From: a virus
Strand: one strand, 5' to 3'
Virus record (IMG/VR): IMGVR_UViG_3300036832_000321
Location: 1 to 42,552 of that record
DNA length: 42,552 nt
Shown here: positions 1 to 42,552 of the stretch, piece after piece
How the letters are laid out: each line of letters begins with the position of its first letter
Position numbering within the stretch: position 1 is the first letter of the stretch
Position numbers and translations under genes: made by a program
Notes under the pieces: generated by a model
Told to the model about the DNA's origin: nothing
Seen by the model: the letters and a program-made list of their open reading frames with translations, nothing else
Database searches by the model: none

Positions 1-7
1 CCTGCCT

Positions 8-1462
8 GTGAAAAAAAGTCCGATGAACTCAGCAACCGCGCCAAAAAACGGCAAAACAGGCGGCGTCGCCTCGACGCTCGCCGAGCTTGTCGTGCCGATC
101 TCGTCGCTGCGCGTCTATCCGCGCAACCCGCGCCGGGGCTCGACGCAGGCGATCCGCGATTCGCTGACGAGCAACGGGCAATACCGGCCGCTCGTCGTCA
201 ACCGCCGCACCAACGAAATCCTCGCGGGCAATCACACGTACCTCGCCGCGACCGAGCTTGGCTGGGACGAGATCGCCGTGACCTACGTCGACGTCGACGA
301 CGAGCAAGCAGCGCGCATCGTGCTCGTCGACAATCGCACGAGCGATCTCGCTGAGTACGACGCGAGCGATCTCGCTGAGCTGCTCAAGTCGCTGCCGTCG
401 CTCGATGGGACCGGCTACGAGCAGCCCGACTTCGACGCGCTGCTCGCCTCGATCGCGATCGAGCCGCCTGACGAGCCCGTCGAGCGCTCGCGCTACAGCT
501 TCGACGTCTTCTCGCGCGACGACGTGATCGAGCGCGCCGCGACCGCGCTGCGCGAGTCGGGCTTCCCCTACAAGGCGATGCCCGTGCACGTCGCGATGAC
601 CGAGATCAACGACCTCGCCGCGATGAGCGACGCGCAGCTCGTGCGCACGAGAGCCGGTTACGCCGTCGCTGACTCGTATCACCCGCACCGCTACCACGCC
701 CGAGTCGGCTCGCAAGCGAACGCCGTCGACGTCTACGAAGACGAGCGCAAGCTGCGCATCGCGATCGGCCATCTGCTCACGTACGGCCTCCCCTGGTCGT
801 CGCTGACAAGCGTCCTCTCGCTGACGCACGGCGCGCAGGTCCCCTCGAACTTCCGGCCCGGCTTCGCCTGTCTGCTCATGCGCCGATTCGGCTCGCCCGA
901 CGCGACCGTGCTCGACACGTCGACAGGCTACGGCGGTCGCCTCGTCGGCTTCCTCGCGTCGCCGCTGTCGACCTACATCGGCATCGACCCGGCCGTCGAG
1001 ACGTACGAAGCGAACCGCCGCATCGCCGCCGATCTCTGCCCGCCGTCGAAGTCCGTCGAGCTGCTCTGCGAGCCCGCCGAAGACGTCGCGAGCGACGCCC
1101 TCAAGGGTCGCGTCGATCTCTGCGTGACGAGCCCGCCGTACTTCTCGAAGGAGCACTACAGCGACGAGCCGACTCAGAGCTGGAAGCGCTACAGCACGTC
1201 GAGCGAGTGGCGCGACGGCTTCCTGCACCCGATGGTCGAGCTGCAATACGCCGCGCTCAAGCGTCGAGGCGTCGCCGTGATCAACATCGCCGACGTAGAG
1301 ATCGCGGGCGAGAAGGTGCCGCTCGTCGACTGGACGCTGCTCGCTGCTCGCGACGTCGGCTTCGAGATCGAAGACGTCGAGCAACTGCCGCTCACCCGCC
1401 GCTGGGGACCGCAGTCCGACGTCGTGCACACCGAGCCCGTGATCGTGCTGCGTAAGCGATGA
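8..1462 (+). CDS. ParB-like nuclease domain fused to DNA methyltransferase
   Basis: A 484-residue two-domain protein. Residues about 27-150 look like a ParB/Srx-type N-terminal domain, with the run SSLRVYPRNPRRG, a LVVNRRTNEILAGNH core and then TYLAATELGW. Residues about 280-484 look like an amino-methyltransferase: a glycine-rich AdoMet motif (VLDTSTGYGGRL, 301-312), GIDPAVETYEANRR next, and the catalytic motif TSPPYF at 374-379. It probably methylates an exocyclic amino group of adenine or cytosine. The GTG at 8 is chosen because it sits in a GTGA overlap with an ORF that enters across the window boundary; an in-frame ATG lies at 23. Its position just before terminase suggests a late-expressed modification or packaging role, which is inference. 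Confidence 0.85.
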   Translation: MKKSPMNSATAPKNGKTGGVASTLAELVVPISSLRVYPRNPRRGSTQAIRDSLTSNGQYRPLVVNRRTNEILAGNHTYLAATELGWDEIAVTYVDVDDEQAARIVLVDNRTSDLAEYDASDLAELLKSLPSLDGTGYEQPDFDALLASIAIEPPDEPVERSRYSFDVFSRDDVIERAATALRESGFPYKAMPVHVAMTEINDLAAMSDAQLVRTRAGYAVADSYHPHRYHARVGSQANAVDVYEDERKLRIAIGHLLTYGLPWSSLTSVLSLTHGAQVPSNFRPGFACLLMRRFGSPDATVLDTSTGYGGRLVGFLASPLSTYIGIDPAVETYEANRRIAADLCPPSKSVELLCEPAEDVASDALKGRVDLCVTSPPYFSKEHYSDEPTQSWKRYSTSSEWRDGFLHPMVELQYAALKRRGVAVINIADVEIAGEKVPLVDWTLLAARDVGFEIEDVEQLPLTRRWGPQSDVVHTEPVIVLRKR

Positions 1463-1992
1463 GCCAGCCCGTCTGCGGACAGCCGACAGCGGCCGGGACA
1501 CCTTGCCGCAAGCGCGTGATGCTCGGGGCCGATCGCTGCGCTGCTCATCTCGGCTTGATGGGCCGCTCGACGACGCTCACCGAGACGATCGCCGACAACC
1601 TCGTGACGATGCTCAGCGCGGGCAACTACTTGAGCGTCTCACTCGCGGCCGTGAGCGTCCCGACGCAGACGTTCCGCGACTGGATGCACAAGGGCGCGAC
1701 GTCGACGAAGCTGATCGACGAGCCCTACCGCGAGCTGCGATCGCGCGTCGAGCAAGCGCGAGCGCAGGGCGAGGTCCGGCTCGTGACCGAGATCGCGAAG
1801 GCGGCGTCGACCGACTGGCGCGCAGCGCTCGCTCTGCTTGAGCGCGAGTTCCCCGATCGCTGGGGGCCGGTCAGCGTCCGAGTGCGCGAGGTCGAAGCGC
1901 CCGAGTCGCCGATCGTCACGACGCCCGACGAAGACGACCCCTTCCGCGAGGTAGACGAGCTTGCCGAGCGACGTCGCACCCGCTCGGGGTGA
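1459..1992 (+). CDS. Terminase small subunit (probable)
   Basis: 177 residues, starting in an ATGA overlap with the methyltransferase gene. The N-terminus has CGQPTAAGTPCRKRV and a CAAH motif, resembling a small Cys/His cluster. A helix-turn-helix-like stretch (SVSLAAVSVPTQTFRDWM) is followed by a helical part and a DWRAALALLEREFPDRWGP tail. That arrangement is familiar from small terminase proteins of actinophages. It lies directly before the large terminase, which is its usual place. It would recognise phage DNA and recruit the large subunit. A general DNA-binding protein is the main alternative. Confidence 0.7.
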   Translation: MSQPVCGQPTAAGTPCRKRVMLGADRCAAHLGLMGRSTTLTETIADNLVTMLSAGNYLSVSLAAVSVPTQTFRDWMHKGATSTKLIDEPYRELRSRVEQARAQGEVRLVTEIAKAASTDWRAALALLEREFPDRWGPVSVRVREVEAPESPIVTTPDEDDPFREVDELAERRRTRSG

Positions 1993-3391
1993 GCTGGGCA
2001 AGTTCGCTCGCTTCTGCTCTGCGCTGACACTTGAGCAAGGCGGGCCGCTGACGCTCGAACCGTTCCAGCAACGCTTGCTCGGCGACTACTTCGACGGCGT
2101 CGTCGAGACGCTCGTCTTGATCCCGAAGAAAAACGGGAAGACGACGCTGCTCGCCGCGCTCGCGCTCTATCACTTGATCGCGACGCCCGACGCCGAGTGC
2201 GTGATCGGCGCAGCGAGCCGCGATCAGGCGTCGATCCTCTACGAGCAGGCCGTCGGCTTCGTCTCGCGATCGGAGGGGCTGCAGGATCGCGTCGTCTCGA
2301 AGCGCGGCTACCGCGAGGTTCGCTCGAAGCGGCACGGCGGGCGGGTCAGGGTGCTCGCCGCTGACGTCGACACGGCCGACGGCATCATCCCGACGCTCGC
2401 GCTCGTCGACGAGCTGCACCGCCACAAGTCGACCGGGCTCTACGGCGTCTTTCGGGACGGGCTCGGGCCGCGCCACGGGCAGATGCTCGCGATCTCGACA
2501 GCGGGCGATCGCGAGACGTCGCCGCTCGGGCTCATGCGCTCAGCGGCGAAGCGTCTGCCGGGCATCGAGCGCGATGGGAAGTACCTGCACGTTCGCACCG
2601 CCGACGACGCCTTCGCGCTGCACGAGTGGGCGCTCGACGACGCAGACGACACCGACGATCTGCAGCTCGTGAAGCAGGTCAACCCGGCGAGCTGGCAGAC
2701 GATCGAGCTGCTCGCGCAGCGCCACTCGTCGCCGTCGATGCTCCCGTGGCAGTGGCAGCGCTTCGCCTGCGGCATCTGGACCGGGGCGGAATCGTGGTGG
2801 CTCAAGCCCGAGGACTGGACCGCGAGCGACGTCGACGAGCAGCTCGAACCCGGCGACTCGATCGCGCTCGGCTTCGACGGCTCGCGCTACGGCGACGCGA
2901 CGGGGCTCGTCGCTTGTCGGCTCGAAGACGGGCTCGTGCAGACGCTCGGGCTCTGGGAAGCGCCGAGGGGCGTGCGCGAGTGGGAAGTGCCCGCCGCCGA
3001 GGTCGACGCAGCAGTCGCCGAGGCGTTCGAGACGTACCACGTCGCCCGCGCCTACTTCGACCCGCCGCTCTGGCAGACCGAGATCGACTCGTGGGCGCGT
3101 GACTTCGGCGACGTCGTCATCCGCTACCCGACCAACCGCGCCCGGTTCATGGCCGCGACCGAGCGCTTCCGAACCGACGTACGCGAGGGGCTCGTGCCGC
3201 ACGTGATCGACGAGAACCTCACCCGGCACATTCTCGCCGCGACGGTCCGCGAGACGCGCGGCGGCTACTGGCTCGAAAAGCTGCGCGGCGACCACATCGA
3301 CCTAGCGATCGCAGCAGTGCTCGCCTACGAGGCGCGCTGCGATTCGATCGCCGCTTCCGACGTCGACCGAGGGGAGTACGCCTTCCTGTGA
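1961..3391 (+). CDS. terL: Terminase large subunit
   Basis: 476 residues, with the ATPase and nuclease halves of a phage packaging motor. The Walker A region is IPKKNGKTT (54-62, a variant P-loop) and Walker B is LALVDE (146-151). The RNase H-like nuclease half contains IALGFDGSRYGD (Asp306), YFDPPLWQ and GDHIDLAIAAV, giving the expected acidic residues. It cuts concatemeric DNA and drives it into the prohead through the portal. The start is taken as TTG at 1961, overlapping terminase small by 32 bases. No ATG or GTG is available before the conserved part, so the exact start is uncertain. Confidence 0.9.
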   Translation: MPSDVAPARGELGKFARFCSALTLEQGGPLTLEPFQQRLLGDYFDGVVETLVLIPKKNGKTTLLAALALYHLIATPDAECVIGAASRDQASILYEQAVGFVSRSEGLQDRVVSKRGYREVRSKRHGGRVRVLAADVDTADGIIPTLALVDELHRHKSTGLYGVFRDGLGPRHGQMLAISTAGDRETSPLGLMRSAAKRLPGIERDGKYLHVRTADDAFALHEWALDDADDTDDLQLVKQVNPASWQTIELLAQRHSSPSMLPWQWQRFACGIWTGAESWWLKPEDWTASDVDEQLEPGDSIALGFDGSRYGDATGLVACRLEDGLVQTLGLWEAPRGVREWEVPAAEVDAAVAEAFETYHVARAYFDPPLWQTEIDSWARDFGDVVIRYPTNRARFMAATERFRTDVREGLVPHVIDENLTRHILAATVRETRGGYWLEKLRGDHIDLAIAAVLAYEARCDSIAASDVDRGEYAFL

Positions 3392-4887
3392 GCACGATCG
3401 AACGCCTCCCGCAAGAGGATCAGCGCACGCCCGAAGACTGGCGCTCGTTCCTGCTGCCGCAGCTCGACACGCGCGCCCAAGAGGCCGAGCTGTACGAGCT
3501 TTACTACGACGGGCGGCACCCGCTGCAGTTCGCCACGTCGAAGTTCCGCGAGGCGTTCGGGGCGCTCTTCGGTGCCTTCGCCGACAACTGGTGTCAGATC
3601 GTCGTCGACGCCGCTGTCGAGCGTCTGCGCGTCGTCGGTTTCCGCGTGACGGGCAACGTCTCAGATCAGGCGTGGGAACTCTGGCAAGCGAACGCGCTCG
3701 ACGTGCAGAGCGTCATCGCGCACACCGAGGCCGGTAAGAACGGGCGCGCGTTCCTGCTCGTCGACCCGAACGGCGACGGCGACGACCCGCTGATCACCGT
3801 CGAGCACGCCTCGCAGATGATCGTCGCGCACGACCCGGCGAATCGGCAGGAGCGGCTCGCCGCGCTCAAGCGCTGGCTCGGCGACGACGGCTTCCAGTAC
3901 CTCACGCTCTACCTGCCCGACCTCGTGCTCAAGTACGAGAGCGCCGAGCCCATCAACTCGCCCCGCGCTCAGACGAGCCCGACCGTCTGGGTGCCGCGCT
4001 CGGGCGTCGACGCCGAGGTCGTGAACCCGCTCGGGGTCGTGCCCGTCGTGCCGCTCGAAAACAAGCCGGGCATCCTCGGCGTCTGCCACTCGGACCTAGA
4101 GTCGGCGCTCCCGCTGCAGAACGCGATCAACAAGCTCTGTACCGATCTGATCGTGACGAGCGAATACGGCGCGTTCCCGCAGCGCGTCGTGACCGGCGTC
4201 GAAGTGCCGAAGGACCCAGAGACGGGTCAGCCGCTCGCCGCCGCCGAGATGAAAGCGGCGATGAGCCGCTTGTGGACGTTCAAGCCGCCCGACGCGAAGG
4301 TGACGAGCCTCCCGGCCGCTGATCTCGCCAACTTCGTCAACGCCGTCGAGATGTTCGTCACCCATCTCGCAGCGCAGACTCGGACGCCGCCGCACTACCT
4401 GCTCGCGAAGCTCGTCAACATGAGCGGCGACGCACTGTCTGTCGCCGAGGCCGGGCTCGTCTCGAAGTGCCGCTCGAAAACGCTCTTTTTCTCGGACGCC
4501 TGGGAGGAAGCGATGGCGCTCGCTCTGCAGGCGAGCGGCACGGACGTCGAAGCGTCCGACTGTGAAGCGATCTGGGCGAACCCCGAGCGCATCGCGCAGG
4601 GCCAGCTCGTCGACGCAGCAGTGAAGAAGAAGACGCTCGGCGTCCCGCTCCCGGTCATCTGGCTCGAACTCGGCTACACGCCCGAGCAGATCGTCGAGAT
4701 GGAGGCGCTGCTTGAGTCGGAGCGCGAGGCCGAGCTGCTCGCCGCAGCGCAGGCGCAGGCCGCAGCCGCTCGCGAGGTCCTGACGTCGACGCCCGCATCC
4801 GAGGCCGCAGCCGCGCCGGGCGAGCCCGTGCCCGCAGCGCCAGCAACCGCGCCGCCAGCACCCCCACAACCACCACCGCAGCAGTAG
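3388..4887 (+). CDS. Portal protein (SPP1 Gp6-like)
   Basis: 499 residues starting at a GTG in a GTGA overlap with the large terminase. The N-terminus (AELYELYYDGRHPLQFA, then FADNWCQIVVDAAVERL) and the middle part (HSDLESALPLQNAINKL, later MSGDALSVAEAGL) fit the SPP1-type portal family common in actinophages. Twelve copies would form the ring through which DNA enters and to which the neck binds. The C-terminus is alanine/proline rich and probably disordered. The order terminase-portal-scaffold-capsid supports the call. Confidence 0.88.
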   Translation: MSTIERLPQEDQRTPEDWRSFLLPQLDTRAQEAELYELYYDGRHPLQFATSKFREAFGALFGAFADNWCQIVVDAAVERLRVVGFRVTGNVSDQAWELWQANALDVQSVIAHTEAGKNGRAFLLVDPNGDGDDPLITVEHASQMIVAHDPANRQERLAALKRWLGDDGFQYLTLYLPDLVLKYESAEPINSPRAQTSPTVWVPRSGVDAEVVNPLGVVPVVPLENKPGILGVCHSDLESALPLQNAINKLCTDLIVTSEYGAFPQRVVTGVEVPKDPETGQPLAAAEMKAAMSRLWTFKPPDAKVTSLPAADLANFVNAVEMFVTHLAAQTRTPPHYLLAKLVNMSGDALSVAEAGLVSKCRSKTLFFSDAWEEAMALALQASGTDVEASDCEAIWANPERIAQGQLVDAAVKKKTLGVPLPVIWLELGYTPEQIVEMEALLESEREAELLAAAQAQAAAAREVLTSTPASEAAAAPGEPVPAAPATAPPAPPQPPPQQ

Positions 4888-4901
4888 AGGAGGGCACGTA
4901 G

Positions 4902-5438
4902 ATGGACGAGCCATCGCCCGCCGCGCAGCCCGAGGGCCAGGAGCCCGAGGGTCAGCAGGGCCAGGAGCCCGCGAGCAACGACGAGCCGCGCTCCCCGGAG
5001 GAGTCAGGTCGCACGTACTCGGAGAGCTACGTCAAGCAGCTCCGCAGGGAAGCCGCTGGGACTCGCACGCGAGTCGGCGAGCTGGAAGAGCGCCTGCAGG
5101 AGTACGAGAATCGCGACAAGACCGAGCTACAGCGGCTCGTCGATGCGCAAGCGCTCGCCGAGCGTAAGGCGCAGTCAGCGGAGGAGCGATTGCTCCGCTA
5201 CGAGGTCGCCGCTGAGCGTGGTCTAGGCATGGCCGCAGCCGCCTTTCTCACGGGGACGACCCGCGAGGAGATCGAGCTTCGAGCCGAGGAGCTGTCGCGT
5301 CTGCTTGACGAACAGGGACGGCCTCCCGCCGGGGGTTTTGACGGCGGGGCGCGAGCCCCCGTGCCCGAGCAGAAGCCACCCGAGGAGGCGCATAACGACC
5401 TCCTCCTCCGCTCGCTCGGGCGGGGTCGCACCGTCTGA
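4902..5438 (+). CDS. Capsid scaffolding protein (probable)
   Basis: 178 residues with an acidic, glutamine- and proline-rich N-terminus (about 1-40), a long charged coiled coil (about 45-100, heptad-like LEERLQEYENRDKTELQ), and a C-terminal region ending in LLLRSLGRGRTV. A coiled-coil protein between portal and major capsid genes is normally the scaffold that shapes the prohead and is then lost. AGGAGGG lies about ten bases before the ATG. No protease motif is visible, so it is not obviously a scaffold-protease fusion. Confidence 0.75.
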   Translation: MDEPSPAAQPEGQEPEGQQGQEPASNDEPRSPEESGRTYSESYVKQLRREAAGTRTRVGELEERLQEYENRDKTELQRLVDAQALAERKAQSAEERLLRYEVAAERGLGMAAAAFLTGTTREEIELRAEELSRLLDEQGRPPAGGFDGGARAPVPEQKPPEEAHNDLLLRSLGRGRTV

Positions 5439-5483
5439 CTCAGCCCGGCGTCGCCGTCGGGCTCGTGAGATCAAGGAGCGACG

Positions 5484-6419
5484 ATGGCAAACAACATTCC
5501 GATTGCGGAACAACCGCCCATCGCAGGTGGGTATCTACTCCCGCCAGAGCAGGGCGAGATTCTGACGCAGGCGATCCTCATCGAGTCGGGGGCGATCGCC
5601 CTTGCCGGTGACAGTCGCGCGACGTCAGCGGTCAAGACGCAGTTTCCGATCTGGCTCGGTCAGCCGACCGCCGCACCCGTCGGCGAGGGTGCGACGAAGC
5701 CGGTAACGGGCGCGGCGTTCGATATCACCTACATCAACGTCAAGAAGTTCGCCTCGATCGTCCTGTTCACCGACGAGATGCTCGAAGACGTGCAGTCGGG
5801 CGACCTCAACGTGCTCGTCGACTCGGGCGTGCGCACGGCGATCAACGACGTCATCGACGCGAACGCGGTCGGGCTCGCGAAGGGCAACCAGATCACGGGC
5901 GTTTTCGACACGATGCTCCGCAACACGTCGGCGACCGTCGAGTACGACCAGACGAAGCCGGACGGTCTGCAGCTCGCCGTCTCGAACGCGATGGGCGTGC
6001 TCGAAAGCAACGGCTACGGCGATTCAAGCGAGATGGGCGTGCTGCTCGGCTTCGGCTTCGCTCAGGTGCTCCGCAACGCACGCTCGACGCTCGACCCGTC
6101 GATGCCCATCTACGGCGCAGGCACCGGCCGCGACCCGCTCTACGGCCTGTCGAACTTCGTCTCGACGAACGTCGACAAGCCGGGGACCGCACCGGGGGCG
6201 GGGATCATCATCGGCTTCGTCGCCTACCGGCCAAACCTGCACGTTCGCATCCGCAAGGACGTCACCCTGACCACGTCGAGCGAGGCGACCGTCAACGACG
6301 GCGTCCAGGATCGCAAGCTGTTCCAAGAGAACCTGACCGCGATCAGGTACGAGACGCGGCTCGCGTTCATGGCTCACGACCTCAATCGGTCGGTCGTGGC
6401 GATCGTCAACACGGCCTAG
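5484..6419 (+). CDS. Major capsid protein, HK97 fold
   Basis: 311 residues. The sequence has the features of HK97-type capsid proteins: a short N-terminal arm, PIWLGQPTAAPVGEGATKPV, the FASIVLFTDEMLEDV helix, a central GFGFAQVLRN segment, and a C-terminal part ending EARLAFMAH-like (ETRLAFMAHDLNRSV). There is no long N-terminal delta domain, which agrees with a separate scaffold gene just upstream. The ATG has AAGGAG seven bases before it. It forms the icosahedral shell. Confidence 0.9.
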   Translation: MANNIPIAEQPPIAGGYLLPPEQGEILTQAILIESGAIALAGDSRATSAVKTQFPIWLGQPTAAPVGEGATKPVTGAAFDITYINVKKFASIVLFTDEMLEDVQSGDLNVLVDSGVRTAINDVIDANAVGLAKGNQITGVFDTMLRNTSATVEYDQTKPDGLQLAVSNAMGVLESNGYGDSSEMGVLLGFGFAQVLRNARSTLDPSMPIYGAGTGRDPLYGLSNFVSTNVDKPGTAPGAGIIIGFVAYRPNLHVRIRKDVTLTTSSEATVNDGVQDRKLFQENLTAIRYETRLAFMAHDLNRSVVAIVNTA

Positions 6420-6432
6420 AGAGGAGTCAACG

Positions 6433-6651
6433 ATGAGCGAGACAGAGATCGAAGGTCCCGACCCGACCCTGTCGCCCGACGCGCGGGATTCGACCTACGC
6501 ACCCGCGCCGGATGACGACAGCCTCGACAACAACCCGCCGCTTGGCCCGAGGGTCCTGCAGACGCCCGGCAAGCCCGGCGACGGCCAGCCGACCCCATCG
6601 GCGAGCAAGACGTCGACGAAGTCGTCGAGCACGTCTTCGTCGACGAGCTGA
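6433..6651 (+). CDS. Small disordered virion-module protein
   Basis: 72 residues with GAGGAG before the ATG. The N-terminal half is acidic and proline rich; the last 18 residues are almost only Ser, Thr and Lys. No fold or family is recognised. Its position directly after the capsid gene suggests a head-associated or head-completion accessory protein, but that is only positional inference. Confidence 0.6.
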   Translation: MSETEIEGPDPTLSPDARDSTYAPAPDDDSLDNNPPLGPRVLQTPGKPGDGQPTPSASKTSTKSSSTSSSTS

Positions 6652-6652
6652 G

Positions 6653-6886
6653 ATGCCGCTGCCCGACTACCCGCCCCCGATCGTCAGCGCGCCCCGGTGG
6701 GCGGGTGTCGGGCTGCGTGCTGAGCTGCAGCTCGGCTGGATGCGCTTCCCGATGCCCTCATGGCCCGACGATTGGTGGCAGCGGAACTACGACCTGCTCT
6801 ACGAGTACGACGCGCCCGGCACGTGGCCGATGACCGAGCGGATGATGCGCGTTCCCGGCTTCCCCTACCCCGAGCCCCTCCCATGA
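6653..6886 (+). CDS. Small Trp/Pro-rich protein, unknown
   Basis: 77 residues, starting two bases after the preceding stop. It is unusually rich in tryptophan, proline and methionine (for example MPSWPDDWWQRNYDLLY). It is not recognised. Codon third positions are strongly G/C and the gene ends in an ATGA overlap with the connector gene, so it is probably real and part of the neck module. Confidence 0.6.
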   Translation: MPLPDYPPPIVSAPRWAGVGLRAELQLGWMRFPMPSWPDDWWQRNYDLLYEYDAPGTWPMTERMMRVPGFPYPEPLP

Positions 6887-7380
6887 GCACGCCGCCCGTC
6901 GACCCAGGCAGACCGACTGTCGAGCAGGTCGCGCTTCTGCTTCGAGCCCGCACGAAGGACTCGCAAGGCAACGAGGTCGGCACGTTCGACGACGACACGC
7001 GCCCGACGGGCGACCAAGTCGACGAGCAGATCGACGCAGCGATGGGGCTCGTCGGCATTCGCTTCCCGTCGACGAGCAACATGACCGACGAGCAGGTGAC
7101 GGCGTTCCAAGCGCTCGTCGCCTACCGGGCGGCTCTGCGCGTCGAGAAAAGCTACTTCCCCGAGCAGGTGCGCAACGATCGCTCGGCGTACGCGCAGCTT
7201 CGCGAGGAGTACGTCGACGACCTGCAGGCGTTCATGGAAGCGATGAGCGCGAGCGGCGGCGACGACCTCTCCTACTCGTACGACATGGCGTCGATCCCGG
7301 TCGGCTCGTGGACGTCGATCCCGTACTCGTGGCTTCACATCAACGACCCCGACCTTGATCTCGAATACGTCGAGCCATGA
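6883..7380 (+). CDS. Head-tail connector / adaptor protein
   Basis: 165 residues from the ATG at 6883 (ATGA overlap). Largely helical: PTVEQVALLLRARTKD, then a VDEQIDAAMGLVGIRFP helix, and AFQALVAYRAALRVEKSYFPEQV. This arrangement, together with the position between capsid and tail-completion genes, matches head-tail adaptor proteins that dock under the portal. The family call is moderate because no diagnostic residue exists. Confidence 0.6.
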   Translation: MSTPPVDPGRPTVEQVALLLRARTKDSQGNEVGTFDDDTRPTGDQVDEQIDAAMGLVGIRFPSTSNMTDEQVTAFQALVAYRAALRVEKSYFPEQVRNDRSAYAQLREEYVDDLQAFMEAMSASGGDDLSYSYDMASIPVGSWTSIPYSWLHINDPDLDLEYVEP

Positions 7381-7835
7381 GCAGCGGCCCGGGGATCGAG
7401 GTCAAGCAGACGGGCGCCGAGGCGGCGTCGGCGAGTCTGCTCATGGTCGGCGAGCGCGCCTCGAACGTCGCGCCCGTGAAGCCCGCGCTGGACGCTGTCG
7501 CGTCGGGTGACGAGCGTCGTCGCTTCGACGAGCAGGGGCCGGGCTGGGCGCAGCTCAGCGAAGAGACGCGAGCGATCAAGGCTGCGAACGGGCTCGACCC
7601 GCGCATCTTGCGGGCGACGGGCGCGCTCTTCGCGTCGCTGACCCGGATGGCGGGCGGCGGGGAAGAGGCGAGCTGGCCCGACACGCTGCGTTTCGGGACC
7701 GACGTCCCCTACGCCCGCTTCCACCAGCACGGGACGCGGAACATGCCGAAGCGCGAGGTCGTCGGGCTCTCGACGGTCGCGCAGGCCGAGATGAGCCGTC
7801 TGCTTGAGACGTACATCGCGGGCGGTCTGCCGTGA
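7377..7835 (+). CDS. Tail completion / virion morphogenesis protein
   Basis: 152 residues. The C-terminal half contains DVPYARFHQHGTRNMPKRE, which is the hallmark stretch of the phage virion morphogenesis / P2 gpS-type tail completion family, preceded by a typical ILRATGALFASL helix. Proteins of this family act at the head-tail joining end of contractile tails. ATGA and GTGA overlaps couple it to both neighbours. Confidence 0.75.
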   Translation: MSSGPGIEVKQTGAEAASASLLMVGERASNVAPVKPALDAVASGDERRRFDEQGPGWAQLSEETRAIKAANGLDPRILRATGALFASLTRMAGGGEEASWPDTLRFGTDVPYARFHQHGTRNMPKREVVGLSTVAQAEMSRLLETYIAGGLP

Positions 7836-8500
7836 CGATCAGCTACGACCCGTCGACGTCGATCTTCGGACGCATCGTCACGGGCGACGACGTCGAGACG
7901 TGGTGCCTCGATCTCTTCCGGCGCTGGACGGGCACGTACCTGTCGGAAGTCGAGCGACAGCACGGGCTCGCGGCGGGCTTCTGGGCTCGGCCGCGCGGCT
8001 TCGTGCGGGTGCTCAGCTTCGACAAGTGGCCCGAGGATCAGCTCCCCGTCGTGATGCTCGTCTCGACGGGTGTCGCGAACCCGCCCGAGCGGCGCGGCGA
8101 CGGCGTCTACTACGCGCGCTGGATCATGGGGCTCGGCGTGCTCTGCTCAGCTCGCAGCGAGCAAGAGACGCACGACATGGCCCGGCACTACATCGCGGCG
8201 ATCCGAGCGCTCGTGTCGCAGCGTCCGTCGCTCGAAGGGCTCGCGCAGGGCGTCAAGTGGATGGACGAGAGCTACACGCCGCTCCCGTACGACGACTCGC
8301 GCTCGCTCTGCGCGGGGCAAGCGATCTTCCAGGTCGACGTCGACGACGTGACGACGACGCTCGCGGGTCCGGCCACGCCCGACGACCCGCTCGAACCCGA
8401 CACCGATCCGTGGGCCGTCTGGCCGACGGTGCAGACGCACGACGAGACGGTCGTCAACTCGCCCGTCAACGAACCACTACCCGATCAGGAGGGGACATGA
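7832..8500 (+). CDS. Tail terminator-like neck protein
   Basis: 222 residues starting at a GTG overlapping the previous stop. It has an alpha/beta composition with FDKWPEDQLPVVMLVSTGV and a strand-rich RWIMGLGVLCSARSEQE segment, followed by a helix (ETHDMARHYIAAIRALV) and an acidic Pro-rich tail. This layout and the place just before the sheath gene match tail terminator proteins that cap the growing tube. No specific family motif confirms it. Confidence 0.6.
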   Translation: MTISYDPSTSIFGRIVTGDDVETWCLDLFRRWTGTYLSEVERQHGLAAGFWARPRGFVRVLSFDKWPEDQLPVVMLVSTGVANPPERRGDGVYYARWIMGLGVLCSARSEQETHDMARHYIAAIRALVSQRPSLEGLAQGVKWMDESYTPLPYDDSRSLCAGQAIFQVDVDDVTTTLAGPATPDDPLEPDTDPWAVWPTVQTHDETVVNSPVNEPLPDQEGT

Positions 8501-9777
8501 GGCCAGGAGTCGACGTGATCTCGCGCGCTCTGCCGCCGCCGCGCTCGGCGCCGACAGACACGGGGGTCGCCTTCATGCTCGGCGCGACGAGCGCAGGACC
8601 CAACTTCGCGCTCGTGCGCTCGCTTACCGAGTTCGTCTCGACGTTCGCCGACCGCACCGTCGCCGCCGCAGCGATCGCGTACGACGCGGCCGACGTCTAC
8701 TTCCGCGAGGGCGGCAACCAGCTCTACGTCTCGCGCACCGACGCGGCTGGCGGGCTCGCAGCCTCGGGCGCCGATCTCGAAGCGATGACACGCGCCGAGC
8801 TTGACGCGCTCGCCGTCGAGAAGGGGCTCGATCCCGCCGACTACTCGACGAAGAGCGACGAGATCGCTGCGCTCTCGGGGCCGGGGACACTCGCGCTCGA
8901 CGCGGGCATCACTGCCGCGCTCGGCTACCTGACGCGCGACCTCGGGCCGGGCCAGGTCTTCATCGCCGACCCGGTGCTCGCAGCCGACCCGGCGAACCAA
9001 TCGGCGCTGCTCGCTCACGCGCAGGCGTGCAACCGCGTCGCGCTGCTGTCGACGGCCGACGGCGACGAGTCAGCGCTCAGCGCGGCCGGGCTCGCGCTGC
9101 AGACCGACGCCAACTCGCGCTACGGGGCGCTCTTCGCACCGTCGGCGGTCATCCCGGGCGTCGTCGCTGGGACGACTCGCACCGTGCCCTACAGCGCCGT
9201 CGAGGCGGGGATCATCTCCCGCAACGACGTCAGCTACAACCCGAACATCGCCGCCGCAGGCGTGCTCGGTCAGGCCGTCTACGCGCTCGACGTCAACGGG
9301 CGCTACACCGATGCCGAGTATCAGACGCTCAACGACAGCTCGGTCGATATGGCCCGGGTCATCTACGGCGGCGTCCGCACGTACGGCTACCGCACGTGCG
9401 TCGATCCCGTCGCCGCGCCCGAGTGGCTCGATCTCGGCTGGGCTCGGCTCAACATGGCGATCACGGCGCAGGCCGAAGCGATCGGGGAGGGCTACGTCTT
9501 CTCGCAGCTCGACGGTCGCGGTCGCACGCTCGCGCAGTTCGGCGCCGATCTCTCGGCGATGCTCGCGGGCTACTACGACGCAGGCGCGCTGTACGGCGAG
9601 ACGCCGCAGGACGCCTACAACGTCGACGTCGGGTCGACCGTCAACACCCCGACGACGATCGCCAACGGCGAGCTACACGCGGTGATCGAGGTTCGGATGA
9701 GCCCGTTCGCCGAGTGGGTCGTGATCGAGATCGTCAAGGTCGACACGACGCAGTCGCTACCCGCAGTCGCAGCGTGA
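8497..9777 (+). CDS. Contractile tail sheath protein
   Basis: 426 residues from the ATG at 8497 (AGGAGGGG before it, ATGA overlap). The N-terminus has PGVDVISRALPPPRSAPTDTGVAF and the GGNQLYVSRTDA strand. The C-terminus has the conserved sheath region ending VIEVRMSPFAEWVVIEIVKV, which forms the handshake strands between subunits. A sheath gene makes this a myovirus-type particle. The tube gene follows 14 bases after the stop, as is usual. Confidence 0.92.
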   Translation: MRPGVDVISRALPPPRSAPTDTGVAFMLGATSAGPNFALVRSLTEFVSTFADRTVAAAAIAYDAADVYFREGGNQLYVSRTDAAGGLAASGADLEAMTRAELDALAVEKGLDPADYSTKSDEIAALSGPGTLALDAGITAALGYLTRDLGPGQVFIADPVLAADPANQSALLAHAQACNRVALLSTADGDESALSAAGLALQTDANSRYGALFAPSAVIPGVVAGTTRTVPYSAVEAGIISRNDVSYNPNIAAAGVLGQAVYALDVNGRYTDAEYQTLNDSSVDMARVIYGGVRTYGYRTCVDPVAAPEWLDLGWARLNMAITAQAEAIGEGYVFSQLDGRGRTLAQFGADLSAMLAGYYDAGALYGETPQDAYNVDVGSTVNTPTTIANGELHAVIEVRMSPFAEWVVIEIVKVDTTQSLPAVAA

Positions 9778-9791
9778 AGGGAGAGTGAGAG

Positions 9792-10202
9792 ATGGCACGC
9801 GAAGACCAATACGACATTCGAGTCAGCGTCGACGGCCAGAACCTCGGCACGTGGGACGTCTTCACGGGAGGCGACCTCGACACGACCGAACTCGTCTACA
9901 AGCCGGGCGGGATGATGCCGCAGGTCAGCCTCGGCGGCATCGTCACCGTCAACCAGGCGATCGTGAATCGCCTCTACCAGCTCAACCGCGACCACCTGCA
10001 GGTGCACTGGCTGCTCTCGCGAGTCGGCAAGGGCGCGATGGTGATCTCGAAGCAGCCGCTCGATCCCGACGGCAACGCCTACGGGAAGCCGATCGTCTAC
10101 AAGGGCGTCCTCAAGCGGTGCACCCCGCCGCCAGTCGACTCGAACTCGACTAACGCAGCGGTGATCGAGCTAGAGATGACGCCGCACGGCACGGTGGCGT
10201 GA
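9792..10202 (+). CDS. Tail tube protein
   Basis: 136 residues; an AGGGAGAGTGAGAG purine tract precedes the ATG. The composition is that of a beta-barrel tube protein: IRVSVDGQNLGTWDVFTGGD at the start, a LNRDHLQVHWLLSRVGKGAM centre, and VIELEMTPHGTVA at the end. Tube proteins stack into hexameric rings inside the sheath. The identification rests on size, the position right after the sheath and before the chaperones, and these motifs. Confidence 0.82.
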   Translation: MAREDQYDIRVSVDGQNLGTWDVFTGGDLDTTELVYKPGGMMPQVSLGGIVTVNQAIVNRLYQLNRDHLQVHWLLSRVGKGAMVISKQPLDPDGNAYGKPIVYKGVLKRCTPPPVDSNSTNAAVIELEMTPHGTVA

Positions 10203-10750
10203 TGGCGGCAGTCGAAGACCGCCCGACGTTCCCGACGAGCGACGACGACGACCTCGACGTCGTCGAGCAGCCGCGCCCGGCGTCCCCGTCGTTGATCGAG
10301 GTCCTCAAGGCGCAGCGGGCGAAGCTCAGCGACGAGCGGACCTTCGACCTGCTCGTGCCCGGGTACGGCGAGCTGCTCGTGCTGCGCCTCGGGCCGATCT
10401 CGGCCGATCAGCAGGCGCGGCTCGCCGAGCGCATCCAGCGGGGGCGCAACACGCGCAACGCGAGCGTCGACACCCTCGTAACCGCGTTCCGATCGCTGCT
10501 CGCCCGCCCGACGCCCACGGCTGCGCTTGAGCAGCTCGTCGACGACGAGGGCGACCCGCTCGGGCTCGACGATCGTCTCGCCGAGAAGCTCGACCTCGGG
10601 CCGGTCCGCACCGCTCGCGACGTGCTCGAAGCGCTCTTCCGGGGCGCGAACTCGCCGACGCTCGCGATCACGGCGGCTGCGAGCGAGTTCTTCGACTGGG
10701 GCGCGAGCGCGGGCGAAGAGATCGACGAGGACTTCCTGGGGGAATCCTGA
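10199..10750 (+). CDS. Tail assembly chaperone, short form
   Basis: 183 residues. It begins with GTG (10199) or ATG (10202) in an overlap with the tube stop. The N-terminus is acidic and disordered, followed by helices (LVPGYGELLVLRLGPISADQ, later LLARPTPTAALEQLVDDEG) and an acidic end (EEIDEDFLGES). Proteins of this kind sit between tube and tape measure and act as chaperones for the tape measure. A -1 slippage near its end (10738-10744) would fuse it to the next reading frame. Confidence 0.8.
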   Translation: MMAAVEDRPTFPTSDDDDLDVVEQPRPASPSLIEVLKAQRAKLSDERTFDLLVPGYGELLVLRLGPISADQQARLAERIQRGRNTRNASVDTLVTAFRSLLARPTPTAALEQLVDDEGDPLGLDDRLAEKLDLGPVRTARDVLEALFRGANSPTLAITAAASEFFDWGASAGEEIDEDFLGES

Positions 10751-10775
10751 GCGGTGACCCGATTGCGGTCGCCGC
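10738..10775 (+). promoter_or_regulatory. Programmed -1 frameshift signal
   Basis: The slip site is five G followed by AA, read G GGG GAA in the zero frame (10738-10744). It is followed by a six-base spacer containing the zero-frame TGA. Next comes a hairpin with a nine-pair stem (10751-10759 with 10767-10775, one G-U pair) and a seven-base loop. Slippery run, short spacer and stem match known -1 frameshift signals of tail chaperone genes. The P-site GGG can re-pair exactly; the A-site codon re-pairs only partly. Confidence 0.75.
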
Positions 10776-10944
10776 GACGCTCGCAGTGCTCGGGCTCCCC
10801 GTCGAGCGGTTCCTGACGACACGCGACAGCGAAGAGCGTCTCGTGCTCGCCGCGCTCGCCCGCAAGGCGTTCGAGCTGGTCGGGGTCATGCAGCGCAACC
10901 AGGCGGCGCACGTCGTCAACGCGCTCGTCAAGGCGACGAGGTAG
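10741..10944 (+). CDS. Tail assembly chaperone frameshift extension
   Basis: An open frame in the -1 phase relative to the short chaperone, giving about 67 extra residues from GILSGDPIAVAATL to the TAG at 10942-10944. It has no ATG or GTG with a ribosome binding site at its beginning, but its third codon positions are almost all G/C. The tape-measure ATG follows its stop at once. The extension is mostly helical (ALARKAFELVGVMQRNQAA). Translating through the slip site gives a fusion of about 248 residues, the equivalent of lambda gpGT. Confidence 0.85.
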   Translation, partial: GILSGDPIAVAATLAVLGLPVERFLTTRDSEERLVLAALARKAFELVGVMQRNQAAHVVNALVKATR

Positions 10945-12660
10945 ATGGCCGAGACGGTCGACATATTCGTCGTGCTCCGGGGCGTCGCCCAGCTCGTGCA
11001 GGGTGCGCAGCAGTCGGCGGCGGCGATCACCGAGGTAGGCGACGCGAGTGAGACGACCGGCAAGAAGGCGGCGGGCGGCTGGAAGTCGATGCTCAAGTGG
11101 GCCGGGGGCGCGGCCCTCTTCTACGGCGCGACGAAGTTCATCAAGTCGTCGGTCGACGCGACGTCGCAGCTCACCAAGGCGTCGCTCTCGCTGACCCGGC
11201 AGACGGGGCTCGATATCCAGAAGTCGAGCGAGTGGGTGTCGCTGACGCAGGAGCGGGGCATCTCGTCGCGTCAGCTCACGACGTCGATCGCGAAGCTGAA
11301 CAAGATGATCGAGACGTCGGCGACCGGGACGTCGAAGAGCAACACCGAGATCGCCGCCTACCGCGCCCAGATCGACCAGCTCGCGAAGAGCGGCGCCCCG
11401 GACGCCGCGAAGCAGATGGCGAGCCTGAGCACGAAGATCGCGAGCGCGCAGGCGTCGGGTCAGAAGGCGCGGCTCGTGATGCAGCAGCTCGGCGTCCCGC
11501 TCGACTCGATCTCGAAGGGCAACACCGGCCAGGTGCTCGGCAAGATCGCCGACGCCTTCGAGAAGATCAGGAACCCCGCCGAGCGATCGGCGCTCGCGCA
11601 GCAGCTCTTCGGCCGCGCGGGGCAGCAGCTCCTACCGATCCTCATGGAAGGCTCGGCGGGGATCGACAAGTTGCTCGCGAAGCAGAAGTCGTACGGCAAC
11701 TACCTGACCGACAAGTCGGTCAAGGCCAATAAGCAGGCGATCGAGCAGCAGCGCGAACTCGACACCGCGCTCTCAGGCGTCAAGGTCCAGCTCGGGCAAG
11801 CGCTGCTGCCGGTGCTCGTCACCTTCTCGAAGATGCTCGTCGCCATCGCCCGCTTCATCCGGCCGGTGACGTCCAACGCGAAGACGCTGACGATCGTGAT
11901 CATCGCCCTGACGGCGGCGGTCGTCGCGTGGAAAGTCGCGACGATGGCGCAGGCGGTCGCGACGCTCGCCGCGACCGGCGCGACCGAGGGATGGACGACC
12001 GCGCAGCTCGCGCTCAACCTCGCGCTCGACGCGAACGTAATCGGGCTCGTCGTTATTGCCGTCGTTGCGCTCGGCGTTGCGTTCATCGAGGCGTATAAGC
12101 ACGTCAAGTTTTTCCGCGACTTCGTCAACGAGACGTGGAAGCTGCTGCTCGCGGGCGCTCAGTGGGTGCTCGACTTTTTCGAGCATCACTGGATGGAAGT
12201 GCTCGCGACGGCGATCGCCGGGCCGTTCGGGCTCGCCGCCGTCGAGATTTACAAGCACTGGGACACGATCAAGCAGTACGCGCTCGGTGTCGTCGCCGCG
12301 ATCAAGGGCGCGATCCAAGACCTCGTGAACTGGGTCGACTCGCTGCCCGGCAAGATCGGCGGGGTGCTCAAGAAGATTCCGGGCGTCAGCCTCGCCGAGA
12401 AGGCGTACGGCGGGATCACGAAGCACCTAGCGGCGGGTGGTGCCGTCACGGGCGGCGGCGCCTTCATGGTCGGCGAGCACGGCCCCGAGATGGTCGCGCT
12501 GCCCGCAGGCTCGGCCGTCAGCCCGATCCCCGAGGGCGCGCGCTTCGGTCGCGGCATGGGCGGCGAGCCGCTGACGATCATCGTCCCGGTGACCGTCGAC
12601 GGGCGCGAGCTGACCCGCGTCGTCGCTCGCGTGACGTCCGACCAGCTCGCGAGACGATGA
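10945..12660 (+). CDS. Tail tape measure protein
   Basis: 571 residues. The N-terminal part is helical with Ala/Gln-rich repeats; the middle has two hydrophobic segments (about 313-340 TLTIVIIALTAAVVAWKVA and 363-380 ANVIGLVVIAVVALGVAF). The C-terminus has GGAFMVGEHGPEMVALPAG, a stretch typical of tape measure proteins. It sets tail length; using the usual 0.15 nm per residue, the tail would be about 85 nm. It is short for a tape measure, consistent with a small contractile tail. The ATG directly follows the TAG of the frameshifted chaperone. Confidence 0.88.
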   Translation: MAETVDIFVVLRGVAQLVQGAQQSAAAITEVGDASETTGKKAAGGWKSMLKWAGGAALFYGATKFIKSSVDATSQLTKASLSLTRQTGLDIQKSSEWVSLTQERGISSRQLTTSIAKLNKMIETSATGTSKSNTEIAAYRAQIDQLAKSGAPDAAKQMASLSTKIASAQASGQKARLVMQQLGVPLDSISKGNTGQVLGKIADAFEKIRNPAERSALAQQLFGRAGQQLLPILMEGSAGIDKLLAKQKSYGNYLTDKSVKANKQAIEQQRELDTALSGVKVQLGQALLPVLVTFSKMLVAIARFIRPVTSNAKTLTIVIIALTAAVVAWKVATMAQAVATLAATGATEGWTTAQLALNLALDANVIGLVVIAVVALGVAFIEAYKHVKFFRDFVNETWKLLLAGAQWVLDFFEHHWMEVLATAIAGPFGLAAVEIYKHWDTIKQYALGVVAAIKGAIQDLVNWVDSLPGKIGGVLKKIPGVSLAEKAYGGITKHLAAGGAVTGGGAFMVGEHGPEMVALPAGSAVSPIPEGARFGRGMGGEPLTIIVPVTVDGRELTRVVARVTSDQLARR

Positions 12661-13397
12661 GCGCGACACCCCCGCTCGGCTGGGTTCGCATCTACTCGGT
12701 CGACCCGCCGATCTCGATCACTGCGCGCCTGGGCGCTGACCGGCCGAACGTCGATCAGGGCTACGGGGGATGGAGCGAGGTCGCACGGCCGAGACGCTCG
12801 ACGCTCTCGATCTGGGTCGGTCGACCCGCGCTGCGGATGACGCTCTCGATCCAGTTCGAGGCGTGGTCGACGCAGACGTCAGTCGAGCGTCAGATCGCGC
12901 AGCTCGAACGGCTCGCGAGCCCGTCGGCGTCAGACGGTCAGCCCGCCCGCGTGAAGCTCGTCGCCCGGGGCGGCGCCGTCCCGTATCAGGCGCGCACGTG
13001 GGTCGTCGACAACCTCACGTGGGGGGACGCCGCAGCGAACTCGAAGGGCGATCGAGTGCGTCAGCAGGTCGCGCTCTCGCTGCTCGAATACATCGTCGAC
13101 GTGCATGTCGATCAGGTCGCGCCGTCGCAGAAGCAGCGCGCCAAGACCACGATCGCGCAGACGAAGGCCGGGGCGTCTCAGAAGCGAGTCGTCGCGGGCA
13201 AGGGCCGCAGCGCGCCAGGCGCCACGGTGGCGCGTCTGGCGAGCACTCCTGCGACTGAGTTCGGCGACGGCGACGATCTGCTCTCGATCGCTGCGCGCGA
13301 GCTGGGCGACGCGACGCGCTGGGTCGAGATCGCGCAGCTCAACGGCATCCGCGACCCGCGCTCGATCGTCGTCGGGCAGGTGCTCCGTCTCCCGTGA
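12657..13397 (+). CDS. LysM-domain baseplate protein
   Basis: 246 residues from an ATG in an ATGA overlap. The first 150 residues contain WVRIYSVDPPISIT and VERQIAQLERLASPSA, as in baseplate proteins that bind the hub (XkdP-like). The C-terminus is a LysM module: FGDGDDLLSIAARELGDA, RWVEIAQLNGIRDP and VVGQVLRLP. In contractile tails such a LysM protein connects hub and tube or holds peptidoglycan. It sits between tape measure and hub as expected. Confidence 0.8.
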   Translation: MSATPPLGWVRIYSVDPPISITARLGADRPNVDQGYGGWSEVARPRRSTLSIWVGRPALRMTLSIQFEAWSTQTSVERQIAQLERLASPSASDGQPARVKLVARGGAVPYQARTWVVDNLTWGDAAANSKGDRVRQQVALSLLEYIVDVHVDQVAPSQKQRAKTTIAQTKAGASQKRVVAGKGRSAPGATVARLASTPATEFGDGDDLLSIAARELGDATRWVEIAQLNGIRDPRSIVVGQVLRLP

Positions 13398-15295
13398 GCA
13401 CGCTCGCTCTCGCCGACGACGTCTCGCTCGACGCGCTGCTGCTGCTCGCCGCCAACCAGCAGATCAAGGGCAAGGGCGTCGACGTCAGCTCGCGCGTCAC
13501 CGACGGGACGCTCGATCGGACGATGACCGGCGCGTCGACGATGACGATGACGCTCGAAGACGAGCGGCGCGACCTGCTCCGATCGGGGCTCTTCGAGACG
13601 TCGATCGACGTGCAGCTCGACGGGCAATGGTGGCGGCTCGTGAAGGTGAGCAAGTCGGGCGACGTGCTCACGCTCACCTTCGAGGATCGAGTCGTCGCGT
13701 ACCTGCGCACGTTCAACTCGCCCCGCAAGGCGAAGCGCTCGTCGATGACGCGCGCCGAGTTCGCCCTCTCGCTCGTGCGTGAGGTCAAGCAGGGCGGCGG
13801 CGTCCCGTTCGTCTGCCCCGACCTGCACGTCGCCCAGAAGGTCGCGCCGATCGCGACGTCGAGTCAGCAGACGACCAACGCCGCACGATCGGCCGCGATC
13901 GCACCCGGGCTCTCGACCGACGCGAAGCTCACCGTGCAAGGTGCGCCAGCAACGACGCTGCAGAAGCAGAACGCGCAGCGCGTGCTCGACGTCGCTGCTT
14001 CGGTCAGCGCCGGGACCCGCCCGACGCTCGCGCTCATGGAAGCGGTGATCGTCGAGTCGGGCGTGATGAATCTCGGCTACGGCGACGCGACGTCGACGGG
14101 CATCTTGCAGGTGCTCAGCTCGACAGCGGCGGGGCTCGGGATCGACGCGCGAGACGTCGAGCAGTGCTGCAACGTCTTCCTTACGCGCGGCTTCACGGGC
14201 GCGGGCGGCGCGATCGCCGTCGCTGCGAAGTACCCGAACCTCACGGCCGGGCAAGTCGCGCAGGCGGTGCAGGGCTCGGCCTACCCGGGGCGCTACGACC
14301 AGCGTCAGACCGAGGCGCAGGCGTTCGTCGACGCCTACAGCGGCAGCTCGACGGGCGGCACAGTCGCGTCGTCGACGATCACGAGGGCGCAGCCGTATCA
14401 GTTCCAACGCGGCGGAACGAACGGCGCGAAGGAAGACTCGTGGACGTGCCTGCAGCGGCTCGCGCAGGAGGTCAACTGGCGCTGCTTCGTCGTCGACGGC
14501 GCCGTCTACTTCGTCAGCGAGACGACGCTGCTCAAGGCGAAGCCGACGCTGACGATCAGCGAGCAGACGCTCGGGGTCAGCTCGATCGACTTCGACGTCG
14601 ACAACGGCAAGGCGCAGAGCACGGCGACGGTGACAGCCCGCGCCGATCGGTGGGGCACCCCGCCCGGCTCGGTCGTCGTCGTCGAGAACTCTGGCCCGGC
14701 CGATGGGCGCTGGCTCGTCGAAGAGGTCAGCCGCGACGTCTTCAACGCGCTCGCCACGATCACGCTCAAGCGCGCGACGAAGCCACTGCTCGAACCGGCG
14801 CCGTCGACGACGAGCGTCAGCAGCAGCTCGTCGAGCGGGCTCAGCGCGTCAGCGTCGCCGAGCGTCGCGAGCGCCTACGCCGCAGCTCAAGCGATCGACG
14901 CGAAGCGCTACCCGTACGTCTGGGGCGGCGGGCACGCGCACTGCGGCACACCCGACGGGGGCGTCTCGGGCGGCGAGGGCGGCGGCATCGGCCTGATCGG
15001 CTACGACTGCTCGGGCTCGACGTGCGCAGTGCTCGCGAGCGCTGATCTCGGCTTCTCGCTCGGCGGTCCCGCGACCGTCTCGGGCACGATCGCGTCGAGC
15101 TGGGGCGCGCCCGGGAAGGGGCAGGGGCTCACCGTCTACGCGAGCAGCGTGCACGTCTTCATGGTCTTCCACACCGACAGCGGCGATCAGCACTTCGGGA
15201 CGGGCAACTGGGGCAAGAGCTGGGACGGCCCCGGCTTCAACCCCGAGATGCACCCGCTCGACGGCTTCACCGCTCGACACTGGCCCGGCACGTGA
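13394..15295 (+). CDS. Baseplate hub with transglycosylase-like and NlpC/P60-like domains
   Basis: 633 residues. Residues 20-110 and 330-465 resemble the hub (gpD / gp27-like) halves: DVSSRVTDGTLDRTMTGAS, and later SIDFDVDNGKAQSTATVTAR. Inserted between them (about 185-315) is a lytic-transglycosylase-like segment with MEAVIVESG (Glu221) and STGILQVLSS. The C-terminus (about 490-633) looks NlpC/P60-like, with PYVWGGGHAHC, the catalytic GYDCSGST (Cys539) and VHVFMVF (His587). It would open the cell wall during infection. GTGA overlaps join it to both neighbours. Confidence 0.82.
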   Translation: MSTLALADDVSLDALLLLAANQQIKGKGVDVSSRVTDGTLDRTMTGASTMTMTLEDERRDLLRSGLFETSIDVQLDGQWWRLVKVSKSGDVLTLTFEDRVVAYLRTFNSPRKAKRSSMTRAEFALSLVREVKQGGGVPFVCPDLHVAQKVAPIATSSQQTTNAARSAAIAPGLSTDAKLTVQGAPATTLQKQNAQRVLDVAASVSAGTRPTLALMEAVIVESGVMNLGYGDATSTGILQVLSSTAAGLGIDARDVEQCCNVFLTRGFTGAGGAIAVAAKYPNLTAGQVAQAVQGSAYPGRYDQRQTEAQAFVDAYSGSSTGGTVASSTITRAQPYQFQRGGTNGAKEDSWTCLQRLAQEVNWRCFVVDGAVYFVSETTLLKAKPTLTISEQTLGVSSIDFDVDNGKAQSTATVTARADRWGTPPGSVVVVENSGPADGRWLVEEVSRDVFNALATITLKRATKPLLEPAPSTTSVSSSSSSGLSASASPSVASAYAAAQAIDAKRYPYVWGGGHAHCGTPDGGVSGGEGGGIGLIGYDCSGSTCAVLASADLGFSLGGPATVSGTIASSWGAPGKGQGLTVYASSVHVFMVFHTDSGDQHFGTGNWGKSWDGPGFNPEMHPLDGFTARHWPGT

Positions 15296-16626
15296 GCGAC
15301 CTACTCTCAGAAGTCATCCGCAGCGCGCCGCCCGAGCTGCCGACGCCCGTCTCGGCCGTGCGCGCAATCGTCGCGAACACCGCGACCGACCCGACCGACG
15401 ACCTCTACGTCACCGTCGCCGCCTTCGACGGCAGTCGTCAGCGCTGGGGGCCGGTGCGCTGGGTGCCCTCGAACGGGCTACCCGCAGCCGGTGATGAGTG
15501 CCTGCTCGTGCTGACCGAAGAGGACGGCACCCCGTGGGCGCTCACGAGCGCGCCCGTCTACGGGACGGGCGAACCCGGGCCACCCGGCCCCGTCGGGCCA
15601 GAGGGTCCGCAAGGCGACACCGGCCCACCTGGCGGGCCGGGTCCGGCGGGGCCACAAGGCCCGAAGGGCGATCAGGGCACGGCAGGCGGCGCAGGCCCGG
15701 CCGGTCCCGCTGGCCCCGCAGGCGCGCCGGGCTACCCCGACACGACGGGGAAGCTCAACGACGTCCTCACCGTCAGCACGAGCGGCGCCGCCCCGACGTG
15801 GCAACCGACGCAGCCTGCAGGCTCGACGATCGAGTACGTCGGCGCCTACGACCCGGCCGCGACCTACCACGACGGCGACTACGTCATCGGGGCCGACGGG
15901 CTGACGTATCAGTGCGTCAAGGAAGGCACGACGGGCGTCACCCCGGCACCGTTCGGGACGTCGGGGCTCGGCGTCCCGACCCCGGTCGTCAACGGCCAGT
16001 GGGTGAAGGGCGTCGGCGGCGTCCCGGTGTGGTCAGCGATCACGCCCGCAGACGTCGGGCTACCGAAGATCACGAGAAGCGCGCTCTCGGCGGGACCACC
16101 AGCGAGCCCGGCCAACGGTGATATCTGGCAGGTGACGGGCATCGACGGCGCTGGCGGCGTCTGGCAGTTCGCCTACAACGCGGGCTCATCGTCGGCGTAC
16201 AAGTGGGAGTTCATCGGAGGCTCGCCGATCCTCGTCGTTGGTGGCGCGAGCGGCCTGATCAGCGCGGGCTTCGCCGTGTCCGCGCCAAACTGGTACTCGC
16301 CCGGCTCGGGCTTCAACTACACCGTCCCGAGGCCCGGCGACTACACGCTTCGCGACGGCACCGTGACGCTCGCGAGCGCCACCGGGGCGGCGTACGCGCT
16401 CGCCGGGTTCTTCAAAAACGCCGCCGCCCCGACGCTCATCGGGCATACCCCGTTCACGGCCCAGAGCATCGCCGCCGACGCCTCGGTCACGATCCCCTGC
16501 CACGTCTGGACGTTCGCCGGTTGCGTCGCCAACGATCTGCTCGGGCTCGCCGTCGCGACGCAGGCCAATGGGACGATCACGTTTAGCGAGGTCGCGTACG
16601 CCGTCTACCCGAGGCGAATCTCGTGA
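15292..16626 (+). CDS. Spike-like OB-fold plus collagen-like tail fibre
   Basis: 444 residues. Residues 20-92 look like the OB-fold of a baseplate spike (VRAIVANTATDPTDDLY, then LPAAGDECLLVLTEEDG). Residues 93-149 are Gly-X-Y collagen-like repeats. Next is a chitin-binding-like module (TIEYVGAYDPAATYHDGDYV), then the linker NGQWVKGVGGVPVWSAIT, and a beta-rich C-terminal domain. It probably forms a trimeric fibre or spike that binds the host surface. No separate gpV spike gene is visible, so this may supply that function. Confidence 0.7.
   Translation: MSDLLSEVIRSAPPELPTPVSAVRAIVANTATDPTDDLYVTVAAFDGSRQRWGPVRWVPSNGLPAAGDECLLVLTEEDGTPWALTSAPVYGTGEPGPPGPVGPEGPQGDTGPPGGPGPAGPQGPKGDQGTAGGAGPAGPAGPAGAPGYPDTTGKLNDVLTVSTSGAAPTWQPTQPAGSTIEYVGAYDPAATYHDGDYVIGADGLTYQCVKEGTTGVTPAPFGTSGLGVPTPVVNGQWVKGVGGVPVWSAITPADVGLPKITRSALSAGPPASPANGDIWQVTGIDGAGGVWQFAYNAGSSSAYKWEFIGGSPILVVGGASGLISAGFAVSAPNWYSPGSGFNYTVPRPGDYTLRDGTVTLASATGAAYALAGFFKNAAAPTLIGHTPFTAQSIAADASVTIPCHVWTFAGCVANDLLGLAVATQANGTITFSEVAYAVYPRRIS
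15568..15738 (+). repeat. Collagen-like Gly-X-Y repeat coding region
   Basis: Nineteen consecutive triplets beginning with Gly, encoded by GGN-CCN-rich codons (for example GPPGPVGPEGPQGDTG). It forms a rigid triple-helical stalk in many phage fibres and can change length by slippage or recombination. Confidence 0.85.
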
Positions 16627-17264
16627 CCGACGTCGTCGACGAGCGAGCTGTCCCCGACCCGACGACGACGCGCTGGGTGCCCGTCGGCCCCGGCCCGAAC
16701 CCGCTCGCGAATCTGAGCTACCTCGGCGACTGGGCATCGGGGCAGTCGTACGTCAGGGGCAACGTCGTCGTCTACAACGGCGTCCTCTACGAGTGCGTGC
16801 AGGCGACGAGCGCCGCCCCTGTCCCGTTCCCCGGGCCGGGCCTCTACCGCGTCCCGGCGATCGGCTCGCGCGTTCATCTCGCGGCAGCTCAGACGATCCC
16901 GTCGACGGCCGGAACGAAGGTGCTTTTCGACACCGTCGACCGGGATGACGGCGGCTGGTGGGACGCCGCGAATCACTGGATGGTCGCCCCGACGACGGGC
17001 TGGTACACCTTCGCGGCGGTCCTGCTCTGGGCTGCTGCGAGCGCGGCGACCTACCTTTCGACGCAGCTCGCCGACGAGACGACGGGCGGGATCAGCTTTC
17101 AGAGCGACAGCGTGCCCGCGAACGGTGGCGCTCTGCTGGCTTGCGGTGGCCCCGTGCCCTTGACGGCGGGGCATCACTACAGCATCCACGCCTATCAGCA
17201 GAGCGGAGCCAACCTCAACGTCAACGCGGACGCTCGCTGTCACTTCGCGCTCGTGCAGCTATGA
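16623..17264 (+). CDS. Tail fibre with carbohydrate-binding-like and C1q-like parts
   Basis: 213 residues starting at a GTG overlapping the previous stop. Residues 30-65 (YLGDWASGQSYVRGNVVVYN, then LYECVQAT) resemble a carbohydrate-binding type 5/12 module. The rest (GTKVLFDTVDRDDGGWWD, APTTGWYTFAAVLLW, later CHFALVQL) looks like a C1q/TNF-type jelly roll used by phage fibre tips. It is likely a receptor-binding protein. The N-terminus (VVDERAVPDPTTTRWVPVGP) is shared with the next gene, so the two are probably duplicated. Confidence 0.7.
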   Translation: MTDVVDERAVPDPTTTRWVPVGPGPNPLANLSYLGDWASGQSYVRGNVVVYNGVLYECVQATSAAPVPFPGPGLYRVPAIGSRVHLAAAQTIPSTAGTKVLFDTVDRDDGGWWDAANHWMVAPTTGWYTFAAVLLWAAASAATYLSTQLADETTGGISFQSDSVPANGGALLACGGPVPLTAGHHYSIHAYQQSGANLNVNADARCHFALVQL

Positions 17265-17977
17265 CCAACGTCGTCGTCGAACCGCTCGCCTCGCCCGACC
17301 CGGCGACGACGAACTGGGTCCCGCTCGGACCGGCTGGCCCCGGGCTTCCGAGCCCGATCGTCAACGGGCAGTGGGTCAAGGGCTCGGGTGGCGCGGCGAT
17401 CTGGGCGCCGATCACTCAGCCGGACCTCCCGAACCCGCTACGCGAGCAGGAGCAGCAAGCGCCCGGCAACGACGCGAATCAGGCTCAAAACACCGGCTGG
17501 TACCGGCTCGACACCGGGGCTGCGAACGGCCCCAACTCGGGGCTCTACTGGCACCTATTCGTCCTCAACATGTACGGCAACCAGCTTCGGCAGACCGCTT
17601 ACGCGATGGGCGATCAGTCGACGGTGCTCGGCAAGCAGGACACCTACACCCGGCGCTTTGACACCGGGCCGGGAGCGTGGACAGCTTGGAGGGCTCGGGG
17701 GATCGCTCGTGTCGCGGGCGGCGTCAACACGGACGGTTCGATCAACGCCGGAACCGGCTTCACCGTCGTCCACGCGGCCACCGGCCAGTACCAGGTCACC
17801 CTCACGGTGGGGCTCGGCTCGGGTCCCGTCTGGCTCGGGTCGCCCTTCGGGTCTAGCACGGTTTTAGGAGTCAGTCCGGTGAGCGCCACGCAGGCCACCT
17901 TCCTACTTACGACGCCGAGCGCCTGGGTTGACGGCGGCTTCTACTTCGTCGCCTTTGATCCGGGCGCTGCCCCCTAG
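17261..17977 (+). CDS. Tail fibre protein
   Basis: 238 residues from an ATG in an ATGA overlap. Its N-terminus (VVVEPLASPDPATTNWVPLG) matches that of the previous fibre. It also carries the NGQWVKGSGGAAIWAPIT linker seen in two other fibres of this genome. The middle part (NTGWYRLDTGAANGPNSGLYW, then QTAYAMGD) resembles pectate-lyase-free fibre shafts of tailed phages. The C-terminus is a small beta domain. A role in receptor binding is inferred from position and composition. Confidence 0.7.
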   Translation: MTNVVVEPLASPDPATTNWVPLGPAGPGLPSPIVNGQWVKGSGGAAIWAPITQPDLPNPLREQEQQAPGNDANQAQNTGWYRLDTGAANGPNSGLYWHLFVLNMYGNQLRQTAYAMGDQSTVLGKQDTYTRRFDTGPGAWTAWRARGIARVAGGVNTDGSINAGTGFTVVHAATGQYQVTLTVGLGSGPVWLGSPFGSSTVLGVSPVSATQATFLLTTPSAWVDGGFYFVAFDPGAAP

Positions 17978-17989
17978 AAGGAGGATCGG

Positions 17990-18190
17990 ATGCAGATCAC
18001 GACGCAGGTCACGCTTGAGAGCGGAGACGCTTTCGCCTACACCGCTGACGCCGCCGCCGAGCAGGTGCTTGCCGCGCTCGGGGGCAACCCGACGAACGAT
18101 CACTCGACCGTCGCCATCTACACCCAGCAGACGGGCTCGGCGGGGACGCCGCCGCCGCCGCCCGGGGTGCCCGAGCTGCCCGAGTCGTGA
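17990..18190 (+). CDS. Small protein of the fibre module, unknown
   Basis: 66 residues with a perfect AAGGAGG seven bases before the ATG, the strongest ribosome binding site in the structural region. It begins QITTQVTLESGDAFAYTAD and ends in a proline-rich tail. Not recognised. It may be a fibre chaperone or a small baseplate part made in large amounts; this is inference only. Confidence 0.6.
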   Translation: MQITTQVTLESGDAFAYTADAAAEQVLAALGGNPTNDHSTVAIYTQQTGSAGTPPPPPGVPELPES

Positions 18191-18507
18191 CCGACGTCCC
18201 GCACTTCTCGCAGCCGTTCCGCTTCTCGAACCCGTACGCGGCGGTCACCGAGCAAGACTCGCTCGACGAGATCGCCGACTGCGTGCTCAGCGTGCTCGTC
18301 TGCCCGTACGGCTTCCGCGTCGAGCTGCCGAGCTTCGGGCTTGTCGACCCGACCTTCTCAGTGCCCGGCCCTGATCTCGATCAGATTCGCGACGTCGTCG
18401 ACAACTGGGAGCCGCGCGCGTCGGCGGCGATGAGCGAGTACCCCGACCTCCTCGACGAGCTGATCTCGCACGTCGAGGTCGCCGTCAGCATCCGAACGGA
18501 GGCGTAG
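18187..18507 (+). CDS. Baseplate wedge protein, gp25/gpW family
   Basis: 106 residues starting at a GTG in a GTGA overlap. It shows the gp25-like pattern: SLDEIADCVLSVLVCPYGFR, ELPSFGLVDPTFS, and NWEPRASAAMSE near the end. In T4 and P2 tails this protein starts sheath assembly on the baseplate. The next genes are baseplate J and I, in the same order as in P2-type tails. Confidence 0.82.
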   Translation: MTDVPHFSQPFRFSNPYAAVTEQDSLDEIADCVLSVLVCPYGFRVELPSFGLVDPTFSVPGPDLDQIRDVVDNWEPRASAAMSEYPDLLDELISHVEVAVSIRTEA

Positions 18508-18510
18508 GCC

Positions 18511-19692
18511 ATGTCGAGCTACATTCCCGTCCCCGTCGACACTGAGCCCGTCGACATTGCGGGCGAGGCGTTCGACTACCTCGCGACGCAGGTGCCCGGT
18601 TGGCAACCGTCGCCGGGGAACCTCGAAGCGTGGCTGATCGAGGCGCTCGCGATGATCGCGGGCGAGCTGCGCACGCTCACGGGGCTCGTGCCCGACGCGA
18701 TCTTCGCCTACTTCGGCTCGTCGATCCTCGGTCTGCCGCCCTACCCCGCGCTCGCAGCGACAGCGTCGACGACGTGGACGATGATCGACGCGGCGGGCTA
18801 CACCGTGCTCGCCGGGACGGTGATCGGGATCACCCCGAGCGCGTCAGGCATCTCGTACGGCTTTCAGGTCGTCGACGACTTCACGGTCGCGCCAGGCGAC
18901 ACCGTTGCGGCGGGTGTGCAGTGCACGGCGCTCGAAGCGGGCGCTGCCGCTAGCGGCCTCTCGGGCGCCGTGCAGGTGATCGACTCGCTCGTCTTCGTCG
19001 AGGGCGTCACGCTCGACAACCCGACGAGCGGCGGACAAGACGCTGAGACGATCGACGCCTACCTCGCACGTCTGAGCGCGCTTCTCACGCTGCTCTCACC
19101 GAGGCCGATCTTGCCGCAGGACTTCGCGATCCTCGCGCAGCGTCAGATCGAGGGCGTCGCACGAGCTGTCGCGATCGACCTCTACAACCCCGGCCCGCCG
19201 ATCGACACGAACTGCCCGCGCTGCGTCACCGTCGCCGTTGCCGACTCAAGCGGCGAGCCCGTCTCGGCGGCGATCAAGACGCAGGTCGACGACCTGCTGC
19301 AGAGCGAACGCGAGATCAACTTCCTCGTCTTCGTCGTCGACCCGAGCTACACGACGATCGACGTCACCTTCGCCGCGACGAGCTTCGTCGGCTTCGACCC
19401 GGCCGACGTGCAGGCGCGCGCCGAGGCGGCGGTCGCGAACTACCTCGACCCGGGCCAGTGGGGGCTACCGAGCTTCGGCGACACGAGCGGGCGATCGTGG
19501 ATCAACGCGACCGAAGTGCGCTACCTCGAAGTCGCAGGCGTGCTCGATCGCGTCGACGGGCTCGACTACGTCACCGCGCTCTCGATCGGCGTGCACGGCG
19601 GCGCGCTCGGGCAAGCCGACGTCGCGCTCGCGGGCGTCGCACCACTCACGAGGCCCGGCACGATCACGGGCGCGATCACGGCCGAGTCGTGA
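18511..19692 (+). CDS. Baseplate J-like protein
   Basis: 393 residues. It has the baseplate J pattern: an N-terminal helix region (FDYLATQVPGWQPSPGNLE), the domain with DNPTSGGQDAETIDAYLARL, then RPILPQDFAILAQRQIEGVA, and a C-terminal alpha/beta part (LVFVVDPSYTTIDVTFA). Together with gpW and gpI it forms the wedges around the hub that hold the sheath ready to contract. Confidence 0.88.
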   Translation: MSSYIPVPVDTEPVDIAGEAFDYLATQVPGWQPSPGNLEAWLIEALAMIAGELRTLTGLVPDAIFAYFGSSILGLPPYPALAATASTTWTMIDAAGYTVLAGTVIGITPSASGISYGFQVVDDFTVAPGDTVAAGVQCTALEAGAAASGLSGAVQVIDSLVFVEGVTLDNPTSGGQDAETIDAYLARLSALLTLLSPRPILPQDFAILAQRQIEGVARAVAIDLYNPGPPIDTNCPRCVTVAVADSSGEPVSAAIKTQVDDLLQSEREINFLVFVVDPSYTTIDVTFAATSFVGFDPADVQARAEAAVANYLDPGQWGLPSFGDTSGRSWINATEVRYLEVAGVLDRVDGLDYVTALSIGVHGGALGQADVALAGVAPLTRPGTITGAITAES

Positions 19693-20396
19693 CGACGATC
19701 GAGCGCCCCACGGTGACGGGCGGCGGCGACGGCTCACTGCAGCCGGTCCCGCCGAGCGGGCTCACGCCCGACACGTTCGCCGCCCGGCTCTACGCGATGC
19801 TCGAACCGCTCGCGCAGAGCGACTCGTCGTACGGCTGGGCACTGCTGATCCTCTGCAACGCGATCGGCACCGAGTATCAGAGCGTCGAAGACTGGGTCAG
19901 GGACACGCCCGCCGGTCCCGGCTTCTCGCTGCTGCTCGACGTCGACCGCTGTCCGCCCGAGGCGCTCGGCTGGCTCGCGCAGTTCGTCGGGGTGCGCCTG
20001 CGTTCCGGCGACAGCGACGCCGACAACCGCCACCGCATCGTCTCGACGGACGGCTTCCGACGCGGGACCTACGCCGCGATCCAGGGCGCGGCCTACGCGA
20101 CGCTCACCGGCAACAAGAGCGTCTTCATCTGGGAGCGCGACCACGACCCGGCCGACACGCCCGACTATGCCTACTACCTGACCGTCTCGACGTACGCCGA
20201 TCAGACGCCCGATCAGGCCGCGACCGAGCGGGCGATCCTCGCTCAGAAGCCTGCCGGGCTCGTGCTCACCTACATCGTCCAAGACGGGCAGACCTACTCG
20301 CAGGTCAAGTCGCGCTTCGCGACGTACGCCGACGTCAGCGCCGCCTATGCGACCTACGCGGCGATGGCTCACGACGAGCCCGGCGTCGCGCCCTAA
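19689..20396 (+). CDS. Tail protein I-like baseplate protein
   Basis: 235 residues from a GTG in a GTGA overlap with baseplate J. The part LLLDVDRCPPEALGWLAQFV followed by GVRLRSGDSDADNRHRIVS, and a GTYAAIQGAAYATLTGNK helix, fits the P2 gpI-like tail protein family that links baseplate J to the fibres. The C-terminus has VSAAYATYAAM repeats (TYADVSAAYATYAA). Confidence 0.78.
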   Translation: MTTIERPTVTGGGDGSLQPVPPSGLTPDTFAARLYAMLEPLAQSDSSYGWALLILCNAIGTEYQSVEDWVRDTPAGPGFSLLLDVDRCPPEALGWLAQFVGVRLRSGDSDADNRHRIVSTDGFRRGTYAAIQGAAYATLTGNKSVFIWERDHDPADTPDYAYYLTVSTYADQTPDQAATERAILAQKPAGLVLTYIVQDGQTYSQVKSRFATYADVSAAYATYAAMAHDEPGVAP

Positions 20397-20426
20397 AGCG
20401 CCTCAACACCACAAGGGAGGGAAGAG

Positions 20427-21239
20427 ATGGGGGCGACGACCCCGATCCACGGCCTGCCGTACCCGGCAGAGGCCGATCGTGCAGACGTGCCCGTCGACAT
20501 GGAGGCACTCGCCAACGCGCTCGACGGCGCCCTGCCGCCCGTCGTCGTCAACGGCCGCTGGCTCAAGGGCTCGGGCGGGGCGATGGTCTGGGCTGCGATC
20601 GCAGCAGCCGACGTGCCCGATCTCAGCGCGACCTACCAGCCGCTCGCCGCGAGAGCAGCAGCGAACGGCTACGCATCGCTCGACGGCGGGACGAAGGTCC
20701 CGGTCGCGCAGATTCCCGATCTGAGCGGCACGTATCAGGCGCTCGCCGGGAAGGGCGCCAACAACGGCTACGCAGGGCTCGACGCGACGGGCAAGGTCCC
20801 GGCCGCGCAGCTCCCGCCGTCAGCGGGCGCGACCTACACCGGCAGCACGGGCTTGGTCGGCTCGGCGACGACGAACTCGATCACGCATAACGGCTACGGC
20901 GCGAGGATCACGCCGACCCGCTCGGGCAAGTGCGTCTTCTCGTTCACGGGATCGAACGCCCGGCAGGGCTCGGGTGACGGGAGCAACGCATGGGCGCTCA
21001 ACCTGCGCTACGGCGTCGGGTCTTCGCCCGCGCTCGGGGCGGCGCAGACCGGCACGCAGGCCGGGGCGACGCTCTCGAACTCGTACGACAGCTACGGCGG
21101 GTCGATGCACAACGGCGTCGCGACGATCGGCATCACGAAGGTCGTCACCGGGCTCGTGCTCGGCACGTCCTATTGGTTCGACCTCGCGACTCAAAACCTC
21201 GTCATCGACGCGATGAACATCGACGGCTGGGAACTCTGA
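20427..21239 (+). CDS. Tail fibre protein with shaft repeats
   Basis: 270 residues with AAGGGAGGG before the ATG. After an N-terminal PIHGLPYPAEADRADVPVDM segment it has the shared linker NGRWLKGSGGAMVWAAIA. Two shaft repeats follow, of the form ATYQPLAA-ANGYASLD-TKVPVAQIP and GTYQALAG-NNGYAGLD-GKVPAAQLP. The last 120 residues are a beta-rich tip. Such repeats are common in tail fibre shafts. It is likely the distal receptor-binding fibre after tail protein I. Confidence 0.75.
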   Translation: MGATTPIHGLPYPAEADRADVPVDMEALANALDGALPPVVVNGRWLKGSGGAMVWAAIAAADVPDLSATYQPLAARAAANGYASLDGGTKVPVAQIPDLSGTYQALAGKGANNGYAGLDATGKVPAAQLPPSAGATYTGSTGLVGSATTNSITHNGYGARITPTRSGKCVFSFTGSNARQGSGDGSNAWALNLRYGVGSSPALGAAQTGTQAGATLSNSYDSYGGSMHNGVATIGITKVVTGLVLGTSYWFDLATQNLVIDAMNIDGWEL

Positions 21240-21258
21240 CAACCCGAAGGAGGATCGG

Positions 21259-21498
21259 ATGACCACGCAAGAGCAGATCGACCAAATCAAGACCGACGTC
21301 GCCGCGCTCGAAGCGGCCAGCGCCGCCGCCGCCGATCAGATCGCGGCTCTCACCGATCAGGTGCTCGCACTGCAGGAAGGCACGATCACCGACGAGCAGA
21401 TCGACAACCTGCATAACGCTCTCGCGGGCGTCACGTCCGAGCTGGTCGCCGCCGTCGAGGGCTCGCAGGACGCGCTCAACCCCGAGCCGGGCCGCTAA
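21259..21498 (+). CDS. Short coiled-coil protein, unknown
   Basis: 79 residues with AAGGAGGATCGG before the ATG, identical to the signal at 17978. The sequence is a clean heptad coiled coil (QIDQIKTDVAALEAASAAAA). It lies between the last fibre and the endolysin. It could be a fibre-associated trimer or a regulator of lysis; neither is shown. Confidence 0.6.
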   Translation: MTTQEQIDQIKTDVAALEAASAAAADQIAALTDQVLALQEGTITDEQIDNLHNALAGVTSELVAAVEGSQDALNPEPGR

Positions 21499-21502
21499 TG
21501 CG

Positions 21503-22426
21503 ATGACCGCGTGGTGGGAAGAGCCGTACAAGGGCGGGCCGATGGTCGCCGTGCCCGGCTTCCCGCGCCCGCTGTACCCGCCCGACGCTGCGCCGGGCAA
21601 GCAGCCCTCGATCAACGGCCCCGACGTCGAGGCGTACAAGCGGACCGTCTGGCGAGCTGGGCGCTGGCCCGGCCCGGCCTCGAACTTCGACCGCGCCTAC
21701 AGCAACGGCTTCGCGCACGGCAAGAGCGGCAACGTCGTCGAGACGGGCATCGCCGGGGTGCAGCGTCAGCAGAGCATCGACGACACCGGCTGGATCGGCA
21801 AAAACACGTTCAACACGCTCCGCTCGATCCGGGTCCCGAGCGGCCCGCATGAGGGCGAAATGGCGATGGACGCGAACGCCGCGAATCTGATCGCGCAAGC
21901 GTGGGAGCTGTACGGCGGCAGCGAGCCCCCGCCCCCGTCGTCATCGTCGACGACGACCAGGCAGAAGGCGCTTCGAGCTGCGATCTCGTATCTCGGCTAC
22001 AAGGAGTCGCCCGCAGGCTCGAACCACACGAAGTTCGGCTCGTGGTACGGCGTCGACTACCAGCCCTGGTGCGCGATCTTCTGCACCTACTGCTTCGAGC
22101 TTGAGGCGGGCGGCTCGCCGAGCTTCGTCAAGGGCCAGAACTACGCCTATGTCCCGTACGTCGTCAGCGACGCGCGAGCAGGGCGGAACGGGCTCAACAC
22201 GACCAGCTCGCCGATCCCCGGCGATCTCGTCTGCTTCGACTGGGGCTTCGACGGCACCTACGACCACATCGGCATCTTCGAGGCGTGGGCCGAGGGGTCG
22301 GGCTCGACGTTCACCGCGATCGAGGGCAACACGTCGATCGACAACAACTCGAACGGAGGCGAAGTGATGCGCCGCACCCGCCGCGTCCCCGATCAGGCGA
22401 CGACGTTCGTCAGGGTCGCGCAGTGA
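21503..22426 (+). CDS. Endolysin with CHAP domain
   Basis: 307 residues. Residues 33-137 look like a peptidoglycan-binding-like N-terminal half (VEAYKRTVWRAGRWPGPASN, TGWIGKNTFNTLRSIR). A Pro/Ser linker (141-152) follows. The C-terminal CHAP amidase/peptidase domain has YQPWCAIFCTYC (Cys190), TYDHIGIFEAW (His255) and EGNTS. It digests host peptidoglycan for lysis. No signal peptide is seen, so a holin is needed; the next gene encodes a membrane protein. Confidence 0.87.
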   Translation: MTAWWEEPYKGGPMVAVPGFPRPLYPPDAAPGKQPSINGPDVEAYKRTVWRAGRWPGPASNFDRAYSNGFAHGKSGNVVETGIAGVQRQQSIDDTGWIGKNTFNTLRSIRVPSGPHEGEMAMDANAANLIAQAWELYGGSEPPPPSSSSTTTRQKALRAAISYLGYKESPAGSNHTKFGSWYGVDYQPWCAIFCTYCFELEAGGSPSFVKGQNYAYVPYVVSDARAGRNGLNTTSSPIPGDLVCFDWGFDGTYDHIGIFEAWAEGSGSTFTAIEGNTSIDNNSNGGEVMRRTRRVPDQATTFVRVAQ

Positions 22427-22710
22427 TCGCCGGGCTCTTCTCGGGCGACATAGGGCTCGGCGTCGTGATCGTGCTCGCAGTCGTCGCGATCGTCGCGATG
22501 ATCATCGTCGCCCGTCTGCTCAGACGCGACTCGATGATCCGCGTCACCCGGCTCGGCTGGTTCGTCGAGCGCGAGCGCTTCGAGGACGAGCCCCTGATCG
22601 TCGAGCGGCACGAGCACACCTGCCTACCGTCGACGAGCCGCGAGATCGACGTCGACGAAGATACGAAGACCTGGCCCGCTACCCCACCCGAGCAAGGAGG
22701 CAAGCAGTGA
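22423..22710 (+). CDS. Single-pass membrane protein, holin candidate
   Basis: 95 residues starting at a GTG in a GTGA overlap with the endolysin. Residues 8-34 form one strongly hydrophobic helix (GDIGLGVVIVLAVVAIVAMI), followed by RLLRR and a charged soluble tail. Position suggests a holin or holin regulator; one membrane segment would make it class III-like. The soluble tail of about 60 residues is longer than in most holins, so a different membrane role is possible. Confidence 0.65.
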   Translation: MIAGLFSGDIGLGVVIVLAVVAIVAMIIVARLLRRDSMIRVTRLGWFVERERFEDEPLIVERHEHTCLPSTSREIDVDEDTKTWPATPPEQGGKQ

Positions 22711-22802
22711 GCGACGAGACGACCGAGCCCGAGCCGACCGAGCCGACGACCCCGGTACCACCGGACGACCCAGAGCCCGACGACGGCGACGAGGACGAGT
22801 AG
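22707..22802 (+). CDS. Small acidic Pro-rich peptide
   Basis: 31 residues from a GTG in a GTGA overlap, with AAGGAGG six bases before. Composed almost only of Glu, Asp, Pro and Thr and certainly disordered. It is the last gene before the structural operon terminator. Its good ribosome binding site and overlap argue that it is translated. Confidence 0.5.
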   Translation: MSDETTEPEPTEPTTPVPPDDPEPDDGDEDE

Positions 22803-22851
22803 CGCGTAGAGATCGCCGGGCCTTGCCGCGAGGCCCAGGCGTGCACGACGA

Positions 22852-22898
22852 CGGGCGAGAGATGCGACCACCGCAGGGTCGCGCTCTCGCCCGTTTTT
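22852..22898 (+). terminator. Intrinsic terminator of the late operon
   Basis: A long stem: ten pairs (22852-22861 with 22884-22893), a small internal mismatch, then six more pairs (22864-22869 with 22777-equivalent bases 22877-22882), followed at once by five T (22894-22898). It ends the structural and lysis operon. Confidence 0.88.
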
Positions 22899-22916
22899 CA
22901 TGCCCTCGAAACGAAA

Positions 22917-22938
22917 CGCCCCGCCGAGGGGCGGGGCG
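22917..22938. terminator. GC-rich hairpin between late operon and switch region
   Basis: A perfect nine-pair stem with a GAGG loop. On the minus strand it is followed by TTTCGTTTCG, so it may stop leftward transcription coming from the repressor side. The T content is weak, so this is only a candidate. Confidence 0.45.
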
Positions 22939-23189
22939 CTTCGGGGAGTACGTGCATCTGCCGTGGTTCCCATCCGACTCGTGCGCCGACGCTCACTCGG
23001 CTATGTGGGCGACGAGTCTACCGCGTGCCGACCGCAACGCAACCACGTCTCGGCGACGGGTCCGCAAACAGCGACCTTTTAGTGCGGGATTTGACTAGAC
23101 GACCGACCCTTGAGAGCGCTAGCTTTTCGGGTTGCCGGGCTGGCGAGTGTCCCGATTGACCCGGCGCGAGGAGGCAACTCGGGAGGACG
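22939..23189. other. Non-coding region holding one operator copy
   Basis: No convincing gene is seen here. The stretch contains the left copy of the operator-like sequence (23060-23076). A TTGACT element at 23087 has no well-spaced -10 partner. Confidence 0.5.
23060..23076. promoter_or_regulatory. Operator-like site, left copy
   Basis: GTCCGCAAACAGCGACC. It matches the right copy at 23771-23787 in 14 of 17 bases, including the core CGCAAAC and the half-site GCGACC. The two copies flank the repressor gene. Confidence 0.5.
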
Positions 23190-23351
23190 GTGTCGCCCGA
23201 AGCAGTGAGCGAGCTAGCTGCGATCCTGCAGCGCATTCGCGAGCGGCGCGCGGAGATCGTCAGCTTGCGGGCTTGTCTCGCTCAGCAAGCAGCCGAACGC
23301 TCTCAGTCAGATCGCCAAGACCCTCCTCAACCGAGCGAGCGAGATCGGTGA
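23190..23351 (+). CDS. Possible small helical protein antisense to repressor end
   Basis: A 53-residue frame starting at GTG with GGGAGG four bases before it. It encodes a helical, charged peptide (ELAAILQRIRERRAEIVSLR). It overlaps the 3' end of the leftward repressor by about 90 bases. The ribosome binding site is good, but antisense frames stay open easily in GC-rich DNA, so it may be spurious. Confidence 0.3.
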   Translation: MSPEAVSELAAILQRIRERRAEIVSLRACLAQQAAERSQSDRQDPPQPSERDR

Positions 23352-23670
23352 CTTGCAGGCGCAGATGAGCGATCTCAGCGTGCAGCGTCGAGAGTGCGAG
23401 CGTCGGCTCGTCGATCCCGTAGAGGATGAACTGCGTCGAGACGCGGTAGAGCTTCGACAGCTTCGGCAGACGCTCGGGCGCAGGGATCGACTCCCCCTTC
23501 TCCCAGGCCCACACCGCGCGGGGCTGCACGCCGACGCGCTCGGCGACCTGCTTCTGCGTCAGGCCGCTCCCGTGTCGAGCTGCAGCGAGACGTCGAGCGA
23601 TCGCCTGCCAGTCGAGGGCATCGTCGCTCGTCGCGGCCGACGGCTCGTCGGGTGTTTCGTTCGGTTCGAT
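23260..23670 (-). CDS. XRE-family repressor (probable immunity repressor)
   Basis: About 136 residues read leftward. Residues 22-85 form a clear XRE/Cro-CI helix-turn-helix domain: QAIARRLAAARHGSGLTQKQ, VAERVGVQPRAVWAWEKGES, then LPKLSKLYRVSTQFILYG. A coiled-coil tail follows (STLHAEIAHLRLQVTDLARS), likely for dimerisation. No ATG, GTG or TTG precedes the domain in frame; the first GTG (23529) would cut the domain in half. The proposed start is ATC at 23668-23670, eight bases after GGAGG, the same spacing as the ATG at 40968. It probably keeps lysogeny by binding the flanking operator copies. Confidence 0.8.
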   Translation of the reverse strand: MEPNETPDEPSAATSDDALDWQAIARRLAAARHGSGLTQKQVAERVGVQPRAVWAWEKGESIPAPERLPKLSKLYRVSTQFILYGIDEPTLALSTLHAEIAHLRLQVTDLARSVEEGLGDLTESVRLLAERDKPAS

Positions 23671-23702
23671 TTTGGTCGCCTCCGTCTAAAACGCGCTGGC
23701 GC

Positions 23703-23731
23703 AGTCTATGACTCGAAAGCCGTATGAGCAA
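23703..23731 (-). promoter_or_regulatory. Leftward promoter of the repressor gene
   Basis: On the minus strand TTGCTC (23726-23731), a 17-base spacer, and TAGACT (23703-23708). It starts transcription about 30 bases before the repressor ribosome binding site. Confidence 0.6.
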
Positions 23732-23770
23732 CGCTTTACCCTCTCACCCACCTCTCACTAACCACACATC

Positions 23771-23787
23771 GGTCGCAAACTGCGACC
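23771..23787. promoter_or_regulatory. Operator palindrome, right copy
   Basis: GGTCGCAAACTGCGACC, a perfect seven-base inverted repeat around AAC. It lies between the leftward repressor promoter and the rightward promoter at 23806, with a related copy at 23060. It is the best candidate binding site of the repressor. Confidence 0.6.
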
Positions 23788-23805
23788 AACTGTCGTGAGC
23801 ACGTC

Positions 23806-23834
23806 CTGACGACGTCGTCGGGCAGTGGTAGGCT
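23806..23834 (+). promoter_or_regulatory. Rightward promoter at the switch
   Basis: CTGACG (23806-23811), a 17-base spacer and TAGGCT (23829-23834). A perfect palindrome GACGACGTCGTC (23808-23819) overlaps the -35 element and could be a second operator. Transcription would begin near 23841 and read into the small gene at 23868. Confidence 0.55.
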
Positions 23835-23867
23835 CTGCCCCCTTCGTACTCGACACGAGGGGGAAAG

Positions 23868-24158
23868 GTGAAAGATCGAGACGATCGCGGCGGCACAACC
23901 GACGACGACGTCGAGCCTGAGCCCGACGTCGTCGGCGAAGCAGCGAGTCGCGGTGAAGTGCTACGCGCGGTCGGAGACTTCCTCGCTGATCTGCACCCCG
24001 GCACTCGCTGGCGCCCAATCAAGCGAGCGCGCGGCAGAGATCATCGCGGACGTCTCGATCAGGCCGGGGGTCCGCTCGACGATCTGAGTGCGAGCGATCG
24101 CGGGCTCGCGCCACTCGCGCGCTGCACGCACGGCGACGAAGGCGAAGGTCAGGGATAG
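23868..24158 (+). CDS. Small protein from the rightward switch promoter, unknown
   Basis: A 96-residue frame from a GTG with GAGGGGG four bases before it, directly behind a well-formed promoter. The N-terminal 25 residues are acidic; then comes a helical part (GEVLRAVGDFLADLHPG). The last two thirds lie antisense to the 3' end of the integrase gene and look low in information. The place suggests a Cro- or Xis-like early regulator, but no such fold is recognised. The true 3' end may be uncertain. Confidence 0.35.
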   Translation: MKDRDDRGGTTDDDVEPEPDVVGEAASRGEVLRAVGDFLADLHPGTRWRPIKRARGRDHRGRLDQAGGPLDDLSASDRGLAPLARCTHGDEGEGQG

Positions 24159-25487
24159 CCAGTGACGCTTCGTCTCGATCGGGGCGAGATCGAAGGCGTC
24201 GACGACGAGCGCTTCGGCGGGCAGCTCGCCGATCCCGACGTTGGCGGCGCGGGCGACTCGAAGCTGACGCTCGGCGTCGGCGACAGCGTCGCGAGCGGCG
24301 ACGAGCTTGCTCTCGATCAGCTCGCGCTCGGTGTCGCTCTGCGCGGGGTTCGAGATCGCGAAGTCCTGGGTCGCGCTGAGCTTCGCGCGGGCGTCGTCGA
24401 GCACGACGGTCGCGTCGGCGACGGCGGTGTCGTCGAGCATCGGCTGCTCGGACCAGTCGGCGTAGGCGCGCTTCCACTCGTCGACGACGAGCTGCTCGAC
24501 GGGCTCGGCGGCGACGCTCATGCCGGGGCAGTCGCCGCCGCCGCGCGAGAAGCCGCAGCGGAGGTACAGCTTGCCGCTCGGGTGACGGAAGTAGGTCATC
24601 GACTTGCCGCAGAGCGAGCAGCGCACGAGGCCGGTGAGCAGGTAGGTCGTCTTGCTCGCGCGCTTCGCACCGCGCGCTCGGTTCGCACGTTTGTAGAGGT
24701 CCTCGGTCACGATCGCGGGGTGAGCGTCGGGCGTCTCACGCTCGCCGTTATGGGCGATCCCGAGATACGTCTTCGACTTGATCATGTCGAAGAGGCGGCT
24801 CTGGGTCCAGTTCGGTTGATGCTCGACGCCTTTGCGCTCGAACTTGCGCGGGAGCATCGCGGCGGCGTTGAGCGACTTCGCGATCTGGACCCACCCCATG
24901 CCCGACGCGCGCATCTCGAAGGCGCGCTCGACGATCGGGGCTTCGATCGGGTCGAGCGCGAGCGGTGTGCCGCGCCCGTCGGAGCGGCGATACCCGAAGG
25001 GAATCTGCAGGTGCACGCCGCGCTCGATCGCGTTGCGGACGGTTTTGTCGAGATGGTCTTCGCGCTTGTCGAGTTCGTTTTCGTTCATGAGCAGACGCAT
25101 CGTCGTGCCGATCTTGTCGCGCTTGAGCGAGAGATCGCCGTCGCTGCAGATGATCTCACCGTCGACGTCCTCGATGGCGGCGATCACGTCGAGCCCCTGA
25201 CGCATATTGCGCATGAAACGGTCAGAGTGAGCGGCGACGATCCCCGCTGCTTCGCCGCTCTTGATCATCGCGAGCGCGCGGCGAAAGCCGGGACGCTCGG
25301 CGGTCTTACCCGAGAAGTCTTCGTCGGTGATCAGGTTGTCGAGCAGCTCGACGCCGCGAGACTGCGCGAGCTGGTCGATCGTGCGCATCTGCTCGCTGAG
25401 CGAGATGTAGCGATCGCCCTTCGAGCGACGATCGCCGACGCGCGAGACGCGGGCGTAGGGGATGAATGGAAGAGCTGTAGCGGTCAC
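23961..25487 (-). CDS. int: Large serine integrase
   Basis: 508 residues from the GTG at 25487, which has ACGGAGGC five bases before it; an upstream ATG at 25517 lacks a good site and would overlap the putative attP. The resolvase domain begins IPYARVSRVGDRR with catalytic Ser15, then FSGKTAERPGFRRALAMI and AAHSDRFMRN. A recombinase domain follows (GVHLQIPFGYRRSDGRGTPL). A zinc ribbon has CSLCGKSM and CGFSRGGGDCPG, and after it come the coiled coil and C-terminus. It joins attP and attB for integration; excision would need the directionality factor encoded at 30367. Confidence 0.93.
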   Translation of the reverse strand: MTATALPFIPYARVSRVGDRRSKGDRYISLSEQMRTIDQLAQSRGVELLDNLITDEDFSGKTAERPGFRRALAMIKSGEAAGIVAAHSDRFMRNMRQGLDVIAAIEDVDGEIICSDGDLSLKRDKIGTTMRLLMNENELDKREDHLDKTVRNAIERGVHLQIPFGYRRSDGRGTPLALDPIEAPIVERAFEMRASGMGWVQIAKSLNAAAMLPRKFERKGVEHQPNWTQSRLFDMIKSKTYLGIAHNGERETPDAHPAIVTEDLYKRANRARGAKRASKTTYLLTGLVRCSLCGKSMTYFRHPSGKLYLRCGFSRGGGDCPGMSVAAEPVEQLVVDEWKRAYADWSEQPMLDDTAVADATVVLDDARAKLSATQDFAISNPAQSDTERELIESKLVAARDAVADAERQLRVARAANVGIGELPAEALVVDAFDLAPIETKRHWLSLTFAFVAVRAAREWREPAIARTQIVERTPGLIETSAMISAARSLDWAPASAGVQISEEVSDRA

Positions 25488-25516
25488 GGTTGCCTCCGTT
25501 CGTTGGTGAGCAACCA

Positions 25517-25566
25517 TAGTAGCTCATTCTTCCGTCCCCGTTGCGGGAGAGATGAAAGAGCTACTA
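25517..25566. other. Putative attP site
   Basis: A 50-bp imperfect palindrome directly upstream of the integrase gene. The outer nine bases (TAGTAGCTC and its complement) pair perfectly, and 18 of 25 positions pair in all. The centre is an asymmetric TT (25541-25542). Length, imperfect symmetry, central dinucleotide and position are all as in attP sites of large serine integrases. It could instead be an operator. Confidence 0.6.
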
Positions 25567-25812
25567 CACCGCGATCGCGCTCAGCTACACGGTTTTTCGA
25601 GAACTCGAAGGGTGTCCGGCCCGACCTAAGCCGCTCTGTCACTGCAGCTCTGCTGAGCGGTGGAGCTTCGGCAGGTGCGGGACTCGGCGTGAAAGCGCCT
25701 GCACCCGCCCTTCGACTAGACGCGAGCGAGACGCCGGACGGCGTCGAGGCAGTCAACCAGCGCGCGCCCGGCCTCGCTCGTGTCGGACCTGTCCCCGAGC
25801 AAGGAGGACGAT
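25567..25812. promoter_or_regulatory. Intergenic region before the early operon
   Basis: No convincing gene. It contains a palindrome TTCGAGAACTCGAA (25596-25609), a possible regulatory site. A weak promoter-like CTCGAA, 17 bases, TAAGCC follows it. No better rightward promoter is visible here. Confidence 0.35.
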
Positions 25813-26154
25813 CTGCGTTCCTACCTGCCCATCGTGGCGGCGATCTATGCCGCCCTAGTGCTGCTCGCCCCAACGAGCAGCGCGCAACCGATGAGCCCGT
25901 CGACGCTCGTCTCGGACTTTCTCTGCATCCACTCACACGAGGGGAGCTGGACCGATCCGGGCGCGCCGTACTACGGCGGGCTGCAGATGGACTGGCAGTT
26001 CATGAGCACCTACGGCGGCGAGTACCTGCGTGCCTGGGGCACCGCCGACCACTGGCCCCCGTCCGTGCAGATCGCGGTCGCGATGCGGGCCTATCTCTCG
26101 GGTCGCGGGTTCTACCCGTGGCCCAACACCGCCCGCCAGTGCGGGCTCATCTGA
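25813..26154 (+). CDS. Secreted Rpf-like transglycosylase
   Basis: 113 residues. The proposed start is CTG at 25813, five bases after a perfect AAGGAGG; a GTG at 25780 has no site. The N-terminus is a signal peptide (RSYLPIVAAIYAALVLLAP, cleavage near TSSAQP). The mature part matches the resuscitation-promoting-factor / transglycosylase-like fold: FLCIHSHEGSW (catalytic Glu), YYGGLQMDWQFM, YGGEYLRAWGTAD, QIAVAMRAYLSGRGF and PWPNTARQCGL, with two Cys that can pair. It would cleave peptidoglycan glycan strands outside the cell. It is not in the lysis cassette but right after the integrase region. Confidence 0.8.
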   Translation: MRSYLPIVAAIYAALVLLAPTSSAQPMSPSTLVSDFLCIHSHEGSWTDPGAPYYGGLQMDWQFMSTYGGEYLRAWGTADHWPPSVQIAVAMRAYLSGRGFYPWPNTARQCGLI

Positions 26155-26167
26155 TCGGAGGATCGCC

Positions 26168-26455
26168 ATGGACGTAGAGCGGGTCTGTCTCGCTCTCGAC
26201 GTCGGCCCCGACGAGCTGCTCGACGTCTCACGTCGGGAGGCCGCTCGGCTGCTGCGCGTCGCTGCGGAGAAGCTCGACGACCCAGACGTCGACGTGAATC
26301 GCGCGCTCGACGTCGCGCAGAGCGCGAGCCGATGGCTGGTGCTCTGCGAGCTATTCGATGAGAGCGGCGGCGGGACCGAAACGGAGGCAAAGCCGATCCC
26401 GACACCCGCCGCCGCTGCCGACAAGAGTAGCCAGCCCGAGGATTGGTCGGCGTGA
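26168..26455 (+). CDS. Hypothetical protein of the early operon
   Basis: 95 residues with CGGAGG before the ATG. The first 65 residues are helical (VGPDELLDVSRREAARLLRV), the rest is low-complexity. It is not recognised. It is coupled to the next gene by a TGATG overlap. Confidence 0.6.
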   Translation: MDVERVCLALDVGPDELLDVSRREAARLLRVAAEKLDDPDVDVNRALDVAQSASRWLVLCELFDESGGGTETEAKPIPTPAAAADKSSQPEDWSA

Positions 26456-26640
26456 TGCCGCGCAGCTCGGACGGCTACCTGATCTGCCAGGCGTGCGGCT
26501 GCGACGAGCCCGCTGAGCCGTGGAGCTACGTCGTGCTGCTCGACTCGCTCGAACTCGAAGTGATCGTCTGCCCGCGCCATGCGCGCGAGCTGGTGACGGC
26601 GAGGTCGTTCGTCGAGGCCGACGAGGGGGCGACGACGTGA
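26455..26640 (+). CDS. Small zinc-ribbon-like protein
   Basis: 61 residues from the ATG at 26455 (a GTG three bases earlier is also in frame). The first half has LICQACGCDEP and the second VIVCPRHARELV, giving a possible Cys/His zinc site. It precedes a nuclease gene and ends in a GTGA overlap with it. Function unknown. Confidence 0.6.
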   Translation: MPRSSDGYLICQACGCDEPAEPWSYVVLLDSLELEVIVCPRHARELVTARSFVEADEGATT

Positions 26641-27026
26641 AGATATTTCTCGACGAGCGCGACTTCACCCGCTGGGTCATCAAGGAAGCGGAGGCGCGGT
26701 TCTGGCAAGCGAAGCATCCCGGCAACGCGCAGATCGTGCGCGGCAAGGGAGGGAAAGCCGTCGCCCATCCCGACAAGAGCGCAGCCGGGCTCCCCGACCT
26801 CATCCTCGTACATCACGATCACGGCGTCGTCTGGGCCGAGTTGAAGATGCCTGACACTCGCGGCAGGCTCGGCGAGCTGCGCGCCGAGCAGGTCGTCTTC
26901 CTGTGCACGCTGCGCGAGGCGGGCGAGCGCGTCTACGTCTGGGGGCCGCAGCACCAGCACGAGATCGAGGAAGTGCTCGACGGCGATCTCTCGTCATCGC
27001 GCCTCTTCGACGAGGCGGCGGTATGA
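26637..27026 (+). CDS. VRR-NUC domain endonuclease
   Basis: 129 residues from a GTG overlapping the previous stop. The part AGLPDLILVH, VVWAELKMPDTRGRLGELR and EQVVFLCTLREAGERVYVW is the VRR-NUC pattern of PD-(D/E)XK nucleases, with Asp, and Glu-x-Lys as catalytic residues. Stand-alone VRR-NUC proteins of phages are thought to resolve branched DNA. It is followed by a second PD-(D/E)XK nuclease. Confidence 0.85.
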   Translation: MKIFLDERDFTRWVIKEAEARFWQAKHPGNAQIVRGKGGKAVAHPDKSAAGLPDLILVHHDHGVVWAELKMPDTRGRLGELRAEQVVFLCTLREAGERVYVWGPQHQHEIEEVLDGDLSSSRLFDEAAV

Positions 27027-27874
27027 GCGCCGCGCAGGAAGCTCAGCAGGGGATCGAGAGCGTCGCGGCGTTGCGCTTGTGGTCGGTGACGACGCTTCTC
27101 AAGGACGGGCTCGGGACCGGCGAGGGACTCGTGCGCTGGGGCCGGGGCCAGGTCGCCGAGATCGCGCTCGACAAGCGCGCGACGATCGACGCGATGATCG
27201 CCGACAGCGGGCGCGAGGCGGCGGTGAAGTGGCTCGTCGGTCAGAGCTACGAGTGGGTCGATCGAGCGCGGGTGCGCGGGACGGACGTCCACAAAGCCGC
27301 CGAGGCGATGGCGCTCGGGCTCGAACCGCCCGAGCTTGCACCCGAGCAGCGCGCGGTGATCCGGCCGTACGTCGAGCAGCTCGCGCGCTGGTTCGACAAG
27401 TGGCAACCGACCTTCCTGCTCGCCGAGGCGCCCGTCTACAACGTCAGCCGCGCCTACGCCGGGACCTGCGACGGGGTGATGGAGCTGCAGGGACGTCGGT
27501 TGATCTTCGACTACAAGACGACCGAGAAGGGGCCGGACGCGAACTCGCGCCCGCCGTGGCCCGAGGTCGCGCTGCAGCTCTGCGCGTACTCGCGGGCCGA
27601 GATGGTCGGGCTGATCAGCGAGCAGCGCTACGACGGGCGCTCGCGCCGTTACTACCTGTTCGACCCGACGTCGCATCACGAGCCGATGCCCGAGGTCGAC
27701 GGGGCGCTCGCGATCGTGATCTCGCCTTACGACTGCTTCGCGCAGCCGACTCGGATCGACGACGAGGTCTGGGAGGCGTTCCTCCATACGCTCGCGTGCG
27801 CGACGTTCCAGACCCAGACGTCGCGCGACGTCTTCCGGGGCGGCGTGCTCGACGCGCAGCGGGAGGCCGATTGA
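27023..27874 (+). CDS. RecB/Cas4-like PD-(D/E)XK exonuclease
   Basis: 283 residues from an ATG in an ATGA overlap. It has RVRGTDVHKAAEAMALG, AEAPVYN, YAGTCDGVMELQ, IFDYKTTEKG and PEVALQLCAYSRAE, the order of motifs seen in RecB-family and Cas4-like exonucleases of actinophages (catalytic Asp and D-x-K). No iron-sulphur cysteine cluster is obvious. It probably processes DNA ends in recombination. Confidence 0.82.
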   Translation: MSAAQEAQQGIESVAALRLWSVTTLLKDGLGTGEGLVRWGRGQVAEIALDKRATIDAMIADSGREAAVKWLVGQSYEWVDRARVRGTDVHKAAEAMALGLEPPELAPEQRAVIRPYVEQLARWFDKWQPTFLLAEAPVYNVSRAYAGTCDGVMELQGRRLIFDYKTTEKGPDANSRPPWPEVALQLCAYSRAEMVGLISEQRYDGRSRRYYLFDPTSHHEPMPEVDGALAIVISPYDCFAQPTRIDDEVWEAFLHTLACATFQTQTSRDVFRGGVLDAQREAD

Positions 27875-27939
27875 CGTGGCTGGTGATCCTGCTATTCGTC
27901 CTGGTGGCGGTGGTGCTCGCGTGGGCCGCGCGCCGATGA
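27871..27939 (+). CDS. 22-residue single-pass membrane microprotein
   Basis: It begins with TTG in a TTGA overlap and ends in an ATGA overlap with the next gene. The peptide is one hydrophobic helix (VILLFVLVAVVLAWAA) with RR at the C-terminus. The tight coupling on both sides supports translation. An alternative GTG start lies five bases on in another frame. Function unknown. Confidence 0.5.
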   Translation: MTWLVILLFVLVAVVLAWAARR

Positions 27940-28214
27940 AAGTCGAGCGCTGCCGCTCGTGCAAGGCCGAGATCAGCTTCGCGATCACGTCGAAGACGGG
28001 CAGTCGCATCCCGCTCGACGTCACGCCCGGCCCCGACGGGAATATCGCGATCGTCGGCCGCTCGGGGACGGGCGTGCCGATCGCTCACATCTTCCGCAAG
28101 GCCGACCTCGAACTCGCGCGCGACTACGGCGCGGTCGAGCTGTTCACGACCCACCTTGCCACCTGTCCAAACGCCGCCCAATGGCGGCAACCACGAACGA
28201 AGGGAGCAACATGA
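27936..28214 (+). CDS. Zinc-ribbon protein, unknown function
   Basis: 92 residues. It opens with ERCRSCKAEISFAIT and has ATCPNAAQW near the end, so a Cys-rich zinc site is possible. The middle (RIPLDVTPGPDGNIAIVGR) is a beta-hairpin seen in small actinophage proteins of early operons. Function unknown. Confidence 0.65.
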   Translation: MKVERCRSCKAEISFAITSKTGSRIPLDVTPGPDGNIAIVGRSGTGVPIAHIFRKADLELARDYGAVELFTTHLATCPNAAQWRQPRTKGAT

Positions 28215-28561
28215 GCAGCACCCCTGCAGTCGCACTCGTCGAGGGCACGAGTAAGGGCGAAGACCCCGACGCGGGCAAGATGTTCGACGTCCCGCGCGTC
28301 GCGGTCGTGATCGACGAATCCGACCCGACCGTGCTCAAGATCGCATTTTCGGGCTCGGTCGAACTCGATCGCACGAACGGCAAGGAGGTCGGCTTCTACA
28401 ACGACCTCAAGGCCGGGCAGTCGCACGAGCTGGTCGTCACCGTCCATACGGCCGGGGCGCAGATGCGCCATCGCCGCGACAGCGAGGGCGACGTCGATGC
28501 GATCGTGCAGACCAAGTCGCTTGTCGTGAGCGACGTCTACCTCGAACGCCCCGAGTCATGA
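28211..28561 (+). CDS. Hypothetical protein, beta-rich
   Basis: 116 residues with AGGGAG before the ATG. It is mostly strands (VPRVAVVIDESDPTVLKIAF, then HELVVTVHTAGAQM). Not recognised. Its place among recombination genes is consistent with a DNA-binding accessory protein, but nothing in the sequence shows this. Confidence 0.6.
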   Translation: MSSTPAVALVEGTSKGEDPDAGKMFDVPRVAVVIDESDPTVLKIAFSGSVELDRTNGKEVGFYNDLKAGQSHELVVTVHTAGAQMRHRRDSEGDVDAIVQTKSLVVSDVYLERPES

Positions 28562-28785
28562 GCGGCGAGCTTCCCGAGAGCGCCTATCCGCGCTGTCTCG
28601 TCTGCGGGGAAGCTGCCCGTCCGAGCCCGCGCGTGCTGCACGAGGTCGTCGGCTACACGCGACCTCGCAGCGCGGGCGGGGCGAACCACATCATCGCCCG
28701 GCGCGAGACAGGTCGGGTCGTCTGCGCGGTCTGCGCCGAGTGGGTGCAGGCGAGAGTCCCCGAGGGGCAGGGGGTGCTCGTATGA
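28558..28785 (+). CDS. Small four-cysteine zinc-finger protein
   Basis: 75 residues from an ATG in an ATGA overlap. Two CxxC pairs (RCLVCGEAA and VCAVCAEW) frame a GGANHIIARRETG segment, as in treble-clef or HNH-like zinc folds without a full catalytic set. Function unknown. Confidence 0.62.
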   Translation: MSGELPESAYPRCLVCGEAARPSPRVLHEVVGYTRPRSAGGANHIIARRETGRVVCAVCAEWVQARVPEGQGVLV

Positions 28786-29504
28786 GCGTCACCACTCTCG
28801 TCCCCCGGCCCGATCTCACCGCGTCGACGGCGCGCCAGCTCACCGACTCGATCAAGGCCGACGTCGAGAGCCTCTGGGATCGCTTGCTCAGCGCGTACGA
28901 ACGAGGCGCGCACACCGCGCTCGGTTACGACTCGTGGGCGGACTACATGCGAGAGGAGTTCGGCACCGCGAAGACGCACTCGTATCAGTTGCTCGATGCG
29001 GCAAAGGTCGCTCGTGCGATCGCTCAGTTCGCCGTGGCGAACTCGACGCCGCCGAAGGGCGAGAGGGTGGCCCGCGAGCTGGTGCCGATCTTGAAACAGA
29101 AGGGAGAGGAAGCCGTGGCTGACCTATGGGTTGAAGTCGTCGACGAGCACGGACCCGAGCCGACGGCCGAGGAGACGCGCGGCGTCGTGGTCGAGCATCA
29201 ACACCGGATGGCGGCGATGGCGAAGCGACAGGGCAAGCCGGGACCGAGACGCAAGACGCTCAATCGCGACCAGGTCGAGTTCGGCCGCAACCTGCGGGCG
29301 ATGGCGCTCTGCGCTGAGTACGCATCGCTCAAGCTCGCGTCGAAGACGAAGGCGCAGCGCGCCGACCGCGACGATCTGCTCGAACTCGACGGGGCGACGT
29401 TGCGCGAGTGGCAGGAGGCCGTCCGGGTGATCGACAACGCCTCGCGACAGCTTCGTCGCGTGACCGGCATCAAGCCGAAGGATGGGAAGGAGGCGACGAC
29501 ATGA
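28782..29504 (+). CDS. DNA-binding helix-turn-helix protein
   Basis: 240 residues from an ATG in an ATGA overlap. The segment YDSWADYMREEFGTAKTHSY followed by LLDAAKVARAI is the kind of helix-turn-helix found in ParB-associated and actinophage DNA-binding proteins. A basic linker (KRQGKPGPRRKTL) is followed by a C-terminal helical part. It precedes a ParB-like protein and may work with it. Confidence 0.65.
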   Translation: MSVTTLVPRPDLTASTARQLTDSIKADVESLWDRLLSAYERGAHTALGYDSWADYMREEFGTAKTHSYQLLDAAKVARAIAQFAVANSTPPKGERVARELVPILKQKGEEAVADLWVEVVDEHGPEPTAEETRGVVVEHQHRMAAMAKRQGKPGPRRKTLNRDQVEFGRNLRAMALCAEYASLKLASKTKAQRADRDDLLELDGATLREWQEAVRVIDNASRQLRRVTGIKPKDGKEATT

Positions 29505-30370
29505 GCGCCGAGTCGAATCTCGTCCCTGCGCCCGACGACGCCGAGATGGAGATCGGCTGGGTGCTGCTCGCCCCGATCCGCATCCCGAGCTACCAGCGCG
29601 AGGCGTTCGAGAATCGGATCAAGCGGCTCAGCCCGTTCGATACGCGAGCCTGCGGGACGCTCGAACTCTCGTACCGCGATCGCGTGCTCTGGGTCGTCGA
29701 CGGGCAGGCGCGTCGTGCGAAGGCGATGCGCGACGGGCTCGATCGACTGCCGGGGCGCGTCAACTACTACCTAACCGAGCCCGAGGAGGCCGAGATGTAC
29801 CTGCGGCTCAACCGGGACCGGCTGGCGGTTAGCGCGCTCGATCGCCACAAGGCCGAGTCGATCGCGCTCGACCCGCGTGCGATCGCGCTCGACGACGTCT
29901 TGCACCGCAACGGGCTCGTCGCCGCGACCGCATCGAGCAACGGGCTCGAACCGTTCCGCTCGATCAGCAAGGCCGAGTCGGTCTACGACGACGGCGGGGC
30001 CGAACTCGTCGAGCGGGTGCTCAAGCTGCTCATCGACGGACTGCCCGGCGACACGCATCGCTTCCGAGGTACGCTCGTCGGTGGGCTCGGGTTCTTCCTC
30101 GCTCGCGACTCGTGGGGCGCAGACGACAAAAAGGTGCTCGCGGCGCTTCGACGCTCGACGGGCACGCAGCTCGACGAGAAGATGCGCCACGCGCAGGCGC
30201 TCTCGGGCAAGGTCACGACGGGCTCGTACGTCTACATGGCACGAGCGATCGCCGTCGCGGTCTACCGCGAGCGCGGGGCCACGTGGAAGCCAACACGAAC
30301 GGCGACGACACCGGCACCGACCGACCCCGAGCAGCTCGACGTCGACGATGACGGGGGCGAGTCGGCATGA
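29501..30370 (+). CDS. ParB-like nuclease-domain protein
   Basis: 289 residues with GGAAGGAGG before the ATG. The N-terminal half has IRIPSYQREAFENRIKRLSP, ELSYRDRVLWVVDGQARRAK, and EAEMYLRLNRDRLAVSALDR, the ParB/Srx-like layout with a DGQ-R motif where ParB has a GxHR box. The rest is helical. A second ParB-like domain is fused to the methyltransferase at the start of the window, but the two are not close copies. Confidence 0.75.
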   Translation: MSAESNLVPAPDDAEMEIGWVLLAPIRIPSYQREAFENRIKRLSPFDTRACGTLELSYRDRVLWVVDGQARRAKAMRDGLDRLPGRVNYYLTEPEEAEMYLRLNRDRLAVSALDRHKAESIALDPRAIALDDVLHRNGLVAATASSNGLEPFRSISKAESVYDDGGAELVERVLKLLIDGLPGDTHRFRGTLVGGLGFFLARDSWGADDKKVLAALRRSTGTQLDEKMRHAQALSGKVTTGSYVYMARAIAVAVYRERGATWKPTRTATTPAPTDPEQLDVDDDGGESA

Positions 30371-31653
30371 GCCCCGAGCCGCTGATCAGCCTACAACGCC
30401 GTCTGACGATCGTCGGCGCGATCCGGGCGGGCGGTGAGAAGCCCGACCGGGGCGTCGGCAAGAAGCTCGAACACTGGCGGATCACGAGCCCGAGACGTCA
30501 GCTCGTCGAGCAGGCGTCGGCCCTTTACGGCGGGGCCGTGTCGAAGTGGACGAGCCCGATCGGCGAGGAGTGGCAGTGCTACACCGACGTCGACGAGCTG
30601 CCCGTGCTCGTGATGCCGAGCTACAGCGTGCGGCAGTCGTACGAACTCTGGGAGGGCGCGACGAAACGGACGCGGCTCTGCGACGGCGTCGAGGACGAGC
30701 TGAGCGGCGGGCCGTGCATCTGCAACGCCCAGGAGGACGACAAGTGCGATCTCTACACAAGGCTCGTGGTCTGTCTGCCAGCGCTCGACACGGTGCTCGG
30801 CTGGCGGCTGATCACGCGCGGAACGGTCGCGGGTCACGAACTTCCGACCATGATGGCGCTGATCAACGCGCAGGCGGGCGGGGCGACGTTCGTCCCGGCG
30901 AAGCTGCGTCTCGACCAGCGCAAAGGTGTCAAGGACGGGCAGACGGTTCGCTACGTCGTGCCCGTGCTTGACCTCGCAGTCAGCTACCTCGCCCTGGCAG
31001 GTCCCGCCGCTGACGGCTCGGCCCGGGAGCTGCCATCGGGTGCGTCTCCAACCCCGCACCCACCGAGGCGTGAGCCGACTGTCGAGCAAGCCCTGAGCGC
31101 CGTCGCCCAACCGGCTTCCCCGCAACGGAACCCAAGCCGGACGGCGGCGGCGTACGGGCCTGTCGACGATCTCGACATGGACTCAGTCCGAGCCCCGGCC
31201 GTCCCCTCGGAAGCACCGCAGCCGCAGCAGACGACAGCGACAGCACCGCCCGAGGCGGCGACGAGCAGCCAGACGAAGGCGATCACCGACCCGCAGGCGC
31301 GCAAGCTCAACGTCCTCGTCGGGAAGCTGCGACCCGATCATCTGACGACCGAGCATCTCTACCAGGCGGTCGCGAAGATGCGCAATCTCGACGTCGGGAT
31401 CATGGCCCAGGTGATCGAGGGCTCGATCGACGCCGACGGGGTCTTCCACTTCGGCCCGCTGCGCGACAGCCTGACGCGCGTCGAAGCGATGCAACTCATC
31501 GACCGACTCGTGCAGCTTGAGGGTCAGGCGGGCGTCGGCGAGACGGCAGGCGAGCAGCCAGAGCGTCCGGCGAGCACGTCTGCGGGTGATGCCGACCCCG
31601 GCCCTGACCCGTCGAGGCCGCTCGCGTTCGGCGAGTTCCCGGCCGGGTACTGA
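30367..31653 (+). CDS. Recombination directionality factor (phiC31 Gp3-like)
   Basis: 428 residues. The first 215 match what I know of the phiC31 Gp3 family: HWRITSPRRQLVEQASALYG, a WxSPIG turn, VMPSYSVRQSYELWEGA, RLCDGVEDE, PCICN, LYTRLVVCLPALD, FVPAKLRLDQRKGVKDG and YVVPVLDLAVSYLAL. That family reverses large serine integrases so that they excise. A Pro/Ala-rich linker (about 216-300) leads to a C-terminal helical domain (AITDPQARKLNVLVGKLRPD, later VEAMQLIDRLV) of a type appended to phage recombination proteins. The call is by recalled similarity. Confidence 0.72.
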   Translation: MSPEPLISLQRRLTIVGAIRAGGEKPDRGVGKKLEHWRITSPRRQLVEQASALYGGAVSKWTSPIGEEWQCYTDVDELPVLVMPSYSVRQSYELWEGATKRTRLCDGVEDELSGGPCICNAQEDDKCDLYTRLVVCLPALDTVLGWRLITRGTVAGHELPTMMALINAQAGGATFVPAKLRLDQRKGVKDGQTVRYVVPVLDLAVSYLALAGPAADGSARELPSGASPTPHPPRREPTVEQALSAVAQPASPQRNPSRTAAAYGPVDDLDMDSVRAPAVPSEAPQPQQTTATAPPEAATSSQTKAITDPQARKLNVLVGKLRPDHLTTEHLYQAVAKMRNLDVGIMAQVIEGSIDADGVFHFGPLRDSLTRVEAMQLIDRLVQLEGQAGVGETAGEQPERPASTSAGDADPGPDPSRPLAFGEFPAGY

Positions 31654-31654
31654 G

Positions 31655-31924
31655 ATGGTCGATCTCGACGTCGTCGTCGTACGTGCGCGCGAGTTCCAGA
31701 CGTTCGCCGACGGGCTCGACGAGTCGGGGATGCACGACAGCGCGAGACGTCTCAGGCTCGCGGTGTACGACGTCTATGAGCTGGTCGACGAGCTGCTCTC
31801 CGAACGATCGGCCCGCGTCGCGATGCAGGCGAACTACGAGCGGGCGCTCGACGTGCTGAGCGTCCGTGCCTGCGAGACGTGCTCGGCGAGGGCCAGAAGT
31901 GCTGTCGAAGAGGAGGTCGGGTGA
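31655..31924 (+). CDS. Small helical protein, unknown
   Basis: 89 residues. Mostly helical (DVVVVRAREFQTFADGLDE), with one CETC pair near the end. It begins one base after the previous stop and ends in a GTGA overlap with the ATPase gene, so it is likely co-translated with it. Not recognised. Confidence 0.6.
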   Translation: MVDLDVVVVRAREFQTFADGLDESGMHDSARRLRLAVYDVYELVDELLSERSARVAMQANYERALDVLSVRACETCSARARSAVEEEVG

Positions 31925-33240
31925 GTGACGTCGAGCCCGAGAGCAACGGCAGCGAGGGGATGCCGGTCGACGAACTACAAGAACTCATCCGCAGCTCGTT
32001 CGAGCACCCCAACGTCGACGACGACGGCACCTTCCGTCTGCTCGTTCGCACGGCGCCCGAGATCATGGCGCTACCCGAGCCGCCCGAGTCGCACCGTCTG
32101 CTCGGGCCGCTCGTCTTTCGGGGCAACCGCACGATCGTCGTCGGCGACACCGGCCACGGCAAGACGAGCTTCGCTCTGCAGATGCTCGCGGCGATCCTGC
32201 GCGGCGACCCGATGCTGCAGTGGAAGGGCGCCGGGGTCGGGCCGGTGCTCGTCGTCGATCTTGAGCAGGGCATCCGCTCGATCAAGCGCGGCATCCGCGA
32301 AGCGGGGCTCGAAGACGACGAGAGGCTGCTGTACGTGACCGTCCCCGACGGGCTCGCGCTCGACCAAGACCGCGACCATCTGATCGCGCTCAGCGAGACG
32401 CTCGCCGTGCACAAGCCCGTCGTCGTGCTGCTCGACCCGTTCTACAAGGCGCACCGGGCCGAAGAGCCGAACGCCGAGCGGCCGATCATCGACCTCATGC
32501 GTCTACTCGACTCGCTACGGACGGCGTTCGGGTTCGCGCTGATCATGCCCGCCCACCCGCGCAAGGACGTCGGCGGGGCGAAGGACGGGGCGCGCAAGCT
32601 GACGATCCACGACGTCGCCGGGTCGGGTGCCGTCACGAGGGGCGCCGAGATCGTGATCGCCGTCGAGCGGATGGGGCACGGCTACGCGCGGCTGCGCTAC
32701 CTCAAGGACCGCGACGGCGAGCTGCCCGTCAACGACTCGATCGGGATGCTCTTCAACAAGGACGACGGCTTCCACCTGGACCCGCGCAGCGTCGAGACGG
32801 ACGAGGGCGTCGAGACGCTGATCATGGAGACGACGCTCGGCTGGGCGACGACGACCGAATGGGGAAAGCATCTGCGCGTCCGGCGCGATCGCATCGCAGC
32901 GATCCTCGAAGGCATGGCGGCACGCGGGCACGTCGCCTACGCTGTCGGCCCGGCCGGAAAGCGCGCCGATGCGAAGTGCTACTCGACGCGACAGGAGCAC
33001 GTCTCCAGGCTTTTCGACGTCGGGGAGGACGCTGATCAGGGTGAGCCCGCTCAGCCTGTCCCAGAGGGTCGGGACAAGCTGGGACAACATCGTCCCGCCC
33101 CGTCGGGCGAGGACCCTGTCCCCTTTCCCCCCCCTGTAAGGGGGGGAAAGGGTAGGGACAGGCTCGCCGACGACGATTTCGCCCCGGACAAGCAGAGCGA
33201 CGCCGAACGGCCGAATCCCCTCCTCGAAGGGCTCTCATGA
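31921..33240 (+). CDS. RepA/DnaB-type RecA-fold ATPase (replication)
   Basis: 439 residues from a GTG in a GTGA overlap. The ATPase core has Walker A VVGDTGHGKTS (73-83), a DLEQGIRSIKRGIR segment, Walker B VVVLLDPFYK (167-176), and IMPAHPRK as sensor. This is the AAA_25 / RepA-like family of hexameric helicases or loaders. Residues 305-370 look like a winged helix (LRVRRDRIAAILEGMAARGH). A disordered tail of about 65 residues follows and is encoded by an unusual repeat/hairpin region. It is the only clear replication protein in the window. Confidence 0.82.
   Translation: MSDVEPESNGSEGMPVDELQELIRSSFEHPNVDDDGTFRLLVRTAPEIMALPEPPESHRLLGPLVFRGNRTIVVGDTGHGKTSFALQMLAAILRGDPMLQWKGAGVGPVLVVDLEQGIRSIKRGIREAGLEDDERLLYVTVPDGLALDQDRDHLIALSETLAVHKPVVVLLDPFYKAHRAEEPNAERPIIDLMRLLDSLRTAFGFALIMPAHPRKDVGGAKDGARKLTIHDVAGSGAVTRGAEIVIAVERMGHGYARLRYLKDRDGELPVNDSIGMLFNKDDGFHLDPRSVETDEGVETLIMETTLGWATTTEWGKHLRVRRDRIAAILEGMAARGHVAYAVGPAGKRADAKCYSTRQEHVSRLFDVGEDADQGEPAQPVPEGRDKLGQHRPAPSGEDPVPFPPPVRGGKGRDRLADDDFAPDKQSDAERPNPLLEGLS
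33055..33162. repeat. GGGACA/TGTCCC repeat cluster and large hairpin, possible origin
   Basis: Copies of CCTGTCCC (33055, 33115), its complement GGGACAGG (33155), GGGACA exactly ten bases apart (33071, 33081) and GTCCC (33092) lie in 108 bp. Inside is a hairpin with a 13-pair stem (CCCTTT plus seven C against seven G plus AAAGGG, 33121-33152), extended by CCTGTC/GACAGG (33115-33120 with 33157-33162). It lies in the disordered tail of the replication ATPase gene. Confidence 0.55.
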
Positions 33241-33632
33241 TCGAGGTCGAGTGCGGTGGGTGCGGCGTCGTCTTCGGGATGCCCGACCGCCTCTACGAGA
33301 ACCTGCGGAGGACGGGCAAGAGCTTCACGTGCCCGAACGGCTGCACGCGGCATTTCATCGTCGAGCCGACACCCGAGCAGAAGCGGCTCGCCCAACTCGA
33401 AGACGAGCTTGCGCGTCGCGTCGGTCAGGCGTGGGACGTCTCGGCCGAGTGGCAGCGCTGCTATCGCGAAGCGCTCGACGAACTGCGCCGCTGCCCGATC
33501 TGCGGCGAGTCGACGGGCCGGGCGCGCTCGGTCAAGACGATCAAGGCGCGAATGGTCGAGCATCTGACGAACGAGCACGGCGCGCGGGCTCGTCTGCGAG
33601 CGATCGAACGGGCGACAGGGGTCAGCTCGTGA
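33237..33632 (+). CDS. Two-zinc-finger protein, unknown
   Basis: 131 residues from an ATG in an ATGA overlap. The N-terminus has VECGGCGVVFGMPDRLYENL and CPNGCTRHF, one zinc ribbon; the C-terminal half has CPICGEST with EHLTNEHG, a second Cys2-His2-like site. A coiled coil joins them. Proteins with this layout are frequent in actinophage early operons; their function is not known to me. Confidence 0.72.
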   Translation: MIEVECGGCGVVFGMPDRLYENLRRTGKSFTCPNGCTRHFIVEPTPEQKRLAQLEDELARRVGQAWDVSAEWQRCYREALDELRRCPICGESTGRARSVKTIKARMVEHLTNEHGARARLRAIERATGVSS

Positions 33633-33650
33633 GCCTCGAACGTCGAGACG

Positions 33651-33824
33651 ATGATCGTCGAGTCGCGGATCGAGCGGGTCGTCGTCGACGGCACGCTGCA
33701 GTGGAAGATCGAGCGCTGGAAGCGCTGGCGTCGATGGGGCTGGGACATTCAAGCGTTGGTCGCTCGCGATGAGCGTTCGGTCGTCTGCCTCGCGTGCCGA
33801 ACGTCGAGCCGACGTCCCCGCTGA
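33651..33824 (+). CDS. Small basic Trp-rich protein
   Basis: 57 residues from the ATG at 33651. The centre is WKIERWKRWRRWGWD and the end has CLACRTSSRRPR. Third codon positions are nearly all G or C in this frame, unlike the competing frame 33629-33772, which begins at a GTGA overlap. It may bind nucleic acid; not recognised. Confidence 0.55.
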   Translation: MIVESRIERVVVDGTLQWKIERWKRWRRWGWDIQALVARDERSVVCLACRTSSRRPR

Positions 33825-34080
33825 GCTGGCCTGGCTCGCGAAGCTGCCCGGCTACCGGGCCGAGATCAAGCGCCGCATCGACGAGGCCGCTCGCGCTCGT
33901 GAGCTGCGCACCCGGCGCGTCGAGGCGTCGCTCGCTCGCGGCTTCGAGCCGACGAACGGCACGACGGCGAGACAGCCGATCGACGACAGGTTGATCGCTC
34001 GCGGGCTGCGCGAGCTGTTCGACGGGCTGCACGACGACGACGTCGACAACCTCGGGCGCGAGGTCGAAGGCTGCGGATGA
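33769..34080 (+). CDS. Hypothetical Arg-rich helical protein
   Basis: 103 residues if it starts at the ATG at 33769. The first 18 codons overlap the previous gene and have poor coding character, so the real start may be near 33822, perhaps a CTG. The clear part is LAWLAKLPGYRAEIKRRIDE and LIARGLRELFDGLHDDD. Not recognised. Confidence 0.5.
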   Translation: MSVRSSASRAERRADVPAELAWLAKLPGYRAEIKRRIDEAARARELRTRRVEASLARGFEPTNGTTARQPIDDRLIARGLRELFDGLHDDDVDNLGREVEGCG

Positions 34081-34237
34081 CGTGTCGTCAACACGCAGTC
34101 CAACCGTCGTGCGCGCTATCGTTCGGCTCTCATCAACCACGCGGGCGATCTCGACTCCCCGGCAAAACCCCCATGCGGCAGCGGAGAGGGCGAGTGAGGC
34201 TCGCTTCCAAGCCGTCAGATCAGAGGGGGATTCCCAG

Positions 34238-34684
34238 ATGAGTACGACCCAGAACGTCCGCGCCGAGTTGGTAAATCTCGCCGCCCCGCTTCGGACGCAG
34301 GTCAAGGCGCTCGACAAGGAGATCGCTGACGCCGAGTCAGCGCTCGCCGACATGCACGCGACCCGTCGAGACGCAGCTCGTGCGCTCTCGCTGCTCGACC
34401 CGACCTTCGAGCCGAAGTCGAAGCCGGGACCGAAGCCGAAGACGTCGAGCAGCGGCGGCACGCACGTCGCGCCCGACACCGTCGATCGCATCCAGACGTG
34501 GCTACGAGCGCACGCGAACGGCGAACCGTTCGCCCCGCGCGAGCTGATGGAAGCGGGCTACGACGTGACGTCTCGCGCGACGCTGACGAACGCGCTGCAC
34601 CAGATGCACGAGCAAGGTCTGCTTCGTCTCGATCGCCGGGGCATGGGCGGCGCGAAGTTCTACCGCTTCGCCGAGGCGAGCTGA
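34238..34684 (+). CDS. Coiled-coil plus winged-helix DNA-binding protein
   Basis: 148 residues from the ATG at 34238 (GAGGGGG nine bases before). Residues 20-60 are a coiled coil, a basic linker (PKSKPGPKPKTSS) resembles the AT-hook-like linkers of H-NS/Lsr2-type proteins, and the end is a winged helix (FAPRELMEAGYDVTSRATLT, LLRLDRRGMGGAKFYRFAE). It follows a 157-base non-coding stretch, so it may begin a transcript. It could be a nucleoid-type or phage gene regulator. Confidence 0.65.
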   Translation: MSTTQNVRAELVNLAAPLRTQVKALDKEIADAESALADMHATRRDAARALSLLDPTFEPKSKPGPKPKTSSSGGTHVAPDTVDRIQTWLRAHANGEPFAPRELMEAGYDVTSRATLTNALHQMHEQGLLRLDRRGMGGAKFYRFAEAS

Positions 34685-34691
34685 GTCGACG

Positions 34692-35123
34692 ATGGCTGGC
34701 AAGCACCTGACCCTCTACGACTTCCGCGATCTCGACCTCATGCTCAAGCTCGACGAGGTCGGCGGTGCGAGCGGTGCGTCGACGAAGGAACTCGCCGAGT
34801 CGATCGGCTTCGACGACGACGCGCAAGCAGTCGGGCAGCGAGCAGCGTGGATGCGGCGCTTCGGCATGTTCGACTTCGACGAGGAGCGTCGCTTGTGGAC
34901 GCTCTCAGAAGGCGGCGAGCGAGTCGTCGCCGCGAAGCTCAAAGCCGCCCAAGCGAAGACGATCGACACCCTGCCCGACGAGCAGCTCGTCGACGTGATG
35001 GCACACGTCACGACCCGCTACCGGCTCGGCGACCCGATCATGGCGACGATGCTGCGCCGCGAGTTCGCCTTCGGGACCAACCCGCGCTCAGCCGCCTACA
35101 ACGGCCACCGGAGGAGGCGATGA
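34692..35123 (+). CDS. Winged-helix-like protein, unknown
   Basis: 143 residues, seven bases after the previous stop. LTLYDFRDLDLMLKLDEVGG, TKELAESIGFDDDAQAVGQR and RLWTLSEGGERVV read as a winged helix with a wing strand. The C-terminus ends in a basic RRRR. It probably binds DNA like its neighbour. Confidence 0.62.
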   Translation: MAGKHLTLYDFRDLDLMLKLDEVGGASGASTKELAESIGFDDDAQAVGQRAAWMRRFGMFDFDEERRLWTLSEGGERVVAAKLKAAQAKTIDTLPDEQLVDVMAHVTTRYRLGDPIMATMLRREFAFGTNPRSAAYNGHRRRR

Positions 35124-35124
35124 G

Positions 35125-35562
35125 ATGAGCTTCGAGCCGTCACGTGCACGGCGCGGGCTCGACGTGCTGCTCGCGGTCGCGCCGCATCTCGATCTGATCG
35201 ACGCGACCATCCCCGGCGAGCCCGACGTCGAGAGCTGGCGTCCGTGGCTGCGTGTCGATCTCGGCCAGCCGAGCGAGGGCCGCATCGAGGCGTACGCCGT
35301 GCAGAGCTACGCGATCTGGCGCGAGACGGGCGCCGTGCACCGAATGCGAGGCGACGGCGCAGTCGACGACGACCCCTTCATCGAGCCCGCCCCGGTCGAC
35401 TCGTACAACGCGGTCGTCCGGGCGCAGCTTCGCGAGGCGATGCGCCTGCTCGCGATCGCTCGCGACGAGTGGATCGAGCAGCGAGTCGCCTACCCGACGC
35501 ACCACTGGCTCGACTCGCTCAGCGAACTCGTCGACGCCGTACCGGCCGAGGCCGTGTCGTGA
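35125..35562 (+). CDS. Hypothetical protein
   Basis: 145 residues with GAGGAGG before the ATG. Alpha/beta mix (SWRPWLRVDLGQPSEGRIEA, later REAMRLLAIARDEWIEQRVA). Not recognised. It is joined by a GTGA overlap to the next gene. Confidence 0.6.
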   Translation: MSFEPSRARRGLDVLLAVAPHLDLIDATIPGEPDVESWRPWLRVDLGQPSEGRIEAYAVQSYAIWRETGAVHRMRGDGAVDDDPFIEPAPVDSYNAVVRAQLREAMRLLAIARDEWIEQRVAYPTHHWLDSLSELVDAVPAEAVS

Positions 35563-35987
35563 CCCTCTGCGCGCTCTGCGGGCGAGGGCTCAGCGGCTCG
35601 TCGACGGTGCTCACCGTCGATACGGGCAAGCCCGGCGAGCGCTCGCTCGACTTCTGCAGCGATGCGTCGGGCTGTCGCCGTGCAGCGTTCGATCGCTTCG
35701 TCTCGATGCGAGGCCGCAACATGCCGATCCCGACGAGCTACGCCGTCGTCGCCGACGTGCTCGGCAACATGGCCGAGAGCGTCGCGTCCCGTGACTCGTT
35801 CGAGGGCTCGATCGAGTACCTCATGCCCGACGTGCCCGAGTGGGCGCAGCGGGGCGAGCCCCGACCCGAGGGCTTCGAGGACGTCGAAGTGCTCATGCGC
35901 TGCAGCTACCGGATCGGGAACTCGATGGGGCAAGGCGGTCTGCGCGTCTACGGCTCGATCAACGAGACGAGCGAGGCGGCGCCGTGA
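35559..35987 (+). CDS. Zinc-ribbon protein, unknown
   Basis: 142 residues from a GTG in a GTGA overlap. It begins LCALCGRGLSG and continues FCSDASGCRRAAFDRF, giving four Cys for a zinc ribbon. The rest is alpha/beta (SFEGSIEYLMPDVPEWAQ). Function unknown. Confidence 0.62.
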   Translation: MTLCALCGRGLSGSSTVLTVDTGKPGERSLDFCSDASGCRRAAFDRFVSMRGRNMPIPTSYAVVADVLGNMAESVASRDSFEGSIEYLMPDVPEWAQRGEPRPEGFEDVEVLMRCSYRIGNSMGQGGLRVYGSINETSEAAP

Positions 35988-36352
35988 ACGTCGAGCGGCT
36001 CACCCCGTGGGCGCTGCTCGTCTCGGGCTGCTTCACGGCGACACTTGCGCTCGCCACCGAGCACGACCCGCTCGCGCCCGTGCAGCTCGCGGTCGGGATC
36101 GCGATCGTCGCGTCGGGCGGCTTCCTGCTCGGCTGTCGTCGGACCCGCGCTGCGTTCGTCTCGACGCTCGACAACGCGATCGCGCGTCTGCCGGGCAGCA
36201 TCGCCTTCCACGAAGACGACGACGGGCATCTGCACGCGCTCGTCGTCACGCGCGGCGGCGATCTGCGCACGATCGACGTCCCCGACGAGCAAGCGGGCTC
36301 GCCGACAGAGGCGGTCGCGTACGTCTGCGAGACGCTCGGGAGCGAGCTATGA
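35984..36352 (+). CDS. Two-helix membrane protein, unknown
   Basis: 122 residues from a GTG in a GTGA overlap. Residues 9-25 and 34-50 are hydrophobic (PWALLVSGCFTATLALA; LAVGIAIVASGGFLLG), joined by a short acidic loop. A soluble tail of about 70 residues follows, likely cytoplasmic because of the CRRTRAAF stretch. It could affect the membrane of the lysogen or infected cell; unknown. Confidence 0.62.
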   Translation: MNVERLTPWALLVSGCFTATLALATEHDPLAPVQLAVGIAIVASGGFLLGCRRTRAAFVSTLDNAIARLPGSIAFHEDDDGHLHALVVTRGGDLRTIDVPDEQAGSPTEAVAYVCETLGSEL

Positions 36353-36699
36353 GCGCGCCCGAGGGGAAGTCGATGGCTGAGCTGAGACGTCTCGTCGCCG
36401 AGAGCAACGCCCGTTTTGACCGCATCGGCGAGGTCTGGAACGACCTGAGCAACGACGAGCAGGATCGCCTCGTCGAGCTGGCCGAGAGCCTCACCCGCTG
36501 GGAGTCGCCGCCCGAGGTCGACACGTTCGGCGAGCTGCTCACCGCCGTCGAGCTGAGCGCGAAGGCGATCCTCGCGGGGCGAGAGCGCGACATACCGCTC
36601 GCGATGATTCGGATGGTCGACCACGTCGAGAGCGCGACCGCGATCGCTCTGCGCGTGAGCCGCGACACGCTCGACAAGATCGGGAGCAGCAGTGGATGA
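36349..36699 (+). CDS. Helical protein, unknown
   Basis: 116 residues from an ATG in an ATGA overlap. All helical (KSMAELRRLVAESNARFDRI; EQDRLVELAESLTRWE). No recognised family. Confidence 0.6.
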   Translation: MSAPEGKSMAELRRLVAESNARFDRIGEVWNDLSNDEQDRLVELAESLTRWESPPEVDTFGELLTAVELSAKAILAGRERDIPLAMIRMVDHVESATAIALRVSRDTLDKIGSSSG

Positions 36700-36934
36700 G
36701 GCGCGCGTGATCATCGTCGGCGAGTGCTACCTCTGCGGGCGCGTCTTCACGTTCAACCCGCACCGCGTGCCGAGCTACGACCCGTCGCTCGACGACCCGA
36801 GCAAGCGGCCCGGCCGACAGCCGATCTGCGAGACGTGCATCGAGCGCGTCAACGCAGCGCGCAGCGCTCGCGGGCTCGACCCGTGGCCCGTCTACGCCGA
36901 CAGCTACGAGGCGATCTCGCCTGCCGAGCTATGA
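36692..36934 (+). CDS. Small treble-clef zinc-finger protein
   Basis: 80 residues starting at a GTG eight bases before the previous stop. IIVGECYLCGRVFTFNPHRV with PICETCIERVNAAR is a two-pair Cys zinc finger that is common in actinophage genomes. Probably nucleic-acid binding; exact role unknown. Confidence 0.72.
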   Translation: MDEARVIIVGECYLCGRVFTFNPHRVPSYDPSLDDPSKRPGRQPICETCIERVNAARSARGLDPWPVYADSYEAISPAEL

Positions 36935-37161
36935 GCGCGCGCGTCAACTTCACGACCGGCGAACTCGACGCCCTACGCCGCATCGCAGACGCCCGGCGCG
37001 AGCTGGGCGAGATCGCCGACTACCTGCTGCACGAGCCGACGTCGAAGCGCCCGCACCGTGAGGATTTCGGGCGTCGGCTCAACGCCGTCAAGGCGAGCCT
37101 CGGCACCGTCGAGCAGCTCGTGCCCGACCTGCTCGCGGGCCGCGCCAGGGGCGAGACGTGA
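36931..37161 (+). CDS. Small helical protein
   Basis: 76 residues from an ATG in an ATGA overlap. Helical throughout (TTGELDALRRIADARRELGE; LNAVKASLGTVEQLVPDLL). Not recognised. Confidence 0.58.
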   Translation: MSARVNFTTGELDALRRIADARRELGEIADYLLHEPTSKRPHREDFGRRLNAVKASLGTVEQLVPDLLAGRARGET

Positions 37162-37382
37162 GCGACGTCGGGCAACCCGAGATCGAGGAGGACCGGGTCT
37201 TTCGAGTCGTCGCGACGAAGTCGATCACCGCGACTTTCAAGGTCTACGCCGACGACGAAGACGACGCGCGCTTTCAGGTCGAGAACCCGGTCGACTCGTA
37301 CAGCTTCGGCGTCGACGTCAACGACGCGGAGCACGTCAGCGAAGACGAGTGGGACGTGAGCACGATCGAGGAGACGACGTGA
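37158..37382 (+). CDS. Small acidic beta-rich protein
   Basis: 74 residues, GTG start in a GTGA overlap. Acidic, with FRVVATKSITATFKVYADDE, a pattern of strands often seen in phage proteins that carry a repeated unknown motif. Similar in style to the 56-residue protein at 39535 (both have strand, then AD-rich helix). No function inferred. Confidence 0.58.
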   Translation: MSDVGQPEIEEDRVFRVVATKSITATFKVYADDEDDARFQVENPVDSYSFGVDVNDAEHVSEDEWDVSTIEETT

Positions 37383-37639
37383 GCGACGTCAAGCGCAGCG
37401 AGCAACCGTCGGACGAGCTGGGGGAGTTGGCCGACTACATGCTCCGTTGGAAGGCGCGGCATCGGCTCGGCGATCAGACGCGCGCCGTCGTGTTCCTCGA
37501 AAACGACGAGCGCTGCATGACCGCTCTCGACGGCTGGGAGTCAGATCACGAGGCGATCGCGGCCGTCTTCGCTCATCTCGCCGCCGTCTTCGAGGCGAAC
37601 GGGCAGAAGCTCGTCGTCGCTCCGCTGGGGCGTGGATGA
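37379..37639 (+). CDS. Small protein, unknown
   Basis: 86 residues, GTG start in a GTGA overlap. Alpha/beta (LGELADYMLRWKARHRLGDQ; AIAAVFAHLAAVFEANGQKL). Not recognised. Confidence 0.58.
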   Translation: MSDVKRSEQPSDELGELADYMLRWKARHRLGDQTRAVVFLENDERCMTALDGWESDHEAIAAVFAHLAAVFEANGQKLVVAPLGRG

Positions 37640-37797
37640 GCGAGCGCGAGCTGCAGGCTGAGATCGAGATCGCCGCGCTGCAGCAGGAGATCGAGCAGCG
37701 CTTGCACGAGCTGGCGGTCGTCTCGTCACCCGAGGAGGTCGTCGACTACGTCGCGTCGATCCTGCGCCGGATGCGCGTCGAGATCGAGCCCGAGTGA
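37636..37797 (+). CDS. Small coiled-coil protein
   Basis: 53 residues from an ATG in an ATGA overlap. A charged helix (ELQAEIEIAALQQEIEQRLH) and a second helix. Joined by a GTGA overlap to a membrane microprotein. Confidence 0.55.
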   Translation: MSERELQAEIEIAALQQEIEQRLHELAVVSSPEEVVDYVASILRRMRVEIEPE

Positions 37798-37910
37798 GCC
37801 CGCTCCTCGTCATCGGCTTCGTGATGCTCGCCTACCTCGTCGGGCTCATCTACGGCTGGCGAGCGACCGTGCGGCACTACCAACGGCGGGACCGTGAGCG
37901 CTGGCGCTGA
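37794..37910 (+). CDS. 38-residue membrane microprotein
   Basis: GTG start in a GTGA overlap. One hydrophobic helix (LLVIGFVMLAYLVGLIYGW) followed by a very basic tail (RHYQRRDRERWR). The next gene starts inside it (17-base overlap). Likely a real small membrane protein; function unknown. Confidence 0.5.
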   Translation: MSPLLVIGFVMLAYLVGLIYGWRATVRHYQRRDRERWR

Positions 37911-38202
37911 CGCGATCCGGCTGCTCGCGCTGCGCAGCGAGCACGGCTACACCGAGCGCGTCGACCGGGCGCTGCCCGACGAGCCCGAGGCCGTCTCAGC
38001 GGCCGAGCAGCGCTACCAAACGAGGCAGGCGGCACGACTCAAGGCCGAGCGCGAGCGCGAGACATGGCGCAAGGCGCGCTCGTCGATCCTGCTCGCGATC
38101 GAGAGCGTGCACGTCGAGGTCGACGTCGAGAGCGAGCTGCGAGCGATGCGACGGGCGTGCGAGCGCGTCGATCGCAAGCTCGGGCTCTGGCGCCCGCATT
38201 GA
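37894..38202 (+). CDS. Helical charged protein, unknown
   Basis: 102 residues from a GTG inside the end of the previous gene. Helical and highly charged (ARLKAERERETWRKARSSIL; ESELRAMRRACERVDRKL). It ends in a TTGA overlap with the PLP enzyme gene. Confidence 0.58.
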   Translation: MSAGADAIRLLALRSEHGYTERVDRALPDEPEAVSAAEQRYQTRQAARLKAERERETWRKARSSILLAIESVHVEVDVESELRAMRRACERVDRKLGLWRPH

Positions 38203-39050
38203 TCGTCGACCCTGACGAGCTGACGCCCGTCGAGCTGCACGGGCGGCGCTGGTACAAGCGCGACGACCTCTTTCAGCCGTACGACGACGTGCCGCTCTCG
38301 GGCGGCAAGGTGCGCCAGGCGATCGAGCTGCTCGGGCACGCTCGCGAGCGCATCGTCGACGAGCACGGCGGCGTCGTGCTGACGACGACGGGCGTGCACT
38401 CGCCGCAAGGTCTGATCATCGCGAGGGTTGCGCGCGAGCTGGGACTCAAGTGCGTCATCTTCATCGGCGCGACGTCGCTCAGCTCAGCGCTACAGCGGCA
38501 CCCGATGCTCGTGCGTGCGCTGCGCGCCGGGGCTGAGATCGACACGTCGGCGGGCGTCGCCTACGAGACGTCGCTCGGGCGCGAAGTCGAGCGCTGGCGA
38601 CGCGAGCACGACGGCGCGGGCTACTTCGTGCGCTTCGGGATCAACCTCGAAGACGACCCCGACGCGATCGTCGGCTCGACGGCTGCGCAGTGCGCGAACC
38701 TACCCGACGTCGAGCGGATCGTGATCGCCGTCGGCGCGGGCATCACTGCGGCCGGGATCATCATCGGCGCGGCCGAGCATCGGCCCGAGGCGCGCGTCGT
38801 CTGCGTGCAGATCGCAGGCTACGATCGGCAACCGCTGATCGACCGCATCGTCGACGGTCTGCCGTACGAGTGGCACACGATCAAGGGCATCCCGTACTCG
38901 CGGCTCGTGCAGCGCTCGACACCGGCCGGGCTGGGGCTCGACCCCATCTACGAAGCGAAGGCGCACGACTGGATGATCGTGCGCGAGCGCGACGACGAGA
39001 GCGTCGCCTTCTGGGTCGTCGGCGATTCTTCACTCGTGCGCGCCGGGTAA
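38199..39050 (+). CDS. PLP-dependent enzyme, fold type II (ACC deaminase/D-cysteine desulfhydrase-like)
   Basis: 283 residues from a TTG in a TTGA overlap. RRWYKRDDLFQPYDDVPLSG followed by GKVRQA gives the cofactor lysine (SGGK). TTTGVHSPQGLIIARVAREL replaces the usual substrate/cofactor loop, and VIAVGAGITAAGIIIGA is the phosphate-binding glycine-rich loop. It could act on an amino acid, or on a modified base as do some phage PLP enzymes; no base hydroxylase or kinase partner is seen here. It is the last gene of the long rightward operon. Confidence 0.75.
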   Translation: MIVDPDELTPVELHGRRWYKRDDLFQPYDDVPLSGGKVRQAIELLGHARERIVDEHGGVVLTTTGVHSPQGLIIARVARELGLKCVIFIGATSLSSALQRHPMLVRALRAGAEIDTSAGVAYETSLGREVERWRREHDGAGYFVRFGINLEDDPDAIVGSTAAQCANLPDVERIVIAVGAGITAAGIIIGAAEHRPEARVVCVQIAGYDRQPLIDRIVDGLPYEWHTIKGIPYSRLVQRSTPAGLGLDPIYEAKAHDWMIVRERDDESVAFWVVGDSSLVRAG

Positions 39051-39089
39051 TCTGGGTATCCGCGACGCACGGGGTCGAGAGCCGTGAAT

Positions 39090-39122
39090 GGGGCCGGGTC
39101 CGCTTCGCGCGAGCCCGGCCCC
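39090..39122. terminator. Hairpin terminator between convergent operons
   Basis: A nine-pair stem GGGGCCGGG/CCCGGCCCC with a 15-base loop, 40 bases after the PLP gene stop and just before the end of the leftward operon. A weak T tract (GCTTTCT) follows on the plus strand. It probably serves both directions. Confidence 0.6.
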
Positions 39123-39131
39123 GGTCGCTTT

Positions 39132-39362
39132 CTAGGAGTCGTTTTCGTTGCGCTGGGCGATCGCGCCGTGCGCAAGCGTTCCGCGCTCAAGCGCGCGGTC
39201 GAGCCAGTGCTCGCCGATCAGCGTCTCGACTCCGCACTCGCACTTGAGCCAGTACGCCTTGTGCTTCTCGATATCGCGACGCTCGACGGTGACGACGTGC
39301 CCCGCGTGCTTCGCGACGACGGTGAGCTTCTGCCCGAGACGCGGGTCGGCGGGCGTGCTCAC
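39132..39362 (-). CDS. Small protein of the leftward operon
   Basis: 76 residues, GTG start in a GTGA overlap. It has a GQKLTVVAKHAGHVVTVERR strand region and AYWLKCECGVETLIG with a CxC pair. No family recognised. Last gene of the leftward operon. Confidence 0.6.
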   Translation of the reverse strand: MSTPADPRLGQKLTVVAKHAGHVVTVERRDIEKHKAYWLKCECGVETLIGEHWLDRALERGTLAHGAIAQRNENDS

Positions 39363-39538
39363 GACGGCACCCGCTGCGTGATCTTGCGCACGCCCTCGAT
39401 CGAGAGATCGCTGAGCTTCGCGATCGCGGCGAGCGAGAGGCCGCTCGCACGCGCCTCGACGATCGCAGCCTCGAACTCGACGCGGGCGGCTGCACGCTTC
39501 GCAGCAGCTCGGGCGATGCGCTTCTCGGCGGGGCTCAT
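39359..39538 (-). CDS. Small helix-turn-helix protein
   Basis: 59 residues from the ATG at 39538 (ATGA overlap with the gene before it, GTGA overlap with the one after). A basic N-terminal helix is followed by EARASGLSLAAIAKLSDLSI and EGVRKITQRV, which read as a helix-turn-helix of the sigma-4 / Trp-repressor-like kind. It probably binds DNA and may regulate this operon or the host. Confidence 0.6.
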   Translation of the reverse strand: MSPAEKRIARAAAKRAAARVEFEAAIVEARASGLSLAAIAKLSDLSIEGVRKITQRVPS

Positions 39539-39705
39539 GCGGGCTCCACGGTCACGCGCGCCTCGTACCCGGCGACGCGAATCTCGTCGGCTTTCGCGTC
39601 GGCCTCGGCGCGGGTGTCGAAGCGGGCGGCGAAGCGCCAGAGCTGGTTGGTCGCTTCGTAGTAGACGACCTCGAAGACGACGTCGGTGTCAGTCGGCTCG
39701 CTCAC
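39535..39705 (-). CDS. Small 56-residue protein, unknown
   Basis: GTG start in a GTGA overlap with the secreted-protein gene. The sequence (VVFEVVYYEATNQLWRFAAR, then FDTRAEADAKADEIR) is a strand-strand-helix unit. It could be an inhibitor-sized protein; not recognised. Confidence 0.6.
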   Translation of the reverse strand: MSEPTDTDVVFEVVYYEATNQLWRFAARFDTRAEADAKADEIRVAGYEARVTVEPA

Positions 39706-40034
39706 GTCTTCGCCGTCCACTGCTCGACGTACGCGGTGCAGCCGGTCGGGACGTCGTTGGCGCAGATCAGGCCGAACTCGTACGGCGACGTGCCGCTCGG
39801 GCTCGTGGCGACGACGGCGCAGTAGACGCGGCCGACGCCGCCCTTCGTGCAGGCGATCGAGTTGACGTGCCACTGCTTGCCGCCGAGGCGCTTGCGCGCG
39901 ACTGCGACGAACTGCTTGGACAGCGCAGCGGTCGTCGCGGCTGGGTGCGAGAGGCGGTACGGCGCCCCGGCAGATGCGACCGGGGCGGCGATGGCGAGCG
40001 CTACGACGAGCGCGAGGACGAGGCGTGTCATCAC
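39702..40034 (-). CDS. Secreted cysteine-containing protein
   Basis: 110 residues from the GTG at 40034 or the ATG three bases later. The N-terminus is a signal peptide (TRLVLALVVALAIAAPVASA) with a clear AxA site. The mature part has four Cys (NSIACTKGG, RVYCAVV, FGLICAND, PTGCTAYV) that may form two disulphides, and a basic region ARKRLGGKQWH. It resembles small exported actinobacterial proteins. In a prophage it would change the cell surface, for example in superinfection exclusion; this is inference. Confidence 0.68.
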   Translation of the reverse strand: MMTRLVLALVVALAIAAPVASAGAPYRLSHPAATTAALSKQFVAVARKRLGGKQWHVNSIACTKGGVGRVYCAVVATSPSGTSPYEFGLICANDVPTGCTAYVEQWTAKT

Positions 40035-40357
40035 GTGCTCGTCGGGTCGCTGGGGAAGGGCAGGATCGAGACGTCGAGCGAGCCGGTCGTGCCGATCACG
40101 ATCATCTCGCCGCGCTCTTCGTCGTGCAGCACGATCGCGGTCGGGTTGCCCTTCGCGCTCAACTGGCTCAGCTCGCGCACGAAGCGCAGGGTGCGGCCGG
40201 GCAGCTCGTCGGCGAGCTGCTCGTAGGTCAGGTGTTTCGGCATGGGCTTCTCCTTCGGTGTGAGCGCGGGGAACGCGCCGAGCACTTCGGCGCGCGTGGC
40301 TGGTCTGCGGCTCTCGATCTGCTCGAAGTAGCGCTGCAGCGGGTCGACGCCGCTCAT
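40031..40357 (-). CDS. Hypothetical protein with possible second start
   Basis: 108 residues from the ATG at 40357 (ATGA overlap). A second in-frame ATG at 40243 has AAGGAG seven bases before it and would give a 70-residue protein (MPKHLTYEQLADELPGRTLR onward). The C-terminal part has AIVLHDEERGEMIVIGTTGS, an antitoxin-like beta layout (as in small Phd/VapB-type N-terminal regions), but this is weak. The full protein adds an N-terminal helical arm. Confidence 0.58.
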   Translation of the reverse strand: MSGVDPLQRYFEQIESRRPATRAEVLGAFPALTPKEKPMPKHLTYEQLADELPGRTLRFVRELSQLSAKGNPTAIVLHDEERGEMIVIGTTGSLDVSILPFPSDPTST

Positions 40358-40968
40358 GCGCGGCGCAGCTCGTCGGCGATGCGACGGGCGATCGCGAGCG
40401 AGTCGCTGTAGTTGAGGATCAGGCCGGGCTTCGAGACGCTCTCGACGTGCTCGAAGTCGAGGCCGGGCGTCGCGACGTGAAAGTGCTCGCCGCTCAGCTC
40501 GGGCTCGGGTGCGGTGGGCCAGGCTTCGAGCACGATCGCGACGGCGCGCTCGCTGCGGACGACGAGCACGTCGCCGTCGTTGATCTCGTCGTCGCACTGG
40601 CTCATGTCGTAGGCGAAGCTCGTCGAGTCGAACTCGTGCACGGCTGGCACGCGCTCGCTCACGGGCTCGATCTCGACGCGCTCGACGGTCCAGCGTGCGA
40701 GGTCGTTGCCTTGGATGGTCCAGCGGTGCTCGTTGTTGCTCGGGCCGCTTCGGTTCCACTCGCGGGTCCAGGAGATCGGGACGACTGAGTTCGGCACGTC
40801 GTCGCGGTTGAGGACGAGCGCTTGCGTGAAGAGCACGGGGCCGACGGTGCTGGCGTGCGCGGTGCTCGTCTTGATCTCGCTGTCGATCAGCAGGCGCATC
40901 CCGTGCGCGATGACGACGTCGCCCGAGCGCAGCTCGGACGTCTTGACGATCTGGGTCTTGATGCTCAT
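40354..40968 (-). CDS. First gene of the leftward operon, unknown
   Basis: 204 residues from the ATG at 40968, with ACGGAGGC eight bases before. The N-terminal part (ELRSGDVVIAHGMRLLIDSE) and a later similar part (INDGDVLVVRSERAVAIVLE) both read as small beta-barrels, so the protein may hold two related domains. The C-terminus is helical (DSLAIARRIADELRRA). No family recognised. Confidence 0.62.
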   Translation of the reverse strand: MSIKTQIVKTSELRSGDVVIAHGMRLLIDSEIKTSTAHASTVGPVLFTQALVLNRDDVPNSVVPISWTREWNRSGPSNNEHRWTIQGNDLARWTVERVEIEPVSERVPAVHEFDSTSFAYDMSQCDDEINDGDVLVVRSERAVAIVLEAWPTAPEPELSGEHFHVATPGLDFEHVESVSKPGLILNYSDSLAIARRIADELRRA

Positions 40969-41009
40969 ACGGTTTGCCTCCGTTTCGTGTCGCTCGCTTC
41001 GTGCGAACG

Positions 41010-41037
41010 CATCTACAGAGTAGCGGCTTGCCATCAA
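41010..41037 (-). promoter_or_regulatory. Leftward promoter of the accessory operon
   Basis: On the minus strand TTGATG (41032-41037), a 16-base spacer and TAGATG (41010-41015). It is placed about 40 bases before the ATG at 40968. Confidence 0.55.
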
Positions 41038-41054
41038 CTTAGTAGACGTCGCAC

Positions 41055-41082
41055 TTGACGAAAATGGCTCAGTTGGTAGGGT
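41055..41082 (+). promoter_or_regulatory. Rightward promoter before the small-gene cluster
   Basis: TTGACG (41055-41060), a 16-base spacer and TAGGGT (41077-41082). It resembles the promoter at 23806 (CTGACG and TAGGCT). It is divergent to the leftward promoter at 41010, with 17 bases between the two -35 elements. Confidence 0.6.
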
Positions 41083-41121
41083 TTGCGCCGAGCTGACGTG
41101 CAAGGTCGTCGGCTGTCGAGC

Positions 41122-41190
41122 CCGAGCGAGCGATCCGGCCACATAACGCCGGGGACCGCGAAGCAGCTCTAGCGATAGCTGCGCGCTCGG
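41122..41190 (+). ncRNA. Structured leader, three-way-junction-like
   Basis: A closing stem CCGAGCG/CGCTCGG (41122-41128 with 41184-41190) encloses two hairpins: CCGGC/GCCGG (41135-41139 with 41148-41152) and GCAGCT/AGCTGC (41163-41168 with 41177-41182). It lies in the leader of the gene at 41214, close to its ribosome binding site. It may be a cis-regulatory RNA; known riboswitch sequences are not recognised. Confidence 0.35.
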
Positions 41191-41213
41191 TGCGATCTCA
41201 CGAGGAGGGAACG

Positions 41214-41465
41214 ATGGCTCTCAAGCCCCGCGACCGCAATCGTCTGCCGTCGAGCGCGTTCGCCTATCCGAAGACCCGGCGCTACCCGATCGACACCGTC
41301 GCGCGTGCCCGATCGGCGCTCGCACGTGCCGCGCAGCCGCAGACGAAAGGCAGCTACGCGCTCGTCGCCAAGGCGGTGCGCTCGAAGTACGGCGACAAGG
41401 TCGCGACGGTCGGCAAGAGCAAGGGCGTCCTGCATCGAGCGGGCTACCGGAAGGGGAAGCGATGA
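41214..41465 (+). CDS. Small basic phage protein of a widespread family
   Basis: 83 residues with GAGGAGGG before the ATG. The pattern LPSSAFAYPKTRRYPIDTVA followed by RARSALARAAQ is one I recognise from many actinophage and other small phage proteins, of unknown role. Very basic, ending RKGKR. It is the first gene after the divergent promoter. Confidence 0.7.
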   Translation: MALKPRDRNRLPSSAFAYPKTRRYPIDTVARARSALARAAQPQTKGSYALVAKAVRSKYGDKVATVGKSKGVLHRAGYRKGKR

Positions 41466-41566
41466 CGACCGTCCCAGGTTCCAAGATCAGCATCCGCGTC
41501 GCCGACGTCGCGCTCGTCGTGATCGCGGTCTTCGTCGCGCTCGCCTACTTCTATGGCTGGGGCTAA
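41462..41566 (+). CDS. 34-residue membrane microprotein
   Basis: ATG in an ATGA overlap. A short polar start and one hydrophobic helix (VALVVIAVFVALAYFYGWG). The next gene starts inside its 3' end (14-base overlap). Third of three such microproteins in this window (also 27871 and 37794). Confidence 0.5.
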   Translation: MTTVPGSKISIRVADVALVVIAVFVALAYFYGWG

Positions 41567-41687
41567 GCCGACCGACTGGATCGACTACGGCCCGGCGTAC
41601 GTCGACGAGGAGGACCTCGAACGGCGGCGCAAGCGCAAGCGACCGAAGCTCGTCAGGGTCAAGCCCCGGCGCAGGGCGAAGCAGTGA
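41553..41687 (+). CDS. 44-residue basic protein
   Basis: ATG start inside the end of the previous gene. Acidic first half (WIDYGPAYVDEEDLE) and a strongly basic second half (RRRKRKRPKLVRVKPRRR), likely to bind nucleic acid. Joined by a GTGA overlap to the next gene. Confidence 0.5.
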   Translation: MAGAKPTDWIDYGPAYVDEEDLERRRKRKRPKLVRVKPRRRAKQ

Positions 41688-41857
41688 AGCCGATCCACGT
41701 CTACCCCGTCGACGATCTGATCGAGCACGAGCGCGAAGGCGACGAGTGCGTCTGCGGGCCGGACTTCGAGTGGGTCGACGGCACGAAGCTCGTCATCCAC
41801 AACGCGCTCGACGGGCGCGAGTTCGCCGAGCGTGGAGAGCCGCTACCGCACGAATGA
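41684..41857 (+). CDS. Small conserved actinophage protein
   Basis: 57 residues from a GTG in a GTGA overlap. HVYPVDDLIEHEREGDECVC with GPDFEWVD and HNALDGREF is a pattern I recognise from many actinophage genomes, where it often stands close to the HNH and terminase genes. Function unknown. It has one CxC pair. Confidence 0.7.
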   Translation: MKPIHVYPVDDLIEHEREGDECVCGPDFEWVDGTKLVIHNALDGREFAERGEPLPHE

Positions 41858-42165
41858 GGGCGCGCACGCTCTGCGCTGTCGCTGGATGCCCCGAGACGGC
41901 AGTCAGCAAGGACGGGCGCTGCGAGGCGCATCGCCGTCGAGGCGGCTACCGCTGGCGGGTCAAGGCGAAGCTCGTCGTCGCTCGTGCCGGTGGTCGCTGC
42001 GAGCGATGCGGACGCCCCCATGCACGGCTGAGCGCCCATCACGTCCGATCGCTCGTGATGGGCGGGCGTGAACTCGTCGAGATCGACGAGCTGCTCGCGA
42101 TCTGCGCGAGCTGTCAGGCGATCGAACGCCCTGCACTCGAACGAGCGCGACGCCTACCGGGATGA
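41854..42165 (+). CDS. HNH endonuclease
   Basis: 103 residues from an ATG in an ATGA overlap. CERCGRPHARLSAHHVRSLV and ELLAICASCQAIE make the HNH metal site with two CxxC pairs and the His-His motif; a first Cys cluster (LCAVAGCPETA, RCEAHRRRGGY) precedes it. HNH proteins near terminase genes take part in DNA packaging in several phages. If the genome is circular, this gene lies about 1.1 kb before terminase-side genes, so that role fits. Confidence 0.82.
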   Translation: MRARTLCAVAGCPETAVSKDGRCEAHRRRGGYRWRVKAKLVVARAGGRCERCGRPHARLSAHHVRSLVMGGRELVEIDELLAICASCQAIERPALERARRLPG

Positions 42166-42172
42166 GGCTGCG

Positions 42173-42514
42173 ATGGAGCGCCGGGCCAGACGTGGGACGA
42201 ATCACGCGAAGCCCGACCTGGCTGCGTTCTGGGCGACAGCAGAGCGTGAGGGCATGGCGTGGGTGCTGTCTGAGTACGTGCTGCTCAACCGCGCCATCAT
42301 CGGCGACACCCCGGCCCACGTCGGCTACGACCCAGCCGAGGCACCTTGGTACGCGCCGTGCATCTGCTGCGAGGCGATCATCCGAGCCGACCGCCTCGAT
42401 CTCGTGCGTGAGCACCTGCTGATCTGCCCGACCTTCCGACCGAGGCATCTACGTCTCGCGACTTGCACCGACCGACCGAGGCGGCATCGCCGCCGCCCTC
42501 GGGCTCGGCCCTGA
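42173..42514 (+). CDS. Zinc-finger protein, C-terminus possibly in another frame
   Basis: 113 residues from the ATG at 42173. The clear part is PDLAAFWATAEREGMAWVLS and YAPCICCEAIIRADRL with REHLLICP, a Cys3-His-type zinc finger. The last 30 residues are nearly all Arg, Pro and His and have poor codon third positions, while another frame becomes well coded from about 42430. The real protein may end there or continue by a +1 shift. Confidence 0.6.
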   Translation: MERRARRGTNHAKPDLAAFWATAEREGMAWVLSEYVLLNRAIIGDTPAHVGYDPAEAPWYAPCICCEAIIRADRLDLVREHLLICPTFRPRHLRLATCTDRPRRHRRRPRARP

Positions 42515-42552
42515 CCTGGGGCCGGACCCCCTCGCCGATCTCGCAGCGACAG
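42422..42552 (+). CDS. Partial open frame crossing the window ends
   Basis: Open from 42422 to the last base, with third codon positions almost all G/C; it reads RGGIAAALGLGPDLGPDPLA near the end. If the window is circular it continues at base 1 and stops at TGA 9-11, overlapping the GTG of the methyltransferase gene. No ATG, GTG or TTG lies in it. It may be a +1 frameshift product of the gene at 42173, start at a rare codon, or reflect a sequence error. Confidence 0.5.

Follow-up and report, generated by a model that had tools for sequence, protein, structure and literature searches.

The 50-bp imperfect palindrome at positions 25517 to 25566 is, with good confidence, predicted to be the attP site of a temperate phage with a serine integrase. 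The window, by which we mean the whole 42,552-nucleotide stretch of DNA analysed here, is an IMG/VR record of a soil phage, and its portal protein finds its best matches among annotated phages in Thermobifida and Streptomyces phages. The palindrome reads TAGTAGCTCATTCTTCCGTCCCCGTTGCGGGAGAGATGAAAGAGCTACTA and is symmetric at 18 of 25 positions, with perfect outer arms of 9 bp each (TAGTAGCTC/GAGCTACTA) and a centre formed by the non-palindromic dinucleotide TT/AA. The length, symmetry count, nine-base arms and central TT given in the original prediction were all confirmed by recount. Its interpretation of the palindrome as attP is supported by the type of the integrase, the design of the site, a comparable site in a related phage (G004), the exchange of the site together with the integrase and the presence of a phiC31 gp3-like gene. 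The features discussed below are collected in Table 1.

Table 1. Features at and around the candidate attP site, in window positions.
Feature	Position	Strand	Basis or remark
Large serine recombinase (integrase), 508 aa from GTG 25487	23961..25487	-	Domain, PHROG and structure-profile matches
Ribosome-binding site GGAGG	25493..25497	-	10 bases before GTG
Possible -10 element TACTAT of integrase promoter	25516..25521	-	Overlaps integrase-proximal arm
Candidate attP, 50 bp	25517..25566	.	Symmetry; architecture per PMC3783163 and PMC3556126
Arms of candidate attP	25517-25525 and 25558-25566		Predicted zinc-domain motifs
Predicted crossover dinucleotide	25541-25542		TT on + strand, AA on integrase strand
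Structured RNA, not part of attP	25600..25722	+	Between candidate attP and divergent gene at 25780
Divergent neighbour, small secreted lysozyme/transglycosylase-like (Rpf-like) protein	25780..26154	+	Weak matches
Candidate recombination directionality factor (phiC31 gp3-like)	30367..31653	+	PF18897 2.6e-27

The gene beside the palindrome had been called a serine integrase, and the call is borne out by its Resolvase (PF00239, 4.9e-17), Recombinase (PF07508, 1.6e-13) and zinc ribbon (PF13408, 3.6e-11) domains. It also matches the integrase family PHROG 95 (8e-64), and its profile matches include solved serine integrases such as the A118/LI C-terminal domain bound to an attP half-site (4kis). Judged by these matches, the open reading frame encodes a genuine large serine recombinase, complete with the three domains that such an enzyme should have. 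An ATG at 25517 overlaps the palindrome by one base, and 29 bases separate the GTG at 25487 from the palindrome upstream of it. The GTG is the better start, since GGAGG lies 10 bases ahead of it and this spacing is kept in kin (9–11 bases in five of six related integrases), whereas the ATG has no such site; the earlier preference for the GTG is upheld.

In the structure of LI integrase with attP, nine base pairs are read by the zinc domain, those at positions 16–24 of the 25-bp half-site (PMC3783163). The attP of A118, in its minimal form, is an imperfect palindrome spanning 50 bp, and crossover takes place over two bases in the middle (PMC3556126). The nine-base arms of the palindrome in the window occupy exactly positions 16–24 of the 25-bp half-site, i.e. 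those of the LI zinc-domain motif. The A118/LI attP of Listeria thus shares with the candidate the 50-bp imperfect palindrome, the 25-bp half-sites, the 9-bp motif at 16–24 and an asymmetric central dinucleotide; it differs in the arm sequence (TTTAGTATC versus TAGTAGCTC) and in the centre (GG versus AA/TT), and its integrase is distant. The Streptomyces phage phiJoe offers a close parallel in arrangement: its attP, no longer than 50 bp, sits immediately upstream of int, with a divergent gene on the far side. That attP, 18 bp upstream of int, was predicted from the same features and experimentally confirmed (PMC5311408). However, the divergent neighbour in phiJoe, g52, was a candidate directionality factor, whereas its counterpart in the window is lysozyme-like and has a structured RNA in front of it, the candidate directionality factor being encoded ~5 kb from the palindrome; the phiJoe centre is GG. 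In the Streptomyces phage SV1, a perfect inverted repeat (10-bp) around a spacer likewise predicted an attP that was later confirmed (PMC4068962), but there the site is 42 bp long with a 22-bp spacer and lies downstream of int, as compared to the upstream 50-bp site with a 32-bp spacer in the window. By analogy with such systems, the candidate fits known serine-integrase attP sites in its length, the position of its arms, its asymmetric centre and its placement, and the site is very probably an ordinary kind of attP in an undescribed phage.

If the palindrome is attP, an integrase dimer would bind its two 25-bp half-sites, the zinc-ribbon domains occupying the perfect outer arms of 9 bp (TAGTAGCTC) and the recombinase domains the inner part. 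The attP-bound dimer would then synapse with a dimer on the host attB, and staggered cuts at the central AA/TT, subunit rotation and rejoining would yield attL and attR. The phiC31 gp3-like protein may permit, or be needed for, the reverse reaction, excision. We infer all of these steps from the integrase family.

Related phages were gathered through portal and terminase searches, and 24 records were searched further. The nearest integrases found belong to three relatives (G004, G001 and G024) and are 34–38% identical to that of the window. In G004 (38% identical), a 50-bp site, TAGTGGCACTTTCGCTCGGCGCCGT/TTGGGAGCGAGCGGAACTACCACTC, lies 47 bp before the integrase start and has the same TT/AA centre. 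Its half-site pattern, TAGTGGCACTTTC, is in register with TAGTAGCTCTTTC of the window. None of 400 shuffles gave a half-site match as good, the site is the best-scoring 50-mer in 17.6 kb, and its symmetry by itself was matched by one of 1000 shuffles. The support from this comparison resides in the 13 outermost bases of each arm, and the nine-base motif is shared in part. Plain nucleotide identity between them (24/50) is not above background and was rejected as evidence. For G001 and G024 the half-site tests were not significant, with the symmetry matched in 117 and 88 of 1000 shuffles, respectively, so the support from related sites comes from one relative. Symmetry was also not significant in G002, G016, G019 and G020; the symmetric site of G010 was matched in 19 of 1000 shuffles, and its placement relative to int differs.

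A second line of evidence comes from the borders of homology among the relatives. G016, with an integrase 29% identical, is homologous to the window up to 23928 and again from 25600, with no homology in between. As the homology breaks across 23929–25599, the palindrome and the integrase were swapped together as one block. Phage genes flank this exchanged block on both sides, so the site is intact and not a prophage junction. Tyrosine integrases take the place of the serine type in six other kin. When 23929–25599 was compared with L181–L186 and L174–L180 from the kin, several unrelated serine integrases as well as tyrosine integrases were seen in genomes that are otherwise related, and by these comparisons the integrase region is an exchange hotspot. 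It is noted that in one of the tyrosine-integrase contigs (G003; L175 and L180) the same integrase stretch is present at either end of the contig, at a spacing of 42376 bases, which suggests an end-overlapping assembly of a ~42.4-kb genome.

Alternatively, the palindrome could be the operator at which a repressor controls the integrase promoter. The repeat borders on the start of the integrase gene, and its integrase-proximal arm is overlapped by a possible -10 element, TACTAT. A TANNNT motif is found 34–42 bases before the start in six of the seven integrases compared, the seventh (G024) having TATACT at -14; a scan for full sigma-70 promoters found none. Typical operators are 14–25 bp long, however, and a 50-bp dyad with nine-base arms at its outer edge and an asymmetric centre fits attP better. 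The repeat also changes along with the integrase in G016, its half-sites resemble those beside the related integrase of G004, and no better-scoring separate attP candidate was seen in the intergenic stretch. We therefore consider an operator in place of a recombination site improbable. A different matter is whether the palindrome could have two jobs, serving as attP while its integrase-proximal arm carries the -10 element of the integrase promoter. Such a dual role is possible but doubtful. If true, integration at the centre would swap the upstream half of the promoter for host DNA, resetting integrase expression in the lysogen.

Could the palindrome have arisen by chance in a GC-rich genome, with the attP lying elsewhere? 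Two other 50-mers of the window, at 24757 and 6138, also reach 18 of 25 positions, so symmetry alone is not unique or decisive in sequence of 68.5% GC; the palindrome itself has 50% GC. The palindrome at 24757 falls within the integrase coding sequence and was put down to coding coincidence. When symmetry is weighted by composition, 25517–25566 becomes the highest-scoring 50-mer of the window (18.7 versus 18.1 and 16.7 bits), a score that was still matched by 5 of 100 shuffles of the whole window. For some serine integrases, moreover, the attP lies downstream of int or far off, as in SV1 (PMC4068962). On the other hand, when the 292-bp intergenic stretch was shuffled 5000 times, no shuffle matched the weighted score and one matched 18 of 25. 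The palindrome thus exceeds chance when the search is confined to the neighbourhood of the integrase; in a blind scan of all 42.5 kb it does so only to a moderate degree. These intergenic shuffles, together with the comparable site in G004 and the cassette exchange, make a chance origin quite improbable.

A hairpin in the integrase messenger, acting as a terminator or leader element, is scarcely credible: the RNA fold is strong (-26.3 kcal/mol, z -6.6), but any DNA palindrome would give such a fold, a terminator scan found no T-run terminator, transcription from a promoter at the conserved TANNNT would begin past the palindrome, and G004 retains the arms, with mismatches, as an inverted half-site pattern.

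The predicted attP is complemented by a second gene of the predicted integration system. The window shares with phiC31 the pairing of a large serine recombinase and a Gp3-like candidate directionality factor (PF18897), although the integrase of the window is only distantly related to that of phiC31. Fifteen related phages were examined for the PF18897 gene. It is present in seven of nine serine-integrase kin, where G019 is counted as serine type by inference from its integrase-start region, at which the contig ends, and in none of six tyrosine-integrase kin. The gene tracks serine integrases and not tyrosine integrases among the kin, which ties it to the serine system, and the product of 30367–31653 is a candidate directionality factor. 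The 32-kb contig of G019 opens inside the initial codons of its integrase gene (L193, positions 1–20), and this start is probably an assembly break.

An integrated copy was sought in several ways. No exact integrase peptides were found in viral and genome contigs, and no match to both palindrome arms as a DNA pattern was found in viral contigs. An alignment-guided integrase scan returned three relatives at 35–36% identity, two of them already known, and a further scan of this kind returned only ~25% identical Clostridia-type recombinases, which are of no use for attB. The viral and genome collections searched yielded no attL, attR, attB or prophage with this integrase, megablast of the region against phage records gave no hits, and the window has no tRNA gene. 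It should also be mentioned that the first gene of the window, at 8–1462 on the + strand, joins a ParB-like nuclease domain to a region with DNA-methyltransferase matches.

The stretch between the palindrome and the divergent gene contains a separate structured element. An RNA model built from five phages for 25600–25722 has three helices, with compensatory change in 11 of 22 pairs and 98% of cells paired, and RNAalifold agrees with this structure. The + strand is favoured by G-U pairs. The model matches kin outside its own alignment (G019, 2.4e-14; G010, 8.3e-11; L202, 2.6e-11), and the RNA is present in at least eight related phages. In most cases it precedes, by 20–100 bases, a small gene resembling those of lysozymes or transglycosylases, whatever the integrase type. 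Because of this position, independent of integrase type, it looks like the leader of the lysozyme-like gene. In the window, that gene has weak matches to PF06737 (0.0016) and RpfC (2.6e-4), both below the cut-off, and to a PHROG transglycosylase family (4e-4). C-di-AMP riboswitches are known ahead of cell-wall genes in actinobacteria. One such riboswitch has been reported for a peptidase (PMC9960051). The RNA found here matched no family in Rfam, including the c-di-AMP riboswitch family, and is a candidate for an apparently undescribed regulatory leader.

The window offers a full candidate set for integration and excision, comprising an integrase, an attP and a gp3-like directionality factor, in a group of ~43-kb metagenomic phages related to actinophages, and the attP is testable. 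Integrase–attP pairs of such kind, here with an integrase that shares so little identity with its nearest relatives found, can be turned into new orthogonal DNA-integration tools. Within the group, serine and tyrosine integrases have taken each other's place in phages whose portal or terminase genes are related.
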